From Selenomonadaceae bacterium (GTDB lineage: Bacteria; Bacillota; Negativicutes; Selenomonadales; Selenomonadaceae), in NCBI GenBank assembly GCA_017635875.1, contig JAGBKP010000153.1, positions 1 to 35,520 of the forward strand: DNA of 35,520 bases, in the 5' to 3' direction. A model generated the notes under the pieces. The model was not told where the DNA came from. It saw only the letters and a list, made by a program, of their open reading frames with translations, and made no database searches. Of this stretch, positions 1 through 35,520 are shown piece after piece. The first letter of the stretch is position 1. Every line of letters starts with the position of its first letter. The position numbers and the translations under genes are program-made.

Positions 1-1848
1 CCTTTGCTTTTGACCGCCCGAAAGAAGACTGCCGCGCTCGCCTACGAATGTGTCGTAACCCTGCGGCATATCGTTTACAAATTCCGCCGTGCCGGAAAGT
101 TCGGCGGCTTTCATAATACTTTCTTCGTCGATGCTTGGCATAGCTATGGCGATATTTTCCTTGATAGTGCCCGCAAACAGGAAATTTTCCTGCAACACTA
201 TCCCGACTTGCCGTCTTAACCATGCGGTTTCAACCTGCGCTATATCGACGCCGTCTATTAAAATTCTGCCCGAATCCGGCGAATACAGATGCTGAATAAG
301 CTTTGTCAGCGTCGATTTTCCGCAGCCGGAGTGACCGACTATACCGACTTTTGAGCCTGCGGGAATTTTTAATTTAACGTCCGTAAGCACGTTTTTCCCG
401 TCGGCTTTGTAACGGAAATTTACGTTGTCTATCACAACTTCGCCGCGAAGCGTGGGGAGCGTGGTGCGATTCGGGTTAAACGCCGCCTCGCTCTCTTCGT
501 CCATAATATCGGCAAGACGCGCCATAGATACGCGCACGCTTTGAAATTGTTGCCACATCGTAACTAAACGCAAAATCGGCGCGATAACTTGACCGGCGAG
601 CATCTGAAACGCGATGAGTTCGCCTACGGTGAGCATTCCCGCCATAACTCTGTACGCGCCTATCCAAAGCAGCGCAAGATTAAAGGCTTGCTGTAAAAAA
701 GTACCCAAGACCCCCGCAACGTTTGTGATATGCAGCACGCCCAAAGAACTTTTCAGGAACCTAGAGAGTATCTCCTCATAACGACTTACAAAATTAGATT
801 CCATTCCCATAGTCTTTATGGTGCGAACGCCCGTCACGGCTTCTATTGTAAAGGACTGTTGCTCTGATGCGAGCAAAAATCTTTCGTTTAATTTATATTT
901 GTAAATCGGCGCGATAACGGCATTTAAAAGCACATAAAGCGGGATAACCGCCCAAACTATATAGCTTAAAGTGGGGCTATACACAAACATCACAGCAAGA
1001 TAGACCGTCGCAAAAACAATATCAAGCACAACGGTAAGCGCAGAACCCGTCAAAAATCCGCGAATGGTCTCGACTTCGTTCATACGTGAAACAACGTCGC
1101 CCACTTGCCACTTGTCGAAGAATTTAGACGGCAGTTCTGAAACTTTCTTAAACAGATGACTTGATAAAATAACGTCGATTTTGTTCGTCGTGTTTAAGAA
1201 CAGATACGAACGTAGCGCAAGCATCCAAGTGTTAAAGACGGAGACGATAATCATACCGCCTATAAGTACGTCCATCGTGGTGAGGCTGTGATGAACAAGC
1301 ACTTTGTCTATAATCATCTGCGTAAAGAACGGCGTTAAAAGTCCCAGTAATTGCAAAATTAGGGAAAGCCCCAGGACTTTAAATAGAAACGCCTTATATT
1401 TTAAAACCACGGGGATAAACCATCTAAACCCAAAACCCGTGACTTTTTCCTCAAGTTTTTCAACGTGGAAACGCTTTGTAAAGATTATGGCTTCGCCGAT
1501 GAAATGCTTGTTAAATTCCTCGCGCTCAATGCGCATATCTTCGTTTGCGCGGCGATAGTCTCTCGCTATTATGGCTCCGTCGGGCGTTATGCCGAGCACA
1601 AAGAGATACGAGCCGTCTTTAACGCGCGCAACCGACGGATGAGGAAGTTTCATATAATCGTCCGTAGTGAGATTGTCTAATCGTCTCGCTTTTAATCCCA
1701 AATCCTTTGCGCCCACCAAAAGCGTTACGGTGTCCGCCGGATTTTCGTCCGTAATATATGCGCGTTCAAGCTGCATATAGTCCGCGGGGATTGAAAAGTG
1801 GCGGGCAACGTTTACAAGGCACCAAAGAGCCGAATCAATTCCTCTCAT
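1..1848 (-). CDS. HlyB-like type I secretion ABC exporter (3' end outside window)
   Basis: Inner-membrane ABC exporter that would power type I secretion with the HlyD adaptor encoded just upstream. 616 codons are visible, open to the window edge. The ATG at 1848 lies 1 nt after the HlyD stop and has a GGAGAG site. The N-terminus is a degenerate C39 peptidase-like domain: it begins MRGIDSALWC, so the usual catalytic Cys position (DCGAAC in the family) reads Ser, and the His region reads SYLFV. It is therefore likely a non-cleaving substrate-docking domain as in HlyB. A transmembrane region follows, then a nucleotide-binding domain with Walker A GIVGHSGCGKST and signature LSGGQKQR exactly at the edge. 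Walker B and the H-loop lie outside. It is a paralogue of the exporter at 3226-5364. Confidence 0.93.
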   Translation of the reverse strand, partial: MRGIDSALWCLVNVARHFSIPADYMQLERAYITDENPADTVTLLVGAKDLGLKARRLDNLTTDDYMKLPHPSVARVKDGSYLFVLGITPDGAIIARDYRRANEDMRIEREEFNKHFIGEAIIFTKRFHVEKLEEKVTGFGFRWFIPVVLKYKAFLFKVLGLSLILQLLGLLTPFFTQMIIDKVLVHHSLTTMDVLIGGMIIVSVFNTWMLALRSYLFLNTTNKIDVILSSHLFKKVSELPSKFFDKWQVGDVVSRMNEVETIRGFLTGSALTVVLDIVFATVYLAVMFVYSPTLSYIVWAVIPLYVLLNAVIAPIYKYKLNERFLLASEQQSFTIEAVTGVRTIKTMGMESNFVSRYEEILSRFLKSSLGVLHITNVAGVLGTFLQQAFNLALLWIGAYRVMAGMLTVGELIAFQMLAGQVIAPILRLVTMWQQFQSVRVSMARLADIMDEESEAAFNPNRTTLPTLRGEVVIDNVNFRYKADGKNVLTDVKLKIPAGSKVGIVGHSGCGKSTLTKLIQHLYSPDSGRILIDGVDIAQVETAWLRRQVGIVLQENFLFAGTIKENIAIAMPSIDEESIMKAAELSGTAEFVNDMPQGYDTFVGERGSLLSGGQKQR

Positions 1849-1849
1849 C

Positions 1850-3229
1850 TTATCTCTCCCTCAATGCCTCGTCCATATACTGTCTGAACGGGTCTAAGAA
1901 GAAGTCCACAATGCGTTTCTTCTTTATTTTAATTTCCGAGGTTACGTTCATACCGGGCGTTAAATCAAGCCCGCTGGTGTCGTTTTCAAGAGAGAGCGTA
2001 ACCCTATATTTCTTGTCCTTTTCCGCGTCGCGCTGGTCTTCCGTTGCGTCCGCGCTGATATCCGTCACTTCCGCGTTTAGCATACCGAATTTTTGGAAGT
2101 TAAAGGTGTCGACTTTTACTTCCGCCTCTTGCCCGACGCGTACAAAACCGATGTCTTTATTGTCAACGTAAGCCTCTACTTCCATCTTCGCGCCTTCGGG
2201 GACTATGTTCATAAGAGTCTGACCTTCCGCCACGACGCCGCCTATCGTATAGACGCTGAGTCCGTCCACTTCTCCCGAATCCGTCGCGACAATGGTTGAC
2301 TGTTCGTTTGTTTGATTTGCTTTCCTAAGTTCCTCTTTATAAGCGTCAAGCTGGCGTTTCGCCTCAACAAGTTGCGTCATAGTTTCCTGCTTATACGTGT
2401 TTATCACGTTTGCAAGTTGAGTGTTTGCTTCGGCTAATTGCGCTTCCGCTTTTAAAATCTCCTCAACCATAGCCTCGGAGCTTTTTTGGTAATCCACTCT
2501 TGTCTGACGCGCCTCCAATAGCTGGAAGTAGGAAACGGCGTCGCTTCTGTACAGTTCGTTTAATTTAGCCTCTTTTTCTCTTGCGACCGCAAGAAGCGCG
2601 TTGTATTTTTCCTGCGTGGCTCTCCCCGACGCAATGCTTGCCTGTTGCTGGGCGATAACCGCGTTAAGGCGCGTTTTGTCGCTTTCAAGTTTAATCCTTC
2701 TGCTGCTGTAAAGGGATTTTTGCGCCGATATATCCTTTGGGTCTAAAAGCTCGCTTTCCGTAACCACAAACGGCGCGTCGTTCATCTCCGCCTGCAAACG
2801 GTCCACCGTCATAGAGTAAAACGCGACCTGTTTCTTTAATGCGTCAACGTCCGCCTGCGTTTTTGTGGTGTCAAGCACAACGAGCACGTCGCCTTTTTTA
2901 ACCGCTTGACCTTCTTCCACCAAAATATCCTTGATAATACCCTTGTTGGAGCTTTGTACGGTTTTTACGCTGCCGCTCGGCACGATTTTGCCGCGGGCGA
3001 CCGCGACTTCGTCCACCTCTCCCACAAAGAGCCAAACCATACCCACTATCAAAAACGCGATAATAGTCCAAAGCACCATTCTGCCGACAGGCGATGGCGG
3101 CGTTTCGGTGACTTCCAAAATGGACGCCAAAAATTCCGTTTCTTCTTTCTTTTTATCCGTATCGAGATAGTTTTTCGCTATGGAAATAAGACTTCTCTTT
3201 TCCTTTTTATCTTCGTTTCCCACGCTCAT
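1850..3229 (-). CDS. HlyD-family periplasmic adaptor (membrane fusion protein)
   Basis: 459-residue type I secretion adaptor that would connect the inner-membrane ABC exporter to an outer-membrane TolC-like channel (not in this window). There is a cytoplasmic N-terminus, one membrane helix at about residues 50-72 (VLWTIIAFLIVGMVWLFVG), a lipoyl-like half motif (VKKGDVLVVLDTTKTQ), a long coiled coil from about 115 to 310, the second lipoyl half and beta-barrel, and the family C-terminus (TPGMNVTSEIKI ... YMDEALRER). The ATG overlaps the stop of the upstream exporter gene by 4 nt (ATGA), indicating translational coupling. It sits between two exporter genes, so one adaptor may serve both or a heteromeric exporter. 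Confidence 0.95.
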   Translation of the reverse strand: MSVGNEDKKEKRSLISIAKNYLDTDKKKEETEFLASILEVTETPPSPVGRMVLWTIIAFLIVGMVWLFVGEVDEVAVARGKIVPSGSVKTVQSSNKGIIKDILVEEGQAVKKGDVLVVLDTTKTQADVDALKKQVAFYSMTVDRLQAEMNDAPFVVTESELLDPKDISAQKSLYSSRRIKLESDKTRLNAVIAQQQASIASGRATQEKYNALLAVAREKEAKLNELYRSDAVSYFQLLEARQTRVDYQKSSEAMVEEILKAEAQLAEANTQLANVINTYKQETMTQLVEAKRQLDAYKEELRKANQTNEQSTIVATDSGEVDGLSVYTIGGVVAEGQTLMNIVPEGAKMEVEAYVDNKDIGFVRVGQEAEVKVDTFNFQKFGMLNAEVTDISADATEDQRDAEKDKKYRVTLSLENDTSGLDLTPGMNVTSEIKIKKKRIVDFFLDPFRQYMDEALRER

Positions 3230-5364
3230 TTTTTCACCCCTTGAGTGTCATAGAGTTTTCTGTATATGCCGTTATGCTCTATTAAATCTTGATGAGAGCC
3301 CATCTCCGCGATTTTGCCGTGGTCTAAAACTATTATTTTGTCGCATTTTTCAACAGTCGTAAGACGGTGGGCAATAATAACCATCGTGCGGTCGCCCGCG
3401 ATATTTTCGAGGTTTTTCATAACGATGCGCTCGCTTTCGTAATCAAGCGCGGACGTCGCTTCGTCAAATATGAGTATTCTCGGATTGGTAAGCAGGGCGC
3501 GAGCTATGGCTATTCTTTGCCGCTGACCGCCGGAAAGCCCCGCGCCCCGCTCGCCTACTTTTGTGTCGTAGCCTTCGTCAAGCTCCAATATAAATTCGTG
3601 CGCTCCCGCTATTTCCGCGGCGCGTATTACGTTTTCCATAGAAGTCGCGGGCGCGCCTGCCGCGATGTTGTCCCTTATGCTTCCGTCGAAGAGATAATTA
3701 TCCTGCATAACGACGCCCATTTGCCGCCTAAGCCACGGATAATCCGCCTGTCTTAAATCTATTCCGTCGACTTTTATAACGCCGTCGTCTTGGAAGTAAA
3801 TTTTTTGCAAAAGGCTTGCAAGTGTCGATTTGCCGGAGCCGGAGCGACCGACAATGCCGATTTTTTCGCCCGCTTTTACGGAAAAGCTGACGTTTTCAAG
3901 AGCAAAAGGCAAATCGGGGCGGTACCTAAAGGAAAGATTTTCAACTTCAATATCGCCTTTTATCGCCTTTAAACCGTGAGGTATCGGGTTTAACACGGGT
4001 TCTCTTTGCGAGTGAATAATATCTCCGAGCATCACAAGAGCCATACCCGATTGCTGAACTTCCGGCCACATGGTTAAAAGCCTTGTCAAAGGTCCGATAG
4101 CTTGCGCCGAAATCATCTGATACGCTATAAGCTGACCTAAAGTAAATTCGCCGTTCATAACCATATAGCCGCCAAACCACAGTATAACAAGATTTGAAAT
4201 CGCTTGTATGGCTTGGTTGCCGCTTGTAACCACAAGATTAAAGCGGAGCAAATCAAAAGCGAGCGATATATGGCGCGCTACGAATTTTTCCCATTTTTTC
4301 CTAAACTGCGGCTCAACGGCGAGCGCCTTTACGGTCTGCATACCCGTCACCGCTTCGGTTAAAAAGGCGCGGCGCACCATATTGGCGTTCATTGAAATCA
4401 TAAGTTTTTTCCAAAATATGGGAAACGCCCAAAACGCTTGCGCTATAAAGAGCGGCACTATCACAAGAGCGATAAGGGTTAAAGTCACGCTATAATAAAA
4501 CATAACCGCGATAAAAACCACGGAAAAAAGCACATCGAGAATGGTGGTAAGCGTTTTGCCCGTCAAAAATTCGCGAATCCCCGAAAGCGCGTTTACCCTA
4601 AACATAGTTTCGCCGACTTTGCGGTTCTCGTAATAGTTGGCGGGCAGCGAAATGAGGTGGCGAAAAAGTCTTGTGCCTAAAATTGCGTCAAGCTTGTTCG
4701 TGGTAAAATTCATAACATAGGTCTTTACGCCCGTCAAAATACTTCCCACAGTTATCATCAAAAGCACGGCGCATCCTAAAACCGTAAGCGTGGAAAGCCC
4801 CGAATTTCCTATTACTTTATCTATGACAACCTGCGTGAAAAGAGGCATCAAAAGCCCCATAAGCTGGATAAAAAAAGTCGCGATAAGGACTTCCGCGAAA
4901 TACTTCTTATAATGAAGGATTATTTCAAGGAACCATTCTAAATTGTAGCGTTTGGATAATTCCGCAATGGTAAGTTTCGGACGAATAACATAAACTTTGC
5001 CGCTCCAAACCTCTCTGAACTGCTCGCTTGAAATCGCCATAGGCACGCTTCTTATGGGGTCTACTATATAAACGGTTTCGTTATTGTTTACCCCAAGCAT
5101 AGCGTATTTGCCGTTTTTAAATCCGACGACAGCGGGAAGAGGCGCGTTTTTAAGCTCTTCGAACGTATAATCGAGACTTTCCGATTTAAATTTGTATTCC
5201 TTTAAAATGTCCTCGATTTTTTCAAGAGAAAAATCCCTATCGGTAACGTCTTTATGCGCCGCGACTATGGAATTGGGCTCCACCTGCCGTCCGTGCTGCG
5301 ATATAACCATAAGCGCGGCAAGAAGCGCGGTGTAGTTTTCATATTTACTGTGATGTTCTGGCAT
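3226..5364 (-). CDS. HlyB/LapB-like type I secretion ABC exporter
   Basis: First gene of the secretion operon, 712 residues. Residues 1-130 form a C39-like domain without catalytic residues: NYTALLAALM replaces the Cys motif, and KYAML replaces the His motif. A six-helix exporter transmembrane domain spans about 155-440. The nucleotide-binding domain has Walker A GIVGRSGSGKST, signature LSGGQRQR, Walker B ILIFDEATSALD and switch His in IIAHRL. The length and order match HlyB/LapB-type exporters that export unprocessed substrates with C-terminal signals. An AGGGAG site lies 8 nt before the ATG. No substrate gene is visible in the window. Confidence 0.95.
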   Translation of the reverse strand: MPEHHSKYENYTALLAALMVISQHGRQVEPNSIVAAHKDVTDRDFSLEKIEDILKEYKFKSESLDYTFEELKNAPLPAVVGFKNGKYAMLGVNNNETVYIVDPIRSVPMAISSEQFREVWSGKVYVIRPKLTIAELSKRYNLEWFLEIILHYKKYFAEVLIATFFIQLMGLLMPLFTQVVIDKVIGNSGLSTLTVLGCAVLLMITVGSILTGVKTYVMNFTTNKLDAILGTRLFRHLISLPANYYENRKVGETMFRVNALSGIREFLTGKTLTTILDVLFSVVFIAVMFYYSVTLTLIALVIVPLFIAQAFWAFPIFWKKLMISMNANMVRRAFLTEAVTGMQTVKALAVEPQFRKKWEKFVARHISLAFDLLRFNLVVTSGNQAIQAISNLVILWFGGYMVMNGEFTLGQLIAYQMISAQAIGPLTRLLTMWPEVQQSGMALVMLGDIIHSQREPVLNPIPHGLKAIKGDIEVENLSFRYRPDLPFALENVSFSVKAGEKIGIVGRSGSGKSTLASLLQKIYFQDDGVIKVDGIDLRQADYPWLRRQMGVVMQDNYLFDGSIRDNIAAGAPATSMENVIRAAEIAGAHEFILELDEGYDTKVGERGAGLSGGQRQRIAIARALLTNPRILIFDEATSALDYESERIVMKNLENIAGDRTMVIIAHRLTTVEKCDKIIVLDHGKIAEMGSHQDLIEHNGIYRKLYDTQGVKK

Positions 5365-5406
5365 AAAATTCTCCCTATCTTTTCGGTATAGGCGTAATCG
5401 CTTTTA

Positions 5407-5421
5407 ATCAAAAAGTCAAAC
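5407..5421. promoter_or_regulatory. Candidate operator of the secretion operon, shared with clpB
   Basis: AATCAAAAAGTCAAA on the plus strand, about 45 bp upstream of the exporter ATG. It is nearly identical to AGTCAAAAAGTCAAA at 10840-10854 in the clpB promoter. Read on the minus strand it gives TTGACTTTTTGATT, and TTGACT could be a -35, but I see no good -10 at 17 bp (TACGCC). The regulatory role is inference. Confidence 0.35.
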
Positions 5422-5506
5422 ATTAGATAGTATTCTCTCATAAATGTAGATATTTTGCAAGAAAAATTTTGAAAAAAAGATGATTGTATTTTCTGAAATA
5501 TATGTT

Positions 5507-5775
5507 ATGGAGCGATTTTTGAGGTTGTTGTTGATTGAAAGGTTTTGGCAAATGTTTCTACTTTTCGTTGTCTTCATTTTTCTTTTGCTCGTGCAAAAGA
5601 AAAACGAAGCAAAAAGAAAACACGCAGGGGCGACGCCGCCCCTTGACCCTGCACATATAGCAGTTTACATCTTTGCTCTTGAAGAAGTTCGAGTCCACGC
5701 AACTCTTCGTTGCTCGCTTTGCCCCGTCCTTGGGGCAAACGCTTCGCGGCGGCGCGTCCTGCGCCGCTCCCTATG
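5507..5775 (+). repeat. Long dispersed repeat, copy A (short subtype)
   Basis: Non-coding repeat related to those at 5755-6128, 10970-11258 and 33122-33450. It has a common head (GGAGCGATTTTTGAGG then GCAAATGTTTCTAC) and a long hairpin whose purine arm is followed by a mirror copy: arms CAAAAGAAAAAC at 5594-5605 and CAAAAAGAAAAC at 5610-5621, centre GAAG. A GGGGCGACGCCGCCCC hairpin and a GC-rich tail hairpin follow. The open frames inside it are not conserved as proteins. It forms a tail-to-tail inverted pair with copy B. Confidence 0.75.
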
Positions 5776-6128
5776 CGCGATTGTATTTTTTTATGAAAGA
5801 TATGAAAATGGGGATTTATTATTTAATTTTGTAACATCGCAGTAGAGAGCGTAAATCAAAACCTAAATGAACGCCGCAAAAGTAATCGGGGAAAGTTGGG
5901 CGAAGCCCATGTCCAAGCGCATAGGCAAACACACCCAAAACCTATATTATAAGCAAACGGTAAATTAAAAAGCAGGAACTAAAATTTTTGGGGTCAAGGG
6001 GCAAAGCCCTTGCGTGTTTCTTTTGGTTCGTTTTCTTTGCACGAGCAAAGAAAATGAACACCACGAAAGTAGAAACATTTGCAAAAACCCTTCAAATACC
6101 AACAAAATCACAAATTGCCCCAATATAT
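5755..6128 (-). repeat. Long dispersed repeat, copy B (long subtype)
   Basis: Reads on the minus strand and is clearly homologous to 33122-33450. It shares the head, the TTCTTTGC-loop-GCAAAGAA hairpin, CACGCAAGGG ... CCCCTTGACCCC, a CTTATAATA block, GCCTATGCGC, GGGCTTCGCCC and the CCCCATTTTCATATCTTTC tail block. Mirror arms lie at 6016-6025 and 6030-6039 (GTTTCTTTTG / GTTTTCTTTG) around centre GTTC. No transposase is encoded, so it may be a MITE- or REP-like element. Confidence 0.75.
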
Positions 6129-6133
6129 ATCCC

Positions 6134-6173
6134 CAACGCAAAAACCCCGACAAAGGTCGGGGGCTTTGCGTTG
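6134..6173. terminator. Strong hairpin, possible terminator
   Basis: CAACGCAAA and TTTGCGTTG enclose CCCCGAC-AAAG-GTCGGGG. The stem is long and GC-rich with only short T/A runs, so intrinsic termination is possible but not certain. It lies just downstream of the truncated nuclease gene on the minus strand. Confidence 0.5.
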
Positions 6174-6203
6174 TAGACTTATTATTTTCGGCTGTTGTTA
6201 AAT

Positions 6204-6824
6204 TCAATTCGGCAAAGGAATCCCGTTCAATCTGCCGATTTCGGCAATTCGTTCTATAGGATATTTCGATACTTGCGATATAAATGCTAAAGGTTGTTTT
6301 GCTTTGAGAAGTTCCAATATGATATTGCCTGTCGCTTCATTCCTTCCTTTTTCCATACCTTCTTCAATACCTTCTTCCCTCGCCTCTTCTTTCCAATAAT
6401 ACTTTGCCTCGTTAATATCCCAAGCGTCAATAGACATACGAAAAACCTCCTCCGCGTGTTCGTTTAGATAATCGCTCATAATCCCATGCTCTATGCAGTA
6501 TTTGACGGCTTCCCTAATCGCTTGATTTGTAGAGAGTCCGTCCGCTTTGCCCTTTTTTACCCTATCTACCAAAAAACTGTAATCGTGTAGATATTTGCAT
6601 TTGCCCACTATCGGCTGCGACAAGCCGAAATTTATATTGTACGCCGTTACAACAAGTTCCAAAGAACGAGTGTCCGCCAAAAAAGCGTCGGATAGGCGCA
6701 TTTCTCTTTTTAACGGTTCGGTTTCGTCGCCGTTGTAGAATACTACAAATTCGGGAGCGGGGAATTTTATCATAGCGCGCTGATAAATCGCGCGTTTCTT
6801 TCCTATGTCTATAACTCTATTTTT
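6204..6824 (-). pseudogene. 5'-truncated Rpn-family PD-(D/E)XK nuclease remnant
   Basis: The reading frame is homologous to the C-terminal two thirds of the intact protein at 20463-21305: IKFPAPEFVVFYNGDE aligns with IKFPTPEFIVLYNGDE, followed by AYNIN, AVKYCIE and EEGMEKG. Homology continues upstream of the first ATG at 6773 (KKRAIYQR versus NKRKLYQP) to an in-frame TAG at 6825-6827. The nuclease core (the DISC...VEHQ region of the relative) is missing. The ATG at 6773 has no ribosome binding site. I therefore call a decayed copy rather than a working 189-residue gene. Confidence 0.75.
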
Positions 6825-6884
6825 CTAATTATAAGCCTAAACTGCGTAAAAATCAATACGGAAACAAAACGTTTCTGCGGATAG

Positions 6885-6972
6885 TTATCCACATTTTTCT
6901 GTGGATAACCTATGAATTTCTGTGGATAACTTTTAAAAAATGTTAAAAACACTACTGTGATTCTGTGGATAA
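6885..6972. promoter_or_regulatory. Cluster of four perfect DnaA boxes
   Basis: TTATCCACA at 6885-6893 (plus), and TGTGGATAA at 6900-6908, 6921-6929 and 6964-6972 (minus). The first two form a 10-bp inverted repeat around a 6-nt loop. The cluster lies directly upstream of the NrdR boxes and promoter of the anaerobic ribonucleotide reductase genes. DnaA control of ribonucleotide reductase genes is known from E. coli nrdAB; its use here is inferred. Confidence 0.8.
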
Positions 6973-6997
6973 CTTTCTTGTGAAGAAATCTGAAAAA

Positions 6998-7048
6998 TAA
7001 CTATATATTGTGTTTGCTCTTGACAGCAATACATATATATAGTATAAT
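6998..7048 (+). promoter_or_regulatory. nrd promoter with tandem NrdR boxes
   Basis: A consensus sigma-70 promoter: TTGACA 7020-7025, 17-bp spacer, TATAAT 7043-7048. Box 1 (6998-7013, taaCTATATATTGTGT) fits the published NrdR consensus acaCwAtATaTwGtgt at 14 of 16 positions. Box 2 (7030-7045) fits at 11 of 16, starts exactly 32 bp later and overlaps the -10. Tandem boxes spaced by whole helical turns are typical of NrdR repression. Confidence 0.75.
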
Positions 7049-7083
7049 CCTGATACAAAGTTATTTGAAAGGAATTGGTAGAG

Positions 7084-7371
7084 ATGCGGGTAAAAGATGT
7101 TGATGTAAAAATCGTAGGCTTTGACGGAGTAACGGAAAAAGAAGCCGGACGATATATAGATTATATTGAAAACGAAGTTCACGAGCCGATTAAGAGCCTG
7201 TTTATAGAGCGCACGGAAAACGGCAAAGTCGCCTTAAACTACACGATAAAAAAGCGTAAATTCGAGCGTATTCGCCGCATCACGGGATATTTGGTGGGGA
7301 CTATCGACCGCTGGAACAACGCCAAAAGAAAAGAAGAACACGAGCGCGTAAAGCACGGTGTCGGCAAATGA
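7084..7371 (+). CDS. Short NrdD-like protein with glycyl-radical-type C-terminus
   Basis: 95 residues, with the start chosen at ATG 7084 (AAGGA site; an in-frame TTG at 7075 is too close to it). The C-terminus ITGYLVGTIDRWNNAKRKEEHERVKHG resembles the end of anaerobic ribonucleoside-triphosphate reductase NrdD, with RITGY at the glycyl radical loop (consensus RVxGY). The 55-residue N-terminal part is unfamiliar. There is no catalytic barrel and no cysteine, so it lacks the NrdD zinc site and active-site cysteines. It overlaps nrdG by 4 nt under an NrdR-type promoter, which ties it to anaerobic dNTP synthesis. It may be a separate radical domain or a regulatory partner; a full nrdD is not in the window. 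Confidence 0.7.
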   Translation: MRVKDVDVKIVGFDGVTEKEAGRYIDYIENEVHEPIKSLFIERTENGKVALNYTIKKRKFERIRRITGYLVGTIDRWNNAKRKEEHERVKHGVGK

Positions 7372-7862
7372 AGTTAAGGGTATCGGGAATTGTTGAGGAG
7401 TCTGTCGTAGACGGCGACGGACTCCGTTTTGCTTTATTCGTACAGGGTTGCAAACGCGCTTGCCCGGGCTGTCAAAATAAATCCACTTGGGATTTAAACG
7501 GCGGCGTCTTGATGGACACGGAAGAAATTCTGGAAAAAATCGACGACCCGCTACTCTCCGGCGTAACCTTTAGCGGCGGCGAGCCGTTTTTGCAAGCGAA
7601 AGCGTTAGCGGAGCTTGCAAAAAAAATTCGTCAAAAGGGGCTTAATATTTGGTGTTATACGGGGGGCACCTACGAAGAAATATTAAAGCGAAACGACGCG
7701 GATGAAACAGAGCTTTTAAATAGCGTAGACGTTTTGGTTGACGGCGATTTCAGGGAGGATTTAAGAGATTTAACCCTAAAATTTCGAGGCAGTAAAAACC
7801 AACGCATAATAGATATGAAAGCAACGCGAAAACTTAATAAAGTTGTATTAAAATACGAATAA
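7368..7862 (+). CDS. nrdG: Anaerobic ribonucleotide reductase activating protein NrdG
   Basis: Radical SAM activase (164 residues) that installs the glycyl radical on NrdD. The 4Fe-4S motif CKRACPGC (CX3CX2C) is at about residues 28-35, followed by the SAM-binding GGEP motif in VTFSGGEPFLQ and the C-terminal family pattern VDVLVDGDF ... FRGSKNQRIID. The start ATG overlaps the upstream stop (ATGA). It is the last gene of its operon; a mirror-repeat element and a terminator follow before the convergent clpB. Confidence 0.96.
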   Translation: MKLRVSGIVEESVVDGDGLRFALFVQGCKRACPGCQNKSTWDLNGGVLMDTEEILEKIDDPLLSGVTFSGGEPFLQAKALAELAKKIRQKGLNIWCYTGGTYEEILKRNDADETELLNSVDVLVDGDFREDLRDLTLKFRGSKNQRIIDMKATRKLNKVVLKYE

Positions 7863-7900
7863 AAAATACAGGACATCGCTAAAAAAATGGGGTAAAAAAA

Positions 7901-7994
7901 CTTCTTTCTCTTTCTTTTCTCTTTTCTTGAAAGAAAAAGAGAAAAGAAAGAGAAAGAAGCAAAGAGAAAGAAAAGAGAAAAAGAACTTTAATAT
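7901..7994 (+). repeat. Hairpin plus mirror-repeat (triplex-type) element, copy 1
   Basis: The pyrimidine arm at 7901-7928 pairs with the purine arm that follows (one extra A). Purine arm 7931-7955 and purine arm 7961-7985 are exact mirror images over 25 nt around the centre GAAGC (7956-7960). The tail is ACTTTAATAT. The extra A unpaired in the hairpin is present in both purine arms, so the mirror is perfect even where Watson-Crick pairing is not. Confidence 0.9.
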
Positions 7995-8026
7995 GTGTTC
8001 GTAAAAATAAAGTTTTAAGCTAAATA

Positions 8027-8060
8027 ATAAAACGCCGGCAAAATCTCGCCGGCGTTTTAT
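8027..8060. terminator. Bidirectional terminator between nrdG and clpB
   Basis: ATAAAACGCCGGC (8027-8039) pairs with GCCGGCGTTTTAT (8048-8060) around an 8-nt loop, with A/T runs on both sides. It suits both convergent genes. Confidence 0.9.
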
Positions 8061-8101
8061 CTTGTTCTGTAACTTTTTAGTTTTTTCACAGCCCAATTTT
8101 T

Positions 8102-10663
8102 TTATTTAAATACGAAATTTCCTTCAACCGCGTCAATACTTACCGTATCGCCTTCTTTAACCGCGCCTTTTATAATCTCCTTTGAAAGTTCCGTTTCAAC
8201 GGTGTGGGTAAGAAGTCGCCGCAAAGGTCTCGCTCCGAAGTTTTCGTCGAAACCTTCGGCAACGAGTTTGTCTAAAGCCGCGTCCGTAAAGGTCAGCGAT
8301 ATTTTACGCTGATTTTCTAATCGTTTGCTTAAATTTTTGAGGAGCAGAGCCGCGATTTCTTTGATTTCCGCCTGTTTTAATCCGTGGAATACGATTGTGT
8401 CGTCCACGCGGTTTAAAAATTCGGGACGGAAATATTCTTTTAAAATGGCGGATACCGCCTCTTTCGCCTCGTCGTAATTCTTGTTTAAAATCTCGTGAGA
8501 GCCTAAATTGCTGGTCATTATGATAACCGTGTTCTTAAAACTTACAACGCGCCCTTTGCCGTCCGTAAGTCTACCGTCGTCTAAAATCTGCAACAGCACG
8601 TTGAATACGTCGCGGTGCGCTTTTTCGATTTCGTCCAAAAGTATTACGCTGTACGGGCGACGGCGTACTGCTTCGGTGAGTTGCCCGCCTTCTTCGTAGC
8701 CGACGTATCCGGGAGGCGCGCCGATAAGCCGCGCGACCGAGTGTTTTTCCATATATTCGCTCATATCTATACGAATAATGTTTTTCTCATCGTCAAACAG
8801 AGCCTCCGCGAGGGTCTTTGCAAGCTCCGTTTTGCCTACGCCGGTCGGGCCTAAAAATATAAACGAGCCTATGGGACGATTTGGGTCTTTTATTCCCGCG
8901 CGGGCGCGAAGTATCGCTTCGCTTACCGCAGATACGGCTTCGTCTTGCCCGATAACGCGCTTATGAAGAACGTCTTCGAGATTTAAAAGTTTTTCCCTTT
9001 CGCCCTGCATCATCTTGGCTACGGGGATTCCCGTCCAGCGGCTGACCACTTTTGCGATATCCTCTTCGCCCACTTCTTCTTTTAAAAGGGTTTCGTCGCG
9101 ATTTGCGATTTTTACTTCCGCGTCTTTCAGTTCTTTTTCAAGATTGGGGAGTTTGCCGTATTTAAGCTCCGAAAGTCTGCTTAAATCGTAGGCGCGTTCG
9201 GCTTTTTCCATCTCGTTTTTAACTTCGTCCATCTCTTTTTTGATGGCGCGAACGCGTACTATAACGGATTTTTCGTCCTCCCATTTCTCCTTTAAATTCG
9301 CGGATTCTTTCTTTAATTTATCCTTTTCCTCCGTGATTTTCACGAGTTTTTCCTTCGACGCGTCGTCCGTTTCCTTCTTTAAGGCTTCTTCTTCGATTTC
9401 AAGCTGAAGGATTTTGCGGCGAATTTCATCGAGCGGCGCGGGCATTGATTCGATTTCCGTGCGAAGTTTTGCCGCCGCTTCGTCGACAAGGTCTATGGCT
9501 TTATCGGGCAAAAATCTGTCCGCTATGTACCTATCCGAAAGCACAGCCGCGGAAACTAAAGCCGCGTCTCTGATGCGTACGCCGTGATGAACTTCGTAGC
9601 GTTCTTTTAAGCCGCGCAAAATGGATATTGTATCTTCAACCGTCGGCTCTCCCACAAGCACGGGCTGAAAACGGCGCTCAAGAGCGGTGTCCTTTTCGAT
9701 ATATTTTCTGTATTCGGCGAGAGTCGTCGCGCCTATGCAGCGAAGTTCGCCGCGCGCCAACATCGGTTTTAAGATATTGCCCGCGTCCATCGCGCCATCG
9801 GCTGCGCCCGCGCCGACTACGGTATGAACTTCGTCGATAAAGAGCAGGATTTCGCCGTCGGATTTTGCGATTTCGGAGAGCACGGCTTTAAGACGTTCTT
9901 CAAATTCGCCTCTGAACTTTGCGCCCGCGACAAGCGCGCCCATATCGAGAGAATATAATTTTTTGTTTTTGAGGGATTCCGGCACATCGCCCGCCACTAT
10001 TCTTCGCGCAAGCCCTTCAACAATAGCGGTCTTGCCGACGCCAGGCTCGCCGATTAAAACGGGGTTGTTCTTCGTGCGACGGGAAAGTATTTCAATTGTG
10101 CGGCGGATTTCTTCATCGCGACCTATAACGGGGTCAAGTTTGCCTTTGCGCGCCGCCGCCGTTAAATCGCGTCCGAATTTTTCAAGAGATTTGTAGCTTT
10201 CTTCGGGGTTGTCGCTTCGTACGTTGTCCTTACGAAGTTTTTGAATTGCCGCGCGTACGGAATTTTTCGTAAGTTTTTCAGAATTTGCGGCGGCTTTCGT
10301 CTCCTCGTTGCCGTCGGTGACAAGAGCCATAAGGAGATGCTCCGTGCTTACGAAGTCGTCGCCGAAGGCTTTTTGATATTCTTCGGCTTTGGCGAGAACG
10401 CGCACCATATCCATTCCCATAGCAAGACGGTCTTGCCCTTTGACGCTTGGGATTTTTGCCAAAATCTCGTCAAGTTTCCTTTGCAAACGGTTTAAATCCG
10501 CGCCGCATTCGTTAAATATGTCCAAAATAAGCCCTTCCGCGTCTTTAACAAGCGCAAGAAGAGTATGGGCAGAAGTTATCTCTTGATGATATTTCAAAGC
10601 GGCGGTTTGTTGCGCCGCCTGCAAAGCGGCAAGCGTTTTAGCCGTGTATTTGTCCTCTCTCAT
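8102..10663 (-). CDS. clpB: ATP-dependent disaggregase ClpB
   Basis: Hsp100 chaperone, 853 residues, that works with DnaK to extract proteins from aggregates. It has an N-terminal Clp_N repeat domain (to about residue 145), NBD1 with [13 protein letters not shown] and [15 protein letters not shown], a ClpB-specific coiled-coil middle domain at about 400-525, NBD2 with [17 protein letters not shown] and [10 protein letters not shown], and a C-terminal domain. No ClpP-binding IGF loop was noticed. The start is the ATG at 10663 with GGAGGG 7 nt upstream; an in-frame TTG at 10678 overlaps this site. It has a single-gene transcript, with a mirror-repeat element in its leader. Confidence 0.97.
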
Positions 10664-10694
10664 ATCGGTTCCCTCCAATGTTGATTTATGTTCT

Positions 10695-10787
10695 TTACTT
10701 TCTTCTTTTCTCTCTTTCTTTTGTAAAAGAAAGAGAGAAAAGAAGAAAGTAACAAAGAAGAAAAGAGAGAAAGAAAACTTTAATATA
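10695..10787 (+). repeat. Hairpin plus mirror-repeat (triplex-type) element, copy 2
   Basis: A perfect 28-bp inverted repeat (10695-10722 and 10725-10752) with a 2-nt loop. Purine arm 10725-10748 is mirrored exactly (24 nt) at 10754-10777 around the centre GTAAC. The tail is ACTTTAATATAAAA. It lies in the 5' leader of clpB, in antisense orientation. Its arms are the same as those of copy 7. Confidence 0.9.
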
Positions 10788-10824
10788 AAAACATTGAATA
10801 TATTGGTTTTCGCTTACTGAAATT

Positions 10825-10876
10825 ATAATACAATGAATTAGTCAAAAAGTCAAATATTATTTTTGATTTTTTGACT
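10825..10876 (-). promoter_or_regulatory. clpB promoter with palindromic operator
   Basis: On the minus strand, TTGACT (10853-10848), a 17-bp spacer and TATTAT (10830-10825). Overlapping the -35 is an imperfect inverted repeat: AGTCAAAAAGTCAAA at 10840-10854 against TTTTGATTTTTTGACT at 10861-10876. Each half contains two TCAAA blocks 8 bp apart. This is not the 3-nt-spaced heptad pair of CtsR and not CIRCE. Confidence 0.6.
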
Positions 10877-10892
10877 TTTTTATTTATAGCGC

Positions 10893-10929
10893 AAAAAAGC
10901 CTGCGATTTTCCGTATCGCAGGCTTTTTT
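10893..10929. terminator. Bidirectional terminator between clpB promoter and smpB end
   Basis: AAAAAAGCCTGCGAT (10893-10907), a 7-nt loop and ATCGCAGGCTTTTTT (10915-10929). It is probably the end of the minus-strand rnr-smpB transcript. Confidence 0.9.
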
Positions 10930-10969
10930 AGCAATTTTCAAAATTACCGTTACAACAAACGAAAAAAAT

Positions 10970-11258
10970 GTGGTAATGCGGCGCAGGACGCGCCGCCGTC
11001 TGCGCCTGTGCCCCGAAGGGGTATTTGCCCCAAGGATGGGGCAAAGCAGACACCGAACATTTGCAGGGACTTTAACTTCTTCAATAGTCACGATGTAAAC
11101 TTTTTTACTTGCAGGGTCGAGGGGCGGTGTCGCCCTCGCGCCTTTTTCTTTTTGCTTCGTTTTTCTTTTGGGCAAGCAAAAGAAAAATGAAGGCAACAAA
11201 AAGTGAAACTATTTGCTAAAATTCTTCAAATGACACTAAAATTGCAAGTTGCTCTAAT
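10970..11258 (-). repeat. Long dispersed repeat, copy C (short subtype)
   Basis: Minus-strand relative of copy A: same head (TTAGAGCAACTTGCAATTTT), hairpin, CACCGCCCCTCGACCCTGCA block, AGTTTACATC, GAAGAAGTT, CCTTGGGGCAAA and GCGGCGCGTCCTGCGCCGC tail. Near-mirror arms lie at 11143-11154 and 11159-11170 around CTTC. Its head begins at the smpB stop codon. An open frame through it (10780-11199) is non-coding repeat. Confidence 0.75.
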
Positions 11259-11727
11259 ATTTGTTCCGTTCTTTCATAGCTCTTTCCATATCCCGTTTAT
11301 CGGCTTTTTTCTTTAAATCCTCCCGCTTATCGTAATTATGTTTGCCGCTTGCAAGCGCAAGTTCAAGTTTTGCCTTACCGTTTTTAAAATAGATTTTTAA
11401 CGGCACTAAAGTAAAACCCTTTTCCCTGGTTTTTGAAAAAAGTTTCGTTATTTCCGCCTTATGCATCAAAAGTTTTTTAGCCCTCAAAGGCTCGTGATTA
11501 AATCTGTTTCCTTCCTCATAAGGACTGATATGAAAATGCTCTATAAAAAGTTCGCCGTTCTTAAAACTTCCGTAACTGTCTTTTAAATTCGCGCGTCCTG
11601 CCCGAAGCGACTTTACCTCCGTACCGATTAAAACGAGTCCCGCTTCAAACGTTTCGTGTATAAAATAATCATGTCTGGCTTTTCGGTTCTCGCAGACTGT
11701 CTTTATTCCCGCATTCTTCTTTCCCAT
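11254..11727 (-). CDS. smpB: SsrA-binding protein SmpB
   Basis: 157-residue trans-translation factor that brings tmRNA to stalled ribosomes. It shows the family core [41 protein letters not shown], the [15 protein letters not shown] strand and the basic C-terminal tail [13 protein letters not shown]. It is downstream of rnr, as in many Firmicutes; RNase R and SmpB act together on non-stop mRNAs. A GAAGGTGAAACA site precedes the ATG. A mirror-repeat element separates it from rnr. No ssrA (tmRNA) gene was recognised nearby. Confidence 0.97.
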
Positions 11728-11751
11728 TGTTTCACCTTCTCTCGTGATTAC

Positions 11752-11820
11752 TTACTTTCTTTTTCTTTCTCTTTGGTACTTTCTCTTTTTTTCTTATAAG
11801 AAAAAGAAAGAGAAAGTACG
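11752..11820 (-). repeat. Hairpin plus mirror-repeat (triplex-type) element, copy 3
   Basis: Minus-strand orientation, between rnr and smpB inside their apparent operon. The pyrimidine arm (revcomp of 11798-11820) and the distal purine arm (revcomp of 11755-11774) agree exactly as direct complements over 18 nt. The adjacent purine arm differs by a small indel. The centre is GTACC. It lacks a clear ACTTTAATAT tail. It is an imperfect copy. Confidence 0.75.
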
Positions 11821-11826
11821 GTTTTT

Positions 11827-13914
11827 TCACCTTTTATTTCTCCGCATGTTTTTATTTGCTTTTTTATAAAATTTGCGCTTTTCTTTTGTAAATTTTTTCT
11901 CGTTTTTCTTGTTGAAAGTCACTGCTTTTTTAACTTTGGCTTTTGCTTTTTTCTTTGGTTTAGTTTTTGTTTTTTCCTTTAAAATATAAGCGTCGTCCGC
12001 CAAAATAAAATCTATTGTTTTTTCTTTTATATCCGTCTTTAATACTACTATATTTATTTTCTCGCCCAGCTTAAATTCTTCGCCGCTCTTTTCGCCTTTT
12101 AGCGAAAAACTTCTCGCATCGTAAACATAACGGTCGCGCATCATATTTGAAACATGAACGAGTCCTTCTATGCCGTTATCAAGTTCTGCGAACATTCCGA
12201 AATTTGTGACGCTTGTAATAATTCCTTCAAATTCTTCGCCGATAAAATTTGACAAAAACTCTGCGGCTTTTAAATCCGTCGCTTCTCTTTCCGCTTCTAT
12301 GGCGTTTCTTTCTTTTGCGGAGGTTTGTATCGCTATTTCTTTTAATTTTTGCGCTCTTTTTTCAGAATTTTTCTGCGTGTTTTTCGTTAAAATTTCCTTT
12401 AAAATCCGATGTACGATTAAATCGGGATAACGCCGAATAGGAGAGGTGAAATGCGTGTAAAATTCCTTTGCAAGCCCGAAATGACCGATGTTTTTTTCGC
12501 TGTAATACGCCTTTTCCATCGCTCTTAACGTGGTGAAATTTATAATGCTTTCTTCGTCCGTACCCTTCGACTTTTCCACTATCGCCTGCACGTCTTTTGA
12601 ATTTACTTTTCCGCCCGCTCTCTTTCGTAAAAAATATCCCAAAACGGAAATTTTTTCGTTTAAATTATCTATCGCGTCCTCTTTGGGCGAAGGGTGAACG
12701 CGGTAAATACCCTGCGTTTTCTTTTTTACAAAGAGTTTTGCCGCTTCTTCGTTTGCGACCAGCATACATTCTTCGATTAAAGATTCGGAGAAACTACCCT
12801 CTCTTTTTGTCACGGATACGGGTTTTCCCTGCTCGTCCAATTTAAATTTTATCTCGGTTGTTTGAAACTCTATCGCGCCTAAATTTTCGCGTCGTTTAAA
12901 CAAAATATTTCTCAACTTTTTTAATGTTTTTAACGACTCTATAATATCCGAATTATCTTTAATAAATATCGGATTTTTATCGACTAAAATCTTATTTGCA
13001 ACATTATAAGTAAGCCTTCGTTTTACTCTTATAACGGCTTCGTAAAATTCGGATTTTATCACTTCGCCGTTATCGTCTATAAGAAAATCTCCCGCCATAG
13101 CGAGTCTATCCGTATTTTCGTTTAACGAACAAATTCCGTTTGAAAGTTTTTTGGGGAGCATCGGCACGACTCTATCGGTTAAATAGACGCTAGTCCCGCG
13201 TTTATACGCCTCTGCGTCAAGCGCGGTATTTTCCGTTACGTAATGGCTGACGTCTGCGATAGCTACTATAAGTCTTATGTTGTTTTGAGTTTCTTCGGCG
13301 TACACTCCGTCGTCCAAATCTTTCGCGTCTTCGCCGTCTATTGTTACTATGGGAATATCTCTTAAATCTCTGCGATTTTTTATTTCTTCTTCCGCTACAA
13401 AATCATTTATTTCTTCGAGATTTTTTTCGACTTTTTCGGGAAAATTTTCATAGAGATTATGAGAGCGCATTATTGATAAAATATCAACGCCGGGCGCATC
13501 GAATCTGCCCAAGACTTCAACGACTTTTCCCTTAAAAAAATCGTCTTTTTGTTCGGGATATTTTGTAATTTCCGCTACGACTTTATCGCCTGTTTTTGCG
13601 CCGGAAACGTTTCTTGACGGAACGTAAATTTCGTTAGTAATCCTCGAGTCGTCGGGAGTAATTATCGAAAAACTTCTTCCGTTTTCTATGACGCCGATAA
13701 CTCGTTTCGTGTTGTGTTCAAGTATCTCTAAAACTTCGCCTTCCGCCGCGTGATTTTCCCTCTCCGCTCTTATGATTTTTACGGCAGCTTTATCTCCGTT
13801 TAAAGCGTTTTTCGCGTATTTATATTTTATGTGAATATCTTTTGAGCCGTCTTCGGGCGTTAAAAATATAAATCCCTTCGCGCTTACCGAAACAGTTCCT
13901 ACTATCTTCACCAT
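11827..13914 (-). CDS. rnr: Ribonuclease R (RNB family 3'-5' exoribonuclease)
   Basis: 695-residue processive exoribonuclease that degrades structured RNA. There are N-terminal cold-shock/OB domains, but no winged-helix extension at the N-terminus. The RNB catalytic core carries the metal-binding aspartates in VTIDGEDAKDLDDGVY (about residues 190-205) and the FTSPIRRYPDLIVHR motif. An S1 domain follows at about 565-645 (EEFEGIITSVTNFGMFAEL). The tail is extremely Lys-rich. It overlaps the esterase stop by 7 nt, with an AGGA site inside that gene. It is the fourth gene of the secG-smpB cluster. Confidence 0.96.
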   Translation of the reverse strand: MVKIVGTVSVSAKGFIFLTPEDGSKDIHIKYKYAKNALNGDKAAVKIIRAERENHAAEGEVLEILEHNTKRVIGVIENGRSFSIITPDDSRITNEIYVPSRNVSGAKTGDKVVAEITKYPEQKDDFFKGKVVEVLGRFDAPGVDILSIMRSHNLYENFPEKVEKNLEEINDFVAEEEIKNRRDLRDIPIVTIDGEDAKDLDDGVYAEETQNNIRLIVAIADVSHYVTENTALDAEAYKRGTSVYLTDRVVPMLPKKLSNGICSLNENTDRLAMAGDFLIDDNGEVIKSEFYEAVIRVKRRLTYNVANKILVDKNPIFIKDNSDIIESLKTLKKLRNILFKRRENLGAIEFQTTEIKFKLDEQGKPVSVTKREGSFSESLIEECMLVANEEAAKLFVKKKTQGIYRVHPSPKEDAIDNLNEKISVLGYFLRKRAGGKVNSKDVQAIVEKSKGTDEESIINFTTLRAMEKAYYSEKNIGHFGLAKEFYTHFTSPIRRYPDLIVHRILKEILTKNTQKNSEKRAQKLKEIAIQTSAKERNAIEAEREATDLKAAEFLSNFIGEEFEGIITSVTNFGMFAELDNGIEGLVHVSNMMRDRYVYDARSFSLKGEKSGEEFKLGEKINIVVLKTDIKEKTIDFILADDAYILKEKTKTKPKKKAKAKVKKAVTFNKKNEKKFTKEKRKFYKKANKNMRRNKR

Positions 13915-14657
13915 GCGGCTTCTTCCTTTTTGATGAAATCCGCTATCTCTTTAAATATCGCCTCTTTACCCTCTTCAAGAGGAATTAAATGTCCAAAATT
14001 GTTCAAAAATTTCAAACGCTTTTTCGGACTTTTGATATTGTCTAAAATATAACCCGCGCTTTCGGGATCTGCTGTGTGGTCTTGTCTGCTGTGAATGATA
14101 AAAGCCGGCGCGGTGACTTTTTTCATCAGCTTCTTCGCCGTTTCTATAACGTCAAGCATCTCATGTACGGACAAAAGCGGCATCTCCTGCTTGCGATTGA
14201 CAACTTCGGGCGCGCCTACAAAGTTTCTCTGCTTTTTGGGTATAAACATTCCCTTTGCGATTTCTCTCGGCGGCAAAAGCGATATTCCTCGCTCTTTGGC
14301 TACAGTAATAGGCGCGCCAAGAGTAACTACTCCCGAAACCTCCGCTTCCGCCGCGAGAATAAGCGCAAGTATTCCGCCCATAGAGTGACCGACCACATAA
14401 ATTCTATTCGTTACGCATTTAAGCATGGCGTAGCCGTCGCGAACAGCATCCATCCACGCTTCCGACGTCGTCGCTTCAAGCATCTTGGCGTTTCCGCCAT
14501 GCCCGGTAAGACGCGGCGCAAGCACGGTAAACCCCGCGTCCTGCAAACTTTTCCCAAGCAAATACAGTTCCGCAGGCACGCCGGTAAAACCGTGAATGAG
14601 GAGTACGCCGACGTCTCCGCCCAATAGCAAAAAAGGTTCTGCGCCTTTTGTTATCAA
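13908..14657 (-). CDS. Carboxylesterase / alpha-beta hydrolase (Est30-like)
   Basis: Serine hydrolase of about 249 residues. The nucleophile elbow is GHSMGG, the oxyanion region is LLIHGFTG near the N-terminus, the likely acid is the Asp in HSRQDHTADP, and the catalytic His is in FGHLIPLE. The family (YvaK/Est30) hydrolyses short-chain carboxylic esters and is regularly found between secG and rnr in Firmicutes. The start is uncertain: TTG 14657 has AGAGGTG at good spacing, while GTG 14666 is part of that site. Confidence 0.88.
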   Translation of the reverse strand: MITKGAEPFLLLGGDVGVLLIHGFTGVPAELYLLGKSLQDAGFTVLAPRLTGHGGNAKMLEATTSEAWMDAVRDGYAMLKCVTNRIYVVGHSMGGILALILAAEAEVSGVVTLGAPITVAKERGISLLPPREIAKGMFIPKKQRNFVGAPEVVNRKQEMPLLSVHEMLDVIETAKKLMKKVTAPAFIIHSRQDHTADPESAGYILDNIKSPKKRLKFLNNFGHLIPLEEGKEAIFKEIADFIKKEEAAW

Positions 14658-14669
14658 TAATATCACCTC

Positions 14670-14933
14670 TTACGAAAAGTATTTGAATAGACTGAGTAAA
14701 ATTCCCGTGCCAACAAGGGTTTTCCAAAGATTTTCGTTTAATCCTTCCTTCAGTTTCGCTTCTAACTTTGCTCTCATTTCCACCATATCGACTCTTATTT
14801 CCATAATTGCAGTCGATTGTTTTTCCATTTCTTTGGAAATTTTTTCAACGTCTTTTTGTAGTTGTCTTATTGCAAAATCCTGTTCATATTCCTTTTTCGG
14901 CAAAGCCGAAGTTTGAGCTAATGCGCCTGCCAT
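14670..14933 (-). CDS. Small coiled-coil protein with C-terminal membrane helix
   Basis: 87 residues, with the start at ATG 14933 behind AAGGAG. Residues 20-70 are a charged heptad-like helix (QLQKDVEKISKEMEKQS...), and the last 20 residues (WKTLVGTGILLSLFKYF) form a tail anchor. It resembles XhlA/DUF1640-like small membrane proteins, but I do not recognise a function. It is encoded between secG and the esterase, co-directional and closely spaced. Confidence 0.7.
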   Translation of the reverse strand: MAGALAQTSALPKKEYEQDFAIRQLQKDVEKISKEMEKQSTAIMEIRVDMVEMRAKLEAKLKEGLNENLWKTLVGTGILLSLFKYFS

Positions 14934-14946
14934 CTTTATCAACTCC

Positions 14947-15174
14947 TTACGAAGTCATCTTCGCGATTACAAGAGTAATAACCCCAAACATCACGGAAAG
15001 CACAATGGTAACGCGGGCAAGAAGCGCGTCCATACCGCGCGCCTTTCCGCTAAAGACAGTATCGGTGCCGCCGTCCATACCGCCCATACCGGCAGATTTC
15101 GGCTCTTGACCCAAAATAGCGAGTATAAGCGAAATTGCGATTATCGCGTCTAATATCATAAGTAACGTAAGCAT
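14947..15174 (-). CDS. secG: Preprotein translocase subunit SecG
   Basis: 75-residue subunit of the SecYEG channel. Two membrane helices (MLTLLMILDAIIAISLILAI and ARVTIVLSVMFGVITLVIA) are joined by a Gly-rich loop (SAGMGGMDGGTDTVFSGKARGMDALLARVT), which matches the SecG core pattern GGxxxxxFGxxxxxxxLxRxT. The start is moved to ATG 15174, which has GGAGG 7 nt upstream. It is the first gene of the operon. Confidence 0.95.
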   Translation of the reverse strand: MLTLLMILDAIIAISLILAILGQEPKSAGMGGMDGGTDTVFSGKARGMDALLARVTIVLSVMFGVITLVIAKMTS

Positions 15175-15210
15175 TTTTATCCTCCAACAATTCATATTAT
15201 TTCATTAAAT

Positions 15211-15262
15211 AATATAACATAGCCTTTTTTTTCTTGCAAGTTTTTTGCTTTTTTAATAAAAT
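15211..15262. promoter_or_regulatory. Divergent secG / amidase promoters sharing one -35 hexamer
   Basis: TTGCAA at 15234-15239 is its own reverse complement. Minus strand: TTGCAA, 17-bp spacer, TATATT (15216-15211) for secG. Plus strand: TTGCAA, 17-bp spacer, TAAAAT (15257-15262) for the amidase. Polymerase binding would be mutually exclusive if both are used. Confidence 0.6.
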
Positions 15263-15264
15263 AT

Positions 15265-15945
15265 ATGAAATTAAATGTACGGATTTTTAAGGCGGCGATT
15301 TTTTTGAATATATCAAGACGCGATTTTTTGCTTTCTGCGGCGGCTATGATGCTCTTTCCTACGGACGCTTTTGCAAGTACCATAGTTCGCACGGAGCGCA
15401 CCTTCGGCGTAAAACAGCCGAAGATTGTGACGGAAAACATTATCGAAAACGAAACTTGGGAAGTTCCCGTTCCGCATATAAGAGAAACGGATTTTATCAT
15501 TATGCTTGACGATACGTCTAATCGTGACGTTACGAAAAAAATAATAGTGCATCACACGGGAAACAAGACCGATGTTGATATGACCGCAAAGGACATACAT
15601 CTTCTCCACAAATACGATTTTGAATGGGCGGGCATAGGTTATCATTATGTGATAAGAAAAGACGGTCTAATAGAAAGGGGCAGACCCGAAACCATGAAAG
15701 GCGCGCATAGCTACGGACACAACGGAGATTCTATCGGTATCGCGCTGTCGGGGAATTTTGATTTAGCAGACCCAACGGAATATCAAATGCGCTCTTTAAT
15801 GATGCTTTCAGCGTATTTAGCGGATAAATACGATTTAGAATTAGACGATAAAGGAACGCTTTTCGGGCATCGCGATATGAACGACACTCGCTGTCCCGGC
15901 GACAATCTCTATAATAGGCTGGATTTCGTGAGAAATTACGCGTAG
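15265..15945 (+). CDS. Tat-exported N-acetylmuramoyl-L-alanine amidase (PGRP fold)
   Basis: Up to 226 residues. A twin-arginine signal (SRRDFLLSAAAMMLF, cleavage probably after DAFA) is followed by an amidase_2/PGRP domain, with zinc ligands expected in IIVHHTG, GAHSYGHN and DTRCPGD and the family GHRD motif. It would cleave the amide bond between MurNAc and L-Ala in peptidoglycan outside the inner membrane. The start is uncertain: ATG 15265 has no ribosome site and lies only 3 nt after a predicted -10. TTG 15304 (giving MNISRRDFLL, AAGG upstream) gives a more normal Tat signal. Confidence 0.9.
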   Translation: MKLNVRIFKAAIFLNISRRDFLLSAAAMMLFPTDAFASTIVRTERTFGVKQPKIVTENIIENETWEVPVPHIRETDFIIMLDDTSNRDVTKKIIVHHTGNKTDVDMTAKDIHLLHKYDFEWAGIGYHYVIRKDGLIERGRPETMKGAHSYGHNGDSIGIALSGNFDLADPTEYQMRSLMMLSAYLADKYDLELDDKGTLFGHRDMNDTRCPGDNLYNRLDFVRNYA

Positions 15946-15956
15946 GAGGAGTTTTT

Positions 15957-16223
15957 ATGACGGCAAACATAACAATAGATAACGCTCTCTTAAATCAAGC
16001 CGTGCAAGTCGGAGGATTAAAAAGTCAAAACGATACAGTAACTTTGGCATTGAAAGAGTTTATTGAGCGTCGCGAAGTAAAAAATTTGATTGCTGCCTTT
16101 GGCACCGTCGATTTTGATGAAAATTACGATTATAAGGCGGAAAGGAAAAAAGATGCTCTCGATGAAATTTTACGAATAGCGAAACATATACCTAATTTTG
16201 ATGAAAAAAAAGAATTAGCATAG
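15957..16223 (+). CDS. Orphan VapB-like antitoxin
   Basis: 88 residues. The N-terminus ITIDNALLNQAVQVGGLKSQNDTVTLALKEFIERR is the ribbon-helix-helix DNA-binding domain typical of VapB (MazE/VapB2-type) antitoxins, and the rest is a charged tail that would bind a PIN toxin. An AGGAGGAG site lies 11 nt after the amidase stop. No VapC follows; the next gene is trkA. It may act with a PIN protein elsewhere, or be a relic or regulator. Confidence 0.75.
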   Translation: MTANITIDNALLNQAVQVGGLKSQNDTVTLALKEFIERREVKNLIAAFGTVDFDENYDYKAERKKDALDEILRIAKHIPNFDEKKELA

Positions 16224-16249
16224 TATCGTGAGGAGCGATTTCTAACCAA

Positions 16250-17584
16250 ATGAACATAGTTATAGTAGGCGCGGGCAAGCTCGGCTACAGTATCGCGGAG
16301 CTTTTGGCGCAAGAAGATCACGAAGTCACAGTCGTCGATAACGACAAAAATCAGCTCGTCGCCGTGGACAATACTTTAGACGTGCTTACGATATATCACG
16401 GCGGCGGCATTGTATCTCTTTTTAACGACCCTAATCTTAAAAATGCGGATATGCTTATAGCCGCCACCGGCTGGGACGATACAAACGTCGCGCTTTGCGC
16501 CCTTGCAAAAGCCCACGGCGCGCAAAGCGCAGTCGCCCGCGTAAGGGAAGATATGACAAGGGACGCCAAAGAGAGGTTGATGGAAACCTTTAAAATCGAC
16601 CTCATCTTAAACCCCGAACTACTCGCCGCGACGGAAATTCATCGAGTGCTTATGACCCCAGACGCTTTAAATATCGCCGAATTTGCGCACGGAAAAATCC
16701 GCTTGTTTGAAATAAAAATCCCCAAACGCTCGAAGATTTTAGGCAAATCCTTAAAAGACGTGCGCTTGCCGCCCGGCGTTTTGGTGGGTATGATTTTTCG
16801 CGGTCAGCGTATGATTATCCCGCACGGCGACTATACTTTCCAGCTTCACGACAACGCCTATTTTATCGGCGTACCCGAAGAAATCGAAAAGTTCAGCCAA
16901 AACTTCACCGAACAGAAAGCGAAACATATCGAACGCGCTATGATAATTGGCGCGGGACGCGCGGGCAGATTTTTGACTAAAATGCTCGACAACTCCGGCG
17001 TAAGGGTAAAACTTATAGATATTGACGAAGAACGCCTCAGAATGGTCGCGGCGGATTTGAAAAATTCTCTCGCGATTTTGGGCGATGGCACGGATATAGA
17101 CCTGCTTATCGAAGAAGAAGCCGCATCCGCCGACACTTTCATCTGCCTTACCGACGACGACAAATTAAACCTTATGCTCGCGCTACTTGCCAAGCATCTA
17201 AACGTACCTCATACCGTCGTTAGAGTGTACCGCGAAGAATACGAGGCGCTTATGGAAAAAGTGGGCGTAAATTACGCCGTATCTGCGCGGCATCTTGCCG
17301 CAAGCGAAGTTATGGCATTCGCGCGGCAAGGCAGCGTTAAAAAAGTGTCATACCTTGAAGGCGCAAAAGCCGAAGCAGTTGAGGTAATCGTGCAAGAAGG
17401 CGCGAAAATCGCAGGCGTCCCCCTTATGAACGCAAAACTTCCCCGCGAATGCCTGGTTTCCGCTTTCGTCCGCGACGGCGAAGCCCTTATCCCTAGAGGC
17501 AACACCATACTCCAAGCAGGCGACAGAGTCATCGTCTTTTTGGAATCCGGCGCGTCCAATAAGGTTATGGAATATTTTAAATAA
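16250..17584 (+). CDS. trkA: Potassium uptake regulator TrkA
   Basis: 444-residue cytoplasmic gating subunit of Trk/Ktr K+ channels. It has two RCK units. Rossmann 1 begins MNIVIVGAGKLGYSIAELL with acidic VVDND, followed by a TrkA_C domain near 140-225. Rossmann 2 is RAMIIGAGRAGRFLTKML, followed by a second TrkA_C near 360-444. It binds NAD(H)/ATP in the family. It is encoded upstream of two trkH-like genes, separated from them by two repeat elements. Confidence 0.95.
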   Translation: MNIVIVGAGKLGYSIAELLAQEDHEVTVVDNDKNQLVAVDNTLDVLTIYHGGGIVSLFNDPNLKNADMLIAATGWDDTNVALCALAKAHGAQSAVARVREDMTRDAKERLMETFKIDLILNPELLAATEIHRVLMTPDALNIAEFAHGKIRLFEIKIPKRSKILGKSLKDVRLPPGVLVGMIFRGQRMIIPHGDYTFQLHDNAYFIGVPEEIEKFSQNFTEQKAKHIERAMIIGAGRAGRFLTKMLDNSGVRVKLIDIDEERLRMVAADLKNSLAILGDGTDIDLLIEEEAASADTFICLTDDDKLNLMLALLAKHLNVPHTVVRVYREEYEALMEKVGVNYAVSARHLAASEVMAFARQGSVKKVSYLEGAKAEAVEVIVQEGAKIAGVPLMNAKLPRECLVSAFVRDGEALIPRGNTILQAGDRVIVFLESGASNKVMEYFK

Positions 17585-17593
17585 TTAAAAACC

Positions 17594-17677
17594 GTACTTT
17601 TCTTTCTTTCTTTTTCTTGAAAGAAAAAGAAAGTAAGAAAAGTACCAAAAGAAAGAAAGAAAAAGAACTTTAATATA
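17594..17677 (+). repeat. Hairpin plus mirror-repeat (triplex-type) element, copy 4
   Basis: Pyrimidine arm 17594-17618, 2-nt loop, purine arm 17621-17645 (one mismatch), centre GTACC. The mirror arm 17647-17667 matches 20 of 21 positions; the one difference is the T in the first purine arm. The tail is ACTTTAATAT. It follows trkA in sense orientation. Confidence 0.9.
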
Positions 17678-17710
17678 AAAATAAAGAAAAGACTAATCAA
17701 TAGAGTTTGA

Positions 17711-17795
17711 TAAAGTTTTTTCTTTCTCTTTTTTCTTTGTTACTTTCTTTTTTCTCTTTCTTTTTTTCAAAAAAGAAAGAGAAAAAAGAAAGTAA
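17711..17795 (-). repeat. Hairpin plus mirror-repeat (triplex-type) element, copy 5
   Basis: Minus-strand orientation. Mirror arms 17716-17738 and 17744-17766 are exact over 23 nt around GTTAC. Pyrimidine 17740-17766 and purine 17769-17795 form a perfect 27-bp hairpin. It is identical in its core to copy 6 at 29474-29553, and tail-to-tail with copy 4. Confidence 0.9.
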
Positions 17796-17821
17796 ATAAA
17801 TAGTAATAAAGGTGCAATAAT

Positions 17822-18985
17822 ATGAAAACGAATCTTGATATCGCTCTTATGTGGTTTACTGCGGCGACGATATTTTCGTTGCCGTTTTTTTTTGTCGGAA
17901 CAGATTTTCCCACGGCTTTTTTGGAGGCTGCAGCGGCTCTTACTTCCGTTGGGATTACAAATATTTCAAACGAAAACCCGATGTATTTTTACAGAGCATT
18001 TTTATCGTTTTTTGGCGGAATTTTATTTTTGATTACTCTTCCGAAACTGATAAATACGAGCGACAGTTTTAAGTTTGCCATACACGAAAACATATCCGTA
18101 AAAAAACTTATTCGGACATATATTTTGCTCTTTGTTTTTGGCGTAATTTTATATTTTATCTGCGGCGAAAATTTATATAACGCCGGCGTATTTTCCGCGC
18201 TTACCGTTTCTACTACGGGGAGCGTTGTTTTGCCCGCAAATCTCATTCAGCCCGCAAATATTTTAATGTTTTTTTCGATTATTTTTCCGCTTTTATATAT
18301 AATTATAAATTTCAAAGTATCGATAATTTCGGTTTTTAAAAGGGAACAGTTTAAATTTTTTATGCTGATGTTTTTACTCGCGCTGGCGTATTTATTGATA
18401 AATAAAATTCCGATAACTACGGCGATTTTTTATGCGCTTTCATTTATATCCACAACGGGTTTTTATACGGAAAATTTTTACGATTTAAATAATCATCCGA
18501 CTTTTATCTTATACGGTTTGGCGTTTGTCGGCGGACTTATAGGAAGCGTCGGAGGCGGGATAAAAATATTTCGTCTTTTAATGCTTTTCAGAATTTTTTT
18601 GACAGAATTAAAACACACTTTATATCCAAGAATGGTGACGGTGATAAAATTAAACGGGACCTTTGCGCCGCATAAAATTATCGGCAAAGTTTTAATATTT
18701 TTCTTTTTGTATTGTTCGGGAATTTTCGCTTTCAGTTTAATTTTATCCGCCTGCGGAATAAGTTACGAAAACTCCGCCGCCATAGCTTTTGCTTTTTTTA
18801 CTACTGTAGGAATTATCGACGCAAATTTAAAGGAAACGATTTTTTCTTCGGGAATTTTTTTGAAAATTGTTGTGGCTTTTATATTTATAATTTTACGGTT
18901 AAAAATTTTTATTTTCTTCATTGTTTTGCAATCGTTTTATGAAAAAATAATTACATCGGGGGCTCATTCTTGGAAAAGACAATAG
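17822..18985 (+). CDS. TrkH-like potassium channel subunit, N-terminally short
   Basis: 387 residues with about 9-10 membrane helices. Four pore loops are visible: ALTSVGIT, TVSTTGSV, FISTTGFY and FTTVGIID, each with the filter glycine. The GGGIKIFR motif before the fourth repeat is family-typical. Compared with its 482-residue neighbour, it lacks the first 70 or so residues before pore loop 1. The ATG has AAAGGTG 8 nt upstream, and a stop lies five codons upstream in frame. The sequence is very Phe/Ile-rich and diverged from usual TrkH. It overlaps the next gene by 16 nt. Confidence 0.8.
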   Translation: MKTNLDIALMWFTAATIFSLPFFFVGTDFPTAFLEAAAALTSVGITNISNENPMYFYRAFLSFFGGILFLITLPKLINTSDSFKFAIHENISVKKLIRTYILLFVFGVILYFICGENLYNAGVFSALTVSTTGSVVLPANLIQPANILMFFSIIFPLLYIIINFKVSIISVFKREQFKFFMLMFLLALAYLLINKIPITTAIFYALSFISTTGFYTENFYDLNNHPTFILYGLAFVGGLIGSVGGGIKIFRLLMLFRIFLTELKHTLYPRMVTVIKLNGTFAPHKIIGKVLIFFFLYCSGIFAFSLILSACGISYENSAAIAFAFFTTVGIIDANLKETIFSSGIFLKIVVAFIFIILRLKIFIFFIVLQSFYEKIITSGAHSWKRQ

Positions 18986-20418
18986 TTGCAAAAATTTTAA
19001 GCGTAATGACCGTTTTTTTTATCGGCGCGCTGCTTTTGCCTATGACTTTATCTCTTATAATGGAAGATATCGTAGGCGGCGCGGTGTTTTTTCTCGTATT
19101 TTTAATCGCGCTTATTATCGCTTTTGAACTTCGGAATTATTCAAAAAAAGTGGTTGAGGATGTTAATATAAACATAAAAGACAGCATCGCCGTCACTGTT
19201 GTGGGCTGGTTTTTGCTGTCTGTTCTCGGGATGCTGCCGTATTATCTTTCGGGCGCGTTAAGCCTAATAGATTCGTTCGTGGAATCGGTATCGGGTTTTG
19301 CAAGCGTCGGAGGCTCTGCCGCAGTCAGCGTAGACGCGTTTACGCCGTCTATGCTTCTTTGGCGTTCGCTGACGAATTGGATGGGCGGGCTTGGAATTGT
19401 TTTGCTCTTTATGGCGCTTATTCCCCAAAAGGGCGCGCGGTTTATGATAAAGGCGGAAAACGCGGTAAACAGCGAAAGACAGCTTCCAAGAATGAGGGAC
19501 AACGCGAAGGCGCTCCTTACTATTTATTTTATTTTAACGGCTGTCTGCGCTTGGGTTTTTATTGTTTTGGGCGCGGATATATTCAGCGGAATAAACCACG
19601 CGATGACAACTATCGCAACGGGAGGTTTTTCCGTTTTTGACGACGGACTGGCCCATTACAAAAATCCCGCCATTGAATTTGCGGCGGCGATTTTTATGAT
19701 AATCGCTTCCGTGAGTTTTTCCGTATATCTTTCCGCCGCAAAAGGGAATTTTTCTGCACTTTTTAAAAGCACGGAAATAAGAGTTTTTTTCTCTTTAATT
19801 TTTATCGCGACAATGTTAATTACGCTCGATTTATTTTTTAACGGCGATGTTAATTTTTTACGTTCTTTGCATCTCGCATTCTTTCACGTTAGCTCGATGA
19901 TTTCCACCACCGCTTTTGCTGTTTCGGATTTTGACACTTGGCCGCCTCTTTCTAAAGGCGCGCTTTTATTTCTTATGTTCATAGGCGGCTCTGCCGGCTC
20001 TACCGCAGGCGGGCTTAAAATTTTCCGTCTTGTGCTTCTCTGCAAAATGGCGGGGGTAATTTTACGGCAAAGACTTCACCCTTATCAAATAATCGACGCG
20101 AAAGTAAACGGAAAAGTAGTTGAAGACGAGATTTTTTTCGCGGCGGGAAGATTTTTTTTCGCGACGATTTTAATAGACGCGACTTTCGCGGGATTTATGA
20201 TTTTAAACGGGCTTGATATGGACAGCGCGATTTTAGTTTCCATATCCACTATGTCTTCCGTCGGTCCGGGTTTTGGAATAGAGGGCGCGATGAGCAATTA
20301 TTCTCTTTTGCCGGATTTCAGCAAAATTTTAGCCGCCCTCGTTATGATTTTGGGGCGGCTTGAAATATTTACCGTTTTGGTGTTTTTTACGAGAGATTTT
20401 TGGAAAGAAAAATGGTGA
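18970..20418 (+). CDS. trkH: TrkH-family potassium uptake protein
   Basis: 482 residues, full length for TrkH. The four MPM repeats have pore loops SGFASVGGS, TTIATGGFS, SMISTTAFA and TMSSVGPGFG. The third loop has Ala where the filter Gly is expected (usual TTTGF), which could alter ion selectivity. The GSTAGGLKIFR motif is intact. The TTG start overlaps the end of the upstream trkH-like gene; its ribosome site is weak, suggesting coupling. It probably forms K+ channels gated by the TrkA encoded upstream. Confidence 0.92.
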   Translation: MEKTIVAKILSVMTVFFIGALLLPMTLSLIMEDIVGGAVFFLVFLIALIIAFELRNYSKKVVEDVNINIKDSIAVTVVGWFLLSVLGMLPYYLSGALSLIDSFVESVSGFASVGGSAAVSVDAFTPSMLLWRSLTNWMGGLGIVLLFMALIPQKGARFMIKAENAVNSERQLPRMRDNAKALLTIYFILTAVCAWVFIVLGADIFSGINHAMTTIATGGFSVFDDGLAHYKNPAIEFAAAIFMIIASVSFSVYLSAAKGNFSALFKSTEIRVFFSLIFIATMLITLDLFFNGDVNFLRSLHLAFFHVSSMISTTAFAVSDFDTWPPLSKGALLFLMFIGGSAGSTAGGLKIFRLVLLCKMAGVILRQRLHPYQIIDAKVNGKVVEDEIFFAAGRFFFATILIDATFAGFMILNGLDMDSAILVSISTMSSVGPGFGIEGAMSNYSLLPDFSKILAALVMILGRLEIFTVLVFFTRDFWKEKW

Positions 20419-20462
20419 AAATTACACGGCAACCGTTTCCTTATCGGATACTCTTTTAGAGA

Positions 20463-21305
20463 TTACCTTAAAAGCATTATTTTATCCATCGGTAAATTTG
20501 TAACGCGAGCGATGATTTCTATCGGTATGTTTTCTTTTAGCATATTGGCAGCAGTGGAAGCAATGCCTTTTTCCATGCCTTCTTCCATATAATATTCTTT
20601 CCAAGCCTCGCGAGCCTCGTTTTCATCGTATTCTAACATTGCCATAGTAAAAACCTCCTTAGCGTTTTCCTTTAAATATTCTTTCATAACGTTGTTTTCT
20701 ATGCAATATTTGACGGCGTTCTTTATAGCGTCGTCAAGCGAGAGACCGCCTCTCGCTCCATATTTTACCTTATCCACAAAAACGCTGTAATTCTTCAAAT
20801 ATCCGCATTTTGTGAGCAAATCCTGCCCAACGCCGTAATTTATATTGTATGCCGTGAGTTTTAACTCCAGCGAATGAGCGTCTCCGTCAAAAGCGTCCGA
20901 GAGTTTCATTTCCTTTTTTAACGGCGCATATTCGTCGCCGTTGTACAATACGATAAATTCAGGCGTTGGAAATTTTATAAGTTTCGGCTGATAGAGTTTA
21001 CGCTTGTTTTCAACCAAATTATTCAGAAGCTCCGTAACGTACGACAAGCACCTAAAAGGCAGATTTTCGCTTAATATAGTTTGATGCTCCACCAATACCA
21101 AAGATTTTCCGCCTATTGTGCAACTTATATCGTTCTTTTGCTTTTTGAAAAATGTGCCGGGCAAAGTGGTAATGGTAAGTTCGTTCGTATCGGTATAGTT
21201 CGTGTTTAATATGGCGTTGCATAATGAGAGTAGCCTTTTCTTATCCTTAAAATAGTGGCAAAACACCGAATCTCGATATTGTTTGCTGCCCGTTTCTCCC
21301 GTCAT
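20463..21305 (-). CDS. Rpn-family recombination-promoting nuclease / putative transposase
   Basis: 280 residues from ATG 21305 (AAGGTG site; the longer frame to 21368 has no better start). The N-terminal SKQYRDSVFCHYFKDKKRLLSLCNAIL and NDISCTIGGKSLVLVEHQ fit the PD-(D/E)XK nuclease-like core of the Rpn/PDDEXK transposase family, followed by PTPEFIVLYNGDE, a helical middle and a C-terminal MEEGMEKGIA helix. Family members in E. coli nick DNA and promote RecA-independent recombination. An isolated gene, related to the broken copy at 6204-6824. Confidence 0.85.
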   Translation of the reverse strand: MTGETGSKQYRDSVFCHYFKDKKRLLSLCNAILNTNYTDTNELTITTLPGTFFKKQKNDISCTIGGKSLVLVEHQTILSENLPFRCLSYVTELLNNLVENKRKLYQPKLIKFPTPEFIVLYNGDEYAPLKKEMKLSDAFDGDAHSLELKLTAYNINYGVGQDLLTKCGYLKNYSVFVDKVKYGARGGLSLDDAIKNAVKYCIENNVMKEYLKENAKEVFTMAMLEYDENEAREAWKEYYMEEGMEKGIASTAANMLKENIPIEIIARVTNLPMDKIMLLR

Positions 21306-21570
21306 CGCTTCACCTTCTTTTTGGGGTATTATATCATATTTATAGGGAAAACAACAGTTGAAATTCAAATAAATCTGTTTGGTTTTGATTAAGAAATATC
21401 GCCGCCTATACAGTTAGCATATCATTTTCGTTTATAAATTATTTCTTCTCCCCGCCATTAGCCCAAAACAAGCAAAAATTAAACTTTATATGAAATTTTT
21501 AAGCAGGAAGAAAGAGAATATTTGTAGAAGTTATACGGATATATTTATAAATTGTTTGGAGAGATGAATT
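21306..21570. promoter_or_regulatory. Intergenic region between rpn-like gene and topB
   Basis: A TATAAT on the minus strand (revcomp of 21328-21333) sits 22 bp before the nuclease start, with no clear -35. On the plus strand TTGTAG and TTATAA at 17 bp (about 21521-21549) are a weak candidate promoter for topB. Nothing else was recognised. Confidence 0.35.
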
Positions 21571-23631
21571 TTGATACTTTATATAGCCGAAAAGCCCAGT
21601 ATGGCAAGGGAACTTGCCGCCGTTTTGGGCGTATCCGCCAAAGGGAACGGATATATTGAAACAAAAGGCGGCGTCGTCACTTGGCTTTTCGGTCATATCC
21701 TCAGGCAAGCGGAGCCGAACGAATACGACGAAAAATATAAGCGTTGGAACGTCGATGATTTGCCCATAATCCCCGAAAAATGGAAGATGCTGGTCTCTGA
21801 AACCGCCGTAAATCAGTTTAATATTGTAAAAAATCTAATCGAAAAAGCAGACGTTATCGTACACGCCGGCGACCCGGACAGAGAAGGGCAACTTCTTGTG
21901 GACGAGGTTTTGGACTACTTAAATTGCAAAAAGCCCGTAAAACGCATTTTGCTGAACGCTTTAGACGAAGAAAGCATAAGAGAAGCAAACGACAGCTTAA
22001 AAGACAACAATGATTTTTTGCCGCTTAAAAATTCTGCTCTCGCAAGGTCAAGAGCGGACTGGATTGTAGGTATGAATCTTTCGAGAGCATATACTTTGGC
22101 GGCAAGAAAAGCCGGTTACGAGGATTTAATCCTCCCCATAGGCAGGGTGAAAACGCCGACTCTTGCGCTTGTGGTGCGAAGGGAACGAGAAATCGCAAAT
22201 TTTACGCCTGCAAAATATTATGTGATAAAGGCGAAATTTACAAAAAAAGACGCGGGATTTTTCGCAAAATGGCAGCCAAACGACGAATTAAAAGGACTTG
22301 ACAGCGAAGGGCGACTTATTGACCCACAAATCGCCAAAGCTATGGCGGAAAATTTTGCAAAAGAGCCGACGGAAGGCAAAGTCGCTTCTTACGAAAAGAA
22401 GAAGAAAAAAGAAAATCCGCCGCTTCCATTTTCCCTTTCCTCACTTCAAGTAATGGCGGGCAAGCGTTTCGGTTACGAGCCGCAACTTGTCTTAGACACG
22501 GCGCAAAAACTCTACGAAAAAAAGCTCACAACCTATCCGCGCTCGGATTCTGAGTATTTGCCGGAAAATCAATTCAAAGACGCGCCGCGAATTTTAAATA
22601 ATCTTTCGGCATTAAACGAAGAATTTAACGCTTGGACAAAAAACGCAGACGCGAAACTAAAGAGCCGCGCTTGGAACGACAAGAAAATCTCCGCCCACCA
22701 CGCCGTTATTCCCACAAAAGTAGCGGCAAACCCCGCCTCTATGACGGAAACCGAGCGAAATATCTATTCTCTCATCGCGCGGCAATACATAGCGCAGTTC
22801 TACAGCGAACACACCTTCTACGCCACAAAACTTACGATAACCTATCACGGCGAAATCTTCACCGCAACTGGCAACACGGAAATAGACGCGGGCTGGAAAG
22901 CACTTTATAAAGCCGTAAAAAAAGAAGGGGACGACGAAAACGCCGTCTTGCCGCCGATGAAAACGGGCGACAAGGTTACTTTCACGGACAGCGTAACCGA
23001 AGAAAAGATTACAAAGCCGCCCGCAAGGTTTAAAGCGTCAACCCTTCTTGCGGCGATGAAGGGAATTCACGCTTACGTTAAAGACGAAAGCCTTAAAAAA
23101 CAGCTGAAATCCGTCTACGGCATAGGCACGGAAGCGACGCGCGCGGGAATTATAGACGAGCTTATAAAGCGAAGATTTTTGGTTGAAAAAGGGAAAGCCA
23201 AGGAACTTATCCCAAGCGACGAAGCTAATTTAATGATAGATTTAATGCCGGACGATATGACTTACCCCGATAAAACCGCCGTTTGGGAAGAATATTTGGG
23301 ACAGATGGCAAATAACAAAGGCACTTTAAAAAGCTTTCTAAACGAACAAATAAACTTTATAAAGGAACTCATAGAAAAGTCTAAAAAGGTAGAAATAAAG
23401 CCTGTGGGAAAATTCCCCTGCGCTTGCGGCAAAGGGTCGCTGGTAAGGCGAAGGGGAAAGAACGGTTATTTTTGGGGTTGCAGCGCGTATCCCGCTTGCC
23501 GCATAACCACTGAAGACAAAAACGGCGCGCCCGATATGGAAAAGTTAAGGGGCAGGCGAACCGCTTCCAAAAGTTTCGGCGTTAATAATACGGTGCCTGA
23601 TGATGTAATGGCGCTTTTGAATGAAATTTAA
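21571..23631 (+). CDS. topB: DNA topoisomerase III (type IA)
   Basis: 686 residues. The TOPRIM domain starts ILYIAEKPSMARELA and contains the acidic HAGDPDREGQLLVDEVL. The catalytic tyrosine is in LTTYPRSDSEYLP at about residue 310. The C-terminal zinc-ribbon-like segment is FPCACGKGSLVRRRGKNGYF WGCSAYPACR (given in two parts). It relaxes negative supercoils and decatenates single-strand-containing intermediates. The TTG start at 21571 has GGAGAG at good spacing. The length resembles TopB/TraE-type enzymes often carried on mobile elements, but the neighbourhood shows no conjugation genes. Confidence 0.94.
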   Translation: MILYIAEKPSMARELAAVLGVSAKGNGYIETKGGVVTWLFGHILRQAEPNEYDEKYKRWNVDDLPIIPEKWKMLVSETAVNQFNIVKNLIEKADVIVHAGDPDREGQLLVDEVLDYLNCKKPVKRILLNALDEESIREANDSLKDNNDFLPLKNSALARSRADWIVGMNLSRAYTLAARKAGYEDLILPIGRVKTPTLALVVRREREIANFTPAKYYVIKAKFTKKDAGFFAKWQPNDELKGLDSEGRLIDPQIAKAMAENFAKEPTEGKVASYEKKKKKENPPLPFSLSSLQVMAGKRFGYEPQLVLDTAQKLYEKKLTTYPRSDSEYLPENQFKDAPRILNNLSALNEEFNAWTKNADAKLKSRAWNDKKISAHHAVIPTKVAANPASMTETERNIYSLIARQYIAQFYSEHTFYATKLTITYHGEIFTATGNTEIDAGWKALYKAVKKEGDDENAVLPPMKTGDKVTFTDSVTEEKITKPPARFKASTLLAAMKGIHAYVKDESLKKQLKSVYGIGTEATRAGIIDELIKRRFLVEKGKAKELIPSDEANLMIDLMPDDMTYPDKTAVWEEYLGQMANNKGTLKSFLNEQINFIKELIEKSKKVEIKPVGKFPCACGKGSLVRRRGKNGYFWGCSAYPACRITTEDKNGAPDMEKLRGRRTASKSFGVNNTVPDDVMALLNEI

Positions 23632-23640
23632 CATCTCTAA

Positions 23641-23736
23641 AACTCCTCCCACCGCTTCGCGGTCTCCCTCCTCAAAGAGGAGGGCAAGTCTTGCCTCCCT
23701 CAAAGAGGGAGGTGTCACGAAGTGACGGAGGGAGTT
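23641..23736. repeat. REP-like GC-rich palindromic repeat
   Basis: AACTCCTCCC...GGAGGGAGTT termini enclose nested hairpins: CCGCTTCGCGG, CCCTCCTCAAAGAGGAGGG, CCTCCCTCAAAGAGGGAGG and TCACGAAGTGA. This is a dispersed intergenic repeat type seen in many Firmicutes. It lies between topB and the CorC gene. Confidence 0.8.
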
Positions 23737-23792
23737 ATCAAAAAAATAAGCCTTAAATTCGTAATTGTTAATGGTTTTACGAAAGGAACAAT

Positions 23793-25097
23793 ATGGATTT
23801 TCTATCCGTTTTAATGCAACTGTCTATAGTTTTTTTCCTCATATTTATGAACGGTTTTTTCGTAGCGGCCGAATTCGCCTGCGTCAAAGTGCGCCCATCG
23901 CGCGTTGAAACGCTAATCACAGAGGGCAACAGCCGCGCAAAATACGTTAAAGAACTTATCGACCACTTAGACGCGTCGCTATCCGTCACGCAGCTTGGCA
24001 TAACGCTTGCGTCCCTCGCTCTTGGCTGGGTGGGCGAACCTTTTGTGGCGACGCTTATACTTCCCGTTACGCGGCTTTTGGGGTTCGACGATGTTTTCGG
24101 GCACACCGTTTCGGTTATAGTCGGTTTTTCCATTATCACGGCTATGCACATCATTTTAGGCGAGCTTACGCCAAAATCTATGGCTATAGCTGACGTTGAA
24201 AGAATCGCCCTCTTTGTCGCCCTTCCTCTCTTGCTCTTTGAAAAAGTGATGCGTCCATTCGTGTGGCTTCTTAATACTCTCGCAAACGGCGTTATAAAAG
24301 CTATGGGTTTTGAAGGCGCGAATGAAAACGAGTCGGCGCATACGGAAGACGAAATTCGCCTGCTTGTGGAAGAGAGTCACCGTCAAGGGCTTATAAACGA
24401 TACCGAAATTGATTTGGTGGATAACGTCTTTGATTTCACCGAACTTACGGTGCGAGAAATTATGGTGCCGCGTACGGATATGATTTGCCTGTATTTGGAA
24501 GACCCGTTTGAAAAAAATCTCGCCGTTTTAACCGACGAACAACTCACGCGCTACCCGATATGCCGCGAGGACAAAGACCACATCATAGGCTTTTTGCACG
24601 TTAAAGACCTTATTCCGTACCTATCGTCCGGCAAACGCCCGCGTCTTCGTAAACTTCGCCGAAAAGCTCTTGTTGTCCCCGAAAGTATGGAAGTAAGCGT
24701 CCTCTTAAAAACTATGCAGGAGGAAAAATCGCAGCTTGCGGTCGTTGTGGACGAATACGGCGGCACGGCGGGAATGGTGACAATAGAAGACATCGTTGAA
24801 GAAATAGTGGGCGATATTCAGGACGAATTCGACGAAGAGCGTCCTATGGCGGAAACCAGAGGAAACGGCGTATATTCCGTAGACGCAAAGATGCTTCTTG
24901 AAGAACTTGACGATATGCTTGGAATAACGATAGAAGAAGAAGACGTGGATTCTGTCGGCGGCTGGCTGAACGACAAGATAGGCGGCGACGGAAAAATAGG
25001 TCAAATGACCGCGTTTAACGGCAACCGTTTCTTCGTTGAGGAAATGGACGGCGCGCGCATTACCCGAGTGCTTATAGCTCTTGTTGACGACGTATGA
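23793..25097 (+). CDS. CorC/HlyC-family (CNNM) membrane protein with CBS pair
   Basis: 434 residues. The DUF21/CNNM transmembrane domain (about 1-200; NGFFVAAEFACVKVR, LGELTPKSMAI) is followed by tandem CBS domains (about 215-335; VREIMVPRTDMICL, DEYGGTAGMVTIEDIVEEIVGDI) and a C-terminal CorC_HlyC transporter-associated domain (350-430). The family is often annotated as hemolysin, but current evidence favours Mg2+/metal efflux or homeostasis. The ATG has AAAGGAA 6 nt upstream. Confidence 0.92.
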   Translation: MDFLSVLMQLSIVFFLIFMNGFFVAAEFACVKVRPSRVETLITEGNSRAKYVKELIDHLDASLSVTQLGITLASLALGWVGEPFVATLILPVTRLLGFDDVFGHTVSVIVGFSIITAMHIILGELTPKSMAIADVERIALFVALPLLLFEKVMRPFVWLLNTLANGVIKAMGFEGANENESAHTEDEIRLLVEESHRQGLINDTEIDLVDNVFDFTELTVREIMVPRTDMICLYLEDPFEKNLAVLTDEQLTRYPICREDKDHIIGFLHVKDLIPYLSSGKRPRLRKLRRKALVVPESMEVSVLLKTMQEEKSQLAVVVDEYGGTAGMVTIEDIVEEIVGDIQDEFDEERPMAETRGNGVYSVDAKMLLEELDDMLGITIEEEDVDSVGGWLNDKIGGDGKIGQMTAFNGNRFFVEEMDGARITRVLIALVDDV

Positions 25098-25100
25098 CGA

Positions 25101-25161
25101 ACACAGGGGCTCCGCCCCCGTACCCCCGCAAGGGGAACTTGTCCCCCTTGACCCCCATTTT
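25101..25161. repeat. GGGGCTCCGCCCC hairpin repeat 1
   Basis: GGGGC-tcc-GCCCC followed by GCAAGGGG...CCCCCTTGACCCCC, ending in a T run. A related unit is at 30245-30325. It sits between the CorC and hexokinase genes and accounts for the spurious N-terminal extension of the hexokinase frame. Confidence 0.7.
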
Positions 25162-25182
25162 TGTTTTTTGAGAGGAATAATT

Positions 25183-26415
25183 ATGTCAGAGCTTAATAAA
25201 ATAACTTTACAAAACGCTATCACGGAATTTGAAATTACTGCTAACGCTCTTACGGACGTTCGCAAAAACTTTACGGAAGAAATCGAAAAAGGTTTAGAAA
25301 GTCCTGCGGAAACTTCTTTAAAAATGTTGCCGTCGTTTCTAACCCTTCCGACGGGCGACGAAAGCGGCACATATCTCGCTCTTGATTTTGGCGGCACCAA
25401 TGTTCGGGTATTAAAAATCAAAATTTGGAAACGCGGCAATTATAAAATATTAAAGAAAACCGAATCGCCTTTAAAAACAGCGGGGAAATTCGACTTTACC
25501 GCAGCAACGGCGACAGGAGAGGAACTTTTTGACTTTATCGCAAAACTAATCGAACTCACGCTTGAAGGGAGTACCGACGAAATTTATCTTGGGCATACTT
25601 TCTCTTTTCCTTCGGAGCAGTTAGACCTGGCCAACGCAAAACTGATTTCTTGGACGAAGGAATTTAAAACCAAAGGCGTGGAGGGCGAAAACGTCACGGA
25701 GCTGTTGACAAAGGCTCTCAAAAAAAGAAACCTCGATTTTGTTAAACCGGTAGCAGTTATAAACGACACGGTCGCGACGCTCATTTCTTCCGCGTACATC
25801 CGCGAAAATATCCTTATCGGCAGCATTTACGCCACGGGGCATAACACCTGCTATTTTGAGCCGAACTATAACGGCAAAGAGATGATAATAAATCTTGAAT
25901 CCGGCGGATTTTCAAAGCTGGAGCAAAATTCTTACGACAAACTTTTGGACGAAAAAAGCGAAAAGCCCGGCGAGCAACTTTTGGAAAAGATGGTCTCCGG
26001 ACGTTATGTGGGCGAGCTTTATTCTCTTGTCTTACAAAAAGCTTTAAACAGCGAAAAGTTGTTTGATTTTAGCTCTTTAGATTTATGCAATATCGCGCAA
26101 AACATTGACGCGGCGAAGATTATAGAGGAAAAAGCCGAATACGCGCCGAAAGACGGCGAAACGGCTCTTTTCGTTAAACTTGCGGCAAATATTTTGACTC
26201 GCTCCGCCTCGCTTGTCGCCGCCACTTTCCTTGGGATTTACAGTCATACAAAAAAACTTCCCGCAGTCGCTATTGACGGCTCTCTATACGCGAAAAATCC
26301 GTTTTTGCAAGATATAATAGCGGATAATCTGAAAGAAGCCGATATAAAAACCTTTAAAGCGGACGAGGGGAGCGCGCTCGGCGCGGCGATAGCTGCCGCT
26401 CTTGCTGTGAAATGA
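25183..26415 (+). CDS. Eukaryotic-type hexokinase
   Basis: 410 residues from ATG 25183 (GAGAGGAAT site; upstream frame is repeat DNA). The motifs are those of the hexokinase_1/hexokinase_2 family rather than bacterial ROK or Glk kinases: LDFGGTNVR (phosphate 1, residues 67-75), GHTFSFPSEQ with LISWTKEF (sugar binding), VINDTVATLISSAY with the catalytic Asp, IYATGHNTCYFEP, and a C-terminal adenosine motif (VAIDGSLY, GSALGAAIAAAL). It would phosphorylate glucose or related hexoses with ATP. The length is close to a single yeast-type hexokinase domain. An in-frame GGGGC repeat lies just upstream. Confidence 0.93.
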   Translation: MSELNKITLQNAITEFEITANALTDVRKNFTEEIEKGLESPAETSLKMLPSFLTLPTGDESGTYLALDFGGTNVRVLKIKIWKRGNYKILKKTESPLKTAGKFDFTAATATGEELFDFIAKLIELTLEGSTDEIYLGHTFSFPSEQLDLANAKLISWTKEFKTKGVEGENVTELLTKALKKRNLDFVKPVAVINDTVATLISSAYIRENILIGSIYATGHNTCYFEPNYNGKEMIINLESGGFSKLEQNSYDKLLDEKSEKPGEQLLEKMVSGRYVGELYSLVLQKALNSEKLFDFSSLDLCNIAQNIDAAKIIEEKAEYAPKDGETALFVKLAANILTRSASLVAATFLGIYSHTKKLPAVAIDGSLYAKNPFLQDIIADNLKEADIKTFKADEGSALGAAIAAALAVK

Positions 26416-26418
26416 ATT

Positions 26419-26447
26419 TTGATTTTTAAAAAATTTTGTGTTATGAT
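26419..26447 (+). promoter_or_regulatory. Promoter of the 26474-27038 gene pair
   Basis: TTGATT 26419-26424, 17-bp spacer, TATGAT 26442-26447, directly after the hexokinase stop. It predicts a start near 26454, 20 nt before the first ATG. Confidence 0.6.
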
Positions 26448-26473
26448 TAGGTAAAAATGTTGGAGGGATTAAG

Positions 26474-26722
26474 ATGAGAAAAGGTTTTCAAGTTATTGAG
26501 AAAATATTCACCTTAATTTTTTATGGTATTTCAACATTCACTATTTACCCTAATGTTGACTACAATCAATATATTTCGACCAACGATGATATGATGCGCC
26601 GTAGTTGGGAAAGAACAGGTAGAGCATTAAAAAATTCCATAAATGCACTGGAGGCAAAATATGAAAAGGAACAAACCGCAAACAGTCAACGAAATCGACC
26701 AAGCGTCAGCAAAAATATATAG
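26474..26722 (+). CDS. Small hypothetical protein, partner of DUF2335 protein
   Basis: 82 residues with a good GGAGGGATTAAG-ATG start. There is a hydrophobic N-terminal segment (VIEKIFTLIFYGISTFTIYP) and then DDMMRRSWERTGRALKNSINALEAKYE, a pattern I associate with short proteins encoded beside DUF2335 membrane proteins. Its 3' end overlaps the next gene by 62 nt in another frame, so the two are probably translationally coupled. Function unknown. Confidence 0.65.
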   Translation: MRKGFQVIEKIFTLIFYGISTFTIYPNVDYNQYISTNDDMMRRSWERTGRALKNSINALEAKYEKEQTANSQRNRPSVSKNI

Positions 26723-27038
26723 TCAGGCCTCCCTTTCTTATTCCGGCCCCTTACCATTGCCGCAGATATTACAGGGTTATAAAGAAATAGACTCTTCATT
26801 TCCCGAGCGTGTGTTTTCGGATTTTGAAAAAAATGAGCAACACATACGCGATCAAGAAAGAAAAAGCTTGGAAATAAGCGCACGAAACACAACTATGGGA
26901 CAAATTATGGCATTCATAATTATAATGACAGGTTTAATCTCTACCGTAGCGCTTGCATATTTTGATAAAGACGCCGCTGCCGTCGGATTAGCGTTAGGCA
27001 CTATTGCAATGATTTTTAAAGGTGCTTTTAAGAAATAA
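26661..27038 (+). CDS. DUF2335-family membrane protein
   Basis: 125 residues from ATG 26661 (GGAGGCAAAAT upstream). SYSGPLPLPQILQGYKEIDSSFPERVFSDFEKNEQHIRDQE is the DUF2335 signature region, followed by two membrane helices (IMAFIIIMTGLISTVALAYF and AAVGLALGTIAMIFKGAF). The family is scattered in bacteria and phage-like regions. Role unknown. Confidence 0.8.
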   Translation: MKRNKPQTVNEIDQASAKIYSQASLSYSGPLPLPQILQGYKEIDSSFPERVFSDFEKNEQHIRDQERKSLEISARNTTMGQIMAFIIIMTGLISTVALAYFDKDAAAVGLALGTIAMIFKGAFKK

Positions 27039-27049
27039 TTCCTACTGCA

Positions 27050-27092
27050 AAGAAAACGACCTTCCTCGCTGCTCGATGAAGGTCGTTTTCTT
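27050..27092. terminator. Bidirectional terminator between DUF2335 gene and recX
   Basis: AAGAAAACGACCTTC (27050-27064), 13-nt loop, GAAGGTCGTTTTCTT (27078-27092). It serves both convergent transcripts and touches the recX stop codon. Confidence 0.9.
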
Positions 27093-27546
27093 ATTCGCTT
27101 TCCAAAAATTCGTTTACAGCCGCATAGCATACGTCGGAAGTAAATCCGTGTCTGTAGAGGTAGCCTCGCATCTTGTCCGGCTCTTTTTTTCTGCGGTATT
27201 TTATTCTTAACGCTTTTAGAGCCGCTGCAAGTTCCCTTTCCTCGTCTGCGTCCTCTGCCGCGTTTTCTACATCTTCCGCCGAAAAACCTTTTCGCAAGAG
27301 TTTATATTTTATCTCTCTGACGGAATTTTTGCTTTCGTTGTACAAAAATTTAAACCGACTTTTCACAGCCTCTGCGTCGTTTAAATAGCGAAGTTCCTCA
27401 AGCCTTGTCACCGCGCTTTCGATTTCTTCTTCCTCGTATCCCTTTATTAAAAGTTTAGATATAAGGCGGCTTTTGCTGTATTCTGCGCGTGAGAGCATTT
27501 CCACGGCGGATTCAAATGCCGACTTATTCGACGTCGCTGCGCTCAT
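27091..27546 (-). CDS. recX: Regulatory protein RecX
   Basis: 151 residues, three-helix repeat RecX family: [45 protein letters not shown] and [15 protein letters not shown]. It modulates RecA filament growth. The gene starts 23 nt inside the 3' end of recA, so the two are coupled. Length is normal. Confidence 0.93.
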
Positions 27547-28711
27547 CTTCCGCTACTTCTTCCGCTTCTTCATCCGCTTTTGCGGTTTTCTTCTTCTTTT
27601 TGGCGTCCTTTACTTCCGTTTCCGCAGGTTTTGCCTCCGCCGCTTTCGCGTTTTTCTGCTCCATCGCCGCTTTATAGGCGGCTTCTTTCTTTTCCTGCTC
27701 CTCCGTTATGGCTTTTGCGTCTTCTTCCTGCTTTTTCATAACGGCGGCTCTTATTTTATCCTCGATTTCAAGGGCAACCTCAAGATTATTCGCCAAAAAC
27801 GCTTTCGCGTTCTCTTTGCCCTGCCCCATACGCGTTCCGCCGTAAGAAAACCACGCGCCGCTCTTTTCGATAATGTCGTAATTAACGCCCATATCTATAA
27901 TGGTTGCAAGACGCGACACGCCTTCGCCGTACATAATGTCGAATTCCGCCGTTTTAAAAGGCGGCGCGACTTTGTTTTTAACGATTTTTGCCTTCGTATG
28001 ATTGCCTATAATTTCCGCGCCGTTTTTCAGCGGCTCGCCTTTTCTTATATCAATGCGAACGGACGCAAAAAATTTAAGCGCGCGTCCGCCCGTAGTGGTT
28101 TCCGGCGACCCGAAAAGAACGCCTACTTTTTCCCTTATCTGGTTTATGAATACGACGGAAGTCCCCGTCTTACTCACTATGCCCGTGAGTTTGCGCATAG
28201 CCTTGCTCATAAGACGCGCCTGCAAGCCGACGTTTGAATCGCCCATCTCGCCTTCGATTTCCGCTCTCGGCACCAGAGCCGCGACGGAATCCACCACGAT
28301 TAAATCCACCGCGCCGCTTGAAATTAAAACTTCCGTAATATCAAGAGCCTGTTCGCCGTCGTCCGGCTGAGATACAAGCAAATCTTCAAGATGCACGCCG
28401 AGTTTTTGCGCGTAAGTGGGGTCAAGCGCGTGTTCCGCGTCTATAAAAGCGGCGGTGCCGCCCGCTTTTTGCGCCTCCGCGATGATGTGAAGCGCGATTG
28501 TGGTCTTGCCCGATGACTCAGGACCAAACAGCTCCGTAATTCGCCCTTTCGGGATTCCTCCTATGCCAAGAGCTATGTCAAGAGGCAAAACTCCCGTAGA
28601 AATCGAATCTACGTTCATACTCGCGTTATCGCCAAGGCGCATAACGGAGCCCTTGCCGAAATTTTTCTCTATCTGTTTTAGCGCGTTTAAGAGCGCTTCC
28701 GATTTATCCAT
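27524..28711 (-). CDS. recA: Recombinase RecA
   Basis: 395 residues, longer than the usual 345-355. The ATPase core has Walker [14 protein letters not shown] at about residue 65, [24 protein letters not shown], the loop MRKLTG...[25 protein letters not shown], and the C-terminal DNA-gateway domain. The last 70 or so residues are a Lys/Glu/Ala-rich tail ([20 protein letters not shown]), longer than the acidic tail of most RecA proteins. It is preceded by rlmB with a TAATG stop/start overlap. No LexA box was identified; no promoter is seen directly upstream. Confidence 0.97.
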
Positions 28712-29445
28712 TATCCCTTTATTCTCCTTTTCATAACCTCGTAAATCAAAATCCCCGCCGCAACCGACGCGTTTAACGAATTTATCTTGCCCGTCATCGG
28801 GATTTTTACCAAAATATCAAGCTTTTCTTTTAAAAGCCTGCCTATTCCCTTGCCTTCGCTGCCTATAACGAGGAGCGTAGGCAGAGTTAAATCCGCGTTT
28901 TCTATGTTTTCGCCAGCCATATCCGCGCCAACAGTCCAAAAACCTTCTTTTTTCAAATTTTCAACCGTCTGCGCGGCGTTTCCTATTTGCGCCACCGCTA
29001 CATAATTCACCGCGCCCGCCGAAGTTTTCGCAACCGTTTCGTTAAGTTTCGCGCTGCGCCTTTTCGGAAGAAGTATGCCGTGCGCCCCCATAGCCTCCGC
29101 GGAACGAATAATCGCGCCCAAATTATGCGGATCGGTTATTTCGTCCAACAACAATATAAAAGGCTGTTCGTTTTTTTCTTTAGCGATTTCTAAAATATCT
29201 TCCAAAGTTTTATACTCTACGGGCGAAACATAAGCGATAACCCCTTGATGCCGCTCCCCTTGCGTAATTTTATCCATACGCTTCATCTCTGCGCGCTCTA
29301 TTGGGATTCCCTTCTCTTTAGCAAGCGCAGTAATATTTTTAATATCGCCGCCCAAATTCCCCAAAGCGACGACAACTTTATTAAAACTTCGCCCGCTTTT
29401 AAGAGCCTCCGTCACCGCGTTTCTTCCATAAATAATATCGCTCAT
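28711..29445 (-). CDS. rlmB: 23S rRNA 2'-O-methyltransferase RlmB (TrmH family)
   Basis: 244-residue SPOUT methyltransferase that would methylate the ribose of G2251 (E. coli numbering) in 23S rRNA. There is an N-terminal L30e-like substrate-binding domain ([23 protein letters not shown]), then SPOUT motifs [33 protein letters not shown] and [33 protein letters not shown] precedes the ATG. It is downstream of thyX, as in many Firmicutes. Confidence 0.95.
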
Positions 29446-29462
29446 CGTTTGTCCTTGTTTTT

Positions 29463-29553
29463 TAATATTAAAGTTTTTTCTTTCTCTTTTTTCTTTGTTA
29501 CTTTCTTTTTTCTCTTTCTTTTTTTCAAAAAAGAAAGAGAAAAAAGAAAGTAA
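29463..29553 (-). repeat. Hairpin plus mirror-repeat (triplex-type) element, copy 6
   Basis: Minus-strand orientation, between thyX and rlmB. Mirror arms 29474-29496 and 29502-29524 are exact over 23 nt around GTTAC, with a perfect 27-bp hairpin 29498-29524 / 29527-29553. It ends with the TTTAATATT tail (ACTTTAATA on its own strand). The core is identical to copy 5, 11.7 kb away. Confidence 0.9.
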
Positions 29554-29557
29554 GGTT

Positions 29558-30232
29558 TTAAAACTTATTTTTTACTTTCCCGCAACTAAACTCGCCTTCG
29601 GGGCAGTAGCCGAACGCGTCGCAGCTTGCGCCCGCTTTTGAAAAGAGGACGGGGGCTACTTTTTTTACTTCTTCAAGCATTTTGTTGGCAAGAGCGCGAA
29701 TTTCCCATTGAGCGCGGTTGCAACAGCGAAGATTAAAAAAGTGCATCAGCGAGCGGGCGTTCATCGTAATTAAAATCTTCGTCTCCGCCGCGTTCGGCAA
29801 AACGTATCTTGCGTCCTCTTTCGGAACGCCAAGCTCCACAAGCTCGTTGTATTTTTTTTGGATTTCTTCCATAATACCGTCGAATTTTTCTTTCGCCGCC
29901 TCGTTCTTTTCAATGGTATGCGGCGTGATATATTCAAAATTATGCTCCGCCACATATCTTTGACTTTGCTGGTCATAAGAAGCTATCCTATGCCGCACAA
30001 GCTGATGCGTCAGCGCGCGGCTTACTCCTTCCACGCCAAACGTAAACGACGCGTGTTCTATGGTAGATCCATGCCCCGTTGCGAGCATCTTTTTTACCAT
30101 TTTCTCTACCGTTTCATTCGGCAGCTTTTCCGAGAGCTCCTCCGCCCCTATAGGCGAATAGCACAGCCGCGCCGCCATAGCGACGACACGTTCGGGATTT
30201 TTCGTGTATTCTAACAGTTTTACTTTTAGCAT
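29558..30232 (-). CDS. thyX: FAD-dependent thymidylate synthase ThyX
   Basis: 224 residues from ATG 30232 (TGGAGAAA site; the longer frame is GGGGC repeat DNA). The ThyX motif RHRxxSxxxxSxR is present as [13 protein letters not shown] at residues 80-92. [20 protein letters not shown] and the C-terminal [16 protein letters not shown] are also typical. It makes dTMP from dUMP using methylene-THF, NADPH and flavin. It is first in the thyX-rlmB-recA-recX series. Confidence 0.96.
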
Positions 30233-30244
30233 TTTTTCTCCATA

Positions 30245-30325
30245 ACACAGGGCTCCGCCCTGTACCCGCAAGGGGCTTTGCCCCTTGACCCCAGCAGGGA
30301 GCATTGCCCCCTGCACCCCATTTTT
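30245..30325. repeat. GGGGCTCCGCCCC hairpin repeat 2
   Basis: ACACAGGGCTCCGCCCTGT, then GCAAGGGGCTTTGCCCCTTGACCCC and GCAGGGAGCATTGCCCCCTGC, ending in a T run; three stacked hairpins. It is related to 25101-25161 and sits directly in front of the thyX ribosome binding site. Confidence 0.7.
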
Positions 30326-30505
30326 ATATTTGTTTATTTAGAATTTCGATAAACGGTTTAAAATTCCTTCAATATCCTCCAAAAGTCCTATGATTTTTTT
30401 GCATAACAGTAAATTATTTTTAAAATCTAAACTCAAAAAAGCCTTGTATTTAAAAGATTTATAGCTAGTATAAATAAAACCTATAGGTCTATCAATTTCT
30501 TGTAT
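30326..30505. other. AT-rich intergenic region, nothing recognised
   Basis: Between the thyX leader repeat and the tiny-peptide promoter. A minus-strand open frame (about 30340-30525, ending LLEDIEGILNRLSKF) has no ATG/GTG start with a ribosome site; it could be a degraded gene end but is not supported. Confidence 0.4.
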
Positions 30506-30579
30506 TTTACACTTTTCTTAAAAGGGTCTATAATGCAAACTGTCGAAAGGAGATAAACAAAAAACAAAAACTTCGACAG
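30506..30579 (+). promoter_or_regulatory. Promoter and 5' stem-loop of the tiny-peptide cluster
   Basis: TTTACA 30506-30511, 17-bp spacer, TATAAT 30529-30534. The expected transcript start (about 30540) coincides with an inverted repeat, CTGTCGAA 30540-30547 and TTCGACAG 30572-30579. Its loop holds AAGGAGAT, a ribosome-site-like sequence with no start codon after it. This resembles 5' stabilising stem-loops of long-lived mRNAs; that role is inference. Confidence 0.7.
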
Positions 30580-30637
30580 GAAAACAAAATTTGCTTTTAA
30601 CTTTTTTAAAAGGTTAACATATATAGGAGTGATAATT

Positions 30638-30724
30638 ATGATTACGATTTTAACGGATGTTATGGAAAATTTCATCGAGCTTATGGAAAAAGCCGCTGTT
30701 GAATTTGAAATTTTCAACAAATAA
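30638..30724 (+). CDS. Tiny acidic amphipathic peptide 1 (28 residues)
   Basis: AGGAGTGATAATT-ATG, then 28 codons. The core is LTDVMENFIELMEKAA, ending EFEIFNK. It is paralogous to peptide 2 (19 of 28 residues identical). Hydrophobic residues recur every 3-4 positions, as in an amphipathic helix. There is no signal peptide or processing motif. I do not recognise the family; cytoplasmic small protein, secreted peptide and leader peptide are all possible. Confidence 0.65.
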   Translation: MITILTDVMENFIELMEKAAVEFEIFNK

Positions 30725-30741
30725 TTTTAGTTAAAATTTAT

Positions 30742-30836
30742 TTACTTTCTTCTTTTCTCTCTTTCTTTTGAAAAAGAAAGCAGAGAAAAGAAGAAAGTAA
30801 CAAAGAAGAAAAGAGAGAAAGAAAACTTTATTATAA
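30742..30836 (+). repeat. Hairpin plus mirror-repeat (triplex-type) element, copy 7
   Basis: Pyrimidine arm 30742-30769, 2-nt loop, purine arm 30772-30800 with one inserted C (30781), centre GTAAC, mirror arm 30802-30825, tail ACTTTATTATAAAA. Apart from the inserted C and the loop, its arms equal copy 2. It is placed between tiny ORFs 1 and 2. Confidence 0.9.
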
Positions 30837-30869
30837 AAAAAGTTTTTTAAGTATTTAGGAGTGATAAAT

Positions 30870-30956
30870 ATGCTTAATGTATTAAACGATGTAATGGAAA
30901 ATTTCGTTGAACTTTTAGAAAATGCAGCTCACGAATTTGAATTTTTCAATAAATAA
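30870..30956 (+). CDS. Tiny acidic amphipathic peptide 2 (28 residues)
   Basis: AGGAGTGATAAAT-ATG. The core is LNDVMENFVELLENAA, ending EFEFFNK. It has the same length, start context and 19 of 28 residues as peptide 1, so the pair arose by duplication and is conserved at the protein level. Conservative changes (I/V, M/L, I/F) support real translation. Confidence 0.65.
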   Translation: MLNVLNDVMENFVELLENAAHEFEFFNK

Positions 30957-30991
30957 TTTCAACCGATTTTAAAATTTTAGGAGTGATAGTT

Positions 30992-31072
30992 ATGTTTACC
31001 ATAATAGCGGAAGTTGCAATAGTCGGCGCTTGGAAAGGTATGCTTACCCTTTTAAACAAAAGCGCAAAATAA
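30992..31072 (+). CDS. Tiny cationic hydrophobic peptide 3 (26 residues)
   Basis: AGGAGTGATAGTT-ATG, the same start context as peptides 1 and 2. FTIIAEVAIVGAWKGMLTLL followed by a Lys-containing end; net charge about +2. It resembles short membrane-active peptides in composition only. It is the last ORF before a strong terminator. Confidence 0.6.
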   Translation: MFTIIAEVAIVGAWKGMLTLLNKSAK

Positions 31073-31084
31073 GATTTAAATAAT

Positions 31085-31128
31085 AAAAATAGCCTCCTAC
31101 GGTGTTTGAACCGTAGGAGGCTATTTTT
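31085..31128. terminator. Terminator of the tiny-peptide cluster
   Basis: AAAAATAGCCTCCTACGG (31085-31102), 8-nt loop, CCGTAGGAGGCTATTTTT (31111-31128). A perfect 18-bp stem with T and A runs, able to act in both directions. Confidence 0.93.
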
Positions 31129-31139
31129 ATGAAAAAAAC

Positions 31140-31168
31140 TTGAGAATTTTGGTGGCGTATGATAAAAT
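31140..31168 (+). promoter_or_regulatory. Promoter of the type I toxin mRNA
   Basis: TTGAGA 31140-31145, 17-bp spacer, TAAAAT 31163-31168 preceded by TGA. It predicts a start near 31175. Confidence 0.7.
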
Positions 31169-31186
31169 ATCCACACTGCCGAAGAT

Positions 31187-31210
31187 ACCTCCATAGAAAC
31201 GAAGGGAGGT
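31187..31210 (+). promoter_or_regulatory. Stem sequestering the toxin ribosome binding site
   Basis: ACCTCC (31187-31192) can pair with GGAGGT (31205-31210), which is the Shine-Dalgarno of the toxin. A 5' stem that limits toxin translation is a known feature of Fst/par-type toxin mRNAs. Confidence 0.65.
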
Positions 31211-31217
31211 GAGCATT

Positions 31218-31316
31218 TTGACAGAATTTGCAACCACTTTGGCTATTAGTATTATTGGTGGCTTAATTGCTAACATAATCTATGACGCCATAAAAATTCG
31301 CTTCGGCAAAAGGTAA
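31218..31316 (+). CDS. Small hydrophobic toxin of a type I (Fst/par-like) TA system
   Basis: 32 residues from TTG 31218, 7 nt after GGAGGT. There is a polar start (MTEFATT), one membrane helix (LAISIIGGLIANIIY) and a basic end (KIRFGKR), the usual plan of Fst/Ldr-type membrane toxins. The assignment rests mainly on layout: a convergent antisense RNA repeats the start region and an internal 13-nt stretch of this mRNA. The toxin sequence itself is not one I can match. Confidence 0.7.
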   Translation: MTEFATTLAISIIGGLIANIIYDAIKIRFGKR

Positions 31317-31353
31317 TATCAAAGCCTTGGCAGCACAACCAAAATTTTGATGC

Positions 31354-31377
31354 GCCCCCTTATGGGGGCTTTTTTTT
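31354..31377 (+). terminator. Terminator of the toxin mRNA
   Basis: GCCCCC-TTAT-GGGGGC followed by eight T residues. Confidence 0.93.
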
Positions 31378-31378
31378 C

Positions 31379-31485
31379 AAAAAAACAAATACCCCACGGG
31401 GCACAACTCCCGCGAGGTATTTGCCGGTGAGAATTTGACTGATGTCGCTCGAAAGCGACTTGCAACCACTTTCTATCAATTCACG
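31379..31485 (-). ncRNA. Antitoxin RNA (RNA II-like) of the type I TA locus
   Basis: About 107 nt, convergent with the toxin mRNA. It ends at CAAATACC...GGTATTTG (31386-31423) with a T run (revcomp of 31379-31385). It contains GUCGCU-UUCG-AGCGAC (31444-31459). The plus strand here repeats two toxin mRNA segments: TTGCAACCACTTT (31460-31472, same as 31228-31240) and GGTGAGAATTTGACTGA (31426-31442, versus GGTGAGCATTTTGACAGA at 31209-31226). The RNA would therefore pair with the toxin start site and with an internal site. Confidence 0.75.
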
Positions 31486-31490
31486 GATTC

Positions 31491-31519
31491 ATTGTAGCAT
31501 AATCTCAAAATCTTTGCAA
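31491..31519 (-). promoter_or_regulatory. Promoter of the antitoxin RNA
   Basis: Minus strand: TTGCAA (31519-31514), 17-bp spacer, TACAAT (31496-31491). It is close to consensus and stronger than the toxin promoter, as expected for an unstable antisense RNA. Confidence 0.75.
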
Positions 31520-31573
31520 GGAAAATTTTTTTTCTTCTTGTTAGGTGTTCAAGAAGAACATAGCACATTCGTA

Positions 31574-31903
31574 TCAAGCGTAACCCTTTTCTTTTTTCCA
31601 CTCCTTATAAAACGCCGGACGAAATTCATTAAAGAAGTAATCATTAAACTCTTCCTCCGTTTTAAAACCTGCTTTTTCTGCCGCGCCTTCGCAAGCCTTG
31701 GCAACTTTTCTTAACGCAACCATCATAGGAGAACTACCTCTATAATATTCGTCTATATCGTCTTTTGTAGTTTTTAGCGAAACGTCCTTCTTTACTTTAT
31801 CCCTCAAAAACCGATCCACCGCATCTTTTAAACTTAAACCTTCTTTTGCAAACGCTTTCGCCGCTTTTTCGCTTAATTCGTTATCTATCGTTAAACTTGC
31901 CAT
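31574..31903 (-). CDS. RelB/DinJ-like antitoxin, paralogue 2
   Basis: 109 residues from ATG 31903 (AAGGAG 8 nt upstream; an in-frame GTG at 31912 abuts that site). The N-terminus ASLTIDNELSEKAAKAFAKEGLSLKDAVDRFLRDKV is RelB/DinJ ribbon-helix-helix-like. The C-terminal half (FKTEEEFNDYFFNEFRPAFYKEWKKE) is unfamiliar. It shares its first 14 residues and the DNA around the start with the antitoxin at 32319-32594, so it is a duplicated N-terminal module with a different toxin-binding part. It is last in the operon, 12 nt after the PIN gene. Confidence 0.75.
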   Translation of the reverse strand: MASLTIDNELSEKAAKAFAKEGLSLKDAVDRFLRDKVKKDVSLKTTKDDIDEYYRGSSPMMVALRKVAKACEGAAEKAGFKTEEEFNDYFFNEFRPAFYKEWKKEKGYA

Positions 31904-31915
31904 AACTATCACTCC

Positions 31916-32332
31916 TTACGAAAACTTTTCTATAAACTCTTGCATCGTAAATATTTTCGGCTTTTTTACAATATCTTTCAAAACCAAAAAATCCTTATCG
32001 CCCGTTATAAGATAATCCACATCGCTTTTTATCGCCGCCGCAAGGATTGGTCTATCTTTTTCGTCGCGTATGTTTGGGACATCAGTGTAATCTTCGGCGG
32101 AAGGTATAAGAGTATATTTTAAATCATCTAAAAAAGGTTGAACTAAAAATAGTTTATTACTGTTTTTTCTATTCGTCACATCAAAAAATTCTTCAATTAC
32201 ATCTTTAGTAATCACTATTTCAAAATTATTTTTATGTAACATTTCAAAAAGTCTAACAGTAGTTTCCGAAGAGTAAAAACAAGAGGAAAAGAGTATATTC
32301 GTATCAATCATAACCCATTTATTTTTTTGCAT
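31916..32332 (-). CDS. PIN-domain toxin (putative endoribonuclease)
   Basis: 138 residues from ATG 32332, which overlaps the end of the upstream antitoxin by 14 nt. Acidic PIN residues are visible: MIDTNIL, the Glu pair in VIEEFFD, and DEKDRPILAAAIKSDVDYLITGDKDF, the last typical of the COG1569 'putative toxin component, PIN family'. It would cleave RNA when free of antitoxin. The longer frame to 32380 lies inside the upstream gene and is less likely. Confidence 0.85.
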   Translation of the reverse strand: MQKNKWVMIDTNILFSSCFYSSETTVRLFEMLHKNNFEIVITKDVIEEFFDVTNRKNSNKLFLVQPFLDDLKYTLIPSAEDYTDVPNIRDEKDRPILAAAIKSDVDYLITGDKDFLVLKDIVKKPKIFTMQEFIEKFS

Positions 32333-32594
32333 ACCTTTCTTTGCGAATTTCTTTAATATATCCAACAAGTTCATCATCATCTTTATACCACGGCTCCTCG
32401 TTATTTTTTTTCATTTCCTCCATTCGAGTTTTGAAATGATTCATAAGTCTGTTATGTCTAGCCTCATCTTTTTGGTTTTCTTTTACGAGTTCCTTAAGAA
32501 ACCAATCAATACAATCTTTTAAATTATATCCCATTTTTTTTAAAACATTTTCCGCCTTTTCGCTTAATTCGTTATCTATCGTTAAACTTGCCAT
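32319..32594 (-). CDS. RelB/DinJ-like antitoxin, paralogue 1
   Basis: 91 residues from ATG 32594 (AAAGGAGTTGATAGTT upstream; an in-frame TTG at 32603 is inside the site). The N-terminal ASLTIDNELSEKAENVLKKMGYNLKDCIDWFLKELV is ribbon-helix-helix-like, and the C-terminus is charged (MEEMKKNNEEPWYKDDDE). Immediately upstream of and overlapping the PIN toxin, so it is probably its antitoxin. Confidence 0.8.
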   Translation of the reverse strand: MASLTIDNELSEKAENVLKKMGYNLKDCIDWFLKELVKENQKDEARHNRLMNHFKTRMEEMKKNNEEPWYKDDDELVGYIKEIRKERYAKK

Positions 32595-32612
32595 AACTAT
32601 CAACTCCTTTTT

Positions 32613-32795
32613 TCACACAGCAATTTTACGCCTTTTCGATACTCTCTGAAACAATTTTCCTTCTGCTTCCGTCGTCGGAGGACAATCCTCGTCAAAAACT
32701 ATATCTTCATCTTTCATATTTTTTAAATCCAATAATTCAGCTTCTTGTTCTAGAGTTAGCGGCGCGTTTAAATCAATCCATTTCTTGACTATCAT
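32613..32795 (-). CDS. Putative antitoxin partner of BrnT (non-BrnA type)
   Basis: 60 residues from ATG 32795 (AAGGAG 8 nt upstream; the ATG at 32813 precedes this site). It overlaps brnT by 23 nt. IVKKWIDLNAPLTLEQEAELLDLKNMKDEDIVFDEDCPP is acidic and lacks the C-terminal ribbon-helix-helix of BrnA. I assign it as antitoxin from position only. Confidence 0.65.
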   Translation of the reverse strand: MIVKKWIDLNAPLTLEQEAELLDLKNMKDEDIVFDEDCPPTTEAEGKLFQRVSKRRKIAV

Positions 32796-33069
32796 AGTAT
32801 AAACTCCTTTCATATAATGTGGCTTTTCGAGCAGAAATCAATCGCGTGCCTATTCGCTCCGTATAAACCACAAATAAAATATCCTTTACCCTACCTATAG
32901 TTTTCCATCTATCTTCACTTGAAGAATGACTGTCGTCATATTCTTCAATACGATTTTCATCTCTAAAAACCATAGCAGCCGTCTCAAAACTTATACCATG
33001 TTTCATCTTGTTGATTTTGGCTTTTTCGTCATCCCACTCAAAAAGTTTATTGTTTATTATTTTTCGCAT
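32773..33069 (-). CDS. brnT: BrnT-family toxin (RelE-like ribonuclease fold)
   Basis: 98 residues. FEWDDEKAKINKMKHGISFETAAMVF, then EDRWKTIGRVKDILFVVYTERIGTRLISARKAT and YERSLYYD, match the BrnT/DUF497 pattern (FEWDxxKAxxNxxKHGVSFEEA ... RxISARKAxxxER). It is a ribosome-independent RNase in the described family. First gene of the five-gene toxin-antitoxin operon. Confidence 0.92.
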   Translation of the reverse strand: MRKIINNKLFEWDDEKAKINKMKHGISFETAAMVFRDENRIEEYDDSHSSSEDRWKTIGRVKDILFVVYTERIGTRLISARKATLYERSLYYDSQEMD

Positions 33070-33093
33070 ATTCTCTCAGTATCAACTCCTTTT

Positions 33094-33127
33094 CCTATAT
33101 TTTATCAAACACCCCTATATTTTACAA
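33094..33127 (-). promoter_or_regulatory. TA operon promoter with direct-repeat operator
   Basis: Minus strand: TTGTAA (33127-33122), 17-bp spacer, TAAAAT (33104-33099). CCTATATTTT occurs at 33094-33103 and again at 33114-33123, exactly 20 bp (two helical turns) apart, covering the -10 and -35. That is suited to cooperative binding by an autoregulating antitoxin. Confidence 0.65.
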
Positions 33128-33450
33128 TAGAGCAATTTACAATTTTGTTGTCACTTGAAGAATGTTTGCAAATGTTTTTAGTTTAGAGGTGTTCATTTTC
33201 TTTGCTCGTGCAAAGAAAACGAACCAAAAGAAACACGCAAGGGGTTTTCACCCCTTGACCCCACAAATTTTAGGTTGTGCTTTTTTATTTACCGTTTGCT
33301 TATAATAAAGGTTTTGGCTGTGGTTGCCTATGCGCCTCAACATGGGCTTCGCCCAACTTTTCCCGTTTACTTTGGTGGCGTTGCAAACCTAAATAATAAT
33401 TCCCCATTTTCATATCTTTCATAAAAAAGCACAATCGCGCCGCATTACCG
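33122..33450 (+). repeat. Long dispersed repeat, copy D (long subtype)
   Basis: Plus-strand relative of copy B at 5755-6128. The head is TAGAGCAATTTACAATTTTG. A 15-bp hairpin (33191-33205 / 33210-33224) has a TCGT loop, with perfect mirror arms CAAAGAAAAC 33211-33220 and CAAAAGAAAC 33225-33234 around GAAC. The AGGGGTTTTCACCCCT hairpin, GGGCTTCGCCC and the CGCCGCATTACC tail follow. Its head overlaps the -35 of the TA operon promoter. Confidence 0.75.
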
Positions 33451-33466
33451 TCCCTTTATAGAAACA

Positions 33467-33499
33467 ACAAAAAAAAGACCCCCGTAGGGGGTCTTTTTT
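33467..33499. terminator. Flagellin terminator
   Basis: A-run 33467-33476, GACCCCC-GTAG-GGGGTC (33477-33493), T-run to 33499. It directly follows the flagellin stop on the minus strand. Confidence 0.93.
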
Positions 33500-33506
33500 A
33501 AAACTC

Positions 33507-35520
33507 TTACTGTAAGAGAGAGAGAACTGCGGAGGAGTTCTGGTTTGCTTGGCTGAGCATAGACTGAGCAGCCTGGAGAAGAACGTTGTTCTTCGTGTAC
33601 TCGGTCATTTCTTTTGCCATATCCGCATCGCGAATTGTGGACTCGGAAGCGGTTACGTTCTCTGCGCTGGTGGTCAAGTTGCTGGAGGTGTACTCTAAGC
33701 GGCTCTGTACCGCGCCGATCGTGGTCGCTTGGTCGAGAACTTTCGCAAGAGCGTTATCAAGAACGTTGATAGCCGCGTTTGCGTTTTCACGGTTGCCGAT
33801 GTTGAGGGTGGAGCCGTCGGAACCTTTAAGGCCGAGAGCCTGGCTTCTCATATCGGTCATACCGACTGTGATAGTCATATTGGCTTTCGTGCCGATCTGG
33901 AGGTTTACGCTGTTGTCAGCAGACGCATTCTTGCCGCGGATGGATTCGTCGAACGCATCGAGAGCGGCTTCCGCGCTCTTTCTCGCGTTGCCTTGAGCAT
34001 CTTTTATGCCGATGGTGAAGCCCGCGATCTGTCCGCCTACGCCGGAGTTAGCAGCCGCAATCGTAAGAGCGTTTTCTCCGCTTGCGGTGGAAATCATCTT
34101 GCCCGCCGCGTCGGTGCCGATATTGCTACCGGTTACGAGCTGAGGTCCGGAATATGTCTTGAACGCGTCGGAATGAGCCTTATCAAGAACACCTGCAACA
34201 CCATCTAAAGCACCCTGTGCAGTATCTACTTTAGTAGCGTCCTGTCCTACCTTGGTGTCCGCGCCTTGAAGAGCACTATAAGTATTTACATCTGCTTTCG
34301 AAACAGCACCACCGTTTATCTTAACATTATTCAAAATCTTTGTAGCATTCGCGTTATTTTTTCCATTGCCCGGGTCAACCGCCAATAACTGACTGCGTAA
34401 GTCGTCAATCATATTTTTAACGAATTCGTTACGGCCTTTATCAAGCTGCGCGCTCGTTTGGGTAACGCCGTTGGAGTCTATATACGAGAAAGAGTCGCTG
34501 GTGTTGCCGGTAGCGGATTTTTGCAAATTCAAGAGATAGCTGTCAACGCTGTCCTCGTAATTGCCGCGAGCGTCATAGAACTGATCTTCGAGAGTTAACG
34601 CGCCGAGCTGTTCCATCTTGGAATTGTAATCATCCAATTTCGCTTGAGCGTTGGCTTTATTCGCTTCAAAGCTAGCGGCAGCTTCCATATACTGATCGTA
34701 AATTTTCTTGGTTTCGGGGCTAGCCTGAGCGATAAGATCCTGATAGGGTTTCTCTTTAAGAGCCGCCCAAGCCGTACCAGAATTGCTATTCCAATTAACA
34801 GCCGTATTCTGAGCAGATGCCGCTGTTTTAGCGAGAGCCGTCTGTAACTGCTGACCGATGGCCTTCATATTATCATAAGAAGTTTGCGCATCTTGAGCCG
34901 CAGACTTCAACGCTTTATAAGTCTCGCCGTCCGTGGTTGCAACCGTAGCCGTGGGGGTAGCAGTACCGCTAGCCGCAAGCGTGAAGTCAAAGTTGCCACC
35001 GGCTATGGCCGTCGCAGTAGGCTCACCGCTGGTAAATTTCAATGTTGATTTCGCATTGATGGTTCCAGTCGTATGACCCAAGGTAGCCTTTAACGCAGCA
35101 ACCGCAGCCTTTACGGAAGCAGCCTCGCTACTGTTGGCTTTCGCAGCGCCGTTTGCAGCCGCTACGGAAGCGTTGTCAGCAGACGCGAAGGTCTTGGTGG
35201 TGGTGTCGATGTTTTCAGCTTCGTTGAAGATATCCTGAACGGTTTTATCTCCGACTTCGAAGCTGGTGCTGTAGGTTTTACCCTGTTGCACATAGGAAAC
35301 CGTAATCTGGTCGGTTTTTTGGAGCTGGAGTTCGTCGCCTGCGCGGCTCTTTAAGTCGGTGAGTTTCGTCGCAGCCGTTGTGTCGGTAGCAAGGTTCTGG
35401 TTGGTAAGGTGAGTGTAGGTAGCTACGCCTTTGTTGTCCTTGGAACCGTCGAGCAAGTACTTGCCGTTGTAGGTTACGTTTGCGTTATCATCGATCTGGT
35501 CGATAGACTGATCCAATTCC
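33507..35520 (-). CDS. Flagellin (N-terminus outside window), with very large variable region
   Basis: 671 codons are visible, open to the window edge; the true start lies beyond it. The first residues (ELDQSIDQIDDNANVTYNGKYLLDGS) correspond to the end of the conserved N-terminal D1 region of flagellin. The last 110 or so residues are the conserved C-terminal D1/D0 region (QALGLKG, NALAKVLDQATTIGAVQSRLEYTS, RDADMAKEMTEYTKNNVLLQAAQSMLSQANQ, ending LSLLQ). Between them is an Ala-rich, partly helical insertion of about 500 residues, far larger than typical. It is the main filament subunit, exported by the flagellar type III system. Confidence 0.95.
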   Translation of the reverse strand, partial: ELDQSIDQIDDNANVTYNGKYLLDGSKDNKGVATYTHLTNQNLATDTTAATKLTDLKSRAGDELQLQKTDQITVSYVQQGKTYSTSFEVGDKTVQDIFNEAENIDTTTKTFASADNASVAAANGAAKANSSEAASVKAAVAALKATLGHTTGTINAKSTLKFTSGEPTATAIAGGNFDFTLAASGTATPTATVATTDGETYKALKSAAQDAQTSYDNMKAIGQQLQTALAKTAASAQNTAVNWNSNSGTAWAALKEKPYQDLIAQASPETKKIYDQYMEAAASFEANKANAQAKLDDYNSKMEQLGALTLEDQFYDARGNYEDSVDSYLLNLQKSATGNTSDSFSYIDSNGVTQTSAQLDKGRNEFVKNMIDDLRSQLLAVDPGNGKNNANATKILNNVKINGGAVSKADVNTYSALQGADTKVGQDATKVDTAQGALDGVAGVLDKAHSDAFKTYSGPQLVTGSNIGTDAAGKMISTASGENALTIAAANSGVGGQIAGFTIGIKDAQGNARKSAEAALDAFDESIRGKNASADNSVNLQIGTKANMTITVGMTDMRSQALGLKGSDGSTLNIGNRENANAAINVLDNALAKVLDQATTIGAVQSRLEYTSSNLTTSAENVTASESTIRDADMAKEMTEYTKNNVLLQAAQSMLSQANQNSSAVLSLLQ

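What the first reader, a model, noticed from the sequence alone, without database searches (positions are those of the whole stretch)
30506..31128. Cluster of tiny peptides: two paralogous 28-mers and one 26-mer
Three ORFs too short for routine annotation share the start context AGGAGTGATAnnTATG, a consensus promoter, a 5' stem-loop and a perfect 18-bp terminator. Peptides 1 and 2 are 19/28 identical with conservative replacements. They are acidic amphipathic helices; peptide 3 is hydrophobic and cationic. This could be a multi-peptide membrane-active or signalling system, or small protein partners; none is a family I know.
Basis: partly seen in the sequence, partly recalled or inferred. Interest (0 to 1): 0.68.

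Follow-up and report, generated by a model that had tools for sequence, protein, structure and literature searches.

The report
Operon of tiny amphipathic helical peptides
A rumen bacterium carries, in several copies, a small operon that makes only three or four very short helical peptides with no known relatives; the sequence shows they are real and conserved genes, and the best guess is that they act on membranes, but this has not been shown.

Summary
The three ORFs (28, 28, 26 aa), each with its own AGGAGTGATA Shine-Dalgarno, lie between an 11/12 promoter with a 5'-terminal hairpin and a 21-nt-arm terminator. They are genuine genes: the acidic 28-mers recur 14 times in seven operons of three genomes of one rumen Selenomonadaceae genus, the frame is open in all copies tested, and pooled pN/pS is 0.18 in that frame against 1.3-1.9 in four of the five others (the fifth is interrupted by stops). 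Promoter core and leader are shared by exactly these seven operons. Other operons add a cationic 27-mer and a 47-mer. The operons sit at unrelated chromosomal sites with no consistent exporter, immunity or modification gene. The window copy lies in a 3.3-kb block over 99.5% identical to another species' copy while flanks differ by 4-15%, suggesting recent exchange. No match in Pfam, NCBIfam, phages, plasmids, viral contigs or the other genera searched. Best explanation (0.4): a leaderless set of membrane-active amphipathic peptides working like, but not shown to belong to, phenol-soluble modulins. Intracellular membrane proteins, leaderless bacteriocin, type I toxin and RiPP precursor remain open. 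Expression, export and function are untested.

The parts
30499..30534 (+). Shared promoter: CTTGTATTTTACA (contains -35 TTTACA) to -10 TATAAT
   Evidence: 11/12 sigma-70 match; pattern with up to 3 mismatches occurs only at the seven peptide operons in five genomes searched, control 0; 13-nt core invariant in the alignment
30536..30582 (+). 5'-terminal leader hairpin (invariant 5' arm CAAACTGTCGAAAGG)
   Evidence: Folds in all loci, z -2.7 to -4.9; exact AAACTGTCGAAAGG only at these operons
30638..30724 (+). Peptide 1, acidic 28-mer MITILTDVMENFIELMEKAAVEFEIFNK
   Evidence: SD AGGAG; homologues under purifying selection
30742..30800 (.). Pyrimidine/purine palindrome between genes 1 and 2; similar element at 29498-29553
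   Evidence: Arms 28 nt, 86% complementary; nothing like it between genes of the C175 operon
30870..30956 (+). Peptide 2, acidic 28-mer MLNVLNDVMENFVELLENAAHEFEFFNK
   Evidence: SD AGGAG; 89-96% identical paralogues on contig C175 with dS 0.8-1.1 and omega 0.06-0.08
30992..31072 (+). Peptide 3, hydrophobic 26-mer, net +2, MFTIIAEVAIVGAWKGMLTLLNKSAK
   Evidence: SD AGGAG; paralogue on C175 58% identical, omega 0.30
31083..31130 (+). Terminator-like inverted repeat, 21-nt perfect arms
   Evidence: flagged as a terminator on the - strand
30231..33506 (.). Block nearly identical between G000 and G001 (operon, small hydrophobic-peptide gene, RelB-like/PIN pair and neighbours)
   Evidence: 13 mismatches in 3273 aligned bases (0.4%), against 4.0% (thyX), 8.6% (rlmB) and 14.6% (flagellin) outside

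Best explanation
A stand-alone operon makes a set of leaderless small amphipathic peptides that act on membranes. Shown from sequence: a near-consensus shared promoter, a 5'-terminal hairpin, a separate strong ribosome site for each peptide, a terminator, and selection on the amino-acid sequence. Inferred: the hairpin protects the mRNA 5' end so that the peptides are made in quantity; the conserved first 20 residues form an amphipathic helix that lies on lipid bilayers; each operon combines acidic helices with one cationic or hydrophobic peptide, so the products probably act together; they leave the cell through an unlinked general exporter or by lysis and act as a surfactant or membrane-disturbing agent, in the manner of staphylococcal phenol-soluble modulins.
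For: Seven operons share promoter and leader and encode only small peptides. Helical moment 0.46-0.58 in the acidic 28-mers and the cationic 27-mer, shuffle p below 0.015. D7, E10, N11 and E14 are invariant: the i, i+3, i+4, i+7 spacing of a polar helix face. pN/pS 0.18 in the coding frame. No signal sequence is evident in peptides this short; no constant neighbour genes. Sets of short (26-28 aa) and longer (47 aa) peptides parallel the 20-25 aa and 43-45 aa classes described for PSMs (PMC12607899). The window operon lies in a recently exchanged block and operons occupy differing positions, as expected for a trait used between cells.
Against: No evidence of export; no Pmt-like transporter is consistently linked (one ABC-2 type pair near the C175 copy only). 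The cell is expected to be a diderm, so release needs two membranes crossed. Strong acidity (-3 to -6) is not typical of membrane-lytic peptides. An amphipathic helix equally suits a protein that stays inside.
Confidence: 0.4

Rival explanations
1. Intracellular membrane-bound small proteins: the helices dock on the inner face of the cytoplasmic membrane or on a membrane protein and tune it, under one dedicated promoter type.
For: Strong purifying selection, no export or immunity genes, amphipathic acidic helix, strictly shared promoter suggesting one regulator.
Against: Multi-copy, genus-restricted, variable positions and recent exchange are unusual for a housekeeping partner; no companion gene.
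Confidence: 0.25
2. Multi-peptide leaderless bacteriocin acting on competing rumen bacteria.
For: Several SD-equipped leaderless peptides of about 30 aa in one operon; recent exchange between species.
Against: Leaderless bacteriocins listed in PMC6131525 are cationic (rows seen: +3 to +8) while most of these are -3 to -6; no linked transporter or immunity gene; little diversifying change.
Confidence: 0.13
3. Type I toxin-like peptides: overproduction harms the cell's own membrane, and translation is held down by RNA.
For: Strong promoter and structured 5' end, type I-like small genes next to two of the operons; the subtype B 27-mer region has a conserved RNA fold and almost no synonymous change.
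Against: No conserved antisense promoter or RNA over the operon was found; the peptides are mostly acidic and amphipathic, not hydrophobic; the leader hairpin covers no gene's SD.
Confidence: 0.1
4. Precursors of a processed or modified signalling peptide: residues 1-20 are the leader, the variable last 8 residues (EFEFFNK, DAEYANC) the product.
For: First 20 residues conserved, last 8 variable, terminal Cys in most subtype B copies.
Against: No modifying enzyme, protease, receptor or transporter linked; peptide 3 and the 27-mer do not share this layout.
Confidence: 0.08

Closest known systems
Phenol-soluble modulins (Staphylococcus)
   Same: Short leaderless amphipathic helices, a short and a longer class (PMC12607899); several per operon and no linked exporter (general knowledge)
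   Different: No profile match, different cell envelope, the 28-mers are strongly acidic, export unknown; direct sequence comparison with PSMs not made
Multi-peptide leaderless bacteriocins (aureocin A70, garvicin KS, cereucins)
   Same: Three or four peptides of about 30 aa without leader in one operon
   Different: Those are cationic, with transport/immunity genes known for some (PMC6131525); these are mostly acidic and stand alone
Type I toxin-antitoxin peptides (Fst/Ldr type)
   Same: Tiny membrane-directed peptides with structured mRNA, multi-copy
   Different: No antisense RNA found; several different peptides per transcript; not uniformly hydrophobic

Membership tests
Phenol-soluble modulins | Sequence or profile similarity to the family | tested here: not met
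   No Pfam or NCBIfam match up to E = 10 for any of the peptides, except a non-significant phasin hit for the 47-mer. Direct comparison with PSM sequences was not made.
Phenol-soluble modulins | Amphipathic alpha-helical peptides of 20-25 or about 44 aa | tested here: inconclusive
   Amphipathic by helical moment, lengths 26-28 and 47; helix not measured
Phenol-soluble modulins | Secretion by Pmt/AbcA-type exporters | not testable with these tools
   No consistent linked exporter; secretion cannot be assayed here
Leaderless bacteriocins | Cationic peptides | tested here: not met
   28-mers -3 to -6; only the 26-/27-mers are +1 to +2
Leaderless bacteriocins | Linked transport or immunity genes | tested here: not met
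   Flanks of the seven operons hold unrelated genes with nothing in common
Leaderless bacteriocins | Antibacterial activity | not testable with these tools
   Needs synthetic peptides
Type I toxin-antitoxin | Antisense RNA to the toxin mRNA | tested here: inconclusive
   Only a divergent promoter-like site at 30495-30467, not conserved in the aligned loci; no RNA data
Type I toxin-antitoxin | Growth inhibition on overexpression | not testable with these tools
   Bench test

The most novel reading that the evidence does not exclude
A new, genus-specific class of multi-component membrane-active peptides in diderm Firmicutes of the rumen, in which acidic helices are paired with cationic or hydrophobic ones and are secreted together as a surfactant or weapon: a PSM-like system outside monoderm bacteria, spread between species on small islands.
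Probability: 0.2. Interest if true: 0.75.

Novelty: new variant of a known kind. Interest (0 to 1): 0.52.

Why it matters
It adds a well-supported family of tiny proteins of the kind gene finders skip, with a shared promoter and leader that let the copies be found by one DNA pattern. If the peptides are secreted, they would be a new kind of peptide weapon or surfactant in a rumen lineage, directly testable with synthetic peptides.

Tried and rejected
Chance ORFs: rejected by paralogues and selection. Antisense gene: the one antisense frame with a low pN/pS (0.23) carries stops in 8 of 12 copies. Known family: no match. Phage, plasmid or viral origin: none found. Wider spread: weak hits in other genera (E 0.004-0.9) covered only part of the query or lay in other frames; those examined had no operon context. 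The six hits of the GTDB pattern scan outside this genus lie in other, mostly much longer reading frames. Leader peptide of an attenuator: no downstream gene in the operon, terminator follows. Rfam: nothing at gathering score; low-threshold hits are mostly the palindrome and terminator matching hairpin models. One-mismatch leader hits elsewhere lack a peptide operon. Looking for an empty thyX site in G002 failed: no thyX match there. Paper searches for PSM-like or small-protein work in the rumen or Selenomonas gave nothing relevant.

Full report
Observation. The terminator arms are 21 nt, longer than claimed. A 59-nt pyrimidine/purine palindrome separates genes 1 and 2; the C175 operon has nothing like it between its genes.

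Real genes. The same genome has a second operon on contig C175 with three 28-mers and one 26-mer. Two congeneric genomes (G001, G002) carry five more operons. The contigs of G001 and G002 match rumen MAG records named Selenomonadaceae bacterium RGIG9261 (water deer) and RGIG6591 (sheep) by length and match position. For paralogues of peptide 2 on C175, dS is 0.8-1.1 and dN 0.05-0.08. Pooled over 12 distinct 28-mers, pN/pS is 0.18 in the coding frame and 1.3-1.9 in four other frames; one antisense frame gives 0.23, presumably because its silent sites fall on the same bases, and it is interrupted by stops in 8 of 12 copies. Changes by codon position are 52, 34, 157. These pairs are not independent, so the figures are descriptive; a Fisher test on four separate pairs gives p = 2e-13. 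The window and G001 copies of genes 2 and 3 are identical, so they add no test. Not every set shows this: the MITL-type 28-mers give omega 0.4-0.8 with few changes.

Two subtypes. Subtype A (window, C175, G001 C115) has 28-mers ending FNK (one FNN) and a hydrophobic 26-mer. Subtype B (G001 C39 and C28, G002 C222 and C411) starts with a cationic 27-mer (MIEKIIGAVKSYFKLMNKGTAQMTNVD), continues with one or two 28-mers ending mostly in NC, and in two loci a 47-mer. A decayed fragment of the 47-mer lies after a bioD-like gene in G002. The 26-mers share only an N-terminal M-x-T-I-x-x-D/E-V pattern with the 28-mers; common origin is possible, not shown.

Regulation. CTTGTATTTTACA and AAACTGTCGAAAGG are invariant in all seven operons although silent sites between the subtypes are near or at saturation. 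The promoter pattern with up to three mismatches finds these seven sites and nothing else in five genomes, with no control hit. The 5' arm of the hairpin is invariant; the 3' arm differs between subtypes but pairs in both. From general knowledge, a hairpin within a few bases of the 5' end protects mRNA; here that is inference.

RNA-level constraint in subtype B. The 27-mer gene has almost no silent change (dS 0-0.08) between loci whose first 28-mers have dS 0.46 or more, and folds as GCGCAGTG/CACTGCGC plus, in three of four loci, a TTGAC/GTCAA hairpin at the stop codon. This stretch may be an RNA element as well as, or instead of, a peptide gene; four sequences cannot decide, and omega for the 27-mer is not below 1 in a testable way.

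Range. 189 genomes of the family and 380 of the class gave full-length matches to the 28-mers only in the three genomes of this genus; within the family the same holds for the 27-mer, 26-mer and 47-mer. Phage, plasmid and viral collections gave none. No Pfam or NCBIfam family. Metagenome contigs could not be searched.

Surroundings. The operons sit beside unrelated genes: thyX and TA genes, an MBL-fold and CBS gene, an RND pump and pgi, a Crp-like regulator, a PTS gene (names by eye from the sequence). The MBL gene is present without the operon in G001 and G002. The window operon lies in a block of about 3.3 kb that differs from G001 by 0.4%, while thyX, rlmB and flagellin outside differ by 4.0, 8.6 and 14.6%. 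Recent transfer or recombination is the simplest reading; a local selective sweep or assembly effects in these MAGs cannot be excluded.

Mechanism. The acidic 28-mers and the 27-mer are amphipathic by helical moment. Absence of signal sequence, modifying enzyme and immunity gene, with strong expression signals and several peptides per mRNA, resembles phenol-soluble modulins (PMC12607899) in mode more than leaderless bacteriocins, which are cationic (PMC6131525). No PSM sequence was compared directly, so membership is neither claimed nor fully tested. Steps shown: gene reality for the 28-mers, selection, shared control signals, distribution. Steps inferred: high expression, helix, membrane binding, joint action, export.

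Noticed in passing
window 31140-31520: Small ORF (31218-31316, TTG start, MTEFATTLAISIIGGLIANIIYDAIKIRFGKR) with its own promoter-like site, convergent with a - strand promoter-like site at 31519; both regions share TTGCAACCACTTT (about 31227 and 31460). Looks like an Fst/par-type type I toxin-antitoxin locus; no Pfam or NCBIfam match.
   Followed up: partly
window 31574-33069: RelB/DinJ-like ORFs (31574-31912, 32319-32603) around a PIN-domain-like ORF (31916-32380), and a BrnT-like ORF at 32773-33069: a cluster of toxin-antitoxin-like genes inside the exchanged block. Names by eye.
   Followed up: no
window 30231-33506: Block almost identical between two species while both flanks have diverged by 4-15%.
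   Followed up: partly
L019 about 1880-1960, downstream of the C39 operon: A short ORF reading about MTNYEVAMLTLAVLNVLIGVASLLK after a GGGAGGGG-type SD, like small holin-like type I toxins, beside another copy of the peptide operon. Read by eye.
   Followed up: no
window 29498-29553 and 30742-30800: Long pyrimidine/purine palindromes, similar sequence also in G001 (L131 about 2230-2320); probably a repeat family of the genus.
   Followed up: no
L019-L022, 27-mer gene: Near-absence of synonymous change and a conserved RNA fold over the 27-mer gene, suggesting an RNA element overlapping the coding region.
   Followed up: partly
L020 (G001 C28) versus other subtype B loci: The only subtype B 28-mer ending in Ser instead of Cys is in the locus where no second Cys-ending 28-mer was found (the contig ends about 160 bases further on), which would fit a disulphide partner; one case only.
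   Followed up: no
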